Of a DNA stretch of 64,000 nucleotides, positions 1 through 64,000 are shown one piece after another. Numbering within the stretch: the stretch's first letter is position 1; the number at the start of each line of letters is the position of its first letter. Position numbers and translations under genes: made by a program. Source of the DNA: Sphagnum magellanicum (lineage: Eukaryota > Streptophyta > Sphagnopsida > Sphagnales > Sphagnaceae). The notes beneath the pieces were generated by a model. It did not search any database. It was given only the letters and a program-made list of their open reading frames with translations, and was not told the origin of the DNA. Location: assembly GCA_021904315.1 (NCBI GenBank), contig CM038914.1, forward strand, positions 23,175,065 to 23,239,064, written 5' to 3'.

Positions 1-129
1 TATGGCCTCAAGGGAAAAGGAGTTGATCTTTCACAAGGGCCACCAAAAAGAAAGAGAGATGATGTGCGGATCCCTGCTGTGATTGAGACACCTTTGGTCC
101 CCGTTGAAAATGCTCCTTCACGCTCTTGA
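1..129 (+). CDS. 3' end of an unrecognised gene (partial, last exon)
   Basis: The first frame is open from base 1 to a TGA at 127-129, giving 42 residues. The peptide contains a basic cluster, PPKRKRDD, that looks like a nuclear localisation signal, followed by VRIPAVIETPLVPVENAP and a serine/arginine end. Composition here is balanced, while the DNA after the stop is T-rich like a plant 3' UTR, which supports a real gene end. The window edge cuts off the rest, so family and function cannot be given. A nuclear protein is an inference from the basic cluster only. Confidence 0.4.
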   Translation, partial: YGLKGKGVDLSQGPPKRKRDDVRIPAVIETPLVPVENAPSRS

Positions 130-240
130 TGGCACAGCAATGTGGTGCTTTTTCTTGATCTTATCATGAGCTTTCTTTGCACTGTTTTTTCTTGGGCTTT
201 CCCCCAAGTTATATGTTGAAGTTTGATTTTTCTTTACTTT

Positions 241-345
241 TTTTAATTTTGTTTGGTTGTTGACAATTTTCCTTGACCCATGGTTTAGGATCTATCATGG
301 TTGTAAGGGTCAAGGAAAATTGTCAACACCCGAACAAAATTAAAA
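241..345. repeat. Near-perfect inverted repeat (hairpin), 39-bp arms
   Basis: Left arm 241-279 and right arm 307-345 are reverse complements at 37 of 39 positions, and one of the two differences would be a G:U pair in RNA. The loop is 27 nt. It starts about 110 bp after the stop of the partial gene, so it may lie in that gene's 3' UTR. It could be a small foldback transposon relic or a small-RNA precursor. No flanking target duplication is evident. Confidence 0.8.
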
Positions 346-1229
346 TAACCATGACAACTTATTGTCCTCACAAAGAATCAAGAGAAGGAGGTCTAGTTCA
401 GATTTGAACTCCCAACCAGAAGCTTCACAACCATACCTTTCAGCCCCTAAGGTACCTGAATCATTTACAAGCTTCCTTGTCATACATTTTCACTTTGCCT
501 ACTTTCCAATTTGTTTGTTTAGAGAAAAACAACATGAAATGATGTTAAAAACAATAGGAAGTGGATTCCTCATTATAGCCTCTTACATTAGGCCGACGAC
601 TCAATTACTATAACAAGTAGAATCGGTGAAAAGGAAATTTGTCAATTGGCATTGACTAAGAACATATTGAACTTGTAAGCATTGGAACTGTCATTGTAGA
701 TTATGAGTTAAGTTCAATGTGTAGTCTTAATCAAGCAACCTAAAGCATTAAAATGTTCTTGGACATTCTTATTGGGTTTGTGTCCCAATTCCTTGGAATT
801 GGAGACCGTAGTGGCCCAAATGTCCAGGAAAATGTCATGAAATACAAATGAACCAAACTAAATGGCTAAACTAACCAACCCAAACTTGAGAAAATATAAT
901 TCTTAGCATTAACCTTTATTGATTGGCATACATTCCACCTACTATGTGACAATATTTACTTAATTGAACTATTTCTTGAAACTTTGAGGTTTATGACACA
1001 CTCGAATGATCTTCATTTGCTAGTCATGCAAGATAATTTGGTATTCTCCAATTCATCTATTATTGTCTTCTTGTTAAACTTAATATTTTCAATTAATTAT
1101 TGTCTTTATCTAATTACTATAATTTATATATTGCAATTCTCTTATTTCGTGTATAATCAAATGATTTCCAAAAGACGTTTGAAAATTTCTGTTGACTTGT
1201 TTTCATTTTCTTTGTAGAAATATCTAGTG
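346..1229. other. AT-rich intergenic DNA
   Basis: The only open frames are short, low-complexity and hydrophobic, without any recognisable domain. No RNA gene or element end was seen. Confidence 0.6.
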
Positions 1230-4200
1230 CATGATTTAAATCCCACTTGCAATTCCAATCATCCAAACTTGACCATCATTTTTTTTCATGGGATTGCTTT
1301 TGGCACAAAGGATGAATGGAAGGAAACATGAACAACATGCCCCACCAACAATAGAAAAAAGTGCAGATGTTGGCTAGAAAAGTGGCTACTTGAAGACTTG
1401 AACAACAATGTTCGAATTTTATCATTGTTCTAGGATTCTAACATTGTGGCAAGTGTTCACAATGATGTGACTAAAATTGGCAAAAACCTCATCCAAAGTT
1501 TGGTTACAAATTCAAGGTGTGACAATCTCCTCTATTTATGGACACATTAATTACTATTCCTTGTGTACATTGAAGATAATTATTTGTAGCTTCATAATTT
1601 CTTAAATGTTTTGCACAAGTTAATTGTTCATGTGTGTTAGTATTGTGATACACACCAACAAGTTTCAATTTATTTGAATTGTTAAATTCATGTAGGAGAG
1701 CATAAAATGGGGCTAAAATGAACATGTTCTTGTTTGAAAATAATAGCGAAGTCTATGTTCATATTATAAGTTCATAGTACAACTAGTTTGGTTTTGATGG
1801 AAAATTTTAGTTCAAATTTTTTGAAATTTTATCTTTGGTAATGCAATTGAATTAAATTAAATTAAATTGATACATGTGTAGAAAATTTGCATCCATTTCA
1901 TTGCAAAAATATTATTTCCAAAAAAAAGTAGATCTTTTTTTTAATTTAAAATTCTTTCCATTTCAACAATATTTCCAAAGTAACACATAGAAGATGAGTT
2001 TTACATTAACACAAGAACATAAACACCTACATACTTGTCCATAATAATAGTTTTACCAAAACATGGTTGTCACATTTTTTAAGTAGATTAATGGAATCAA
2101 TAAATGACAAATGACAAGCAAATCAATTATGAACTTATGGCTCAAGTCATGTGTGAATTGAAAAATTGCCCAAAGTATAATAGGATAAATTTGTACATGC
2201 TAATACAATGTTGATAACAAAACTTTGGTGCATTGTTGATTATTTTGTAGTTATCAATCCTTTTGGGATGGACCGGTGGCATTAATTGCTTATAGTTTTG
2301 GAGGTTTTGTATTCAAAAACTTGGTGGTTGAAGGTCACAAACATGTACATTAAAGGCTAAGAAATGATTTGGATGATGAAATACACAAATGTTATGAAAC
2401 ATTTTTGAACAATGTTAAAGGTGTAGTATTTTATAGTGTACCACATGCTAGTGGTACCCAATCTTTATCAAATTATTTCATTTGGCAACATCAACAAATC
2501 AACACATTAACCAAGTATGCAACCCAAATTGGTTTTTTTTTTAATTTAGAATCTTTCAACGTACAAATGGAACACCTTTCAACAGATTTTAAAAATGCCC
2601 TTCATGAAAACCTCAACATTCTATCATTTGTTCCACAACCAATATGATAAATCTAATTTTTTGGAGGATGTGAATTCAAAGAACAATATCAATGATGTCA
2701 TAAAACAACTCCTACATGATTTGTGTGGCAAAAGGTTATGCAAGGATGAAAATGTGAATAAAAGAGACCTTGACAAAATTAGGCAATGTATCATATCAAA
2801 GAAAGTATTAGTGGTGGTGGATGATGTCAATAAGGAAGAGAACCTTACATCTTTGCCAATTTTCATTGATAAGGCTACAAAGAATCCAACTTTTAAAAGC
2901 AGAATACTTGTGAATTGTCAAAATTAGCAAAGTTTGAACTTTCATGTAAGTGAAAATGGAAAAGTGGACATGAAACCTTTGGAGGAAAAGCAAGCAAAGG
3001 AACTATTTATGTTCCATGCATTGGGTAATCGAAATCATGTTCCAATAGAAGATTTCAACGATATATGTATGAAGATTATAAAAGTTAGTGGGGGGCTCCC
3101 TTTAAGTTTTAAATTATTGGGTTCTTTTTTGTGCAATACTAAAAAATTAGAAATGTGGGAAGGTGCATTGAACAAATTGAAAAGTGGGCAAAGTTTCATA
3201 GGGGGCAATGATAATGAAAAGATGTGGAGTGTATTAAAGATTTTTTATAACCACTTGGATAAGCAAATTCAAAACATGTTTTTGGATATTGCTTGTTTTT
3301 CAGTGGTTTGAAAATAAGTACAATTTATCAAGTGTGGAGGGGAGATTATGAACAGCCAAAGTTTGAATTACAAAATCTACAACATAGATATTTAATCCAA
3401 TGGATAGAAGGTGGAATCTTGTATATACATGAACAATTACAAAACCTAGGTCAAAATATTACAATGGAACCACCAATTATAAATCGGTTTATATAGAAAT
3501 CAAATCAATCAAATTATTTTTTACAAAAGGATGAGGTTATCATTATACTATTTCAATCTTATAAATTTATTTAATTTCTTATGATTTTTTTTCTTGTTTG
3601 AAACAAATGTTTTAATTTTGAATCTTGATTTTATAAATACATGTTTTTAAATAAATTTTGGCATTACGATGAAATGTAATTTTATATTGATAATCCTTTT
3701 GTTTTCATTTCATCTAATAGGTGGTGAAAAATTTAGAGGTCATTTCATTGAAAAATGTCTCAATTTGCCTCTATTGTCCCAAATCAACTCAAAGGGATTT
3801 GGCAACCTTAGGTTGGTTGAACTAATAGGAGTTTCACCAACTATTGTGAAAAATTGCATCCAAGGGTGAAATTTGAATAATGTGAAATAGTTGTGCCTAA
3901 AAAAAATGCATGATTCAAAAGTTGCCAATTTATTTATTTTATTGTTTACAATTACAAGTATTTGATTTGGCACAATGCTAAAGTTTGGAAGAAATACCTT
4001 CATCTATTGGCCAATTGAATGCATTCCAAAAGCTTAATTTGTTAGGGTGTTCCAACTTGAAATAACTACCTTCATCTATTGGCCAATTGAATGCACTCCA
4101 AGAGCTTGATTTGTCAAGGTGTTCCAATTTGAAAGAACTACCTTCATCTATTGGCCAATTGAATGCACTTCAAAAGCTTGATTTGTCATGGTGTTCCAAT

Positions 4201-4345
4201 TTTAAAAAATTACCTTCATCTATTGGCCAATTGAATGCACTCCAAAAGCTTTATTTGTCATGGCGATTCAAATTGAAATAATTACTTTCATCTATTGAAA
4301 AAACTACCATCATCTATCGAACAATTAACTGCACTTCAAAAACTT
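1230..4345 (+). pseudogene. Broken alpha/beta-hydrolase-NB-ARC-LRR (HNL-type) immune receptor
   Basis: Pieces of one receptor lie in the expected order. Exon 1 (to 1516) encodes an alpha/beta-hydrolase start with FFHGIAFG and WLLEDLNNNVRILSL. It ends at a GT donor, and the frame resumes after TTTTGTAG at 2251. Exon 2 has the nucleophile elbow AYSFGG (near 2295) and GVVFYSVPHASG. Then come NB-ARC motifs: KKVLVVVDDVN (kinase-2, ~2805), SGGLPLSFKLLGSFL (GLPL, ~3090), MFLDIACF (RNBS-D, ~3280), a winged-helix stretch with LQNLQHRYLI (~3385) and leucine-rich repeats (3997-4330). The gene is dead. Stops interrupt exon 1 (for example a TGA where ETWTT is expected) and exon 2 (after HKHVH), and the NB-ARC region has further stops and frame changes. 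The segment that should carry the P-loop is missing between the hydrolase and the kinase-2 region. Hydrolase-NLRs were first described in Marchantia. Assignment to that class is from motif order, without an alignment. Confidence 0.82.
3997..4330 (+). repeat. 72-bp tandem LRR-coding repeats
   Basis: The phrase CCTTCATCTATTGGCCAATT recurs at 3997, 4069, 4141 and 4213, exactly 72 bp (24 codons) apart, with a more worn copy after 4285. Each unit encodes LPSSIGQLNALQKLDLS followed by a short variable stretch, the classic plant leucine-rich repeat. The units are so alike that recent unequal exchange or conversion is likely. They form the C-terminal part of the broken hydrolase-NLR. Confidence 0.88.
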
Positions 4346-4350
4346 GGTTT

Positions 4351-7300
4351 ATCAAGGAGTCTTAACATAACTACCCAACATTTTTAGTTTCTGTAATCCA
4401 TTTTAATTCATGTAATTGATTCAATTTTCCATTGTTTATTTTCATTTGTATTATTTTTTTACAATTATTTTTATAATGTTTCATTTTCTATTTTAGGGTA
4501 TGAAAATATTTTTCAAAAGCAACAAAACTTCAAGGCAAAACTTTTTTTTTTTAGATCCTTTTATTTGTCAAAGTGGCAAAATTACAAATTCAATATCACA
4601 AGGTCAAAATATTGAATTTGTAATTACTATGTTAAAATCAAATGTAGAAAAAATTCATAAAAGGAAAACTTTGAATCAACTATTGAATCAAATGTACAAA
4701 GTAAAAGATTTATAAGAAGAAAAGTTATGGATCAATTCTTTCAATGTTCATGTGTTTTGGATACCATTCACCCAATCCCCTTTCATGAGCAAACACCATG
4801 GCAACCTTAAGTCCCAACAATCCAACATAAGACCCTAAGCATCCTCATGGATCCAAAACATTAACCTAATTTTTACATCATTTCCACAACTCTTCCCCCT
4901 AATCCTTTATTATGCAGGTGTTACAAATAAGAATCAAAGTTATCAAACAAAGTTTGTCAAGAGTATAAAACATTCAGAATTAGACCTTATCTCCTACATT
5001 TGATATTCCTAAATTGGGGAGAAACTTAGGATCAACTACATATGTAATGTTAATAAGGTAATTTTGCAAATGACTAAAAAAATGGCTAGAGGTAGTGTTA
5101 ACATTGATTGTTTCAAAAGGGCAACGCGGAAAAATGGTATCCAATCAATCCTTATATTTGGGTAGCTCTTTTTCAAACATGGCGTTCCAAAATGAATTTT
5201 CTAAATCCATCATAGATCCAAATCCGTTAGATCTGTCAATGCCAAAATCTACAACTTGCACCATTCTTCTTTCAATTCATAAAACCAACACCAAATGCAT
5301 TAGGAATTTGACTTAATTTGCAGAGCCAACAAATGGTGCAACTAATTAAGATTATAACTAAAAAATGGAACACCAAGTAGGATATCAAAATGAGGTCTTT
5401 TAAATGTAATAGCAATGGAAAAATCAAGAACCTGAAGTACAGGAGAACCTCTAGCTACACCATCAAACACAACATTAATACCACCAGATACAACACTAAT
5501 ACCACCAACAATATCAAAATGCATTTCTTCAACATAATCACTGTAGACCTGCAAAATCGAAAATTGTATAAAGAAAACAAACACACAAAAAACAAATCAC
5601 TAACCACTTCATCCACCTACCTTAGTCTTTTCATACACGCCTTTCTCCTCGTTAAAAGTTTCTTCAAAACATAATAACTAGCCAAATCTACACTCACCAA
5701 AAATAATCCACTCCATCATTCAATTGCGTAAATGTTTGTCAATATGGTTATATTTATAAAAACAAGTAATTGCCACTTCAAAAAAATCAAACAAATTCAA
5801 ATAATTTTTAAAAAAAAGGTTCATAAATTTACTTGCCATGTGAAATAAGGTCCTTATGGCATGTTATGACGCGCTCCTAAGTCCCTAGTTTAGACCCAAG
5901 TTGGGTCTAAGTTATTATCATAGCGGAATTGTGAAGAACTTGGGGCACGCTCCTAGTTCTCAGCATTAAAAGGGTAGAGGGGTGTGTTGAAGCTCCGAGA
6001 TTGGACTAGGAAGAGGGACAAGTTATTCTCTCACTCGAACCTGCATCAAACCAACCAAGAAGTTGGTTAGTTCACATTCTGGAGCACCCTTGGTGCTAGG
6101 ACAAGCCACGAGCAACTTTGGATTCATTTGACTCACCACGGCTCGGACTCGGGGGAAACCACCACCTTCCCCCATATAGTATATTATGCGCTTCTCCGCG
6201 GCATCCACATCTGAATGGTTTTTTGTCCCAGGACTCCCAAGGAGGAGTCCCGATATTGTCCCGGTTTAGACTCCCGGGACTTTACACGATCATAACTTTT
6301 TGCTCAGACCTCCGATTGGGATGAAGTCTCAAGCAAAGTTGTAGCTCTCCTCAAGAGCTTTTCAACAGTGTGTTGCACTCCACCTGCACGCACTAGGGTT
6401 GGGTCAATTCCCGACTTTTAGTGGTCGGGAGTCAAACTGCCAATTTGACTTTCGGCCCTTCTTTTGGCCATAACTTGTGCTACAAATGTCCAAATGGTCC
6501 ATGTGAGGCCATTTTCGACATTTACACTTCAATAGCTTTTCAATGATATAAAACACACCCCAATGCGAGGTGTTTTGACCCTTATAATCGAACTCTAAAG
6601 TTTCGGGAGTCTCGGAGGACTCCCAAGTCCCAATTTCGAGAGTGTGAGTTTCATCCTCACACTTCCCTCAAAGTGGGGTTGCAATATGTTACTTCCATAC
6701 CACACTCACAAGGTACAAATGCTTCTTACATTCTTGTAATTCCAACACCTTGGCTTGTTTTGTTTGACAATTTGTTTTATGTAAATCAAGGAAATCAGTA
6801 GTCAACTTGTCCATAATCAAACAAAGCTAGTTACAACCAATAGGAATAGTCATAAACCATACCTCACCAAAAGCCTTCCACCTAGCTCAGGACGTAAAAA
6901 CAATGAATGTGGACTTAATTTTTCATCAAGACACTCAAATGGACATCAATGAACAAGTTTTTTAAGAGTTTCAATCACATCAAAAATTGAGTAATCAACT
7001 ATAGGCTGATGCCAATCTACAAAACAATAGGTTATGTCTATTCTCCAATTTTTGGAAATGCCTTGACAAAACTTTAAAACAATGTTAATAGGTAAAGACA
7101 ACAAACTGAACTCATCAAAATTTGAACCACGAAGTTTAAAACACCCCTTTATGAAAAAAAAATTCACGTGTAAAAATATCTGAAACGCAAATTCAAACCA
7201 AATGGGGAGGTCAACTAACACATTGCTTGTGTTAATATTTTACACTCTTCCTGAACAAACAAAACATTTAACTTCTTGACAGTTTTGCCAAGATTTATTG

Positions 7301-8768
7301 TCGAAAATCACAAAGCTACCTCAACTTTCATTTGATGATACCTCACATTTGGGAAGATGTTAAATAAAACATGTGTTTTACTTGATTTCACAATCTTTTT
7401 TGGACAAATGTGTCACCTTTTGACATCTTTTCACCCCCAAAAAAATTCATAGCCATTAAAAATATATGTTTTAAAAAAATCATGCCTTTAATACTTGGAG
7501 TTTGGTCATAAACCAAATGTGATATTTTAAAAATACATAACTACTAAAGAAGGAAGGAAATTTAATTTACCACTCAATTTAATGGTAATTTGAATTCCTT
7601 TCATTTTTTATATTTTTTGAATTATTTAATCGTTGTTATGTGTACTATTGCTATAATTAATCTTGAATCTTGTGCATTAAATGTATTGATGTTGTATTTT
7701 CAATATTTTAGAACCATATTCAATAAATAAACAAATTTTATTTTATGAATTACAATGTTTCATATTGAAAGAAGGATTTAGGGTTCAAAGGAAGGTCCAA
7801 AGGTAAGGTTACATTCCTAATTTCTCTATTATGAACATATCTTATTGTTGCGATAGTTTGGCTTGTGAAAGTATACAACCAAATTTTGGTTTAAAAAATG
7901 CCCATGACAACAAATTTTGTTTCCCAACAATGTTTCTTCATATTGGGAAAACTGAGTTTATCTTTTTCTCTCACCTTTTAACCTTGAGAGACCTATCTAG
8001 TTTGTTCTTTTGGGGCTTTTGACATTACAACATTACATATTAAAATGATTTTAGGGTTATATAATGTATCATTTTACTTTTTATTTAACACAAATTTGTA
8101 TTGATTAATTAGGGTTGATATCGTTTACATTTGGAACAATTCTTGATATTGTACAACATCATTGATGTTCAATGTTAAATAATACTCAATAAGGGAAATT
8201 TGAAAGACTAAAAAAACATTTAACTAATTTGATCAATTTTTTCCCAAATTGAATCTTCAGTCAAATCGCTATACCAAAACATAGCATCCATTATTAAATC
8301 AATACAATTACACATAGCATAAATGATTAAAAATAATATAAGCAACATGTTCAATTTGACTAAAAATGACATAAATAACTAACATAATCAACAAGGACCA
8401 TGTTTTGATGTAATGGATTTTTTTCTTTCAATTTTGTGATTTCAAAAGTTTGACATATTTTTCCAAAAGTTTTAGTATTTTTTTGAATTTGCACTTTAAA
8501 AACAGAATTTTCCCAAAATAAAATAAAATGTCACCTTAGTGTAAAAATTCACCCAAAAATAACGATGTTCCCAATCAATTGTTATACCTAGGACAGTCAC
8601 AAATGCAAGCTGGCCTTTGTAAAAAAATTCTGAAATGGTACTCAAATTGGGGTTGTCCAGGGTTGAATATTTTAACAAAAATTGTGGATTATGAAAGGCA
8701 GTCACTATTTTTTTTTATTTTTTAAATTTGGGGGTGAAGAACCGACATAGGTTGCAATGAGCATTCAC
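4351..8768. other. AT-rich intergenic DNA with weak coding remnants
   Basis: No convincing gene. Two minus-strand open frames (5342-5584 and 6946-7221) have more ordinary amino-acid composition than their surroundings but match no family I recognise. They may be relics of one decayed gene with a GC-richer insertion between them. Both are too short and isolated to call. Confidence 0.4.
5861..6750. repeat. Possible LTR-retrotransposon fossil (solo LTR or fragment)
   Basis: A distinctly GC-richer block sits in AT-rich DNA. It begins near TGTTATGACG and ends near TTCCAACA, so its ends would be TGTT and AACA. There is no coding sequence inside. It holds short repeats of the CTCCCGGGACT/GGAGTC kind. 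No clear target duplication was found, so the ends and the LTR label are tentative. It could be another repeat class, and its age cannot be judged from one copy. Confidence 0.28.
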
Positions 8769-8844
8769 CACGTTCCAATGAGGGGATCTCTAACACGTTC
8801 CAATGAGGGGATCTCTAACACGTTCCAATAATGGGGAACGTGTT
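8769..8844. repeat. 25-bp tandem repeat and palindrome upstream of RH5
   Basis: CACGTTCCAATGAGGGGATC starts at 8769 and 8794, with a partial copy at 8819, giving a 25-bp period. The third copy runs into a palindrome: AACACGTTCC (8817-8826) faces GGAACGTGTT (8835-8844). The core contains ACGT, as in bZIP/bHLH-type sites. It lies about 240 bp before the RH5 start codon and may be part of the promoter. Confidence 0.7.
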
Positions 8845-8884
8845 CTCTTCTACGCCAGTTAAAGTGGAGGCTTTCTCTTCTCTA

Positions 8885-8940
8885 AAACCCTAATTGAAAC
8901 AAACCCTAAGTCAGGAAACCCTAATTTTCGAAAACCCTAA
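8885..8940 (+). promoter_or_regulatory. Cluster of four teloboxes
   Basis: AAACCCTAA occurs at 8885, 8901, 8916 and 8932, four copies within 56 bp, 140-200 bp before the RH5 start codon. Teloboxes are known from promoters and 5' leaders of plant ribosomal-protein and ribosome-biogenesis genes, where Myb-like telobox-binding proteins act. The cluster fits growth-linked control of the helicase downstream. Confidence 0.75.
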
Positions 8941-9080
8941 TTCTGTTGCATCGCTTCGTTTCACAGCCTCTGTTTTACAGAGACAAAAGAGAGAGAGAGA
9001 GAGTTGCGTGTTTTGCAGCGGGTATTTTTCGATCTCGCGCAGTTGCAGGAGATCGGAGTTGATTCGAGAATTTAAGGACA

Positions 9081-12000
9081 ATGGGTGGGAAGGAGAAGGA
9101 GGTAAAGGTTCTGGCGATGAAAGGAGCGGAGGAATCCTTGTCTGATCAAATTTCTAACAAGAAGAAGATGAAGAAAAAGAAGAGAGAGGTTGAAGAGAAA
9201 CGATTTGAACAAGAAGAAGTGAGCAATGATTCAAGCAAGAAAAAGAAGAAGGAACGAAGGGAGGAATCTACACAAGAAGCTGACACAGAAGTTGAAGAAC
9301 CTGTGAAGAAAAAGAAGAAGAAGCAGATAAAGGAGAAAAAGGAAAGGGAAGTGGATGACAACAGGAGTTTGAAGAAGAACCTCAATACGGGAGCTGAGGA
9401 AACTGCGGTAGTGAGAGGAACTGCAGAAGCGCAGCTCTGCGTTACGGTTTCTGGTAATGGCAGTGCTGATCCCAAGTTCGCGCCTCTGGAGAGTTTTGAT
9501 CTTGAGGGTGTACCAACAAGTGTGTTGGAGTGCTGTAAAACCTTTGCTAAGCCGTCGCCGATTCAGTCGCATGCTTGGCCTTTCCTGTTGGCGGGACGTG
9601 ATCTTGTCGGGATTGCTGCCACTGGCTCCGGTTCGCATTCTTTTGTCCTCTGTCTCTCTTCGCTCTTGTGACATGTAAATGGGTGCGCGAATGAAGCTGC
9701 AGCAGCCATCTGCCCCTAGAATCCATGCGAGTTTCAGTGTTGACGGAGAATTTCTTCTTGCTCTTCATGTACAAACTTAGCGTGTCTTGTGTGTGTCCTT
9801 TGCTATCAAGAGGGAGGAATTCAAGTGCAGATGAACTACATCACATGTCCAACAGTGCAATGTCTTAAACACATGAATACAGTCCTGTGGGATCCAGTGC
9901 AAAAAAATTGTGGCTCTCTTCTTCCCATTTTGCCTCTCTCCTCATATGTCAGGACAAGATACTTTTTGGTATCTTGTCGTTCAATGCAGTGCAGGTAAAA
10001 CACTGGCATTTGGGATTCCTGCAATGACACATGTGTTGAAGAAGAAGAAGGAGAAGAAAGCAACTACACCCCTTTGTCTTGTATTGTCACCAACTCGAGA
10101 GTTGGCACAACAGGTGACTCCCCTTCACTTGCTAGTCTATTGCATTTTATTATTCCTTTTATGTGTCCTCCCCAGTACTCTCTTCTGAAATTCCTTGCTG
10201 CAGTTTGTATGACCCTGCATGGATTTTTGCAACTAATGTAACTAATGCAACTAATCCCTAGTTTCTTCAAGCTGTAGCTGGAGATTTGACATTCTGTGCT
10301 CTCTCTTGGTGAGTATGTCACTCTCTGTTGGGAGTTGATTTCAGCTACTGAACCTCATGTTGGTGTTTGCAGATTGCAGATGTGTTGGAGGAGGCAGGGA
10401 GTGGATGTGGGGTGAAGACTGCCTGTATATATGGTGGGACTTCAAAGGGACCTCAAAGGTCTGCACTGAGAGCTGGTGCGGTAAGTATTGAATCATAATG
10501 CCAAACAGTGGAATTTCAATCTTGAACCTGAACTGTAGAGCTGTTAATAATAAAAAATTGCCTCTTTGTGCAATAGGTAGAGACAGTTGAACATCCATCC
10601 AAGGTCATCATTGTGACTTGGAGAATGGTATTTGATGTTTGACACTGATTGTGGGTCTGGTAACTCATATTGACAGACAATTATTATTGCAACACCAGGA
10701 AGGCTTCAAGACTTGATGGAGGAAGGTGTTTGCTCATTGGATCAAGTGTCTTATTTGGTTTGTATCCATCCTAAGCTCTTGAACCCATTTACTGCCTACT
10801 CAAACAGAACTTAAGGCTTTTGTTTTGCAATTGGATATTCCTGTGCAATACCACCTGCAAACATTCTTCACAGATGAATATCTGACATTGGTTTTGCATG
10901 AGGGTTTCCAGGTTTTGGATGAGGCAGATCGGATGTTAGACTTGGGGTTTGAGCCAGCCATTCGTGCTATCATTAGCAAGACCTCAAAAAGTAAGCTTCA
11001 CTTTTCACAAGAAGACACTAGGAGTATAGTACACAAATGTCTCCATCAAGTAACTAGCAGGAAATGTCAGGTCACCCAGAAACCTGTTGATCTGGTTATC
11101 TCCATGTTCTGTTATACGTATCTCTGTGTTCCATAGTTTTGACTGTATCCTATTTTCTGTCAAAGTAATGTTTGATCTGCAAGCCTTCACAGTGACCTTT
11201 AATTGTACTATTGTGGGTCAGGTTTTCTCACAGTTGGTTCAATGTATTTGAGATGGGTGCAGTTAGGCAGACGGTGATGTTCAGTGCAACTTGGCCTTTG
11301 GCTGTTGATCAGCTGGCAAGAGAATTTATGAATGACCCCAGCCCAGTCAAGGTCTTCTAGCTTCTCTCTCTTCTGCCGTTTGCTGCTCTCTTCCACAAAA
11401 TAGCATCCACCTTCTTTTTCCCTCAATATGAGAGCTTGGTCCAGTTATCTGACGTGTTGCTGACTTGTATATGATGAACATGCAGGTTATGGTAGGATCA
11501 CAAGATTTGGCTGCAAATCATGATGTGACACAAATTGTTGAGGTATGAGAAGACAACAATGATTTGTGGAATTGGGGTTTCTAAATTGACACTAGTGAAC
11601 ATGGATATTGTTTTTGAATTTTCTGTAGGACAGCAATAGAACAGTATTTGGAACTTCTGAAAGGGAATGTAATTGAGTTGAGAGAAGCTTAAGGGTCTGT
11701 GTTGGTGGACTTGGCAGGTATTGGAAGACAGAGCTCGAGATGCACGTCTTGATTCTCTTCTTCAAAAGTATCACAAATCACGAACGTAAGATTAATTTCC
11801 ATTCTTGTTTCCTTCCCAACTAGCAACTCTCCGCTTGATTTGTGCTCCCAGGTATGGAAGAGGTCATATGCTGGTAAATTTACTTGTCAAGTAGAAGAGT
11901 GTTTGGTTTTGCTGCACCTCCTCTGAGCTGCAACTTGGTGATTTGTGCAGGAACCGGGTTTTGGTGTTTGTACTCTACAAGAAAGAGGCAGACCGTGTTG

Positions 12001-13442
12001 AGAATTCTCTGCAAAGACGGTAGGCAGTATGCACCCTTGTCCTTTTCAGTTTTCTATATCAACAAACAGTTTAATTTGATTCAATGTCAGGCTAGGGAGC
12101 TAATTGTGAGAGAGTATAACTTTTGTGTTGTAGTTGGCATTAGGGTATTTTTTGCACGAAAACTGCAGACATGGGGCCATGTGCTAAGTGTTGACTTTCA
12201 AGACTGGCAATACCAATCTTCACACCCTTGTTGACTATGTCATGAGCTTTGTTTACTTGTAATTGATTTGTAATGTGCTTTTTTTTCTGCAGTGGGTGGA
12301 AAGTGTCTGCAGTGCATGGAGATAAAACTCAGGCTGACCGCACTAAAGCAGTAAACTCCTTCAAAGATGGAACACGCCCTCTTTTGGTGATCTCTTGAAA
12401 CCATACCTATTGTTTGAGAATTTTTCTTATGAAATAGGCAGTGATGAATTTTCTCATTTTTCTATGTGGTTCTTGAAGAGTATTTTCCTATTTTGGCTCA
12501 TTATTTGATGGGTTTTTGGTTTTGTAGATTGCAACAGATGTTGCAGCAAGAGGGCTTGACATCCCTGATGTGGAATATGTCATAAACTACAGCTTTCCTT
12601 TGACCACAGAAGACTATGTACACCGAATAGGGCGAACAGGTAGAGCAGGGAGGAAGGGCATAGCTCATACATTCTTCACACAAACTGATCGAGTACGAAT
12701 GTATTCCTCACCTCATTGTGTTGTTCCTCACTTTTGTTTGACATATGTGCTACATTTGAGCAAGCACCTTGTTTATTTTGTTGCTGAGCAGGAATAGTTA
12801 CATATCTTGAAGAGGAATGGGTAGGATTTTGACAGGGAGAAATGGTCATGTGTTTTTATCAGTCTAAATTTCTGAGAAGATTGTCCTGCTTTAATGCAAT
12901 ATGCAGGCAAGGTCAGGAGAGCTTGTGAATGTTCTTAGAGAGGCAGGCCAGACAGTGCCAGAAGAGCTTCTGAAGTTTGGCACGCATGTCAAGAAGAAGG
13001 TTTGTATCAATGACCTTCCCAAACATCTCAAATGGTGATAGCTTCAATGTAGTTCACAAATGCGATTACAGTCTGCTTTGGTGTTACACCTAGGTCTCAT
13101 TCACAAGTGTCCTCTTCCCTGGTTCTCGGTAATCAAGAGGTTCAAAATCACAGAACCTTCACTTGGCAAGTCTGTTCAGGGCACCAATGTTTTTGGGTAA
13201 AGTGTCAGGGTTGGAGTAAGGTAATGTTGGCCCACCCTGTTATGTGATTTTATGTAAGCTACAAGTCTTTACAAATTGGTCACAGGAAATGTCTCTTGCC
13301 CTGCTATCTTTATTTTTGGGTCATCATCATCACATGTGGGGGTTTGCAGGAATCTAAGCTGTATGGTGCACACTTCAAAGAAATTGGTGTTGATTCTGCT
13401 AAGGCCACTAAGATCACCTTCGGCGACTCTGATGATGAGTAA
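9081..13442 (+). CDS. RH5: DEAD-box ATP-dependent RNA helicase, RH5 type
   Basis: Thirteen exons close in frame to 554 aa: 9081-9630, 9995-10113, 10373-10480, 10677-10757, 10912-10990, 11263-11351, 11486-11542, 11718-11785, 11951-12019, 12293-12386, 12528-12692, 12907-12999, 13350-13442. Residues 1-110 are lysine/glutamate-rich with nuclear/nucleolar-type basic runs. The core follows: Q motif [10 protein letters not shown], Walker A ATGSGKT (~184), [17 protein letters not shown] box VLDEADRML (287-295), SAT (320-322), [12 protein letters not shown] (~440) and [11 protein letters not shown] (470-480). The C-terminus [10 protein letters not shown] and DSDDE resembles Arabidopsis RH5 (STRS1), which has a similar length. 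The family unwinds RNA with ATP. A ribosome-assembly role is inferred from its Dbp3-like relationship and the teloboxes. Nothing appears broken. Confidence 0.94.
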
Positions 13443-14569
13443 TCCAGCTGTTCTTTTAACACTTCCTTTGAAGAAGCTGGGGTTAAATTCTTTGAGAAAA
13501 CATATCAACTCATTTATGCTGTGGGCCTTAGGGTGAAATCTTAGCAACCAATATCATTTTGGATCTGCTATACATTACCATGCTGGGTGGTGATAACTGG
13601 GAACAATCCCATGCTTGGTTGCCAACTGTAGAAGCTGAAAATCTGCAGGCTTGACTACAGACTATAGGTTGCAAATATATCTGAAGGTGTCACCAATTGC
13701 CTTGTGCTATGGCACATTATCTGAGACTTCCATTGATGAGTGATTGTATCTGTTTTGAAGCAGGTGGTCATAATTTTGCAAGCTCAAACACAGACTTTTT
13801 GCAGATATCTTCATGGGAAATTCTACATCTGCTGCATTATTCTCCTCATGAAAAGTTATATTAACATTCTTGGTTGCTTGTGAACCAAGGAAATTTTCAA
13901 AGGCTGTGCAAAGTATAACAGCTTTTCCCACCAATTGCAGGCAGTCTCCTATTATGGCCTGGTTCTTCTTGGTTTCTAGTTTTTACCTTACATTTGGCAT
14001 GTGTCATTACGCAATTTTCCTTGAGCAAGAAGAATGTCACTCCAGACTGTAAACTCCACAATCACACAAACATGATTTGTTGGTCAAATTCAAATTGGCT
14101 CTCAATTTCTTAGATCTATGGATGCAAAAGGTCTTCCCTTATATCATTGAAAATGGGGCAAAGTGGATCCAATTAACTTGTTGAGATCAGAGATTTTCTT
14201 CTGAAAGCTCAAACCCTGGCAAAAAACATGCAAGAGTCTGAAGAAAATGTGATTCATGCAAAAGCGCATTCTCTAGTTAGGCATGTACATGTGACATCAT
14301 CTCCATCTTCTCACTAGATTGGTCAACTTGGGGCACATCTTGTGACATAACAGCAGTGTAGAAAGAGAAATGAATAAAATCATGGCATGGAAATTTTACA
14401 ACTTCCGGGCACACAATCTGATGGTCACATTCTGTATCTTCTCTCAAAACAGTTGTCTCAAGTGTTTAATATGTCAAACTGTGGCATTCAACTAGGTGAG
14501 CTCCCTGTGATTGCATTGTTCTTCTGTCTTTAATCTAGTGTTGAAAAATGTGCATCAATTAGTGGCATG
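13443..14569. other. Convergent 3' intergenic region between RH5 and TIPIN
   Basis: About 1.1 kb separates the two facing stop codons and should hold both 3' UTRs. Open frames here are short and in no recognised family. No transposon ends were seen. Confidence 0.6.
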
Positions 14570-16053
14570 CTAACCTTGAGCTGAACTGGCAAGAGCACGA
14601 GCACGAGCTCGCTCAAGTGCTTTGAGCTTGTTAGCCTCCATGCGAGCACGTTGTTGTTGTTGAATCTCCTGCTCACTCTCTTTTGTTCCTTCTTCACCCA
14701 CTGTTAGTCTGAGCTTGGTAGACTCCACATGAACACACTGTTGTTCTTGAATCTCCTGCTGACTGTCTTCAATTCCTTCACCCACTATCAATTTGCGCTT
14801 GGTAGACTCAACATGGAGATCTTGAGGCTTTTCCTGTCTGTAAGAACTTTCTTCTGCAGCCTGCTAACAATCACCCAGATCCAAACAGTAAGTTCTTTGA
14901 TGCTACAGAAGCAAATATGTGGAATCAACACCAGGGTATATATAACATGGGGGCTATTGAAGGGCAATGGCTGAACCTGTTGGAGAAACTCATCCAAAAC
15001 ATCAAGTGGTGGATCAGCAGGCTCCTCTGGTCTATGAACACCATCCTCCCACCCTCCAAGTAAGTCCCCTGCATGTTCCAGCTGAATCTTCAGATGTGGC
15101 TGTAGAGGACCCTCTACAATTCAGATAATGCTCAAAGAGCTGGAAATTCTCTCTCTGTGAGCCTTGATTTAGTTTTATATCTGGCCTTTAGATTATCCTC
15201 TGCAAGTTTTACCTTAAGAGATATCAAATTTCACAGAATTGGGCATGTTCTTTGATGTAGTTGTCTCTCTTGGTGGATTGGTCAAGATATTCTCAAACTC
15301 ATTCCCTCACAATTTGCATAAGACATACAAGAAAGATTAAATCTCAAGCTTTTCTCAAAGTTGGAGAAATCAGCTCCTCGGGATTTGCTTACGATTCAAT
15401 CTTAACTCAGACCAAATATTGCAGCCAATACCAATTACAGCTTTTGTGCCCAAAGAACCTGCACACTGGTCCTAAAACTTCTTAGAACAGAAATGTGAGA
15501 AGAAGTACAACAGCCAACCTTGATCAGGCATTACATCATCATTGAAGTCCATAGAACCTCCTTGATCATTGGCACCATCCACTACTTCAAGTTCCTCGCC
15601 TCTTGATACTTGATCCCGGAGCTCCTTCATGCACATCTGTTGACACAATAAATGCCCCCCTTCCCCCCAGACAGCACTTATTAAACAAAATGGGGTTTAG
15701 GGTTTAGGGCCTGTTGCTGCATTTTCCATCAAGTACAATGGTATTTCTTACTTGAACCTTGAATTATGAGGAACCTAATACTACAGGTACAATACTGCTT
15801 GAAATACAACTGTAGAGGGGAAAAGAACATACACGAACTCGCTTGTTGGCACCCAATTTCTCCACTTTTGCAACAAATTGAGAGTAAGAGTAGTAGGGTA
15901 GCAATCGCGCATGCCAGCGCATATAGGCTTCCAACAAGCTCTTCAGATCCTCCACCTGAATGCACATCCAAATGCAAATCCTTCCTCACCATGCCTCAAT
16001 CTCGCAAGGTCCCTCATCACGCCACCTATCTACCGTGCTTCCTTCACATACAC

Positions 16054-16096
<43 letters not shown>

Positions 16097-16497
16097 ACCT
16101 GCACTCAATCCCTCTCAGGAAGAAGAAATATAATAAAAAAGGAACACTGTACCTCATGGCCTCGTCCTTTGATGGTGACCTGCTGCGGCAACTTCTCGAG
16201 CACATACCCTAGACCCTCGCGTGAAAGCAGAAGATCTGGTGTAAGCTTAGGCACCTTATGACGTTGCCGTGGCACTGCAGCTTTCCCGCCGGATGATCCT
16301 GCTGCAGTACTACTACCCCGCTGATCAGTTTCCCCTCTTCCATCTTGTGGCTTCAAGCTTGCTTCAAGGAGGTCAGCACTACTGCTCCCCGGTGCCTGCG
16401 AAGAGCGAGCTGCTGCAGGCACTGCGGTACAGTCTCTTGCCCAATGTCCTTTGCCCCTGCACTTGTAACACCCCGTCGGCTGTCCAACACCCGCCAT
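14570..16497 (-). CDS. TIPIN: TIPIN/Swi3-type replication fork protection protein with zinc knuckle
   Basis: Five exons on the minus strand close in frame to 338 aa: 16497-16153, 15955-15833, 15636-15519, 15113-14977, 14863-14570. Residues 10-23 form a CCHC zinc knuckle (CYKCRGKGHWARDC), as in the plant TIPIN homologue. The Swi3 core spans about 85-160 and includes PKLTPDLLLSREGLGYVL, then WHARLLPYYSYSQFVAKVEK and ANKRVR. Family knowledge: TIPIN/Csm3/Swi3 pairs with TIMELESS to stabilise stalled replication forks and support checkpoint signalling in the nucleus. The C-terminal third is glutamate/glutamine-rich and carries three copies of a 28-29-residue repeat. For exon 2, the donor giving CGT|GTATGT keeps frame with exon 3. 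Confidence 0.9.
14620..14815 (-). repeat. 84/87-bp coding repeat in TIPIN last exon
   Basis: The complement of VESTK-type codons recurs at 14798, 14714 and (diverged, MEANK) 14627, spacings 84 and 87 bp. The protein reads HVESTKRKLIVGEG, then HVESTKLRLTVGEEG, then MEANKLKALERAR, each followed by a QEIQ-type glutamine-rich linker. It is a three-copy in-frame duplication in the tail, probably a lengthened coiled coil. Confidence 0.82.
15693..15709. repeat. Short interstitial telomere-like repeat
   Basis: GGGTTTAGGGTTTAGGG lies inside TIPIN intron 2, about two and a half plant telomere units. It may be a chance relic, or a telobox in the opposite orientation. Confidence 0.6.
16059..16093. repeat. 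(GA)n microsatellite in TIPIN intron 1
   Basis: An uninterrupted GA run of about 16 units inside the first TIPIN intron. A CT run is also present in the presumed TIPIN 5' leader (about 16517-16541), and a further CT run lies at about 16748-16769. Confidence 0.9.
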
Positions 16498-16903
16498 CCA
16501 CCCCTCCTTGATCCTCTCTCTCTCTCTCTCTCTCTCTCGCGTTCCCTTTCCCTCCGCCGTCTCCCTTGCCTTACTGCTCTTGTAAGCTACTATAATTCCT
16601 CAAATTTTCTATGGCTTCCAGCGCGCTTCTTCGATCCTCAAAACTACTCTACTACGATGCTCCAATCCTCAAAGATTTGGAACAAATCCGTTGCAAGATT
16701 GCGAGGAAGAGGCGACGTCGCGAAGCTCTTCGCGCGCACTTCGAGTGCTCTCTCTCTCTCTCTCTCTCTGCAATGGCGGGAAGCAAAGCTTTGTCGTGTT
16801 CCCTAAGTGCTCAAAACATGTTCCCGAAGTTCACTTCCATGTTCTACAAGCTCCCTTTCGTGCACTGTAATCGGAGGCCTACTACAGTTACATTGTGAAT
16901 TCT
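16498..16903. other. TIPIN upstream region
   Basis: This should hold the TIPIN promoter and leader. It contains two CT runs and GCGC-rich stretches. A plus-strand open frame (16611-16898) starts MASSALLRSSKLLYYDAP and has a basic KIARKRRRR patch, but the rest is CT-repeat translation, so it is not called as a gene. Confidence 0.45.
16775..16782 (-). promoter_or_regulatory. E2F-like site upstream of TIPIN
   Basis: GGCGGGAA (TTCCCGCC on the TIPIN strand) matches the plant E2F consensus and lies about 280 bp before the TIPIN start codon. E2F/DP factors drive S-phase genes, and a replication-fork gene is a natural target. One short match can occur by chance. Confidence 0.4.
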
Positions 16904-17650
16904 GGACCGTCGGATAAATGGTAGCTACTCTATATTACCCAGATTATTCCATAATCGAACGGTCAAGTATCACCAATCGCAGACGATTTCTGGCCGACGA
17001 AAAATACCCCATTAATTCTGAACCGCTGGATGATAGCACGGTTTATCTCTTTTGTGTCGGAGTAAGTCCTATCATCCGACGGTCCAAAAATGACGATGTG
17101 GAAGATTTCAATTGTAGACCGTCGGATGATCAGTTTGCACCGTCGGATGTGTCTCTTCATCCTACGATCCAGATTGACGATCTGGCCCACAAAAATACCT
17201 CATCGATTCTGAGTCGTCAGATGATATATAGGGTTTTGTAGTGGGGCCAGAGCAGGTCCTAACATCTGACGGTCCAAAACTGACGATTGGGGGCGTTTCC
17301 GGCATTCATAACGCACTTTCAAAACTGGACCGTCAGATTGATTAGTCTGTGCTTTCTTGCCGGAGCGGCCCTTCATCTGACGGTCCACAGCTTGACAATC
17401 TTCTGACCTACGGTCATCGATGTTAAACCGCAGGTTTACTATCTTTGACCGGAATTAGAATCTTTTCCATCCAACGGTCTCAAACTGACGATCGGGAAGG
17501 TTTTCAGGGATGCAAATGCACTTTCAATTCTGGACCGTCAGATGATGGACAGCTATGGGTGTATCTCAAGTTTCCTAGCATCTGACGTTCTGGAACTGAC
17601 AATCACGGAGGGCTTACGTTGCACCTTCAATCTTGGACCGTCGGATGGGA
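16904..17650. repeat. Degenerate ~104-bp tandem array of paired inverted CCGTC motifs
   Basis: A forward motif like CTGGACCGTCRGATGAT recurs near 16904, 17020, 17116, 17209, 17326, (17426, worn), 17531 and 17635. The reverse motif, CATCYGACGGTCCAAAACTG followed by ACGATCGGG, recurs near 16955, 17072, 17160, 17263, 17373, 17469 and 17580. Both series average about 104 bp spacing, so there are seven to eight units, each holding one inverted pair. One extra forward copy lies near 17136. Units often start GCACTTTCAATTCTGG. No open frame runs through it. It lies directly left of the hAT-like element. Confidence 0.82.
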
Positions 17651-18293
17651 ATCGTTTTGAGCACGTGTGGGTTTCAAAGTATGGGGGGTCAGTAAGCCGT
17701 TTTAACCAGTGTTGGGCGGGTATCAGAAATACACTCAGGCATCACTCGGGTATCATTCGGGCATCTTAGTCTCATCCTTTCAGGGTATCACCATGAATGA
17801 TACCCTGACTGAAAATCGAAATATCGATTCTCACTTGTGTGAGAACCGGATGTGAGAACCAGTTTTGTAAAATAGAACCCAAAAAAATGAGAACCGGGTA
17901 AGGTTTGACCTCGTACCCGGGTCAAGGTCTCAAGGTTTAGCTACCATCCAAAATTAGTACAAGCAAAGCAATGAAAGAGAAGTTATGAGCATCAAACTTA
18001 ATTATGTTTCTATGCAAAATGGAATGACTTTGTATTTATTGGATCTTGGTGATCATTCATGAATCATGGGTTTGAACTTTGGAAATCTGGTGTTAAGTTA
18101 GCCTAATTTAATTAGGGTTCAAAAAAGAACACTTTCATCACCAAACTCGCATCAAAATTTGCCTATCCTGTTTAATTTGCCTTGGGAGATGGGAGATCCA
18201 AGGGAAGGTTAGTATTTGATGGAAGGTACTTATTAATGACTAGTGGGTAACCCGTGGCTATGCCACTCCAGCCTTATTGTCTACACAATCATG

Positions 18294-19922
18294 TTACAAC
18301 ACCTCTGTGTAAACAACATTGCGAGTGTACACACCAGCAGGTGCATCTTCATGAGCATCCTTCCACCCATCTGTAACCAACAATTTCACCCCCTCGGGGC
18401 ACCCAATGTGCGACATGGCCACATACAACTGGGCATGTGTAAATACAGGCTTGGGCAGAAAAATGCCGACCATCTTCAATGTCTGCCCTTGCGCCTTATT
18501 GATGGTCATGGCAAATGCAGGGCGCACAGGGAACTGGCGACGGCACAGAGTGAAAGGCATTCGTTCTGTGTTTGAAGGTGTGATGCTTAGCCGTGGAATG
18601 AACACTCGTTGGCCCTTTGTAGGACATGTTGCCACCTCTGCTTCAATGACATGCTGCATAAGTTGAATGACAATGAACCTGGTACCATTATCCAAGCCAC
18701 TGGTCATGTTGCGTAATAATATGATGGGACAACCCTCCTGCAAGTGCAATTCATGGGGTGGTACGCTCGAAAAACTGAGTGTGTTCAAGAATTCAGTGGG
18801 GTAAATGCCATATTGCTCCCCATGCATCACAGAATCTGCGCTGTAATACACGCGGTGCTATGCGAGCGAGCCATCGTGCTTTGTGAATGCATATTTGTCA
18901 TTGATGAGTTTATTGAGTGCATCCACATCTTCGTTCAAAGGCATAAGAATTGCACGCTCAATGATGTATGCAGATCTTGCAGCATACTCAACAATAGATG
19001 ACAGAGTGCCATACACTTCTTCAATCAAATCTGCCACAGTAGGGCCATTGCAGCACATGTCATGAGGAATAAGAATGGAGTCTTCACCAACAGAGGGATA
19101 CACGCGCTCTGCGCCTTCCCCCACACGTTGCAAGTAATCAGCAAATGCTTGCTACCGTGTGGCATCTGCCTGTGCATGCACCCAACCCTGAGCTAGCAAC
19201 CTCTGCACGCGCATGTTGGTGTGCAACTTGAATACACGCACATGTTGCCATATGTTGGAACGGTTCAAAGCTACAGCGACGACATCTCCCTTGGTGCCGC
19301 GGGGCACAACAAGCAAAATTTGCTGAAAATCGCCGCCAAACACCACAACCAAGCCGCCAAAGGGCAGGAACTTGAATGTTGGGTTAATGACAGCCAGGAT
19401 GTCTTGCAAAGACCTGTTGACAGCCTCAAAAACATGCATGTGCATCATGACAGCCTCATCCCACACAATGAACGCAGCCGCTTGTAAAAGTGCTGCTAGC
19501 TCAGAGTCCCTACTGATGTAGCATGTGGACGTGCTGTTGAGGCCTTGCACAGGGATCTTGAAACGTGAGTGTGCAGTGCGGCCTCCGTCCAGCAGCAATG
19601 CAGCAATGCCAAATGATGCCACAACAACATCGACCCAACCCTGTGCGCACACGGTGCTCAGCAAGCAACTGTAGAGAAAGGTTTTGCCAATGCTGCTAGG
19701 GCCATCGACAAAAAATGCACGGCGGTCGATAGCGGCCATGACATTGTCATAGATAGCCTGTTGCTCAGGGTTAAGTTGCAGCATGTGCTCATCTCGCATG
19801 GCTGCTTGCGTTGCCGCGTCATACTTGGCAATTTCTTCTACCACCACAGCACTCGCAGGCTGGGCCGCAAGCGTTGGCAAGCCAAATGCTGCTAAGCCCT
19901 GGCTGTTGTTGAGGTGTGCCAA
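18294..19922 (-). pseudogene. Helitron Pif1-like helicase domain (decayed)
   Basis: Two long minus frames carry the 5'-to-3' helicase of a Helitron RepHel: LNPEQQAIYDNVM, a Walker A written GPSSIGKTFLY (normally GPGGTGKT), Walker B IVWDEAVMM, GGDFQQ, then NNGTR-type (DNGTRFIVIQL), TINKAQGQTL and QLYVAMSHIGCPEGVKLLV. The last usually reads SR, so a conserved arginine has become histidine. A stop after ADATR (near 19153) and another break near 18855 separate the parts. Glycines in Walker A are replaced by serines. The enzyme is almost certainly inactive. Confidence 0.9.
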
Positions 19923-20099
19923 CTACAGCGCCAACTCCCGCAGCACCATGTCCTGGATGGCAGCATCGAGTTGCCGCGTTGGCTCGCCCTGCACGTTATA
20001 TGAACACACACACAACATAGTGAGCATTGAACGTCGAACAACATGCAAACCATGACCATGCAAAGCCGCAAGGCAAGCTGACATGCAGAGCCATACACA

Positions 20100-22742
20100 T
20101 GTAGAGCTAAGCACCAACTTGGTGAAGTCTTCTGCCATGTCGTCCTTGAAGCGCTCCCACAAAGCTAATGGGTTTGCAACAGCATTGAACACCAGCAAGG
20201 CAGTAAACAATGCCCTGAAGCATGAGGCACTGGCCATGCTTATAGCCTCCTCCATGCATTAGGCCCACTCAGCATCGTCCTGCAGCAAACCACGTTGCTG
20301 ACATGCTTCTTTGAAAGATGCGTGCTGCATGGGATGTTGCAAGTGCCTATTGGTGCACGCTAGGTCCTCAAAAGACGTAGCCCTAGGCACGTGATGTAGC
20401 AAAAGACGCAAGAAGTACCTCTCCCCCTCGGAGGGTTGCACAAAATACATGCGGCCGATAGGCAACAGACCTAGCATTCGTGTGCGAAGTGCCCATTGCT
20501 TTTCCTTCTTTTTCCATGTGGCAATGCGTGAAAAGTCATGGTAAAGTGTGTTGAGAGCCAAGCGTAATGGTGCAGATGGATTGAGATGCTCCCGTGCTGT
20601 TTTGTTAAATGCAAACCATGCAGTCAGAGTTGTGTGAGGGTTCTGGTTAAGTATGGTCGCAGCATTAGTGCCCTCTTGAAATAAGATGGTCTGACGCCCT
20701 TGCAAGTGCACAGCAAACCGAACGACATTGGGGTGCTCCTTATGCAGATCAAAGCCATACAGACGGTGACTGGCCTCAGAAGCCGACACATACTAGCCGT
20801 CTTGGTAGATCTTGATCTCATCCCGCATGAGTGGCTGAGCGGGCGCAGTGCCATTAGGTGCAGCAACGTCCACCGGGCCAACGTTCACCTATGCATGGTC
20901 GTGGCCCTTGTAGACGTACTTGTAAAGGTATTTGACAGCCACGACGAAGGTGCAAACCTCCACGTTGATGTGGCAATTGAAGAGTAGGGACAGGTGCGGG
21001 TTGTAGGGCACCACCCAACGGTTGTCAAAGGTAAACCCACCCCTGCAGCAGGAAGAGCAGCCAAACAACAGTTGTTATGTGAGCGGTGTCACAGGTCAAT
21101 AAACACAAGCATGGCAGCATAGTCGTGCATGTTATCAGTCCAAATGCATGGTCCTACTGCCAGCACACTTACCGCTCAAATGTGTGGCCATCATCCCGCC
21201 GGTGGTAAGTTGGGTAGGAGTCAGTGGTGTTGGTGGTGTGCTCTGTGAAGGCCTTAAGGTAGCCTTTTGAACAAACGCCGTCAGCCATGCAAGGGCAATA
21301 TTAGGCTTGCCATATTGGCGGACAATGGCCATGGAATCTTGGTACAACTGAGCCATGTGTTGGTGGCCACCAATGAATGAGGATGGCAATACAATGAGCC
21401 TGCCCAGGTTGTCGATGTTAACGTCGTTATTGGCAATTGCATCAGCCACACCACCATAAATTGCAGCACGCAAAAGGCCTTAGTTGTTGCGTATGTAAAA
21501 CAACCGTTGTGATTTCACTTTGCTATATTGGTCAACAACCCACTCTTGACACAAACGTTTGCCATACACAAAGAGGGCATGCGATGCCGGGTTCCTATCT
21601 TACATCCCGTGCAGTGATTTTTTTGCTTTGTGCAGGTTCTGCTAGCCCTGCATCTGCTACAACATGCTCAACATCACCTTCCTCCTTGTTGCCATCATCC
21701 TATGCAGATTATGTTGACTCTACATCTGCTACAACATGCCCAGCATCACCTTTCTCCTCACCGCTAATAGCTCGTCGATGATCAGGGGCAACAACAGCAT
21801 GGGGCATGCCTAGCTACCAGCCGAGCTCACCATGAGGATGGAACAACACAAAGTGGAGCGGATCGTAAGCAGGGTGCAGGTCACTAATCCTCCATAGCCC
21901 GCCGCCGCATGCACACATTCTGATGTCCCTGCCTGTAACTGGCTTGTCACCGTCACCTGTGCAAGAGCAACAACATTTATGTCAATGAATGAAGAACATT
22001 GCATCAAATGTACGATGGCAACAAACAAACAGCACAGTAGTACACATTGCTGAAGAACCTCACCTGGCAACAGCCCAGCCATTTCGGGGGCAGTAGGAGC
22101 ATTGTAGCATCGCTTGTCAACGTTGCCATTGACCCTGATGACAACTTCCCATTGAGGCAAGTCGTTTGCGGGCATGTCCATGATTTGTTTGAAACATTAC
22201 ACAAATGTGTTGTGATCATGCAACATCTGCTGTAGCCCTACCAAAGTTGGCTGATGCAAAGCAACGCCCATAGCACCCAAAGTTGCAAGGCGTGCTGTGA
22301 CTTGTGCATCCATGGAATCAATGATGTACAGCTGGTCGAATTGTGGCACATCATGCTCGGCGGGTTGCAAAGGCCCTAGCAAGTGATGCACAGCCCCTTT
22401 GATGGCAATCATGTTGATCCCTTGTTCCAAGGAATGGATGTGCAAGCCCGTTGAGGCCATCTGCAATGCAGAGTTGTATGCACGAATGTTCTGCTTGAAA
22501 TCCTTAGTGACAGGTGGCAAAGGCTGGTGCTCACTGGGCACACTGGTGAGCAAATCTCTGAGTGGCTGAGGTGCAGGTGCGAGGAAAACGTTGTTCAACC
22601 CAGACATCTTGCCACCGCCACAACACAAAGTGGTGCGCTTTTTCTCATGCTCAAAGCGGAGTGCATTGCAGTGTGTGCACCTATGTGACATGGCACCCAA
22701 TGAGTGTACCACCAACCCCTCCACCTCATCCGCAATGTGCAA
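20100..22742 (-). pseudogene. Helitron Rep-like region and N-terminal part (decayed)
   Basis: Upstream of the helicase, minus frames match the Helitron-like N-terminal plan: HRCTHCNALRFEHEK (zinc-finger-like, ~22680), QNIRAYNSALQMAS, RCYNAPTAPEMAGLLPGE (~22110), HPAYDPLHFVLFHPHGE (~21840), VLPSSFIGGHQHMAQLYQDS (~21360) and GKPNIALAWL. Then come YPTYHRRDDG (~21200), NRWVVPYNPHLSLLF (~21010), KYLYKYVYKGHDHA (~20910), YFLRLLLHHVPRATSFEDL (~20400) and GLLQDDAEWA. Several stops and frame changes interrupt it. The segment between GKPN and YPTYH, where the HUH histidines and catalytic tyrosines should lie, is far too short, so the Rep active site looks deleted. Confidence 0.85.
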
Positions 22743-22757
22743 GGCTTGCTTCCCAGA

Positions 22758-22990
22758 TTGCCGGGCGCGAACCCTTCGCCTGGCTGCTTGCCGTTGATTA
22801 GCAGGCTGGGCTGCCCTGGCAGCACGCCTGGCAGAAGCATCCCGTTCCCTGACTGCCTGTTGCTATTCAGCAGGTTAGGTTGCCCTAGCAGCACGCCTGG
22901 CAGAAGCATCCTGTTCCCTGGTTGTTTGCTGCTGTTCAACGGACTTAGCTGCCCTGGCAACGCGCCTAGTGGCAGCATTCATTTGCCTGG
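22758..22990 (-). repeat. 69-bp tandem repeat, Arg/Ala/Gln-rich
   Basis: CCTGGCAGAAGCATCC-type units start at 22827, 22896 and 22965, exactly 69 bp apart, with a diverged copy to the left. On the minus strand each unit gives 23 residues of the kind ASARRAARAA plus glutamine-rich spacer, likely a basic coiled or disordered N-terminal arm of the Helitron protein. Confidence 0.8.
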
Positions 22991-23117
22991 CTACATCAAT
23001 GCGAGGGGAGGAGGAAGAGGCACACCCATGAAAGTGGTGGTTTCATAGCCAACAATAGGAATGTTGATATGTGAGGCTTCGAACTTCACTTGCCAACAAC
23101 CAATTCTTTTTCTCTTT

Positions 23118-23414
23118 CCTGATTGATATGCTCTTTTTTGAGGTTGTCAATAGCTCAATCTTTATTTGTGTTGGGGATTCATTAATCTGATACTACATTG
23201 CCCCAATACTTTCTGACTGATATCCTTCATGTCCTGTATGTTTTTTGTGATAAACCAAGATAGGACATTTGATTGATACCCTTTGTTTCTTGTATGTTTT
23301 TGTGATCAAAATATGTTTCATTGATCTTGATAAACCAAGATAGCATACCTGATTGATATGCTCTTTTCTGAGGTTGTCAATAGCTCAATCTTTATTTGTG
23401 TTGGGGATTCATTA
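23118..23414. repeat. 67-bp direct repeat inside the Helitron
   Basis: CCTGATTGATATGCTCTTTT begins at 23118 and again at 23348. The match continues through TTGGGGATTCATTA with few differences. The stretch between holds related GATAAACCAAGATAG words. It is non-coding and separates the Rep part from the zinc-finger part. Confidence 0.75.
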
Positions 23415-23749
23415 TGGAGACTTGAAAAGATACAATTTTTCTTTAATTTCTTTTTTGTTAAAATTTTGACAGACTTTGATTCATTTTGTAGACCCAAAAA
23501 AAGACAATATTTTTCTGATGTCTTCTGTGTTTAAATTTTGAGAGTTTGATGTCATAAATGTCGTTTAATCCAAATCGATTGGGGACTTGTAGCAATTCAA
23601 AGAGAAAGTTTCTTGAAAAAACTGTCTGCTGAATTGAACAAACCTGTTGACAGACAAATCACTCGAATCAAGTATCCACGCAGAACAACTCTGCCAGATC
23701 TGCCGAAACCCCAACACGCAAAATAAGAAACTCATCCACAAGCAACAGC

Positions 23750-24090
23750 ACATTCGTCTTCGTTTTTGCATTCTCTGCATGTCAGTCCCACACATCTCAC
23801 ATACAGAATCCCCAGTAGTGTTCAGGAAAGTGCAAGTCACGCACTACATGTCAGTCCCACACATCTCACATACAAAATCCCCAGTAGTGTTCAGGAAAGT
23901 GCAGGTCATGCAAGCCCATCCAGGAGGCACCTTGGAAGCCGTAACAGCAGTCGCAGAAGAAGAAGACTCAAAAGGCACCTTGGAAGCCGTAGTAGCAGCC
24001 GCAGAAGAAGAAGACTCCCGAGAGCAAACCTCACAAACAGAAACTCCAGCGATGTTCAACTGGAACATGCCCATGCCATTCTGAAAGCTA
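23750..24090 (-). pseudogene. RanBP2-type zinc-finger fragments in the Helitron (likely gene capture)
   Basis: The minus strand encodes WACMTCTFLNTTGDFVCEMC and directly after it a second copy, CVTCTFLNTTGDSVCEMCG, 69 bp apart. The spacing W-x-C-x2-C-x3-N-x6-C-x2-C is that of RanBP2/NZF zinc fingers, which bind ubiquitin or RNA in host proteins. Before them lie two 16-residue repeats (ESSSSATAVTASKVP). A stop separates the two fingers. RanBP2 fingers are not part of the Helitron core machinery known to me, so capture of a host exon, later duplicated, is the likely source. Confidence 0.7.
23779..23990. repeat. 69-bp and 48-bp tandem repeats of the zinc-finger fragment
   Basis: ATGTCAGTCCCACACATCTC starts at 23779 and 23848 (69 bp, one finger each). 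GGCACCTTGGAAGCCGTA starts at 23926 and 23974 (48 bp, 16 codons). Both periods are multiples of three, so copies stayed in one frame. Confidence 0.85.
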
Positions 24091-24152
24091 TCTCTGACCT
24101 AAAGGCTAGAAAACATGCTGCGGCTTTCTTCAACGGCAAGAAGAAGAACACA

Positions 24153-24642
24153 GCACAATCCAAGCTCATGCATCCACGGTTCTTGCAAAATGGAGCAAAA
24201 TGCTGCTGTTGATGCTCGTGCTAACCAGCAACTTGTGTGAGTGACGGCACATGCTTGAAACTCCTTGGAGATTGTTGCATAAAACTATTGCGACCCAGTT
24301 GAAACCCTCCTCGCAATAACTCACAGAGCATGAGAACCCCCACCGCAACAATCGACCACACCACAGGGAACGGGCAGTGGAAGAAGACTCCCGAAAGCAA
24401 ACCTCACAAACAGAAACTCCAAGAACAGAGCACAATCCAAGCTCCTGCATCCACGGTTCTTGCAAAATGGAGCAAAATGCTGCTACTAATGCTCGTGCTT
24501 GCCAGCAACTTGTGTGAGTGACGGCACATGCTTGAAACTCCTTGGAGATTGTTGCACAAAACTGTTACGACCCAGTTGAAATCCCCCTCGCAGCAACTCA
24601 CAAAACATGAGAACCCCCATCGCGACAATCGACCAAGAAAAC
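24153..24642. repeat. 277-bp tandem duplication near the Helitron 5' end
   Basis: GCACAATCCAAGCTC at 24153 and 24430 opens two long, closely similar copies that run through TGCTTGAAACTCCTTGGAG to ACAATCGACCA. The linker at about 24382 also matches the zinc-finger upstream part at about 24004 (GAAGACTCCCGA and CAAACCTCACAAACAG). Confidence 0.85.
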
Positions 24643-25339
24643 AAAACCCATAAAAAATAATAATAATAAAAATAAATTCCAGGCACTGCCCGGACAGACA
24701 GACGCCACTGTAGCTTTAATATATAAGATAATTTAAGTCAAATGGTAATGATGTTTGGAAAGTTTATTTTAAATTATGATTTATTCTTTTAAATTTTCAA
24801 AACCTTGAACTAGAGGTCCTTTGATTTTTATTTTTTTCAAAAAGTTAAACTTATCATTTTAAAAATAATTAAATCAATATTCATTTAATTTTAATTCAAA
24901 TTAAAAATTTTAATTTTAATTTTAAAATATAAAATAATACCCGGTTTGTGAAAATTGGCAAAAGATAATTGATTGTCTCAAATTTCTAAGAATCGGCATT
25001 GTGAGAACCAATTAAATTTTCTTTTAAACGTTATACCCTTGCTCAATGTAAAAAAATTTGAAAATGTTTTGTTGAGGGAAAATTGGACTCTTTTGTAAAT
25101 TACTTTGTGAAAACCAAACCTAGTGAGTATCATAAAATTGTGATACCCATCCAACACTGGTTATTACCTGTGGTAAAATCAAACAAGGTAAAATTACCAC
25201 ATACCATATTTCGCTGATCAATTTTTGTTTGATGTTGCCTTTTTATTTACCCTATTCGGTTGGCTGGTCAATATTTCATATCTACCTTGTTTTTACCTTG
25301 GTGGGTTTTCCATATATTTGAAGTTTGCTTGTATAGGAA

Positions 25340-25438
25340 AAAGGTCTATCAACAAATCCTTTCAAAATTTGAAATCCCTTGAGGCCAATAGGCCAAAGGG
25401 GGGGTCAAAAATTCGAAAGGGTTTATTGATAGACCTTT
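25340..25438. repeat. Foldback hairpin, ~48-bp arms and 4-nt loop
   Basis: Left arm 25340-25386 and right arm 25391-25438 are reverse complements at about 80% with one indel, around a 4-nt AATA loop. The outer 24 bp pair with only two mismatches and one G:U. Size and shape fit a plant microRNA-like precursor or a tiny foldback element. It lies 180 bp right of the hAT-like end. Confidence 0.75.
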
Positions 25439-25443
25439 ATCTT

Positions 25444-27350
25444 ACGTAGAATGTTGTCATGACAATTATGCCAATACTTACAATTGGCACAATAATGGAA
25501 CAATTAAAATTTGCAACATTGGATGGAGCAACAACAACAACAATTACCACAACACCAACCAGCAAGCCCATTCTTAAATTATCTTCAAATTAGAAATTGC
25601 ATTTGAGCAAGTCAAGTTCCTCTTGAAAAGACAAATTTGAAGCATTTAAACAAACCCATTTGTCAATAAATGACGGAGGCACAAAAGAAATTGTAGGATC
25701 ACAATGTTTTACTAATCAGGTCAACCAATCTAATCTAATGGCATCAATCAATCACAACTACCACACCTTACTTAATTGATTTCAAGATTTGAAGTTATTT
25801 ACAAAGAAATGGGTTTTTTCTAAAAAATTAGGCACAACTTGGATAGCATGAAGTATGTTATTAATCTCTATTATGCTATAACTTCCAAGTTGTTGCACCA
25901 TTTCATACGAGATACTAGGTCTACTATTGAATATCTATGTTTCACAACAAGCCAAGCTTTCCTTCGCGTGTGAAGGTCACTACAAGTTTTTCCATGTGTT
26001 TTGGTGGACACCTAGTAATAATGGCAACAACAACAACAACACCTACAGTAGCTTCACATGTGGTTTTGTCTATTTCTTTGTTTCTTTCAATGTTTATTTG
26101 TGTGTTTCTTCTTGTGGTGGTATGTATTCTGATTTTAGGGATTTTTTACAGTCTTCTTCGGCACTTGCTAAATTTGCAACTTCACAGTCATACCTTCAGA
26201 CATTAAGATTTTGTGATAGACTTGGTTACAATACTTCTTGGTTTCTAATGTAATGGTTTTGAGGCATGAGTAGCAATTCTCGAAGGGGTTTTTGGTGCCC
26301 TTGAAAGGATCAGTTGTTAAATCTAGCTTCAGAGGTTCACAAATGATCATTGCTCTTGTTGGCTTTGGTTTGGAGCTCATCCATGAAGCACATAATTCAC
26401 TATACAATGTAAGAAAATAGCAAGTGTGAATGCAGATTAAAGCTTCCTAGCAACACCGTAGTTGCTGCATCTTCTACTCAATCCAAATGGAATTGCACTA
26501 CTATTGTAGCTTGAAGTTGATTAACAATTTCAGGCCATTTACTTGGGACATCAAAATTCGCAATGTAGAGTTTGTTATTTTGACTTAAGAGTTCGAACAT
26601 TCAAAGTTGCCTTGCGAGTATTAGGTTACAACTTTGCAGTATAATAAGGTCGTTGCAGTTGTAAGAATTGGATAGGTTTTAATGTGTTTTGTTTTTGTAG
26701 TTGTGAGTGTAGTCTTTGCAACTAGAACCATGTGGTTTTGTGGTTTCCTAGTAAGTACTGCGAGTAGCATGAAAGCAAATTACTTCAATGTGGTGCACGA
26801 TACAAAAGTATGAGATTGATCATGATTCCAATAGCACTTCCACACTTGGGAAAGAGCCTAACCCTTCAATGTGGGTGATGTAAAATGTATTATTTGATGA
26901 CAAGTCAACAAAAGATGTGATGTCATCATTGAAGACATGTGAGACAAACTATCAACATACTTTGTTGTTTCCTTATGGATGAGCTTTTGTAAATCTTCTT
27001 CAACAAAAAGACTATAACTATAAACTTCTCATAGTGTGTTCAACCTAGAACAGTGGGAGAATGAATAGTGGGTTTAGGGTTTAAACAAGATAAGAGGAAG
27101 TATGAAGGAAGCGTAGAGAAAAAAAGGGTTGAAATAGGAGAGAAAAGAGGATGAAACAATATGCAAGGAAGGATGGATGAAGGATAGAATGGGAAATCTT
27201 CTTTTACACATTTTAAATTGCCCCTGTGCAATTTTTTGTTTCCTTTGGTTATTATGATTTGCATGCTTTGGTTGCTTTTGTTGAGTTGTCAAGGATTTTC
27301 AAGTTTTTCTTACTACCACTCACTAACAATCAATCTTGTATATGAACAGA
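25444..27350. other. AT-rich intergenic DNA
   Basis: No gene, RNA or element recognised. The frames at 25927-26253 are serine/phenylalanine-rich and their CAA runs look like low-complexity translation. Confidence 0.5.
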
Positions 27351-27351
27351 A

Positions 27352-29275
27352 ATGAGCTTGAAGGAGGTGTTTGACAAGCTTTTAAAACTAAATTCCATTA
27401 CATCATTAAGTAATCTTTGTTTCTTTATGATTCTTTTTTGCTGTTTTTTTATTAATTTGTGTTGAAATGGATTATAGATGTTTTCAATTTTTTTGTTAAA
27501 TTGTTTGTTTCTATGTTCTTGTGGAATGTCAATCTCTTGACCTTATCAAGTGGTCAATGCCTATTATGCAATTTTTTTTGCATTGCATTTTGTTCTAGGA
27601 GTATTTGGTTTTTTTTCACCTTGTTATAAGATTGCAATCTTGCGGGAGCAAGGTTTTTGATACTATTGGTCAAGTATTTGTTATTACTTAGTTTCAGTTG
27701 TAATACATATAGTGTTTTATGAATGCTTGTAGAGTTTCTTGCAACATCACTCAGATGTGGTTATTACAAGTTCAGATGTGGTAAATAAGTTTTAGGTCAA
27801 TTTTGTTTTTTTTTTACTTGTGAATTTTTTAAGCAATGCACAAGATTGTTTATTAGTAACTATTGTTGTTCCTATTCATGTAGGCAATTGTTTTTCATGC
27901 AATACTTTGTTTCAAGATGCATCGTTTTGGACCCGAAATGCAAAGCAAGAAATTAAACACATGCCATGTGATGTTGAATCCTATTGGCCCCAGTGTTTCT
28001 TTACAAGTTAGAGTGCATGCATCACCAAATCCTTTTACCGAACCAAATCACTTTTAAAAGGAATTGCTAGAAGAGAATGGATTGCCCGAAGATTTGCCAA
28101 AAGATAGGACAGAAACAAAGGTGTTACCCGATGGTGGAGGAGGGTCAACTCGAATGTCTGCAGTTGATTGCCTTCTCTTCGAAAAAATAAAAAAGAAGTG
28201 CAGTTCGCAAGAAAAAACATTAGAGAGGCTTTCTGAAAGTTTGCACCTAGTTATTCAGAAAAGCAAGGTGATTCCAAAATGTGTAGATTAGAATTATGTC
28301 AAGGTATTTAGTTTTTCCATTTTGAATTAAAAATCTTAATAAGATGATTAAAAAAACTAGGATGAAGATGTGGTTTGTATCTTCATGATAATTAAGATGT
28401 GGTTTTTATGTTCCTCTTACCCATAATAATTCCCACAAAATGTTGAGTGTTTGTGCAAAAAAAACTACCATATATTACCAGGGAATTGTTCCTAGGAAAA
28501 GATGCAACAATCTGCACACTTTATCCATTAATGGAGACAATGAAGGACGCAATCTTGGATACCTTTGCAATCCCTAAAGAGGACATAGAAACACGACATG
28601 TTTTTCTCCAAGCCTAGGGACCTCAAACCCTGCAAGAACCAAGCCTTGGTGGCTAGGTTACCAAACAAATGAAGGATACAAGAGGTAATTACACCCGAAT
28701 ATCTCAAGAGGAATTATACCGTCTCCTCCACATCCCAAAACCCCCTTTAAATGCATCCATGACTATGAAGGAGGAATGGAAGCAGGCTTTGGACGCTTTG
28801 AGAAATGAAGACAAATGGCGCATCGCGTAGTTACCAAATGGACAAATTGATCCCTATGGCTTTATAGCAATTCATGGAGCAATGGCTAAAGCTATTGTGG
28901 GATCACATTATGATCCTTCTAAAAAGGTGGATCTCACCTTGGAGCAAGCTTCTTTCTTTTTCTACTTATTGGAGCTTACGATGGAAGATAAGAACTTGTC
29001 ACACGTGTATGGCCAAGTACAAGCCCACAATATGAAGCTCCTTGAAGATAAGATTATCGATGTCGTTTCTATGTTGAAAAAGTTCCAAATCCTAGATCAT
29101 CCCCATGAGGAGGAATATGCATAAGAGAAATATCCTCCCGGATGTGATGCCTTTAATGCATGCAGACTGGTTAATTTTCCATTTAAAAAACTAGTGAAGA
29201 TGAACAAGCATCTTAGTACATTCAATAGCACTTTGCATGGGGAAGGAAGTCTAGTTCAGTTCACCTTGCCAAATT
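27352..29275 (+). pseudogene. Decayed coding remnants of unknown family
   Basis: Between 27,350 and 29,280 short plus-strand frames have protein-like composition unlike the flanks. Examples are MSLKEVFDKLLKLNS (27352), a frame ending in a lysine/serine-rich part to 28291, and an intact 80-residue frame at 28882-29124 (MAKAIVGSHYDPSKKVDL, then FFFYLLELTMEDKNLSHVYG) that is helical and charged. Several breaks separate them. I recognise no domain. Because a mobile-element origin is possible, no joined product is offered. It could also be a lineage-specific host gene that died. Confidence 0.4.
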
Positions 29276-32200
29276 AGTTTTAATGGCATCACATAATTTT
29301 GAAGTTGTTAAAACCTATAGTTTTGGGTTCTAACTCTATATACTTGGATTCCTTGTTCGTACTACAAATTTTGCAATCTTTGTTAGCTTTGCTATGGAAT
29401 GGAGTACATTCATGAATCTACAATATTTGCTACCTTGCTATGGAATGGATTACATTCATTGTTGTTGTCATGTTGCTAGAATTAACATACTAGTTACTTT
29501 CAAAGAAAAGTTGTCTTTCCAATCACATAGATTTCAAGTTTCACTCGAGTTATATGAAATAATGTTTCTTGTCATTTTGTTTATATGAATGGCAATCAAT
29601 TATGGAAAAGTGAAGGTTTAATTAAATTCTTATGCTTAAGGTGATGAGGTGTGAAAAAATTGGCATTGTGAAGTGTGTGAAGTGAACTTGAGTCTGCTTT
29701 TTAAAAATGTTGTGATTGATGTTGCATTGGAATTTTGAAACAATGATAAATATATTTATCATAAAAATGTGATATATGTATCAAAGATAAAATGAAATAA
29801 TTTGATACATATTTTTTAAAGTGGGATTTGCAATTTTTTTATGAGGTTGCAGAAAACAATTCACAATAGCACTTTGAAGGCAATTGTTGTGATAGTTCCA
29901 ACAAAAGAAAAAAAGGAGGAAAATATTTAATGTAGTCATAATTTTACAATGTCATTCACATAATATCACACCATCATTTTTATCATGTGAATGGTTATTA
30001 TAGTATCCACTGCTTCCCACTAACTTCATCAACTCCTATAGCATGCATAAATAAACATATTTTCATGCAAAGCTTTAGCAATACCAAGTTTCAAAGCTCT
30101 TACAAGCTTTGTGGCATCATTTTTACTTTATGTGAACACAATGTAGTAGCCACTGCTACACTCATAATCCCAAAATGAATTGGAATATGATGGTCTCTAC
30201 CTTGTGAGGTGTGTTTACTTTTGTTTGCTATGACAAGTTCATCAATTGGAAGCTTTGGAGGAGTTGTAAACTATGGAAATAGAAACTTTGTCAAAGAGCA
30301 TGATCTTGAGAAGACAACTGTATATGGATTTGACCCATCCAAATTATGTATAAGAATAACAAGGGTTATACCCTATTCACAACATATATATTGAAGTTTT
30401 AAGTTTATGGATGGCTATTCAATTATCCGTATAAGCTTTACAAGGTTCTCCCACAAAGTTTGCAACAATAACAATATCCTAATGGTAATTGTTTAAAAAC
30501 AATTTTTTTACTTTTCAATATAATATAAATAAAATATTGAAGCATGTCCAAAAGTGTATTTCCCGGTTGCATTGAACTTGTCCTTATAAATTTTGTCACA
30601 AATGGCATTGAATTCTTTTAATGACGAACCACAAAGTTCACATTGTAAAAAAATGGAAGGCACAATTTCAATGGTGCTTATGTGATCATAAAGCACTTTC
30701 CAATTCCTTTTGTAAACTTTGAACATGAACACTTATTTTGTTAACCTTGATTTTTTTCCTCTTACAATGATTTTCATGAACCACGATGTAGACTTAATCA
30801 CATTGATCACTTCATGCCACAAAAGAACTATGAGGCTTAAAAAACCTAAATGCCCCCTTTCCTCATAAATAACAATCTTTTTGGAGTGCACCTATATTTA
30901 AGCAAATGATCAAAATGATGAAATACTAGACATTCAATGTGACAGAAACAACTTATATCTATTCTTCATAATCTTTATTCTCAATCAATGACACAATATA
31001 ATGGCATTACAAAGAAAAATCACACATCCTTAATAATCAATTAGTCAACATATCTTTGAAATTTTGTGAAATTTGAGCTTTCAAATATATGGTTTGCATT
31101 GACCTTACACTAACCCACCTTTCCTTGAATAAGAACCCATATTTTTTACATATAAAAAAACCTCAAAACAATTTAAAAAACTATCCACAAGTGACCAAAC
31201 AAAACCCAACAATAAGTGTGCCAAACTTTGATTACAATTCTATCAATCAAAATTCAATATGTTAGCTTTGAAAATTCATAGTGAACTTCAATCTCAAACA
31301 CATGCATTCTAATTTGATCAAAAGTAAGTTTTCATTTTCTTACTAATAATCACATAATGATACCAAAATTAAAAATATAACATTGAATTATCAACATTTT
31401 TTATTTTCAAACATTTAATTTTAAAAAAATTATACATAAATAAAAAATTGTTAATTTGTATATTCCAAAATTCAATACATTGTTTCATAATGGTTGTTTC
31501 ATATATTATAATATTTGATCTTTCCCAAATGAAATAATAACATAATTGTTATTCTTAAAAACAATGCACCACGTTACATTAATGGAGGTAAATGAAAATG
31601 GGTTTCGGTATTTACTAAATGAAAATGCAACAAAATAAATGCCCTTGACAAGGGTGGGTCACATAACTTTGATGTACATCATAATTTTCATTAATAGGGT
31701 TCAACATAGCTAAACATTAATTATTATAAATTTAATTTTTTACTTGAATTATTTATATATATATATATATAGTATTAATTTTCAAAATTTTCATTGTAAA
31801 AGTAAATTTATTCAATTTTTCTAATTGCAAATAATTTTTGAAGTCTATTTTTTGCAATGGAACATTTATTTCAAGTATGTGTCAAGTATGTTTTATCAAA
31901 GAAAAAATAATTAAAAAAATCTATTTGAATATACAATGATCTTTATATTCAAACTTAATACATATATATTTCATTGAATTTTAAAATGAAAATGTAATTT
32001 TGAACAACATACTAACTAGTTAGTTTCAAAAATACTTGTTCCCTACTTTTATTATCATAAACAAATCCTAATTATGCATTCATCTTATTATAAACTCAAT
32101 GAAAAACAAAATAATTTTAGAATTAACCTTTAATATATTTAGAATTTACTTTCATATGTTTATGAAAAAAATTATCTCATTTAAAACTCAATTTCAGTTC

Positions 32201-34150
32201 ATTAAAATTTTATGTATATTTTACCATGCTTTCACCATTGACAAAATGATTATTGGAAACAAACTTAAGTTGCACCCCTACTTCAAAACCTACAAAAAAT
32301 ACACACACATTGAAACTTGAAACTAGTAATCAAGACCATCAAATTATATACATGAAGATTCTGTTAAGAGGTAATTCATAATTTAAATGAATAATTTGAA
32401 GCTCTTGAAGAACCATCATTGGGCCACCTTCAATTTAGGTGAAAGTACTAGTGATTTTCAAGTGTTTCATGTATATAGATGTAATTTGTGAACCATAAGA
32501 CTTGACCTACATTTCCAATAAATAACCCAATTTAACCATTTGAATGTTCAAATGGAGTGTAGTTTCCATCAAATTGACAACCCATCATTAGTGAAGGATT
32601 TGACAATATGTGTGATTTAGAAGTAAATATTTATCAAGGTTGTAGTATATTACATGCTTCAAATCACAATGTTGTTATTAAAATGCTAAAATTTCTTGTT
32701 GTTTAGATTATGTTAGACCTTGGTCTTTGTGCTACTCCACATTACTAATGACAATCAGCTACATATATACACAATAGATTTGCATAGATGCATTAGAACT
32801 TTAAAATGTGTAAAGTGGTAAGGAAAATTGATGGGTTGTTGTGTTATTGTCAAAATTATAGTCTTGTCCAATTTTGTGCAATAATCTTTATTCTCAAAAT
32901 TGCTTCAAATCTTCTCCTACACTTTTAAAACTTGTGCATTATTCCTTATTTCCTAAATTATAATCCTCTTCAATGCTCCCTAAACTTTTTGGACTTCTAA
33001 TGGCGCAATGCATTTTTTATGATTGTGTTTACTCATCATGTTTTGACAATTTGTGAAATTATATAATCAAAGTTTCCATGAAAACTTTATGTAAATTGTG
33101 TGTTGTTTGATATTCATCTTGCAGACAATTTTATGTTAAATTGTGTTTTCTTAGTTAACTTGCATGACAATTTTGTGTTAGAATGACAAAAACATTCAAC
33201 TTTGAATGCGAAGATTGAAAGGTAATGATATGAATTTAAGAGAAACATGGAAAGGTTCCAATGTGGAATTGTCTCTTGTAATTGTTGTACAAAATAATAA
33301 CTTATGAAACTTGAAGTTGCTTTCCCTACACTAGTTCTAATGCACCATTGTCATTGAAACTTTGAAATCCACAACAATATCTCAAAGGAGAAGCTTATTG
33401 CAAATTGGGGCAAATTCTCAAGCATAATTTCTCACTCTAGGATGGAGTAACGATTTCACATAAGATTGAGAGAGAGGGGCATTTTTTTTTTTTCAAAGGC
33501 AACCTCTACCACTCATTGAAATGCTATGAATACATCTCAACCGTTGCTCCTTGGTTGTTGCATAAAGCACCATTTTTAGGGCATAATGCCTTAACAACAA
33601 ATGCATTACCTTATACTAAATGCACCATGAGTATTTAAATAACAATGTGCATTTAAGACATTAAGTTTGGTCTTAGAATTTTTGGCTTTAAAATGGATTT
33701 GACAATATTAAATTTAGGCTAGCAAAAAGGGGAAATATCAGATTTTATATGTGATTTATTATAATGAAGAGGTGATATAAGCCACATCCAATTACTAGTA
33801 CCTATTTAGGTAAATTTGTGAAGGGGAAAAAAAAAAAAAAAACCTTATTCCATAAACAAACCCCTCACCTTCCTACCTACTTATCTATTGAAATACTTTG
33901 GCAACTTTGACAATAATTAAATTATTTTTGAAATGTTGGAATTTTGAAAAAAAAAATTCAAAGAAAAAAATATTTGTGAAGGAAAATAAAAAATCTATTT
34001 TTTACAAAGGAATATTCAAATTTAATTAATTATTCCACAGATATTTGTTGAAGCTGCCCATTTTCTACATGGAATTTTTAGGGTGAGCCCAGAATCCAAA
34101 ATCCCAAAAGATTTTTAATTTTTAAGTTTTAAGTTTTAATTTCATTTACT
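29276..34150. other. AT-rich gene-free stretch
   Basis: Long runs of A and T, a TA microsatellite (about 31750-31770) and an A run at 33829-33843. A small direct repeat (TTGCTATGGAATGGA and TACATTCAT) occurs near 29390 and 29434. No coding or RNA feature was supported. Confidence 0.6.
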
Positions 34151-34268
34151 TTAATTTATAGAAGAATGGAAAATTCCAACTATGATTTCTTCGATTTGAA
34201 AAAGCAAAATAGAGATTGGATGGATGAATTTATCATCCGTATGTGATGACTTTGCATCCACGTAGAAA

Positions 34269-34288
34269 GGCGGTGGTATACCGCCGCC
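34269..34288. promoter_or_regulatory. GC-rich palindrome in the threonine synthase upstream region
   Basis: GGCGGTGGTATACCGCCGCC is a 20-bp palindrome with a single mismatched pair, in otherwise AT-rich DNA about 550 bp before the start codon. A binding site is possible; the factor is unknown. Confidence 0.3.
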
Positions 34289-34701
34289 ACCTTGGTCGCG
34301 AAACCCCAACAGCCTTCGTTCTCTCTCTCTCTCATAACGACCGATCGCGGCGAGCTTCGCGAGAGAACAAACGAGTGCACTTGGGTTTTCTCGTGCTCGC
34401 GGCTCCCAATTGATCGCCACACTGAAGGAGGAACCACAAGAGGAGCAGGAGGAGACGGTACTTCTTTTCAGTACCGTAGTGAAGCCGCTGAAGTTCTCCT
34501 CTGAACTCACGACTGTTTTGAGACGAGTTCCAAGAGTTGTCCCGGATTTTGTTTTCGAACGGGGAATTTCAGAGGGGACGGAGAAAAGCAGAAGTCGGAC
34601 AGCGGAAGATTCTTGGTTTTTGTGTCGCAGTTTTGGCAGAGGTGAGTGAATCGGTTGTCCTTGTGGCAGTAGACCGTTGCAATAGTCACAACCGGAAAAC
34701 A

Positions 34702-34711
34702 GGAGAGAGAG

Positions 34712-34776
<65 letters not shown>
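34702..34776. repeat. Long (GA)n microsatellite in the threonine synthase 5' leader
   Basis: An almost pure GA run of about 75 bp ends 55 bp before the start codon, and a shorter CT run lies at 34318-34333. GA repeats in plant leaders are bound by BASIC PENTACYSTEINE (GAGA-binding) proteins. Length polymorphism is likely. Confidence 0.9.
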
Positions 34777-34778
<2 letters not shown>

Positions 34779-34788
34779 AAAGCTCTAA

Positions 34789-37893
<3,105 letters not shown>

Positions 37894-38219
37894 TTCCATT
37901 GCATCATGTCAGGGAAGGAAATCAGTGCAAATCCCAGCACTCTCACAGGGTTATGTGAAAGATCATGGACCCACAAAATGAGCCATCTTCTTTTGTTTTT
38001 TCTTCTTTAGTTTTTCGGGAAGGTAGATCAGTGACAAGCAAGAGTTTTAGAATTAATGAGTTTATGAAAGTTGATCTCTAAACAGTTAAATGCAGGTTTT
38101 GTGTTTGAGAAACTGATTTGGTATTGTTGAGCCTATGATTTACCTCACCCGCACCTTGAGCAGTTGGACAAATCTCAGTCTCCTTCCATTGTTTGATTCA
38201 ATTGCACAATCCTTGTTGG

Positions 38220-38460
38220 AGAATGCAGATGTTTCTATAATGGTTTGCCTGAAAAATTGTTGCCCAGACTATTGTGTACTTAAAATCTATGCCAGCACCA
38301 TTGGAAGCTGATGAAGCCAGTGGCAAGTCATGGCCAGCTTCTTACTGCTATTCATGACAAAGGTGATGGGTCTGCTGCTTTCTGAGCAAATCTCACTATG
38401 TTATGATTTGTCAACCCGTTCAGGAAGTGCTTTGTTGTAGAGATTTCTCCACAATGTCAT
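38220..38460 (+). repeat. Diverged interspersed repeat, copy A
   Basis: This stretch resembles 41400-41640 in the same orientation. Shared words include TATAATGGTTTGCC, AGCTGATGAA, GTCATGGC, AAGGTGATGG and GAGATTTCTC. Identity is moderate with many indels. No coding content. It may be an old SINE-like family or a local duplication. Confidence 0.6.
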
Positions 38461-38782
38461 ACATGGATAAAAAAGGTCCTTGTGGTGGTGGATCTGTGCA
38501 CCTTTACTTTCTAAGCTTTTCTTGCAGATGATGGTTATATAAAGTCTTTGCTGGATTCCAAGACTTGGATTAAAATCTGCATGTTTCGATGTGAGGGTTT
38601 AGGTTTAGGGTTTATCTTTTTCTACTGGATATTGGGGCCAGCACCTTTTGACATCAAAAGATTTGGTGACGGAATTGGTACCACCATACTTGATTTCATG
38701 ACAACTGATGATGCCTGACATTCTTATTCACACGGTGAACCAAACCCCCGCCCAAATGTGTACCTTACAGCAATGCCATGTG

Positions 38783-39016
38783 CATGATTTGTGCATTCAG
38801 TCATGGATGTAGCAGTGTTCTTCTGTGCATGATTTGTGCTTTCAGTGATTGATGTAACAGTTTTGTTGTGTGCATGATTTGTAAGCTTTCTTCTTTTTCA
38901 TGGATGTAGTAGTGTTGTTGTGTGCATGATTTGTGTGCTTTCAGTCACGGATGCTGCAGTGTTATTGTGTGCATGATTTGTGCTTTCGGTGATTGATGTA
39001 ATAGAGTATTGAAGTG
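38783..39016. repeat. 45-52-bp minisatellite, five units
   Basis: CATGATTTGT starts units at 38783, 38828, 38873, 38925 and 38972. Each runs through TTTCAGT, ATGGATGTA and GTGTTGTTGTGTG variants. It lies about 450 bp before the MDH start codon. Confidence 0.85.
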
Positions 39017-39456
39017 CAAAACAAAGTACTCATTTGTGTTCCGTGATCATGTCGATGACCACAATTGCTCATTTCTTTTTACGATTCTGCAATCAGCGCA
39101 GTATGATCAAAACAAATGCGCTGGGAAACACTTCACACATCATCATTTTCTGAGCTAATCTTTCTACACTTCTGCTGCACAAAAGACTCTGCAATAATGG
39201 CTTCCACAACGGCATCTTTCCAATGTGCTCTTTCCTACATTCCATAAGCGTACGCGGGCCCCGATCCATCTTCGTCTCCTCTTCTTCTTTTTCCTCGTGG
39301 TATTTTGAAGCCCAGAGCAAACGAGAGCTCTCTTCATTTGTGGCGCACAGGATCGATCGTATGCGAAGGACTTTTGGTTGATAATTTTGCTGCTGCGTCT
39401 TCTTCTTCTTTTTCTTCTTCTTCTAGTGTTTTGTTGTAGTGCGAGAACAGCCGGCA

Positions 39457-43117
<3,661 letters not shown>

Positions 43118-46100
43118 GCTGTGGACTCAAAAGGCAAGTGGAACTTTTCTCTGTTGCACATCCCCACTTGTTCTTAGGAGGCCTATGTAAGTGACTATGA
43201 ACACCCGTCCAAGTAAATATCTGTGGTATTCAATGTTGGTTCTTGCTGAAATAAAATGTCAACCACTGTCTTTTGAGGTGCCAGCATGCATACCATTGAG
43301 GGGATGTTACATGTCAAGGTCTATTTGAGATAGTTGTGGGTTCCACAATTCCTGCAGAAATCATAATTATGTTTGTGCATGAGGTAGATCACCTAAATGA
43401 TGTTCATGTTGGTGATGTGCTTACAAAGACATTGTTGCAAACATGTCAAGCAGTTGAGAGTTGCAACTGCTTGAGCCAACCATTTTCAGCCAATTCACTT
43501 TCTAATTTCCACCATAACATTGGTTGTTCTGTGGGGCCATTATTTGGCAACTGTGCATGGTCCTTAATGTGAATGTATCGTGCCTTAATGCAAACGTATC
43601 GTGTGAATGTATCTTGTAACACTTAATGCTGAGTACTATTGGACTTGGCACAAGTTATATATATGTATGTTGGTTATCAATTGAAGAAATTTTGAGCCAT
43701 TTTTTTACAAATTGTCTCAAAAATTTTGGGTTTGTGGCAATAGAATTTTGCAATCATTTGTCAAAATTTCTGAACATTTGACAAACTTAAACATGGATAT
43801 TTTCTTTGTGCATTGGATATTGAACTAGCAGTTAAAATATTTCAAGTTTTGAAATTGTTATGTGATTAGTTTTTGTTGTGCTTTTGCATTATTTGTCATG
43901 CTGTAATCAAAATGAAATGTTATATTATGTTTGCATTTTATTTTTGAACATGAAAAAAAAATCCTTATGTTCACCATTATACGATGGAGAGTAGTTAGTT
44001 TTTCTTGTTTTGTTTTGTTGTGTTTTGTTTTACACATTTAATTTTTTCCAAATTTCTGAAGTAGGACTAGCCGAAAAGCATTCCAAGATAGATTTGCCAT
44101 TTATTGGCAATAATTTTAGCCAAAATTTTCTTCAAATAACAATAAATTGGCAACAAACTTCTGGGGGCAATAAATAAGTGATGACATTTCTTCAAAAACG
44201 AAAATTTCTCTCCTATTTTGGGCAAATGTTTTGTAAAACAAAATGACAACAAAATATTCCATTTTTATTATTTTTTCGTTGTCATAGTGTGAAAATTCAC
44301 CACCAAAAAATATTATTGGTGGAGAGACATTTGAATTTTAGACTTCCAAATATTCTAAAGCTTTGTCTTCACACACTTTTCAATTTCAAAAACACATGTG
44401 AAAAGGATGTCCTATATTGGGCCTAATTTTAAATTTGAAACCGGAAATTCACATTTACATCGCTTGTTGTGCTGCATGTCAAGTAGTGTTGACACACATT
44501 GTAAGACATCCATATTGATTGTATAATCATGGAGTTTACATCTACATCACCATATTCCATAATAATAAGTAGCTTAGCATCGAACTAACCATAAAATAAT
44601 GATTACAAATGCTAAAAGAGAGAAAATGCAAACATCACTAAACCTGAAGTTCCAAACAATGGAATTTTATATAAAGACTGGAAATTTTATATTTAAAAAA
44701 AAAAGTAAAACATGTGTTTTCAGCAAAAAAAAGTTACCATTTCTATGAAATAAAATTTTCAATGAAACGTTTGGTCACAAAGTTTTAACAAAAATCTTCA
44801 AACAATTTTATAATGTGAATATAACTTTGGGATGAAACATTGTTATGCAATAGAATTATGTGATTCTAAGCCCCCCCCTCCAAAAACCATAACATAACCA
44901 AAGTTGCAATCATATTGTGTCAACAGCTTGAGAGAATTTAAGTTTCTAGTGACACCCATTAAGATTGCATTTGATATATAACTTTTTAATCCCAAGAAAA
45001 GATCAATTTCGTTCATGCTCCAATAGTGCACACTACTTTGGTGGCCAATTGATAGTGGAACCAATTTTGGGACAAAAGAAAACCAGTGGGGTTTAAATCA
45101 ATTTTAGTTACCTTTTGATTGTGTTGATCAAATTTTCACGTAAGAAAAAGAAAAAGAAACATCTGTTAGGATCAATTTTGGTCACCCTCAATGATGATGG
45201 TGATCATTTTTGGTTGCCTCCAACAAATAGCACCAATTTTCCATGGCCTACCAATATCGTGATTAATTTGAATCGCCTTCCCATAATCGAGATCAATTTT
45301 GAGGCAACAAGAAAATTAATTGGACTGAATCCATGGGGTAACTTGTATGAAGTGTAAGGAGCAACCAATTGCAATCTATTTACTAATCACGAAGTGTGAT
45401 TTAATAGATGACTTTAATATCGAACTATATTATTTTAGTAATGCGTTATTGTGACATCATATATTCAAGGTTTGGTTTGTTATAATAGAATGTACTAACT
45501 CCAAACAAACATTTTGAGTGTAAGATGATTGAAGGGGGGTAGTGAGGATGACACCACAAAAGCTGATAACAACTGCACCGCTTGAAACAACTTCCTTGAG
45601 CCCCACACTAGTAGTTGAGCCATAATCAATAGTTGCAACACTTAAAAGCAACAACCTCTAATAACTTGCCGCCAATTGCACCACCAAAATAATTTATCAT
45701 CTATCAAAAGGTCATTTCCTCTTGTTCATTCTTTTCCTTGTGGTTTGGCTTTGTTGGTAATTATTTATTTATGTAGATGTTGTAACATGTATAAGCCAAT
45801 ATGAAATTGTGATATTTTTGACAATGTGTTCATTTGAAATAACTATTGAACACCTTGCATATTCTTCAAGACCAACATTTGCTACAACTTGACAGCTATC
45901 ATTTTTTCAACATAGAACAAGAGTTGGTGACATTGGTCTTTATAAACGAGGGTTTTCACATAGGGTGGAAATTAGAGGAGATTGTGAGCTATTTGTAGAA
46001 GCATAAGTATCACTACAACAAGATGGCTTATATTAAAAATTTATCAAAAAATTGTCATTTTCATCTTTTAAAAAAATTCATTTTATAAATCATTTCTTGC

Positions 46101-47940
46101 TTTAAAAACATTGGTCATAATCATAATTGTTTTATTATATTGATTTCAAATTTATTCATACGTTTTCATGATACATTATGAATGTTATTATATAAATAAA
46201 TAAATAAATCATATCAATTTAAATAATCATTTAAAAAATGAAGTATTAAGCAATGGTTACAATTATTTTAGTACATATTAATATGCTCATTGCTTTCACC
46301 CATATGTTGGCACATGTTGACAAATTTTGAGTGACACCTTTATTTTTTTATAACAATTAAAAACATTTCAAAATCTTTTACAACTATTACTTAGGGCTTA
46401 TTTCAATTCATTTGTAAAAACATACTTTGATTTTGGTATATAATTTCATAACTTTATAAGTTTGTACCATCATATTTTATCCAACACTATTCGTGTTTGT
46501 TATTTGATGTTTATTGAATTCCCATTCTTTTCAAGTGATTCATCAACAAATGCATGTGCTTCTTCCATCAACATTTCAATCTCCTTGACACTGAGCTGAC
46601 ATTGTCTCTCCTAAGGATGGGGTTTACACTTTTATGTATATGGTAAGGCCCTAATGTCAAGGAATTACTATGTGAGCCGAGAGGGCAAAGCTTGAGGTCC
46701 ATGCAATAATTCCCTAATAGTAGGGCCTTACCCTATGTAACAACAAAGGTAATCAATGGTTTTCAAAACAAATGTCTTACTTCCAAAGATCTTAGTGCAT
46801 TAAATCCTACACCCTAAGGATTTTGCAATCTCACACCCTTTGCCCTAAGCTTTTTGTGTAAGCTTGATCACATGATGTAATCCACCCTAGAAATGCATTA
46901 TATGTTTGGCTTGAGGTTGTGACAAATGTTGTCATTGCCAAGCTCACATTAATAAAAAAAAATTTCATTCAATTTGTACATGTGGAGTCATAACTTCAAA
47001 AGTTGCATTACAAAACATGAGCTATTGCAATCGACAACATGCACATCAAATTTTCCTTGTAAAACATAGAGCTTTGGGTGGATTCAAACACAAGTTCTTG
47101 ATTTTCATGTTATTCACTAGAAAAGCTTGGAACACCAAATGTCTTGAAGGTCCCCTCCTTTCAATCCTCATCACTTAGCAATAAATATTAGGTAGTTAGT
47201 TTAAATTTTTAAAAAAATCCCTTCCTATCAATCGTCATCATTTAGCAATGAATATCAATTGATTTTCAAAAATTGCAAACCTTATTCATGGGTGTCTTCT
47301 TTCTTTCATTTTATGATGTAACATGGGTGGTGATCATTCATAAGATGATTTAGCCAAATTAGATTATGAAAAAAAACCCAAAAAACATTTAAATGATTTT
47401 TTGGGTATTATTGGCTACCTATTGGAACCAATGTTTTTTTTTCCAATTTTATGATATTATATCCAAAGAGGGAAACAATAGTAAATGTTGACATGTTCTA
47501 GAAACTTGTCCAAAAAGTTTTTAAAAAGTGCTACCAAGCAAAAATTTGAGTCCAAAGGTGGTGAAATGTTTTTTTTTAATTATTTATTTTTTGAGAATTT
47601 GGGCTAATTCATTTTTGGAAAAAAAATTGCTCAAAAAAATTGTGGAATTTCTGGAGATTTTTTTTTCCTAGTATAAATTTGATTAATTTTTGGATTTTTT
47701 TTTCAAAATTTTGATATTGAAATAATAATAAAAAGAAGACAAAACCTTGGTTACAATAACCAGCTACCTTACACTTTCTAGGCAAAAATGCAAAAAGCAA
47801 AAAATTCATTAAAAGGCCTCGAAAGTGGCCTTTTAGAAGCTCCAAAAGGGAGTAATAGGCCACCGGCCAGTTCCACCTAAGAATGCTGCACAGCAGCACA
47901 TCAACCGTCCGATCTTCTAAACTCCGAATCTGAGTCATCA
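43118..47940. other. AT-rich gene-free stretch
   Basis: After the MDH 3' UTR there is no supported gene. Around 45000-45305 the words GATCAATTTTGGT and ACCAATTTT recur loosely. A foldback lies at 46642-46732. Confidence 0.55.
46642..46732. repeat. Foldback, 26-bp arms
   Basis: GGTAAGGCCCTA begins the left arm (46642-46667). The right arm (46707-46732) is its reverse complement at 22 of 26 positions, around a 39-nt loop. Confidence 0.7.
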
Positions 47941-48275
47941 ACTGCGGTGTTCGTTGGCCTACGAAGCATGCACCCCTTAAAGGGGGACAGATGCCCCCCC
48001 GTTGATGATGACGACGGTGATGATGGTCTGCCAATGGGGAACCCGCTTGTCAAAAAGCGACCACGAAATTGTCATTTCAGCGAAGCGTACGGACGGACGG
48101 GCCCCACGCGGCAATTTCATTTGTTGACTAACCAAAGAACAGCAGAAGTCCCCCAGAAAGGTGACAGACAACTTGAGTAGGTACCTACTACCTACATACC
48201 TACCTACTGACCTATCCTAGTATCTAGGGTTACCTACCTAGTTTTTCGTTACCTACAGCCCTCCTCAAAATCCTT

Positions 48276-48720
48276 GACAGCCACACAAAATAAAAAATAA
48301 TTAAAAAGAAAAGAAAAAGACAGAGACTGACAGCCACATACAGAAATGGAATATATATTTTTAAATTAAAAAAAGAAAAAAAAGAAAAAAAAGAGAAAAA
48401 AACCGACAGCCACATGCAAAAAATGGAATGTATTTTTTTGAAATTTTATAAAAAAAGAGAAAAAAAAAACAGAGAAAATAACTGATAGCAACCACATACA
48501 GAATTTGTTTTTGAAAAATTTAAAAAAAAGCAAAAAGGAGAAAAAAACCGACAGGAACTACATACAGAAAAAAAAAAATTCGAAAATTAAAAAAGAAAGA
48601 AAAAAAAAGGAAAACCGACAGCCACACACAGAAATTTTGTTTTTTTTTTGGAAAATTCAAAATAAAAATAAAAAGGAAAAGAAAAAACTGACAGCCACAA
48701 AAAAGAAAAACCTTTTATGA
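48276..48720. repeat. 50-80-bp minisatellite with GACAGCCACA core, seven units
   Basis: GACAGCCACA or close variants start at 48276, 48329, 48405, 48484, 48550, 48617 and 48690. Each is followed by a TACAGAAAT-type word, a T-rich piece and a long A/G tract. The strand bias (purine-rich plus strand) is strong. Confidence 0.82.
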
Positions 48721-49312
48721 AGGAAATACAAGTTACCTAACTAAATAGATTTGGCTTTTAAAAAATTCCCTCCCACCCCCCAAAAAGAAAAAGTTAGGGT
48801 ACGAACAAAAAGAAAGCTGGAATCTGATCACAGAATGTTTTTTTAATTTCAATTATTTTTAAATTTATTTTTAATTTAAATTATTTTTTAAAATTCAGTT
48901 TATTTTTTTAAAAAATTATTAAAAAATTTCCTGACTCCAAAAAGCTTAAAGCAAAGCTAATTGTGCAATGGGAAGTTGAAACTTGAAACCCGTAATAGTT
49001 TTAAAAATAGGAAATGTTCCATGAAGTTCCCAAAAAATGAAGTTCCCTTCAAAGGTCATAGTAATAATAATTAAATTTGTGTGACCATTGCTCAAAACAA
49101 TGGGGGAAAAACTAGATTGGTTGAATATTTATTTTTGTGCCAAATTTTCATTTAGAGACTACCCCAGAAAACTTAAAATAATAAAATGGAATATTTACAA
49201 AATATTGCCAGGAAAATGAGGAAAATTTTGGGTTTTGAAAAAAAAAAAGTCACAAAAATTTGGAAAATTTTCCTAAAATTGTTGCCAATAAAATGCTAAA
49301 TCTAGCTTGATC

Positions 49313-49346
<34 letters not shown>

Positions 49347-50263
49347 TTTATATTCTATATATTCTATTCCTACTTTAGCAAATTGAAAAGAAAAAAAATT
49401 GAATGGTTTTTTCTAATTCACAAAATTTGCCTAAAATGGAATTGAAATTTAAAAAAATGTTAAGATGAAGTGAATTTTGAGATTTTGAATTTGTCACAAT
49501 TCCAAATAAATTAGTAAAAATTTCCAAATTTTCTATACATTTAGGGTTGCCAAGAAAATTATCGAAAGATTTTTTTAAAAAATCACTTTGATTTCTTGTC
49601 TATAGCCAAATCTGGCTAAAATTTCCTTTGGATGATTGCCCCAAATAAATCTTCTTATGGATGATAATCACCTCCTTGGCTACCTCACAAAATTGACACA
49701 ACACAAACACTTTTTGGTAGGGGCTTTTTTCTATTAATAAGACATTATTATTTTTCTTCTTTTTCTTTTGAAAAAAATGACATATTTTGGGTCAAATTTG
49801 GTATGGTTTTGGAACCTTAAAAAATAGAAACTAAAAATAAAAACTGATTTTGGGTGGGGTTTCAAATTGCCTAGAATATCTGTATTTCTTCCAAAAACTC
49901 CATAACCATTTGTTATTTATTTATTTACTTATTTATTTGTTCCCATAACAATGCCTAAATTGTTAGGGGTGATGAAGGGTCAAAATTGTTTTTTTGGGGG
50001 CTCTATCTTATTAATACGGAATAACACCCATTTAGGGTTACATCACAAAATTGGAGGAAAACAACAAAAAAATTCTTCTTTAATTTAAAGAACAACATAA
50101 TTAATTAATTAATATTAATATTCTTCTTCTTGAAGCAAATGGTGGACCCATGATCCTAATTATAATTGTAGGAACTTTGTGTCATGTGGGTTGTTGTTCA
50201 CTCTTCCCCGCCCCCCCATCCTCCCCCCCCTTCAAGACTTTATATTACCCAATTTTGGATCAC

Positions 50264-50548
50264 GGGTTTTTATTATTAGACACCGATTGCATCTTCGGCA
50301 AGCGAAAAGAGTCCACAATGGGTTTTTATTATTAGACACCCGATTGCATCTTCAGCAAGCCAAAAGAGTCCACAATGGGTTTTTATTATTAGACACCGGA
50401 TTGCACCTTCGGCAAGCAAAAAGAGTCCACAATGGGTTTTTATTATTAGACACCAGATTGCACCTTCGGCAAGCGAAAAGTGTCCACAATGGGTTTTTAT
50501 TATTAGACACCCGATTGCATCTTTGGCAAGCGAAAAAGAGTCCACAAC
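50264..50548. repeat. 56/57-bp minisatellite, five units
   Basis: GGGTTTTTATTATTAGACAC starts at 50264, 50320, 50377, 50434 and 50491 (56, 57, 57, 57 bp). Units are over 90% alike and end in GTCCACAAT. Because 57 is a multiple of three, one frame repeats a 19-residue peptide (GFLLLDTRLHLRQAKRVHN), but its low frame context suggests no real protein. Confidence 0.9.
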
Positions 50549-51056
50549 TTTATTGAAGGGGAAATCCGTGTCGGCCAATCGTGACTTGCAACCGTTCGGG
50601 CTAAAGGTAGCCCCCACAAAAGCCCACCAAAGTGGATGGGTAACCCCACTTGACGATTGAGTGGGGCCACCACAAAGCCCCCCCCCCATTTAATAATTTA
50701 TCTTATTATCCACCTTTTCACGTGACCAAAGGCATCCTTAACAACAACTTGTTGTCATCTTTGTGATCCCAAATGTTTGTGTTTTTTAGGTTATAAGTTC
50801 TTTGCTATGTTTAGTTAAAAGTTTCGTCAATTTGCTACCCCTCTTTGCTACTACCCATGAGGGGAAGCTAGTATTGAGCATGTCTATCGGGGTCTTAAAC
50901 AAACGGACAATTTAATTTAATGTCTTTGGCTCCTTTGGAGATTTTATTGGCATCTTTCCAAATCTTTTCTTTAGGGTTATAGGTGCGTGACGAAGGTGAT
51001 ACAAAGTTCCTTAGGTAAATTTATCAAAATCAAACACTAGAAAATTTGTTGTGTTG

Positions 51057-51090
<34 letters not shown>

Positions 51091-54000
51091 CCTCAATTGT
51101 GAATAAATGTATAGGGTGCTAGGCAAAGAAGTAGTGCAATTGGAAAGTACTCCCAGAAAGTTTGCAAAAATATTTGACTCCAATCCTTGAAAAAAAATTA
51201 AATAAAAATTAAATGACAAGGACTAGGGTTAGAGAGTTCATTGAAGGTGGATTTACCCAAAGACTAAAAAAGAATTAGAAAATTGACACTAATTCAATTA
51301 GTTGTGGATAGTGTGGTTGAAACCCTCTATAACCTCCCCCATTGCACGCTATGGCAAAACAAATAATTTTCAAGGTAGTTTGTTGCAAACATAGTTTTTG
51401 AATGAAAATGAGAAGAGGTAGCCTCGTTTCACAACTTATAGACTCACTCAAAAGCAATAGAAAATTTGCAGCTCTTTTTCAAGGTTGTTTAGGGTGGTTG
51501 TTTGGTTAGGTCATGACAATATCATCTCTCCTTTGCTTGTAGAAGTGATAATACTTTTGTTCTTAGCCATTGTTGTTGTTGTTGTTGTGTTTGGTTGGTA
51601 TTCATAGTTTTTTCTCTTGCTTCAAGCCCATAACCAAAGTGCCAAAATGTACAAACATCTTGGAAGTCTTATTAATTGGGAAAATTGGCCCAAGAAGCCC
51701 GACCAAAATTTCACCTTCTTTTCTTCACTTTTAAACCTCAAAAAACCTTCATTGAGGGAGGGAGGAAGGAAGGGAGGGACCCATGTAGAGTTTCTCTTTT
51801 GGGGGAGGAGAACAAAAGAAGCTATATCATCTTCAATTCCCAAACTCCATTGTACCTAACTTCAATAATTTTGCACGGTAACAAATAATGAACTGGCACA
51901 TGAAGAGTGCATAGATACCTTTAAAGTTTACACCCACACCACCCCAAGAGAGATGGGTCAACAAAAGTAGTGGTAACAACAACAACAACAAAGGTGCTTT
52001 AATTTTAAGTATCTATCTCTTTATGTTTTCCCATTATTATTATTAGTTAAGTTCAAACTTCAAACTTCCAAGTTCAAATGCTAAAGCTTTTTCCTTTATT
52101 GGTAGCCATTTGAGGCTTGATTCCTATATATATATATAGCTTGACTTTGAGGAGGACTTGCTTTGCTTTCATTATTTTAGACATTAGAACTTTAGAAGTT
52201 ATAGAAATTGTGCATTCCCAAATCTCCAAAGTTATTAACTATACCTACTACACACGGGGTTCTCTTATCAAAGGTTTGTTGCTAATTTACTGTTTGGGTG
52301 GGTATGTATGTCAATCTTAATGTTTCACTAGTGCAATTAACAATTTAAGGAAAAATAAAATCACTTGCACATTTTAGAAAAGGTTTTGTGGGCATAAAAA
52401 TCTTGTTCAAGGCAATTAATTAGTGTTGAAATTTTGAGAATAAAATTTAAAATTTAAAATACTAATTAATCACCATATCTCAAACATATCCGTCATAACC
52501 AAATTCCTTTATGGAAGTGATTGAATATAGATACTAGGATTTTTACTCTTTTTTTTTTTTTTTTGCATATACCCTCTTTTTCAACCGCTCCAAAATAATT
52601 TACTCATCCTATGTAAAGTTGGGTTGTTGCTAAATGGCACAAATCAACCGACAATTTTCATAATATATATTTTTTATAATGTGAAATGAAAATGTTATGA
52701 AAAATGGAAGTTGTCAAATTATTTATTTCAATGGAAATGTTCAAGTAATTTTCTTGTATTAAGGGGGGGGTATTCAAGTTCAAAACCTTTTGTTAAAATA
52801 GTTGCATTGAATGAACGACCCTTGTTAAGTGCATGGACACTAATTGAATTCCAATGGGTTAAACATCATGAACATGACTGATCTTGGATTTGTACTTCAT
52901 AATAAGTGTAAATTATGGACATTTGCATTGTTTATAGATATTCACTTCTTGTTATACAAACATAACATTAAATGAATGTTGTCTCGAAGGTTTTTGACAT
53001 TATTCTTATTGGACCAAACCTTAAAGGTTCTTAAATTACACAATATTTTGAAGATCAATTCATACACAAATGAAGCAAGTGATCAAAAGTCCTTGATGTG
53101 AACATATTGCCATGGAACCTCAATACATTGTTCAAATAAAGTAAAGGCCTATGAGAAAGTTTCTTGATGGTAATTAGGTTTAAATCCTAAATGACTAACA
53201 TGATGTTAGGGGACTCAACACCAAAGTCCCTAACACCAAGTGTGAACACACCTTTAGTCAGCACCATTATTGGGCCCTTTTTGAATTTTCAGCACTTACT
53301 TTCAACCCTTAATTAGGTCAAGGTCAAGAACAATGGTTTCAAAGTTTGCATTGATGGCAAAGCAAAGCCCATTTCTGACCTCTAGGGTTTAAGGATTCAA
53401 AGGCTTAACTTAACTTGGAGTTAACTTGCCTTCTTCTATGGGGGATTTTCTATTGATGACTATGGCATAATAAACTTCTTGTTAGCATGGACCCACCAAA
53501 AGCAACTTTGAAATGAAGTCAAAATTCCAATGTGACTTATTATGCTTGTATATTAAGGTGCCACACACGAAAACCCTAAAATTTAGTCTTTTACTTAACC
53601 CTAAAACCACCAAAAGCAATGGGTCATGAATATGTGACCACCTAGGGTATTTGATTTAACTGGGTGGTTCAAATTTGTGGTCTCTTCTCTCTAGGGAAGA
53701 GTCCAAGTTCTTGCATTCATGTAAAAGATTTGGAGATACAATTTTGTTTTGAAACTGGTTTTATCATCTCTCATGATTTTTGTTTGAATATGTGATAAAG
53801 GAAAGAACCTTTATGCAATTGAGTCACTTAATTTTATTAATTTTATTTTTTAATATATGGGTAGCAGGGGTTTTTTTCCCCCTCAATTTTGTGATATAAA
53901 AAATCTGGGGATTTTTTCAAATTATTGGCAAAATCAGTCTGATTTACACTAGACAAATTTCTTTTTGTCTTTCTTTGTGGAAAGAGTGAAAAAAATTGTC

Positions 54001-57000
54001 GAGAAAAAAAAGATTGGTGGGGAGGTGTTAAGGATGGATGCATGGAACAAAATTTGTAAAGATATTGAGTTTTAAAATAATTGCAAAAATAACTTGGCCA
54101 TTTCTATGCAAAACTTGCATATAAAAAAACAAAAAATGATGTCTCTTATGTATTCCCCTTTTTTATTTCAACTTGGCATTTATTACATATATTCTTCATC
54201 ATGAAGTAGCATGCCCACCCATACTTACACATCCCAAAATGAAATTAAATATTAGAGTTATCTTCAAAGTCATAACAAGCCCAACTCTTATTTTGTACTC
54301 TATTGATTTTATCACCCTCACTTTGTTGTTGGACATAAAGTCATAAAAGACTTGACCAAGTAGGGAAACTCAACATGAAATTGTTGTGATTGGCATGTAA
54401 TGTGATTGTGGAAGGTGTGTTGAGAGGCAAAAGACGACTTCCTATGTGAAGATTTGCCTTGAGCATCGTAGTCAAGAGCATAAGTGATTAAAAAAAGTTT
54501 GGTTTTAACTATGTCATCTAATGAAAATTTATTTACAAATTAATGTTCATCTAAAATTTTGATCTCTATTGAACCCTTAATGAGCAATTTCATCTCCTAT
54601 ATGAAATGTTTTATGGATAATTTTATTGTGATGTTTTTCATAATTTTGAACTTTCATGGCTTATCAATTTCCAAGTTGATTGACCTCTTTGAAATGCAAG
54701 AATGGACAACATTTGTTATTGACCTTTTAAGAGTAAACTTGTTATATTATATGAAAAATAAAATATGTTAAATCAAAATTCCAAAACCCAACAATTATAT
54801 GACTTGCAATTTTGATTAAACTAAATAATGTTGATATACAATTGACTAATGACAAAAAGGGTGGAGGTGAGGGAATTGACATACTTTCTCATGAATGCAT
54901 TGAATTTTTCAATTTGAAAACCAATAATTATAGTGAAACATGGAAAACATAAAGTTCCCTTTATTAGCCATTTTTTTTTGTGTAAGATTTTGCACAAATT
55001 TGATAGAGAAAAAAAATGATTTGTTGCAACATAACCTTTTTAAAAAGCCATATTTAGAGATGTTTTGAAAGGATTTCACCATTTTGTAATGTAGTTTTTT
55101 TTGTTTTGGAACAACTTTTTGCCACAATATAACACTCTTAATTGTTTATGAAAAAATGTTTCTCAATAATACCAAAAAAATCTTGGGACGCTTATAATTG
55201 ATCCTAAATCATGAATCTATATTTTTATTTTAAAACCCACTATTCCTTATACACATCCAATGGACTATTTTACATTCAACAACCCAACAAAAAAGAAAAA
55301 ACCACCTTTCTTGACAACACCCACACACATATATGCTACCCAAATGACTGAAAAAAAAACTGGATGACATGGAAACTTCCTCTTGTATTTCAAATCTTTT
55401 TTTCAAAATAATTCAAAAATTCCAACACAAATCACTCCTCAAGTATAAAAGTAGAAAATGAAGGGATTAAAACTTAAAAGTGAAATTCAACATTCAACTA
55501 GGACAATTAATTTGCTAATAATTCATTTCTCCTTGAAGAAGTCAAAAATCAAATAAGCATAATATTTCCCTAGGGGAATATATTTTTCCCCAAACAAGCT
55601 AAAGACACCATAGGTATATGAAAACTCCATAGTGGATCATGACGTTAAGCCAAATTGTTAAAAACATATTCCAACCTTAGGCCAAAGTGTCAAAAATTCA
55701 ATTTTAGGTCAAAATTCTTCAAAAGGATTGCAATCCTAAGCCAATACTGAAAAAAGCTATGAACCCTAAGCCAACATGCACATGCCAAACTATTTTTATC
55801 TTAGGATTAAGTCTTTTGGCTTAGGATCTAACCATTATATATGTATATAATGTCTTTATAAAATGTATGTAAAAGGTGATCAAAGGTCTATTATTTTTTG
55901 GTTATCCTTGTGCAACAATTGATTATCTCAAATGTTCACTTGGCTATATATGACTTTGATTGATGATTGAATCATTGATGTTACAAAAGTTCATTTTCGA
56001 TTAGAGTTTTGAGTTATTTGGAAACGAGCTCTAAATCATTAATGTTTAAGAACTCACTTGTATGAACATTTTTTCATGTTGGTGAAAGGACTTTACTTAA
56101 TGAAAGTGGGGTTTAATTTATAGCAATGGATTTAAGTAAATGTTGCACTTGTCATTATAGAAGCATAGTTTGATTCCACATTTGAGTTCATTTACTACAC
56201 AAAATAATCAAAAGATTAGCAACAAACTAACTTCACCCTAAGTGATCACATAATCGAACTTTAGACCATGGATAGTATGAAGAACATAAAACTCAACCTT
56301 AGCACTTTCGTATTTATATCAACTAAATATTGACATTTGGTCCTAGATGGTCGAGGGTTAAAACATATTGGACCCAAAGGTCATTGGTTTTAGGGTGTGT
56401 GCGCTTGGCTTGGAATCAAGATACATTTGCTTCTTATTGTAATTTGTTTGGCTTCGGGGTATGAGACATGTTGCTCATAGTTGTTGTATATTTGTATGAA
56501 GATTTAAAGAGCATTAATTTCAAGTTGTAATGGTTTTGTCTTAAATCACATCCAAGCATTAATGTATTATATATTGTACTTGCAATTAATGTTTGATGAA
56601 AATTAATCTTTCATGTTGATATTTTCTTACGCTTAATGGATTAGATTTTAAGAGAATCACACTTTGCAAGTTTAGCCTTTTTGGCCTATCACAATGATCT
56701 TGTTAAAAGACTAAATATACTTAACTTATATTGTTGAAGTTTTCAAATAGTCAAAATGGACCCCATTTCTCTCAAAAAAATTTATCTTGGTGAAAATTTT
56801 ATTTAAAATGTTCACAAATGTAATACCCAAATGCATGTGTTGCATGGCAATTGGTGATTCTAACCCTATGTCAAAATGTTCAAAGAAGATTTAAACTCTA
56901 AACCAAAGTGCTAATATAGTTTCCAACTCTAAACCACTTCGTAACCCAAAATGACAAAAAATAAGATTCTAACCCTAAACCAACATAGTGCAATTCTTTT

Positions 57001-58560
57001 GATAAATTTCATGTCTTGAAGGACAAGCCACCCCCAATTCCTAAAGCCTAATTGTTAGGTGATAAAGTGTACAATCCTTGCTCTCAAGGACATTTCTCCT
57101 TTGGTATCTCATATTAACACACATATATCAATACATTATAATGTAACATCTTCATGTTTAACCCTAATTAACATCCTAATTGAACCAATTAAAACTATCC
57201 CACTTAGTTCAAATTGGAATTGCTTTACATATGGCCCTCTTGATATTCCATAACCATGGTTATCATAGTAAACAAGTGTGGCCTATGTCATAAAGCACAC
57301 CTAAATATTAACCTAAATATTACTCAAAATTGAATATCTTTGGCATCTTAGGTCTAAAAATTAGAGAGTCATCTTTGTCAAAAAAAAAATTTTAAAAATC
57401 ATACTCATTGAGGGTTTTTGCAACAATACCAAGGGCACACCCCCCAAATTTTCTCACAATTTTTAGGTTAGATTTTTCTTGAAATTAAAATGCAAAAATT
57501 ACTCAATATTCAACAACTCTTGCACTGAAATACCCTCCATAGTTATTAAGGCGGTTCTTTGGATTCGTAACCATGGTCCTCAAAATATTTGAAAACCTTG
57601 GTTCTAATAAATAAATAACCACAATTCTCAAAAACTTTGTTCTAAACCTTAAACCACCAATAAAATTGCCCATTCTTCATCGGCTTTTTTTTTGAAAACC
57701 ATGAGTTATTTAAAGAGTATTGAAATAACCATGATTGGGAGTTCATTGATTCCGTGTTTTTTTTTCCCACAAAAATGGGAACTTATGGTTTAAAATATAT
57801 AAAAAGCCCAAAACCACCACTTCTTTGGGAATTCAAATAATTGCACAACATTGGTCTATACATTACAAAACCAACTTGATGTCTCCCCCCTCCCCTCCCC
57901 AATCCCCATTGAGGGCTTCTTGATTGTACCAAGAGCACAATGGCCGACACCATGGTTTGGGAGATGTGAACATGACAACAAACAAACAAACAACCGACCT
58001 TCCTTAATATGACCTTAACCCAAGCCTTGAGTTAAGTCGAGTTAAGTTAAGTTGGGTCTTCAGTTAGTTGCATTTACCACTTTGGTGGCGTAATTTTTTT
58101 ATAAAAAAAGAGCTGCCCGGACTCTTAAAATTTACCTTTTCAAAAAAGGGCTTTGTGCGACGGTGGGGTAGGTATGAGTGAAAAAGGTGAAAAGTCGACG
58201 TGTAGGTAAAAAGTAAAAAAGGGAGATTTTAAATTATGGCATACCCTATTATCTGCTGCAAGTCTGGAAAGTGCGATCCACATCTGACATGACACGTGTG
58301 ACTGTCCACGTGGGTGGATCCCGCCAGATGAGGACAAGATCTCGGTCTCTTCGTGGCCCCCAGTGAAAGGCAAAGTGGTCGCAGACCCGCCTTATCTCCG
58401 GGTGGCACCAAAGTGGGCTTTTTTCGGGTGTGGTACAGTCTTCTCGGACTCCCCAGGGTTTATTAAGTGGTACCCCGTACTGCCCTCCTACCTGCCCGCC
58501 CGTTCACGCGTTCGCTTTTGTAAAGCGTACCTTACAGTTGTTGTTGTTGCCTGCTTTGCT
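50549..58560. other. AT-rich gene-free stretch
   Basis: Eight kilobases without a supported gene. TA microsatellites occur at about 51058-51090 and 52125-52138. Loose recurrences of CCCTAAGCCAA-like words lie at 55640-55800 and 56870-56985. Composition turns GC-richer after about 58,000. Confidence 0.6.
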
Positions 58561-58578
58561 TTGCTTGCTGCTCATTGA

Positions 58579-58638
58579 TGACTCACTGCCGGCTAGTGTC
58601 GAAGCTGCGTTGATGAGTCAGTGTAACGGATGACGTAA
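58579..58638. promoter_or_regulatory. Cluster of bZIP-type sites
   Basis: TGACTCA (58579), TGAGTCA (58614) and TGACGTAA (58631) fall within 60 bp. The first two sit in a repeated context, TTGATGASTCASTG. Such words are GCN4/AP-1-like and TGACG sites bound by plant bZIP factors. They lie 150 bp before a possible first exon and 2.1 kb before the CDF start codon. Confidence 0.4.
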
Positions 58639-58790
58639 AAATCCCAACAATCATGCCACAAACCCAAAAAGCAAATACTCCAGAAATTTCTGCACAGAAA
58701 GTTCAAGTACAACTTCTTCGGCTTCGCCAGTTTGAAGAAGAAGAAAGAGGAACAAGAAGGGGCGAGGCGGTTAAGCGTTTTGCTTATTAA

Positions 58791-58911
58791 ATGGGTTTTC
58801 TCATTGCCGTCAGAGCTGCCGCAGCATTGCAGCTACTTACTACTGCTTCCCCCTCCACACTCCCTCTTCCTCTTCTTCGTCAATCAATGCCCTTTTCGTC
58901 AATGCCGCAGT
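58791..58911 (+). CDS. Possible orphan first exon with organelle-targeting-like peptide
   Basis: An ATG at 58791 opens a 40-residue peptide (MGFLIAVRAAAALQLLTTAS, then leucine/proline/serine and arginine) lacking acidic residues, like a mitochondrial or plastid presequence. It reaches a strong donor consensus, TTG|GTGAGT. No following exon was recognised before the CDF gene, so this may be a leader exon, a relic or chance. Confidence 0.2.
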
Positions 58912-58919
58912 TGGTGAGT

Positions 58920-60771
58920 AACTCAGTGTTGTTTTACTCTTCTTTTTGCTTCTTGATCTTTTCTCTTCCTCTTCTTCGCCATTTCCGTGATCTCGTAATC
59001 AAATGGCGAGCTGACAAGCGGGTCCCCGAAAATCTCCGCTTCACTGTTGTGGATGTGAGCAAAGAATACGAAGACGCTGCACCAAAGCCGGAGAACCACA
59101 TAAAAGATACGGGTCACGTGCCACCGGGTCACACCCGGCGACTGGTTACCCGGTTCCGGGCCCGCCCCGAATCCCCACTTTAATAATTTTTATAAAAAAA
59201 ACTATTATTGCACGGCCATGTTCAGACGTAATTTCTCGTTTCCGCCTAATTCGTCACCTACTTTCACCCAATTGGTGGGTTTTGGACCCCCCCTTTTGGC
59301 CTCTCGCCTCTCAGGTTGGCCGTACTTCAAGTTGTTCAAAAAAGGCCCGAAAAAAGTAGGGGAATGGTAAAAGTAAGTTTTTACCATTCACCCCAGGCCC
59401 CCCCCCCCCTTACCTACCTCTTCACTTTCCCTGTCTTTTCGTACCTGCCATTTTCAACTAAGGTAAAAGTTAGGTGAGGTTTTACTATATTGTATTTTTA
59501 AATTATTACTGTTATTATTTCGTGACCAAAAAAGGAGGCGACCAAAAAGTGCACGTCCCCTTTTTCCAGGTCCCAAAGTCCATGGGCCTACCCGACCCCA
59601 AACCAAAAAAAAAAAAGAAAAAAGAAAAAAAGAATTGCAGACATGGCGGTAATCAACCACGTGTTCTGATCTGGATCGTACAGTGACGTCCCTAATCGAC
59701 CGATTCTCGCGAAACCGACTCCGGAATCCAGGTGCCAAAAGCGTTTGTTTGCCTGGCTATTGTTATCACTTTTTAGTCCTTTCGCCGTCGCGTGCATTGG
59801 TCGGAGTTTAGCCACGGCTGGTCTTCACGTGGGGCTTGTCCACGCGTCGGTGAATCACACGTTAATAGACGTCCTTTGCCAGGTCTCGTGTGTATTTGGG
59901 ACTTGCTTGCGTGGCGGTTTTATTTATTTTGACTTCTGCTTTATGATGCGTGGGAAAAGGGTTTCAGTCGTCTCTCTCCTCTCGCCTCGCCCCGTTCGCT
60001 TTTTCCCTTTCTTCTTCGCACACACGCTTTTGGTGTTGTTGGCAGAAGAAGGACGAGAGCGTTGCAATTGTCGCTGGAGTTTGTTTTTTTGGCTTCCTCC
60101 CCAGTAATAGCGCCTTTCCGTGTATTGTTTGTTTCCGAGAGGGATGGAATTCGGTTGCTCGCATGATGCTTGAGGAGTTTTTCTGTTTTTGTTTTCCTTT
60201 TTGAAGTTTGCAATTGCCTCGATTCGTTTTTCTTCTGTGCGGCGTCTCCTCCTCTGGATGCTTTTATTTTTTCCCTTTGTTTTTGAAATGCCTTTGTATC
60301 GGTGAACAATAAACATACAAACAAACATACAAACATCGACAGCGATATACAACAATACGAGCATTGACATCGAATCTGCTGGAAGTGAGAACTGCAGTTC
60401 ATGTGCTGGGAAGAGGCCGGGAAGTATCGGAAGTAGCGGAATCTTCGGGCACCTCATTGCTTTCTGTTTCCTTTTTCTTCAAGCTTTTTGTTGCTAGGCT
60501 CTTCTTCCTTAGGTTCGGCCTTTCTTTCTTTCACGGGTGTACTGAAGAGGGATGTATCTTTCGTCGGTTCATTAGGTTTGTTGCGAGGTTATTGCATCGG
60601 TCGCTCTTTTGTTTTTTGTACCAAAGCAATCTTGAGCTTAGCGATCGCGGCGGTTTTCTTTTATATATTTTTCCCCCCCTTCCCTGTTTGTAAAATCGAT
60701 TCCCGGTTTTCGAGGATTCAGAGAGTCTTGATGTGCGCGGCGCTTGCCTTCTCAAGCACTTTTCCACTTAG
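58920..60771. other. GC-richer region upstream of CDF
   Basis: Pyrimidine-rich stretches and a run of ACAAACAT-like words (about 60308-60336). It probably includes the CDF promoter and a leader with small upstream open frames. The open frames on both strands here overlap each other and match no family. Confidence 0.4.
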
Positions 60772-63666
60772 ATGTCGAAGCTTAGAAAGTGGCTAATGAA
60801 GGAGGAAAGAGTAGGCAGTCCTATCAGTAGTGTAGACCCCGCCATCAAGCTTTTCGGTAGAACCATTGCGGTTACTGGAGGCAGCACCGATGCGGAGAAC
60901 GGCGAGGTGATCTCGGACAGTCCCAGCCCTCGGCAGAAAGCCCCCCTCCCTTGCAGTCAGGTCGGTTCTCTATTCCTTTTCCCCTCCTCCTCCGCCTCCC
61001 CTTTCCACTACCTATGGCTTCCTTCTGCATGGTCCACTGTTGTTTACAGAAACAAGATGCGGAATACACATACCCAGTAATGTGCATACCCAGAAAAAAT
61101 GATTTTTTTCTGCATGATAGGACACGTTTGGAAGCATCTGAAATGCATTTCTAAGGTCCTTGCTATGTAGGACTTCATCTCTACATGTTCCAAATCCACC
61201 ATTGCATAAGATTTCTTCTCTTATTGTCAATATGCATGCCTCTTTTTTTCTTCATATGTTCAAGCGGATCAAATTGTTCACTAATTTCTTCAGCAATTTT
61301 TTAGTCTTAAGATCAACTGGGTGTAGCTACCAGATGCCAATGATACAAACACCATGTCACGAGGTGTAGCTGTTGATGGATGTTGTATTGGTTATGCATC
61401 TAGCAACATATGTTTTTCTATGTCAAGGAGTTATGGAATGCCAACTAAGGTCTGGATGTCTAGAACTCAGAAGAGAGGGAATGGATCTTACATGAGATTC
61501 TGTCTGTTTTGTGCTTTACTTGTGCAGGAAACAAGTGATGCAATAAAGGCATGGGATGCAGAGGAGGAGGCAGGGGATGCCAAGGAGACAGGAGAAGAAA
61601 TGGTGCCACAAACAGAGGATAATAGTACATCATGTGGAACAGGAACAGCAGATGGGCATGGGAGCTCATTAGGTAGCAATAATAGACCTGCAGAGGCAGA
61701 GGAGGAGAAGTCAATGAAGTCTGGCAAACGGGACAGCGACTCAACTGTGACAGGAGCCACAGGGACTGAAACTGTAGCTGTTGGAGCTGAGGTGAGTGAA
61801 GGGAGAAGCATGGAACACAAGAAGGAAGAGGAAGAAGGTGGCCAAGAAATTGGGTCCCAAGGGAAAACTTTAAAGAAGCCAGATAAACCAGCCCCGTGCC
61901 CTCGCTGTGAGAGTCTGGATACAAAGTTTTGCTACTACAACAACTACAACATAAATCAGCCTCGCCACTTTTGCAAAAGCTGCCAGAGGTACTGGACGGC
62001 TGGAGGCACACTACGGAATGTTCCTGTTGGAGCAGGTCGGAGGAAGAACAAACATGTAGGATTACAGGCTCGTCATGGGGCAGTGGCTGATGGGTCAGTT
62101 ATGTCCATGGTGCGACCTGATTCTCGAGAGACCGCACAGCAGCTATTGCCACCCCCTGGGTCGAAAATATCCCCTTCAAAGCATCCTCAGATCCCTGGTC
62201 AATGTCCTACTCTCCCAGCTCTGAATGCTAGTTCTGGTGGTAGCACTATCACATCATTCTGTCAAGACAGTGGTCTTTCTGATGGTGCAGCCTTTTCAAG
62301 GCATGTAACAGGGACAATTCCTCCACAGCCATATCCCTGCAGCAATCCTTATGTTGCTTCAGGTCAGTGTCATGCAAACCAATGAAACCCTTAACACCAC
62401 ATGTTATTTGAGGATGGTGTTGTTTGTCGATGTTCACCTTAGCAGTATGACCAACTGTTCCTTATTTGCAAGCCAAGATGTTGACTTGTGTGTCTTATCT
62501 GACTTTAGGACACTAGAATCTTAGAATGACTGGTTCAGGTCTTGTTTTGACTTTGATTCACTTCCTGAAGTTCAGATCTGTTGATGTTCTGATGTTATCT
62601 TGTCTTTCACCAAGTCCACTATTTCAGTGACTAGTTGTTTGAGTCTGAAACCTTGGTTCCTAATGATCTTCCTTTTTCCACTTACTACTGCTGAAGACTA
62701 AACAGTTCCTTCCTTTGTTTAGGTGCAGGTGGTGAGATCAACCTCATGGGAGGCTTTCAAGTGTCAAGTAAATCCTGCTCAAATCCAGCAGCAAATGGAT
62801 CTCAAAATGGTGTAAGTGCTATTGGTGAGGTACCTTCTGAAGTGGAGAAGAAGGAAGTTGTGGATGAGTGTGCCAGTTCGCTATCAGAGCCAGTTTCAAC
62901 TGCCACTCAAGAAGCTTCAGCTAACAATGGCCCCATGCCATTGCATCCTAATCTCCAACCTGAAGTTGGAGGTTTATACAGGCCGATGTCAATGAGCGAT
63001 GCTGGTGTTTTGGCTGCTGGTGGCACAGGACCTCCCTTTGGCTTCTACAATGGGGCTTGGCCTTATGGATTTAATGTTGGGTGGAGTGGGGCAGTGCCAG
63101 CTGTAAGCCCTGGGGTTGTTGGATCTGGCCAACTACTACCAGGGAATGGAATGGCAACCTGGAATCCACCTCCAAGTGGGGTCTGGCCTGGAGCTGGTGT
63201 TCTTCCATGGGGATCTCCTGTACCAGGGATGCCTGGCTCTCCTTGGGTTGTCCCTCCTGGATGGGGAGGAGGGTGGACTGTGCCCTTGCCTTGGGCTACA
63301 GCTGCTGCTGCTGCTGCTGCTGCCGCCCAGGCTGCTGCCTCGACAGCAGCCTCGACAGCAAGTGGCAGTGCCCCACCAAGCAGTAAATTGCCTGGTAGTA
63401 CAACGCCTGCATTGGGTAAGCACCTGAGAGAACGGCCTGAAGGTAGGAGAGTTGATGGGGCTCTGTGGGCCCCAAAAACTTTGAGGATAGATGATCCCAA
63501 AGAAGCAGCGCGAAGCTCTGTGTGGAATGCTCTTGGTATGCCCAGCCCACCAGAATCTGTTCTCTCTGGGAGTATGTTCAAAGCATTCCAACCAAAAACA
63601 GAGACAAATCTGAGGACGGAGAGTCAGCAGCAACGAGTGAAGCAAAGCACTGGCCAGCAAACTTAG
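60772..63666 (+). CDS. CDF: Dof-type transcription factor, CYCLING DOF FACTOR family
   Basis: Three exons (60772-60960, 61528-62362, 62723-63666) close in frame to 655 aa. Residues 22-29 are DPAIKLFG, the N-terminal mark of CDF proteins. The Dof zinc finger spans 187-240: [43 protein letters not shown], with cysteines 187, 190, 212 and 215 (C-x2-C-x21-C-x2-C). It binds AAAG-type DNA in the nucleus. The C-terminal CDF motifs are present: [32 protein letters not shown] and SVWNALG, ending [10 protein letters not shown], the region used for FKF1/GIGANTEA contact in Arabidopsis. The middle is acidic and serine/threonine-rich, and an alanine run (~535-560) comes from GCT repeats. It is longer than Arabidopsis CDF1-3. 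The family links the circadian clock to flowering and stress in seed plants; its role here is inferred. Confidence 0.95.
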
Positions 63667-64000
63667 CCAAGACCTTAGGACCGCACTAGAAGAGTTTTCT
63701 ACGGATGTTTTAGTGTATGGTTTCTTGCAGTTACCTTTCTTTACCATTTCATATTAGTGTGAGCAGAGGCACTACATATCCCATTCTGAGTGGTAGGCAT
63801 ACCTGCTCTGAGGTGCATATCCTGTTTTTCCCTTCTGCAGTTTTCAGTTGCATTAACCTATTACGGTTTGATTCACCACTACTGCTTTGTTGATGATGTC
63901 CTGAGCTTATCAATGTAGGCTATAAAACAGGGTTTCTTAAAGTAGGTTTGCACATCACTTGTATCACACACACACACACTCTTCTCTCTTACTGGGTGAG
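63667..64000 (+). other. CDF 3' UTR and downstream
   Basis: Follows the CDF stop. A short (CA)n run lies at 63966-63979. Nothing else seen before the window ends. Confidence 0.5.

Follow-up and report, generated by a model that had tools for sequence, protein, structure and literature searches.

What was the broken gene near the start of this stretch of peat moss DNA, what disabled it and how did it come to stand there? A sequence-only reading had seen at 1230-4345 the remains of an alpha/beta-hydrolase NB-ARC-LRR receptor (HNL, also called Hyd-NLR) and had assigned it to an immune-receptor class found outside seed plants, in agreement with the literature, where the class is described as bryophyte-enriched (PMC3352924, PMC11218826). 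We analyzed the window, by which we mean the whole stretch of 64,000 nucleotides at G000:C8:23175065-23239064, and searched the genome to which it belongs (438,994,042 bases on 31 contigs). On the evidence of sequence comparison, we give a probability of about 95% to the reading that window 1218-4297 is a decayed HNL pseudogene. By itself this piece is unremarkable, a pseudogene from a receptor class already known; what deserves following is the duplication of a tagged block of DNA to which it seems to belong.

Anatomy and decay of the window copy

The gene remains comprise the following parts, in window coordinates:

1-128, + strand: tentative piece of a first coding exon, conserved in the C8, C12 and C17 copies; the ATG of this putative exon would fall just left of the window
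1218-1516, + strand: hydrolase exon 1, with the motif HGIAFG and in-frame stops at 1329 and 1431
1517-2250, + strand: phase-2 intron with GT...AG borders
2251-2620, + strand: hydrolase exon 2, with the nucleophile motif YSFGG, the motif SVPHASG and an in-frame stop at 2351; its last part is lost
2618-2620, + strand: deletion junction with a 3-bp shared ATT, 1,021 bp missing relative to the paralogue L033, and hydrolase and NB-ARC joined out of frame
2621-3535, + strand: NB-ARC and winged-helix remains, with a stop at 2925 and a 1-bp frameshift at about 3296
3536-3720, + strand: intron between the NB-ARC and LRR exons, with borders set by homology; phase 0 in L033
3721-4297, + strand: LRR exon remains, with 72-bp repeats at 3984-4297 (4.4 units) and short similarities to about 4375

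Most of what the sequence-only reading had described was borne out. The three hydrolase motifs were found where it had put them, in the exon at 1218-1516 and in the exon beginning at 2251, and the intron that it had proposed between the two is frame-consistent, with the same phase-2 junction keeping the L033 frame open. NB-ARC motifs and LRRs follow in the order it gave: Pfam recognized NB-ARC (PF00931) over the cut-off in two pieces (E = 1.2e-5, profile 48-120; E = 3.1e-8, profile 148-247) and LRR families 3' of it, and within window 1200-4500 the NB-ARC text is read from 2621 and the LRR repeats from 3978. A Roq1-type winged helix was matched weakly, under the cut-off (E = 0.0087). The proposed extent held for the core and failed at the start, as homology to other copies is present from window position 1 and continues beyond the left edge for about 4.6 kb; at the other end, LRR homology stops at ~4297, after which short matches reach as far as about 4375. 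Positions 1-279 are 92-94% identical to three copies.

The window hydrolase piece at 2354-2647 (97 aa) matched no Pfam family when searched alone, and for this reason it was from spliced paralogues that we identified the hydrolase. The paralogue L033 (C8:7.86 Mb), spliced from its second exon on, has an open frame of 1,075 aa (79 and 69 stops in the other frames) made up of DUF676 serine-esterase, NB-ARC, Roq1-type winged-helix and LRR parts. Residues 1-287 of the spliced frame match DUF676 (putative serine esterase) at E = 1.8e-5 and 24.8 bits, compared to a curated cut-off of 20.3, and the next part matches NB-ARC (E = 2.9e-32) and WHD_ROQ1 (E = 1e-9). Its intron phases, from exon lengths, are 2, 0, 0 and 0. 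L033 is largely intact but may not be perfect, because the acceptor before hydrolase exon 1 reads AA, not AG.

DUF676 was matched in all four spliced members at E up to 0.1. Against solved structures, the spliced hydrolase domain gave no match as a single sequence, and the hydrolase profile gave two only, with unrelated names (E = 0.91 and 2.1). Among ten close copies, the splice borders of the three hydrolase exons are kept at all 30 donors and at 28 of the 30 acceptors, and four copies have a stop within the hydrolase. YSFGG and the histidine of NHLTICKP are conserved in all ten and the glutamate between them in nine; in view of this conservation, we take the serine, glutamate and histidine to be the putative catalytic residues. 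At the DNA level, the window shares 86-94% identity with these copies in its two hydrolase exons; the copies splice into DUF676 and, in L033, continue into NB-ARC and LRR, in keeping with the earlier identification of HNL remains.

Compared with L033, the window DNA is collinear at 85-92% identity with a single large gap, corresponding to L033 3107-4127 (1,021 bases). This accounts for the missing P-loop region, which had been noticed from the sequence: homology breaks at 2618-2620 and resumes 1,021 bp on in L033, which has the P-loop, and the gap also took the last part of hydrolase exon 2, hydrolase exon 3 and the beginning of the NB-ARC exon. Both phase-0 introns that precede NB-ARC are gone as well, while the phase-2 intron and the intron behind NB-ARC are retained. 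A single deletion would thus have removed both the hydrolase end, with its putative catalytic histidine, and the P-loop. The resulting hydrolase-to-NB-ARC spacing of 574 bases is the shortest among 128 listed pairs (median, 1,585 bases). The 1-bp shift was seen relative to all four copies compared, and the array of 4.4 LRR units is much longer in L033. Because the deletion is joined by four in-frame stops, the frameshift and the shortened LRR array, the window copy is not expected to make a receptor, and its function has presumably been lost. Private substitutions in the two hydrolase exons number 7, 8 and 6 at codon positions 1, 2 and 3, an even spread that is no mark of a dead copy because some stop-free copies (for example, L044) are similar.

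Several other features lie in or beside the window. Relative to three paralogues, 280-346 is a short insertion, in which 292-341 is an inverted match to the paralogues' neighboring sequence. A high-copy repeat of about 650 bases lies at 5866-6682, with an inverted copy left of the window (-6037 to -5390), and occurs at 87-89% identity in at least 36 places in the genome (best 40 of 6,298 candidates scored). At ~8900-11200 on the + strand are DEAD-box RNA helicase-like pieces, one of which matches PF00270 below the curated cut-off (E = 2.4e-4) and a second of which gave no match.

The hydrolase receptor family and its NB-ARC class

Intact paralogues in the same genome had been proposed as a check, and copies with open hydrolase and NB-ARC exons are indeed present, in a large family. 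The hydrolase piece has at least 150 matches in the genome (best 150 of 284 candidates), 118 of these 150 without a stop in the matched stretch, and the NB-ARC piece likewise at least 150 (best 150 of 317 candidates); for 128 of the 150 listed hydrolase-exon matches, an NB-ARC match lies no more than 6 kb downstream on the same strand. The best matches of the hydrolase part were not unrelated proteins but copies whose exons splice into DUF676, followed in L033 by NB-ARC and LRR. Using PF01582, the sole TIR model searched, we obtained 32 matches, with all 32 candidates scored. Hydrolase receptors look to be the larger class in this genome, by roughly 4:1 (at least 150, 128 of them with NB-ARC, versus 32). 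The homology of the window is far beyond chance, because a 1.7-kb intron-bearing stretch returned 40 rows on 14 contigs (best 40 of 182 candidates, window included), of which the 39 others have 86-91% DNA identity, most over the full length.

To place the NB-ARC remains, we used a maximum-likelihood tree of 29 rows from this genome, including 11 TIR-NLRs (TNLs) and six other NB-ARC genes, and leaving out L029, L057, L003, L006 and the N-terminal NB piece of the window. The window piece (124 aa, filling 36% of the columns) falls among the HNLs with support of 98/99, next to copies from C18, C2 and C1, and does not group with the hydrolase-less TIR-NLRs. HNLs, TNLs and the six other genes form one group each, the first two separated at 97/98 and 98/97 and together set against the six at 100/100, in a tree with two long branches flagged and a root that serves for drawing only. 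The locus is not a member of the TIR-NLRs, given that hydrolase exons precede its NB-ARC and that this piece stands outside all 11 TNLs. Elsewhere in the genome, at G000:C5:7518058-7522344 (L051), a TIR exon lies a few kb from fragments of 5' flank and of NB-ARC that resemble HNL, which may mark a junction of the two receptor classes.

These data bear on two other accounts of the locus. The winged helix of the window resembles the Roq1 type, which belongs to TIR-NLRs, so the locus might consist of two unrelated fragments, a TIR-NLR remnant that came by chance to stand beside a hydrolase gene. We give this almost no credence: the same pairing on the same strand recurs at most of the listed hydrolase-exon matches, and the split between HNL and TNL, with the window inside HNL, refutes the idea for this genome. 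It is also very improbable that the locus still yields something useful, whether a truncated product or a regulatory RNA, for although three open pieces survive (97, 125 and 127 aa), they are set among four in-frame stops, a frame switch and a 1-bp shift in a copy with no P-loop and a truncated LRR.

The origin of the junction at 2618-2620 is less clear-cut, as recombination between two HNL copies, one C12-like and one C18-like, might have made it through gene conversion or unequal exchange in place of an internal deletion. Left of the junction, the nearest listed copy is C12:15.85 Mb (91%, compared to 87% for the C18 copy). In four segments to the right, C18:2.16 Mb has 92.0, 90.8, 88.1 and 88.9% identity and C12 has 88.6, 88.6, 84.7 and 86.9%; the C18 copy is the nearest of those compared in three segments and C1 in one, and the tree also puts the NB piece of the window with C18, C2 and C1 copies. 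Because its 5' part is nearest C12 and its 3' part nearest C18 (C1 in one segment), the window copy may be a mosaic. However, the 2-4% differences are small among copies that are about 8-18% apart and may convert often, they come from the part of the copies compared on both sides of the junction, and the 3 bp of shared sequence fit an ordinary deletion. Exchange between copies is thus possible but somewhat doubtful, and we continue to prefer an internal deletion in an HNL gene.

Shared flanks and a kinase tag

Beside the HNL remains, just outside the window, lies one further feature:

about G000:C8:23170455-23172297, - strand: 5'-truncated, broken MAPKKK copy (L061, L035), just left of the window and divergent to the HNL remains

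The tail of this MAPKKK occurs at 23 loci in the genome (32 rows merged). With HNL neighbors sought only among the best 150 of 284 hydrolase-exon matches, 12 of the 23 loci lie 5.6-6.4 kb upstream of an HNL hydrolase exon in divergent orientation; they are distributed over seven contigs (C8, C12, C17, C9, C1, C10 and C2), and one of them (C8:8.26 Mb) rests on a 24-residue match only. Two other loci are divergent at 14 and 20 kb, five sit 3' of an HNL at distances of 13-20 kb, and for four (C16, C13, C12:12.76 Mb and C3) there is no HNL within 30 kb. The L033 copy has no MAPKKK in the 4 kb to its left.

We take the source of the tag to be a MAPKKK of the ANP/NPK1 type. The tag corresponds to the 3' part of such a gene and, unlike it, is missing the part of the kinase domain that precedes HRD in the four copies that we examined, so that it is no working kinase. 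A working pair of divergent MAPKKK and HNL genes, which the near-constant distance of 5.6-6.4 kb might bring to mind, was rejected: the four fragments examined have lost the N-lobe of the kinase, and stops interrupt several copies. An open-frame MAPKKK with a nearly complete Pkinase domain (profile 10-263) is found at C8:22.69 Mb (L073), about 0.5 Mb from the window. In each of the four copies examined (those of the window, C12, C17 and C8:23.07 Mb), homology to L073 sets in at one and the same position, L073:1685, at 94-95% identity, and this shared MAPKKK breakpoint points to a single founding block or join as the simplest reading. Because the open MAPKKK stands on C8, we infer that the founding took place on that contig.

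The flanks tell of similar sharing. Apart from insertions in C12 and C17, the C12 and C17 copies are collinear with the window for about 4.3-4.6 kb to its left, and at least 1.4 kb of 5' flank is common to many close copies. Copies also exist of a 1.4-kb piece of the left flank, and 32 of 40 rows have a hydrolase exon no more than 8 kb downstream on the same strand (best 40 of 1,994 candidates scored; of 81 rows the first 40 were used, some of them pieces of one copy, and the other 41 are shorter pieces). A mobile element with fixed ends was not supported as the carrier: the left edges of homology differ (about -4610 for the window versus C17, -4522 versus C12), no sharp shared end could be seen by eye and the right side is shared at length by some copies only.

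Together, the sequences suggest that whole blocks carrying HNL receptor genes were copied from one chromosome to another. The window copy would have been born by duplication of a block holding the gene, its introns, several kb of 5' flank and the 5'-truncated MAPKKK. We lean toward a specific form of this history, in which the HNL family, besides duplicating locally in tandem, moved from chromosome to chromosome as a large block of DNA. A founder on C8 would have fused to the 3' two-thirds of a neighboring MAPKKK, and copies that took introns and flanks along would then have reached C1, C2, C9, C10, C12 and C17. If so, the fused MAPKKK breakpoint would be a shared derived mark for tracing NLR birth and death across Sphagnum species. 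More generally, how members of an NLR class found outside seed plants were duplicated and died, a history that is hard to follow in tandem clusters, could be reconstructed here because copies share 5' flanks and, in some cases, a kinase tag that could be dated. While the HNL class is already known in bryophytes, the duplication of its copies with long flanks is the new point; neither HNL block duplication nor a linked MAPKKK is named in the listed titles and opening parts of abstracts of open-licence literature on Sphagnum and bryophyte NLRs.

Comparison with known hydrolase receptors

The HNL class of Marchantia polymorpha, with an N-terminal alpha/beta-hydrolase followed by NB-ARC and LRR (Xue et al. 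2012, PMC3352924), has the same domain order as the family described here. Its published introns are one of phase 0 within the hydrolase, one of phase 0 before NB-ARC and one behind NB-ARC (PMC3352924); compared by phase, the phase-0 introns of L033 and the one behind NB-ARC fit this description. L033 differs in having an extra phase-2 hydrolase intron, the one seen in the sequence-only reading, and the window copy differs in being dead. The term 'pseudogen-' does not occur in the main text of the later bryophyte survey (PMC11218826).

In Nicotiana, ion leakage and cell-death-like responses followed from two hydrolase domains of Marchantia (Chia et al. 2024, PMC11218826). Intact relatives of the window copy would work like other NLRs, with the LRR sensing, the NB-ARC switching with nucleotide and the DUF676-like serine-hydrolase domain probably carrying out the response.

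As for distribution, Xue et al. 2012 recovered no HNL-like sequence from mosses, whereas the later survey did (PMC3352924, PMC11218826); the survey also notes a TIR-NLR expansion in mosses (PMC11218826). The NB-ARC of Marchantia HNLs was placed nearer TNL than CNL (Xue et al. 2012, PMC3352924), and the NB-ARC tree of bryophyte Hyd-NLRs, including those of Sphagnum, puts most of them near bryophyte TIR-NLRs (Chia et al. 2024, PMC11218826), with a minor Sphagnum subclade within the CC/RPW8 clade (PMC11218826). The window family does not fall on the CC/RPW8 side, provided that the six other NB-ARC genes of our tree are CC-type. It shares the architecture of the bryophyte Hyd-NLRs (PMC11218826), and the grouping of HNL with TNL against other NB-ARC genes in our tree agrees with both published descriptions (PMC3352924, PMC11218826).
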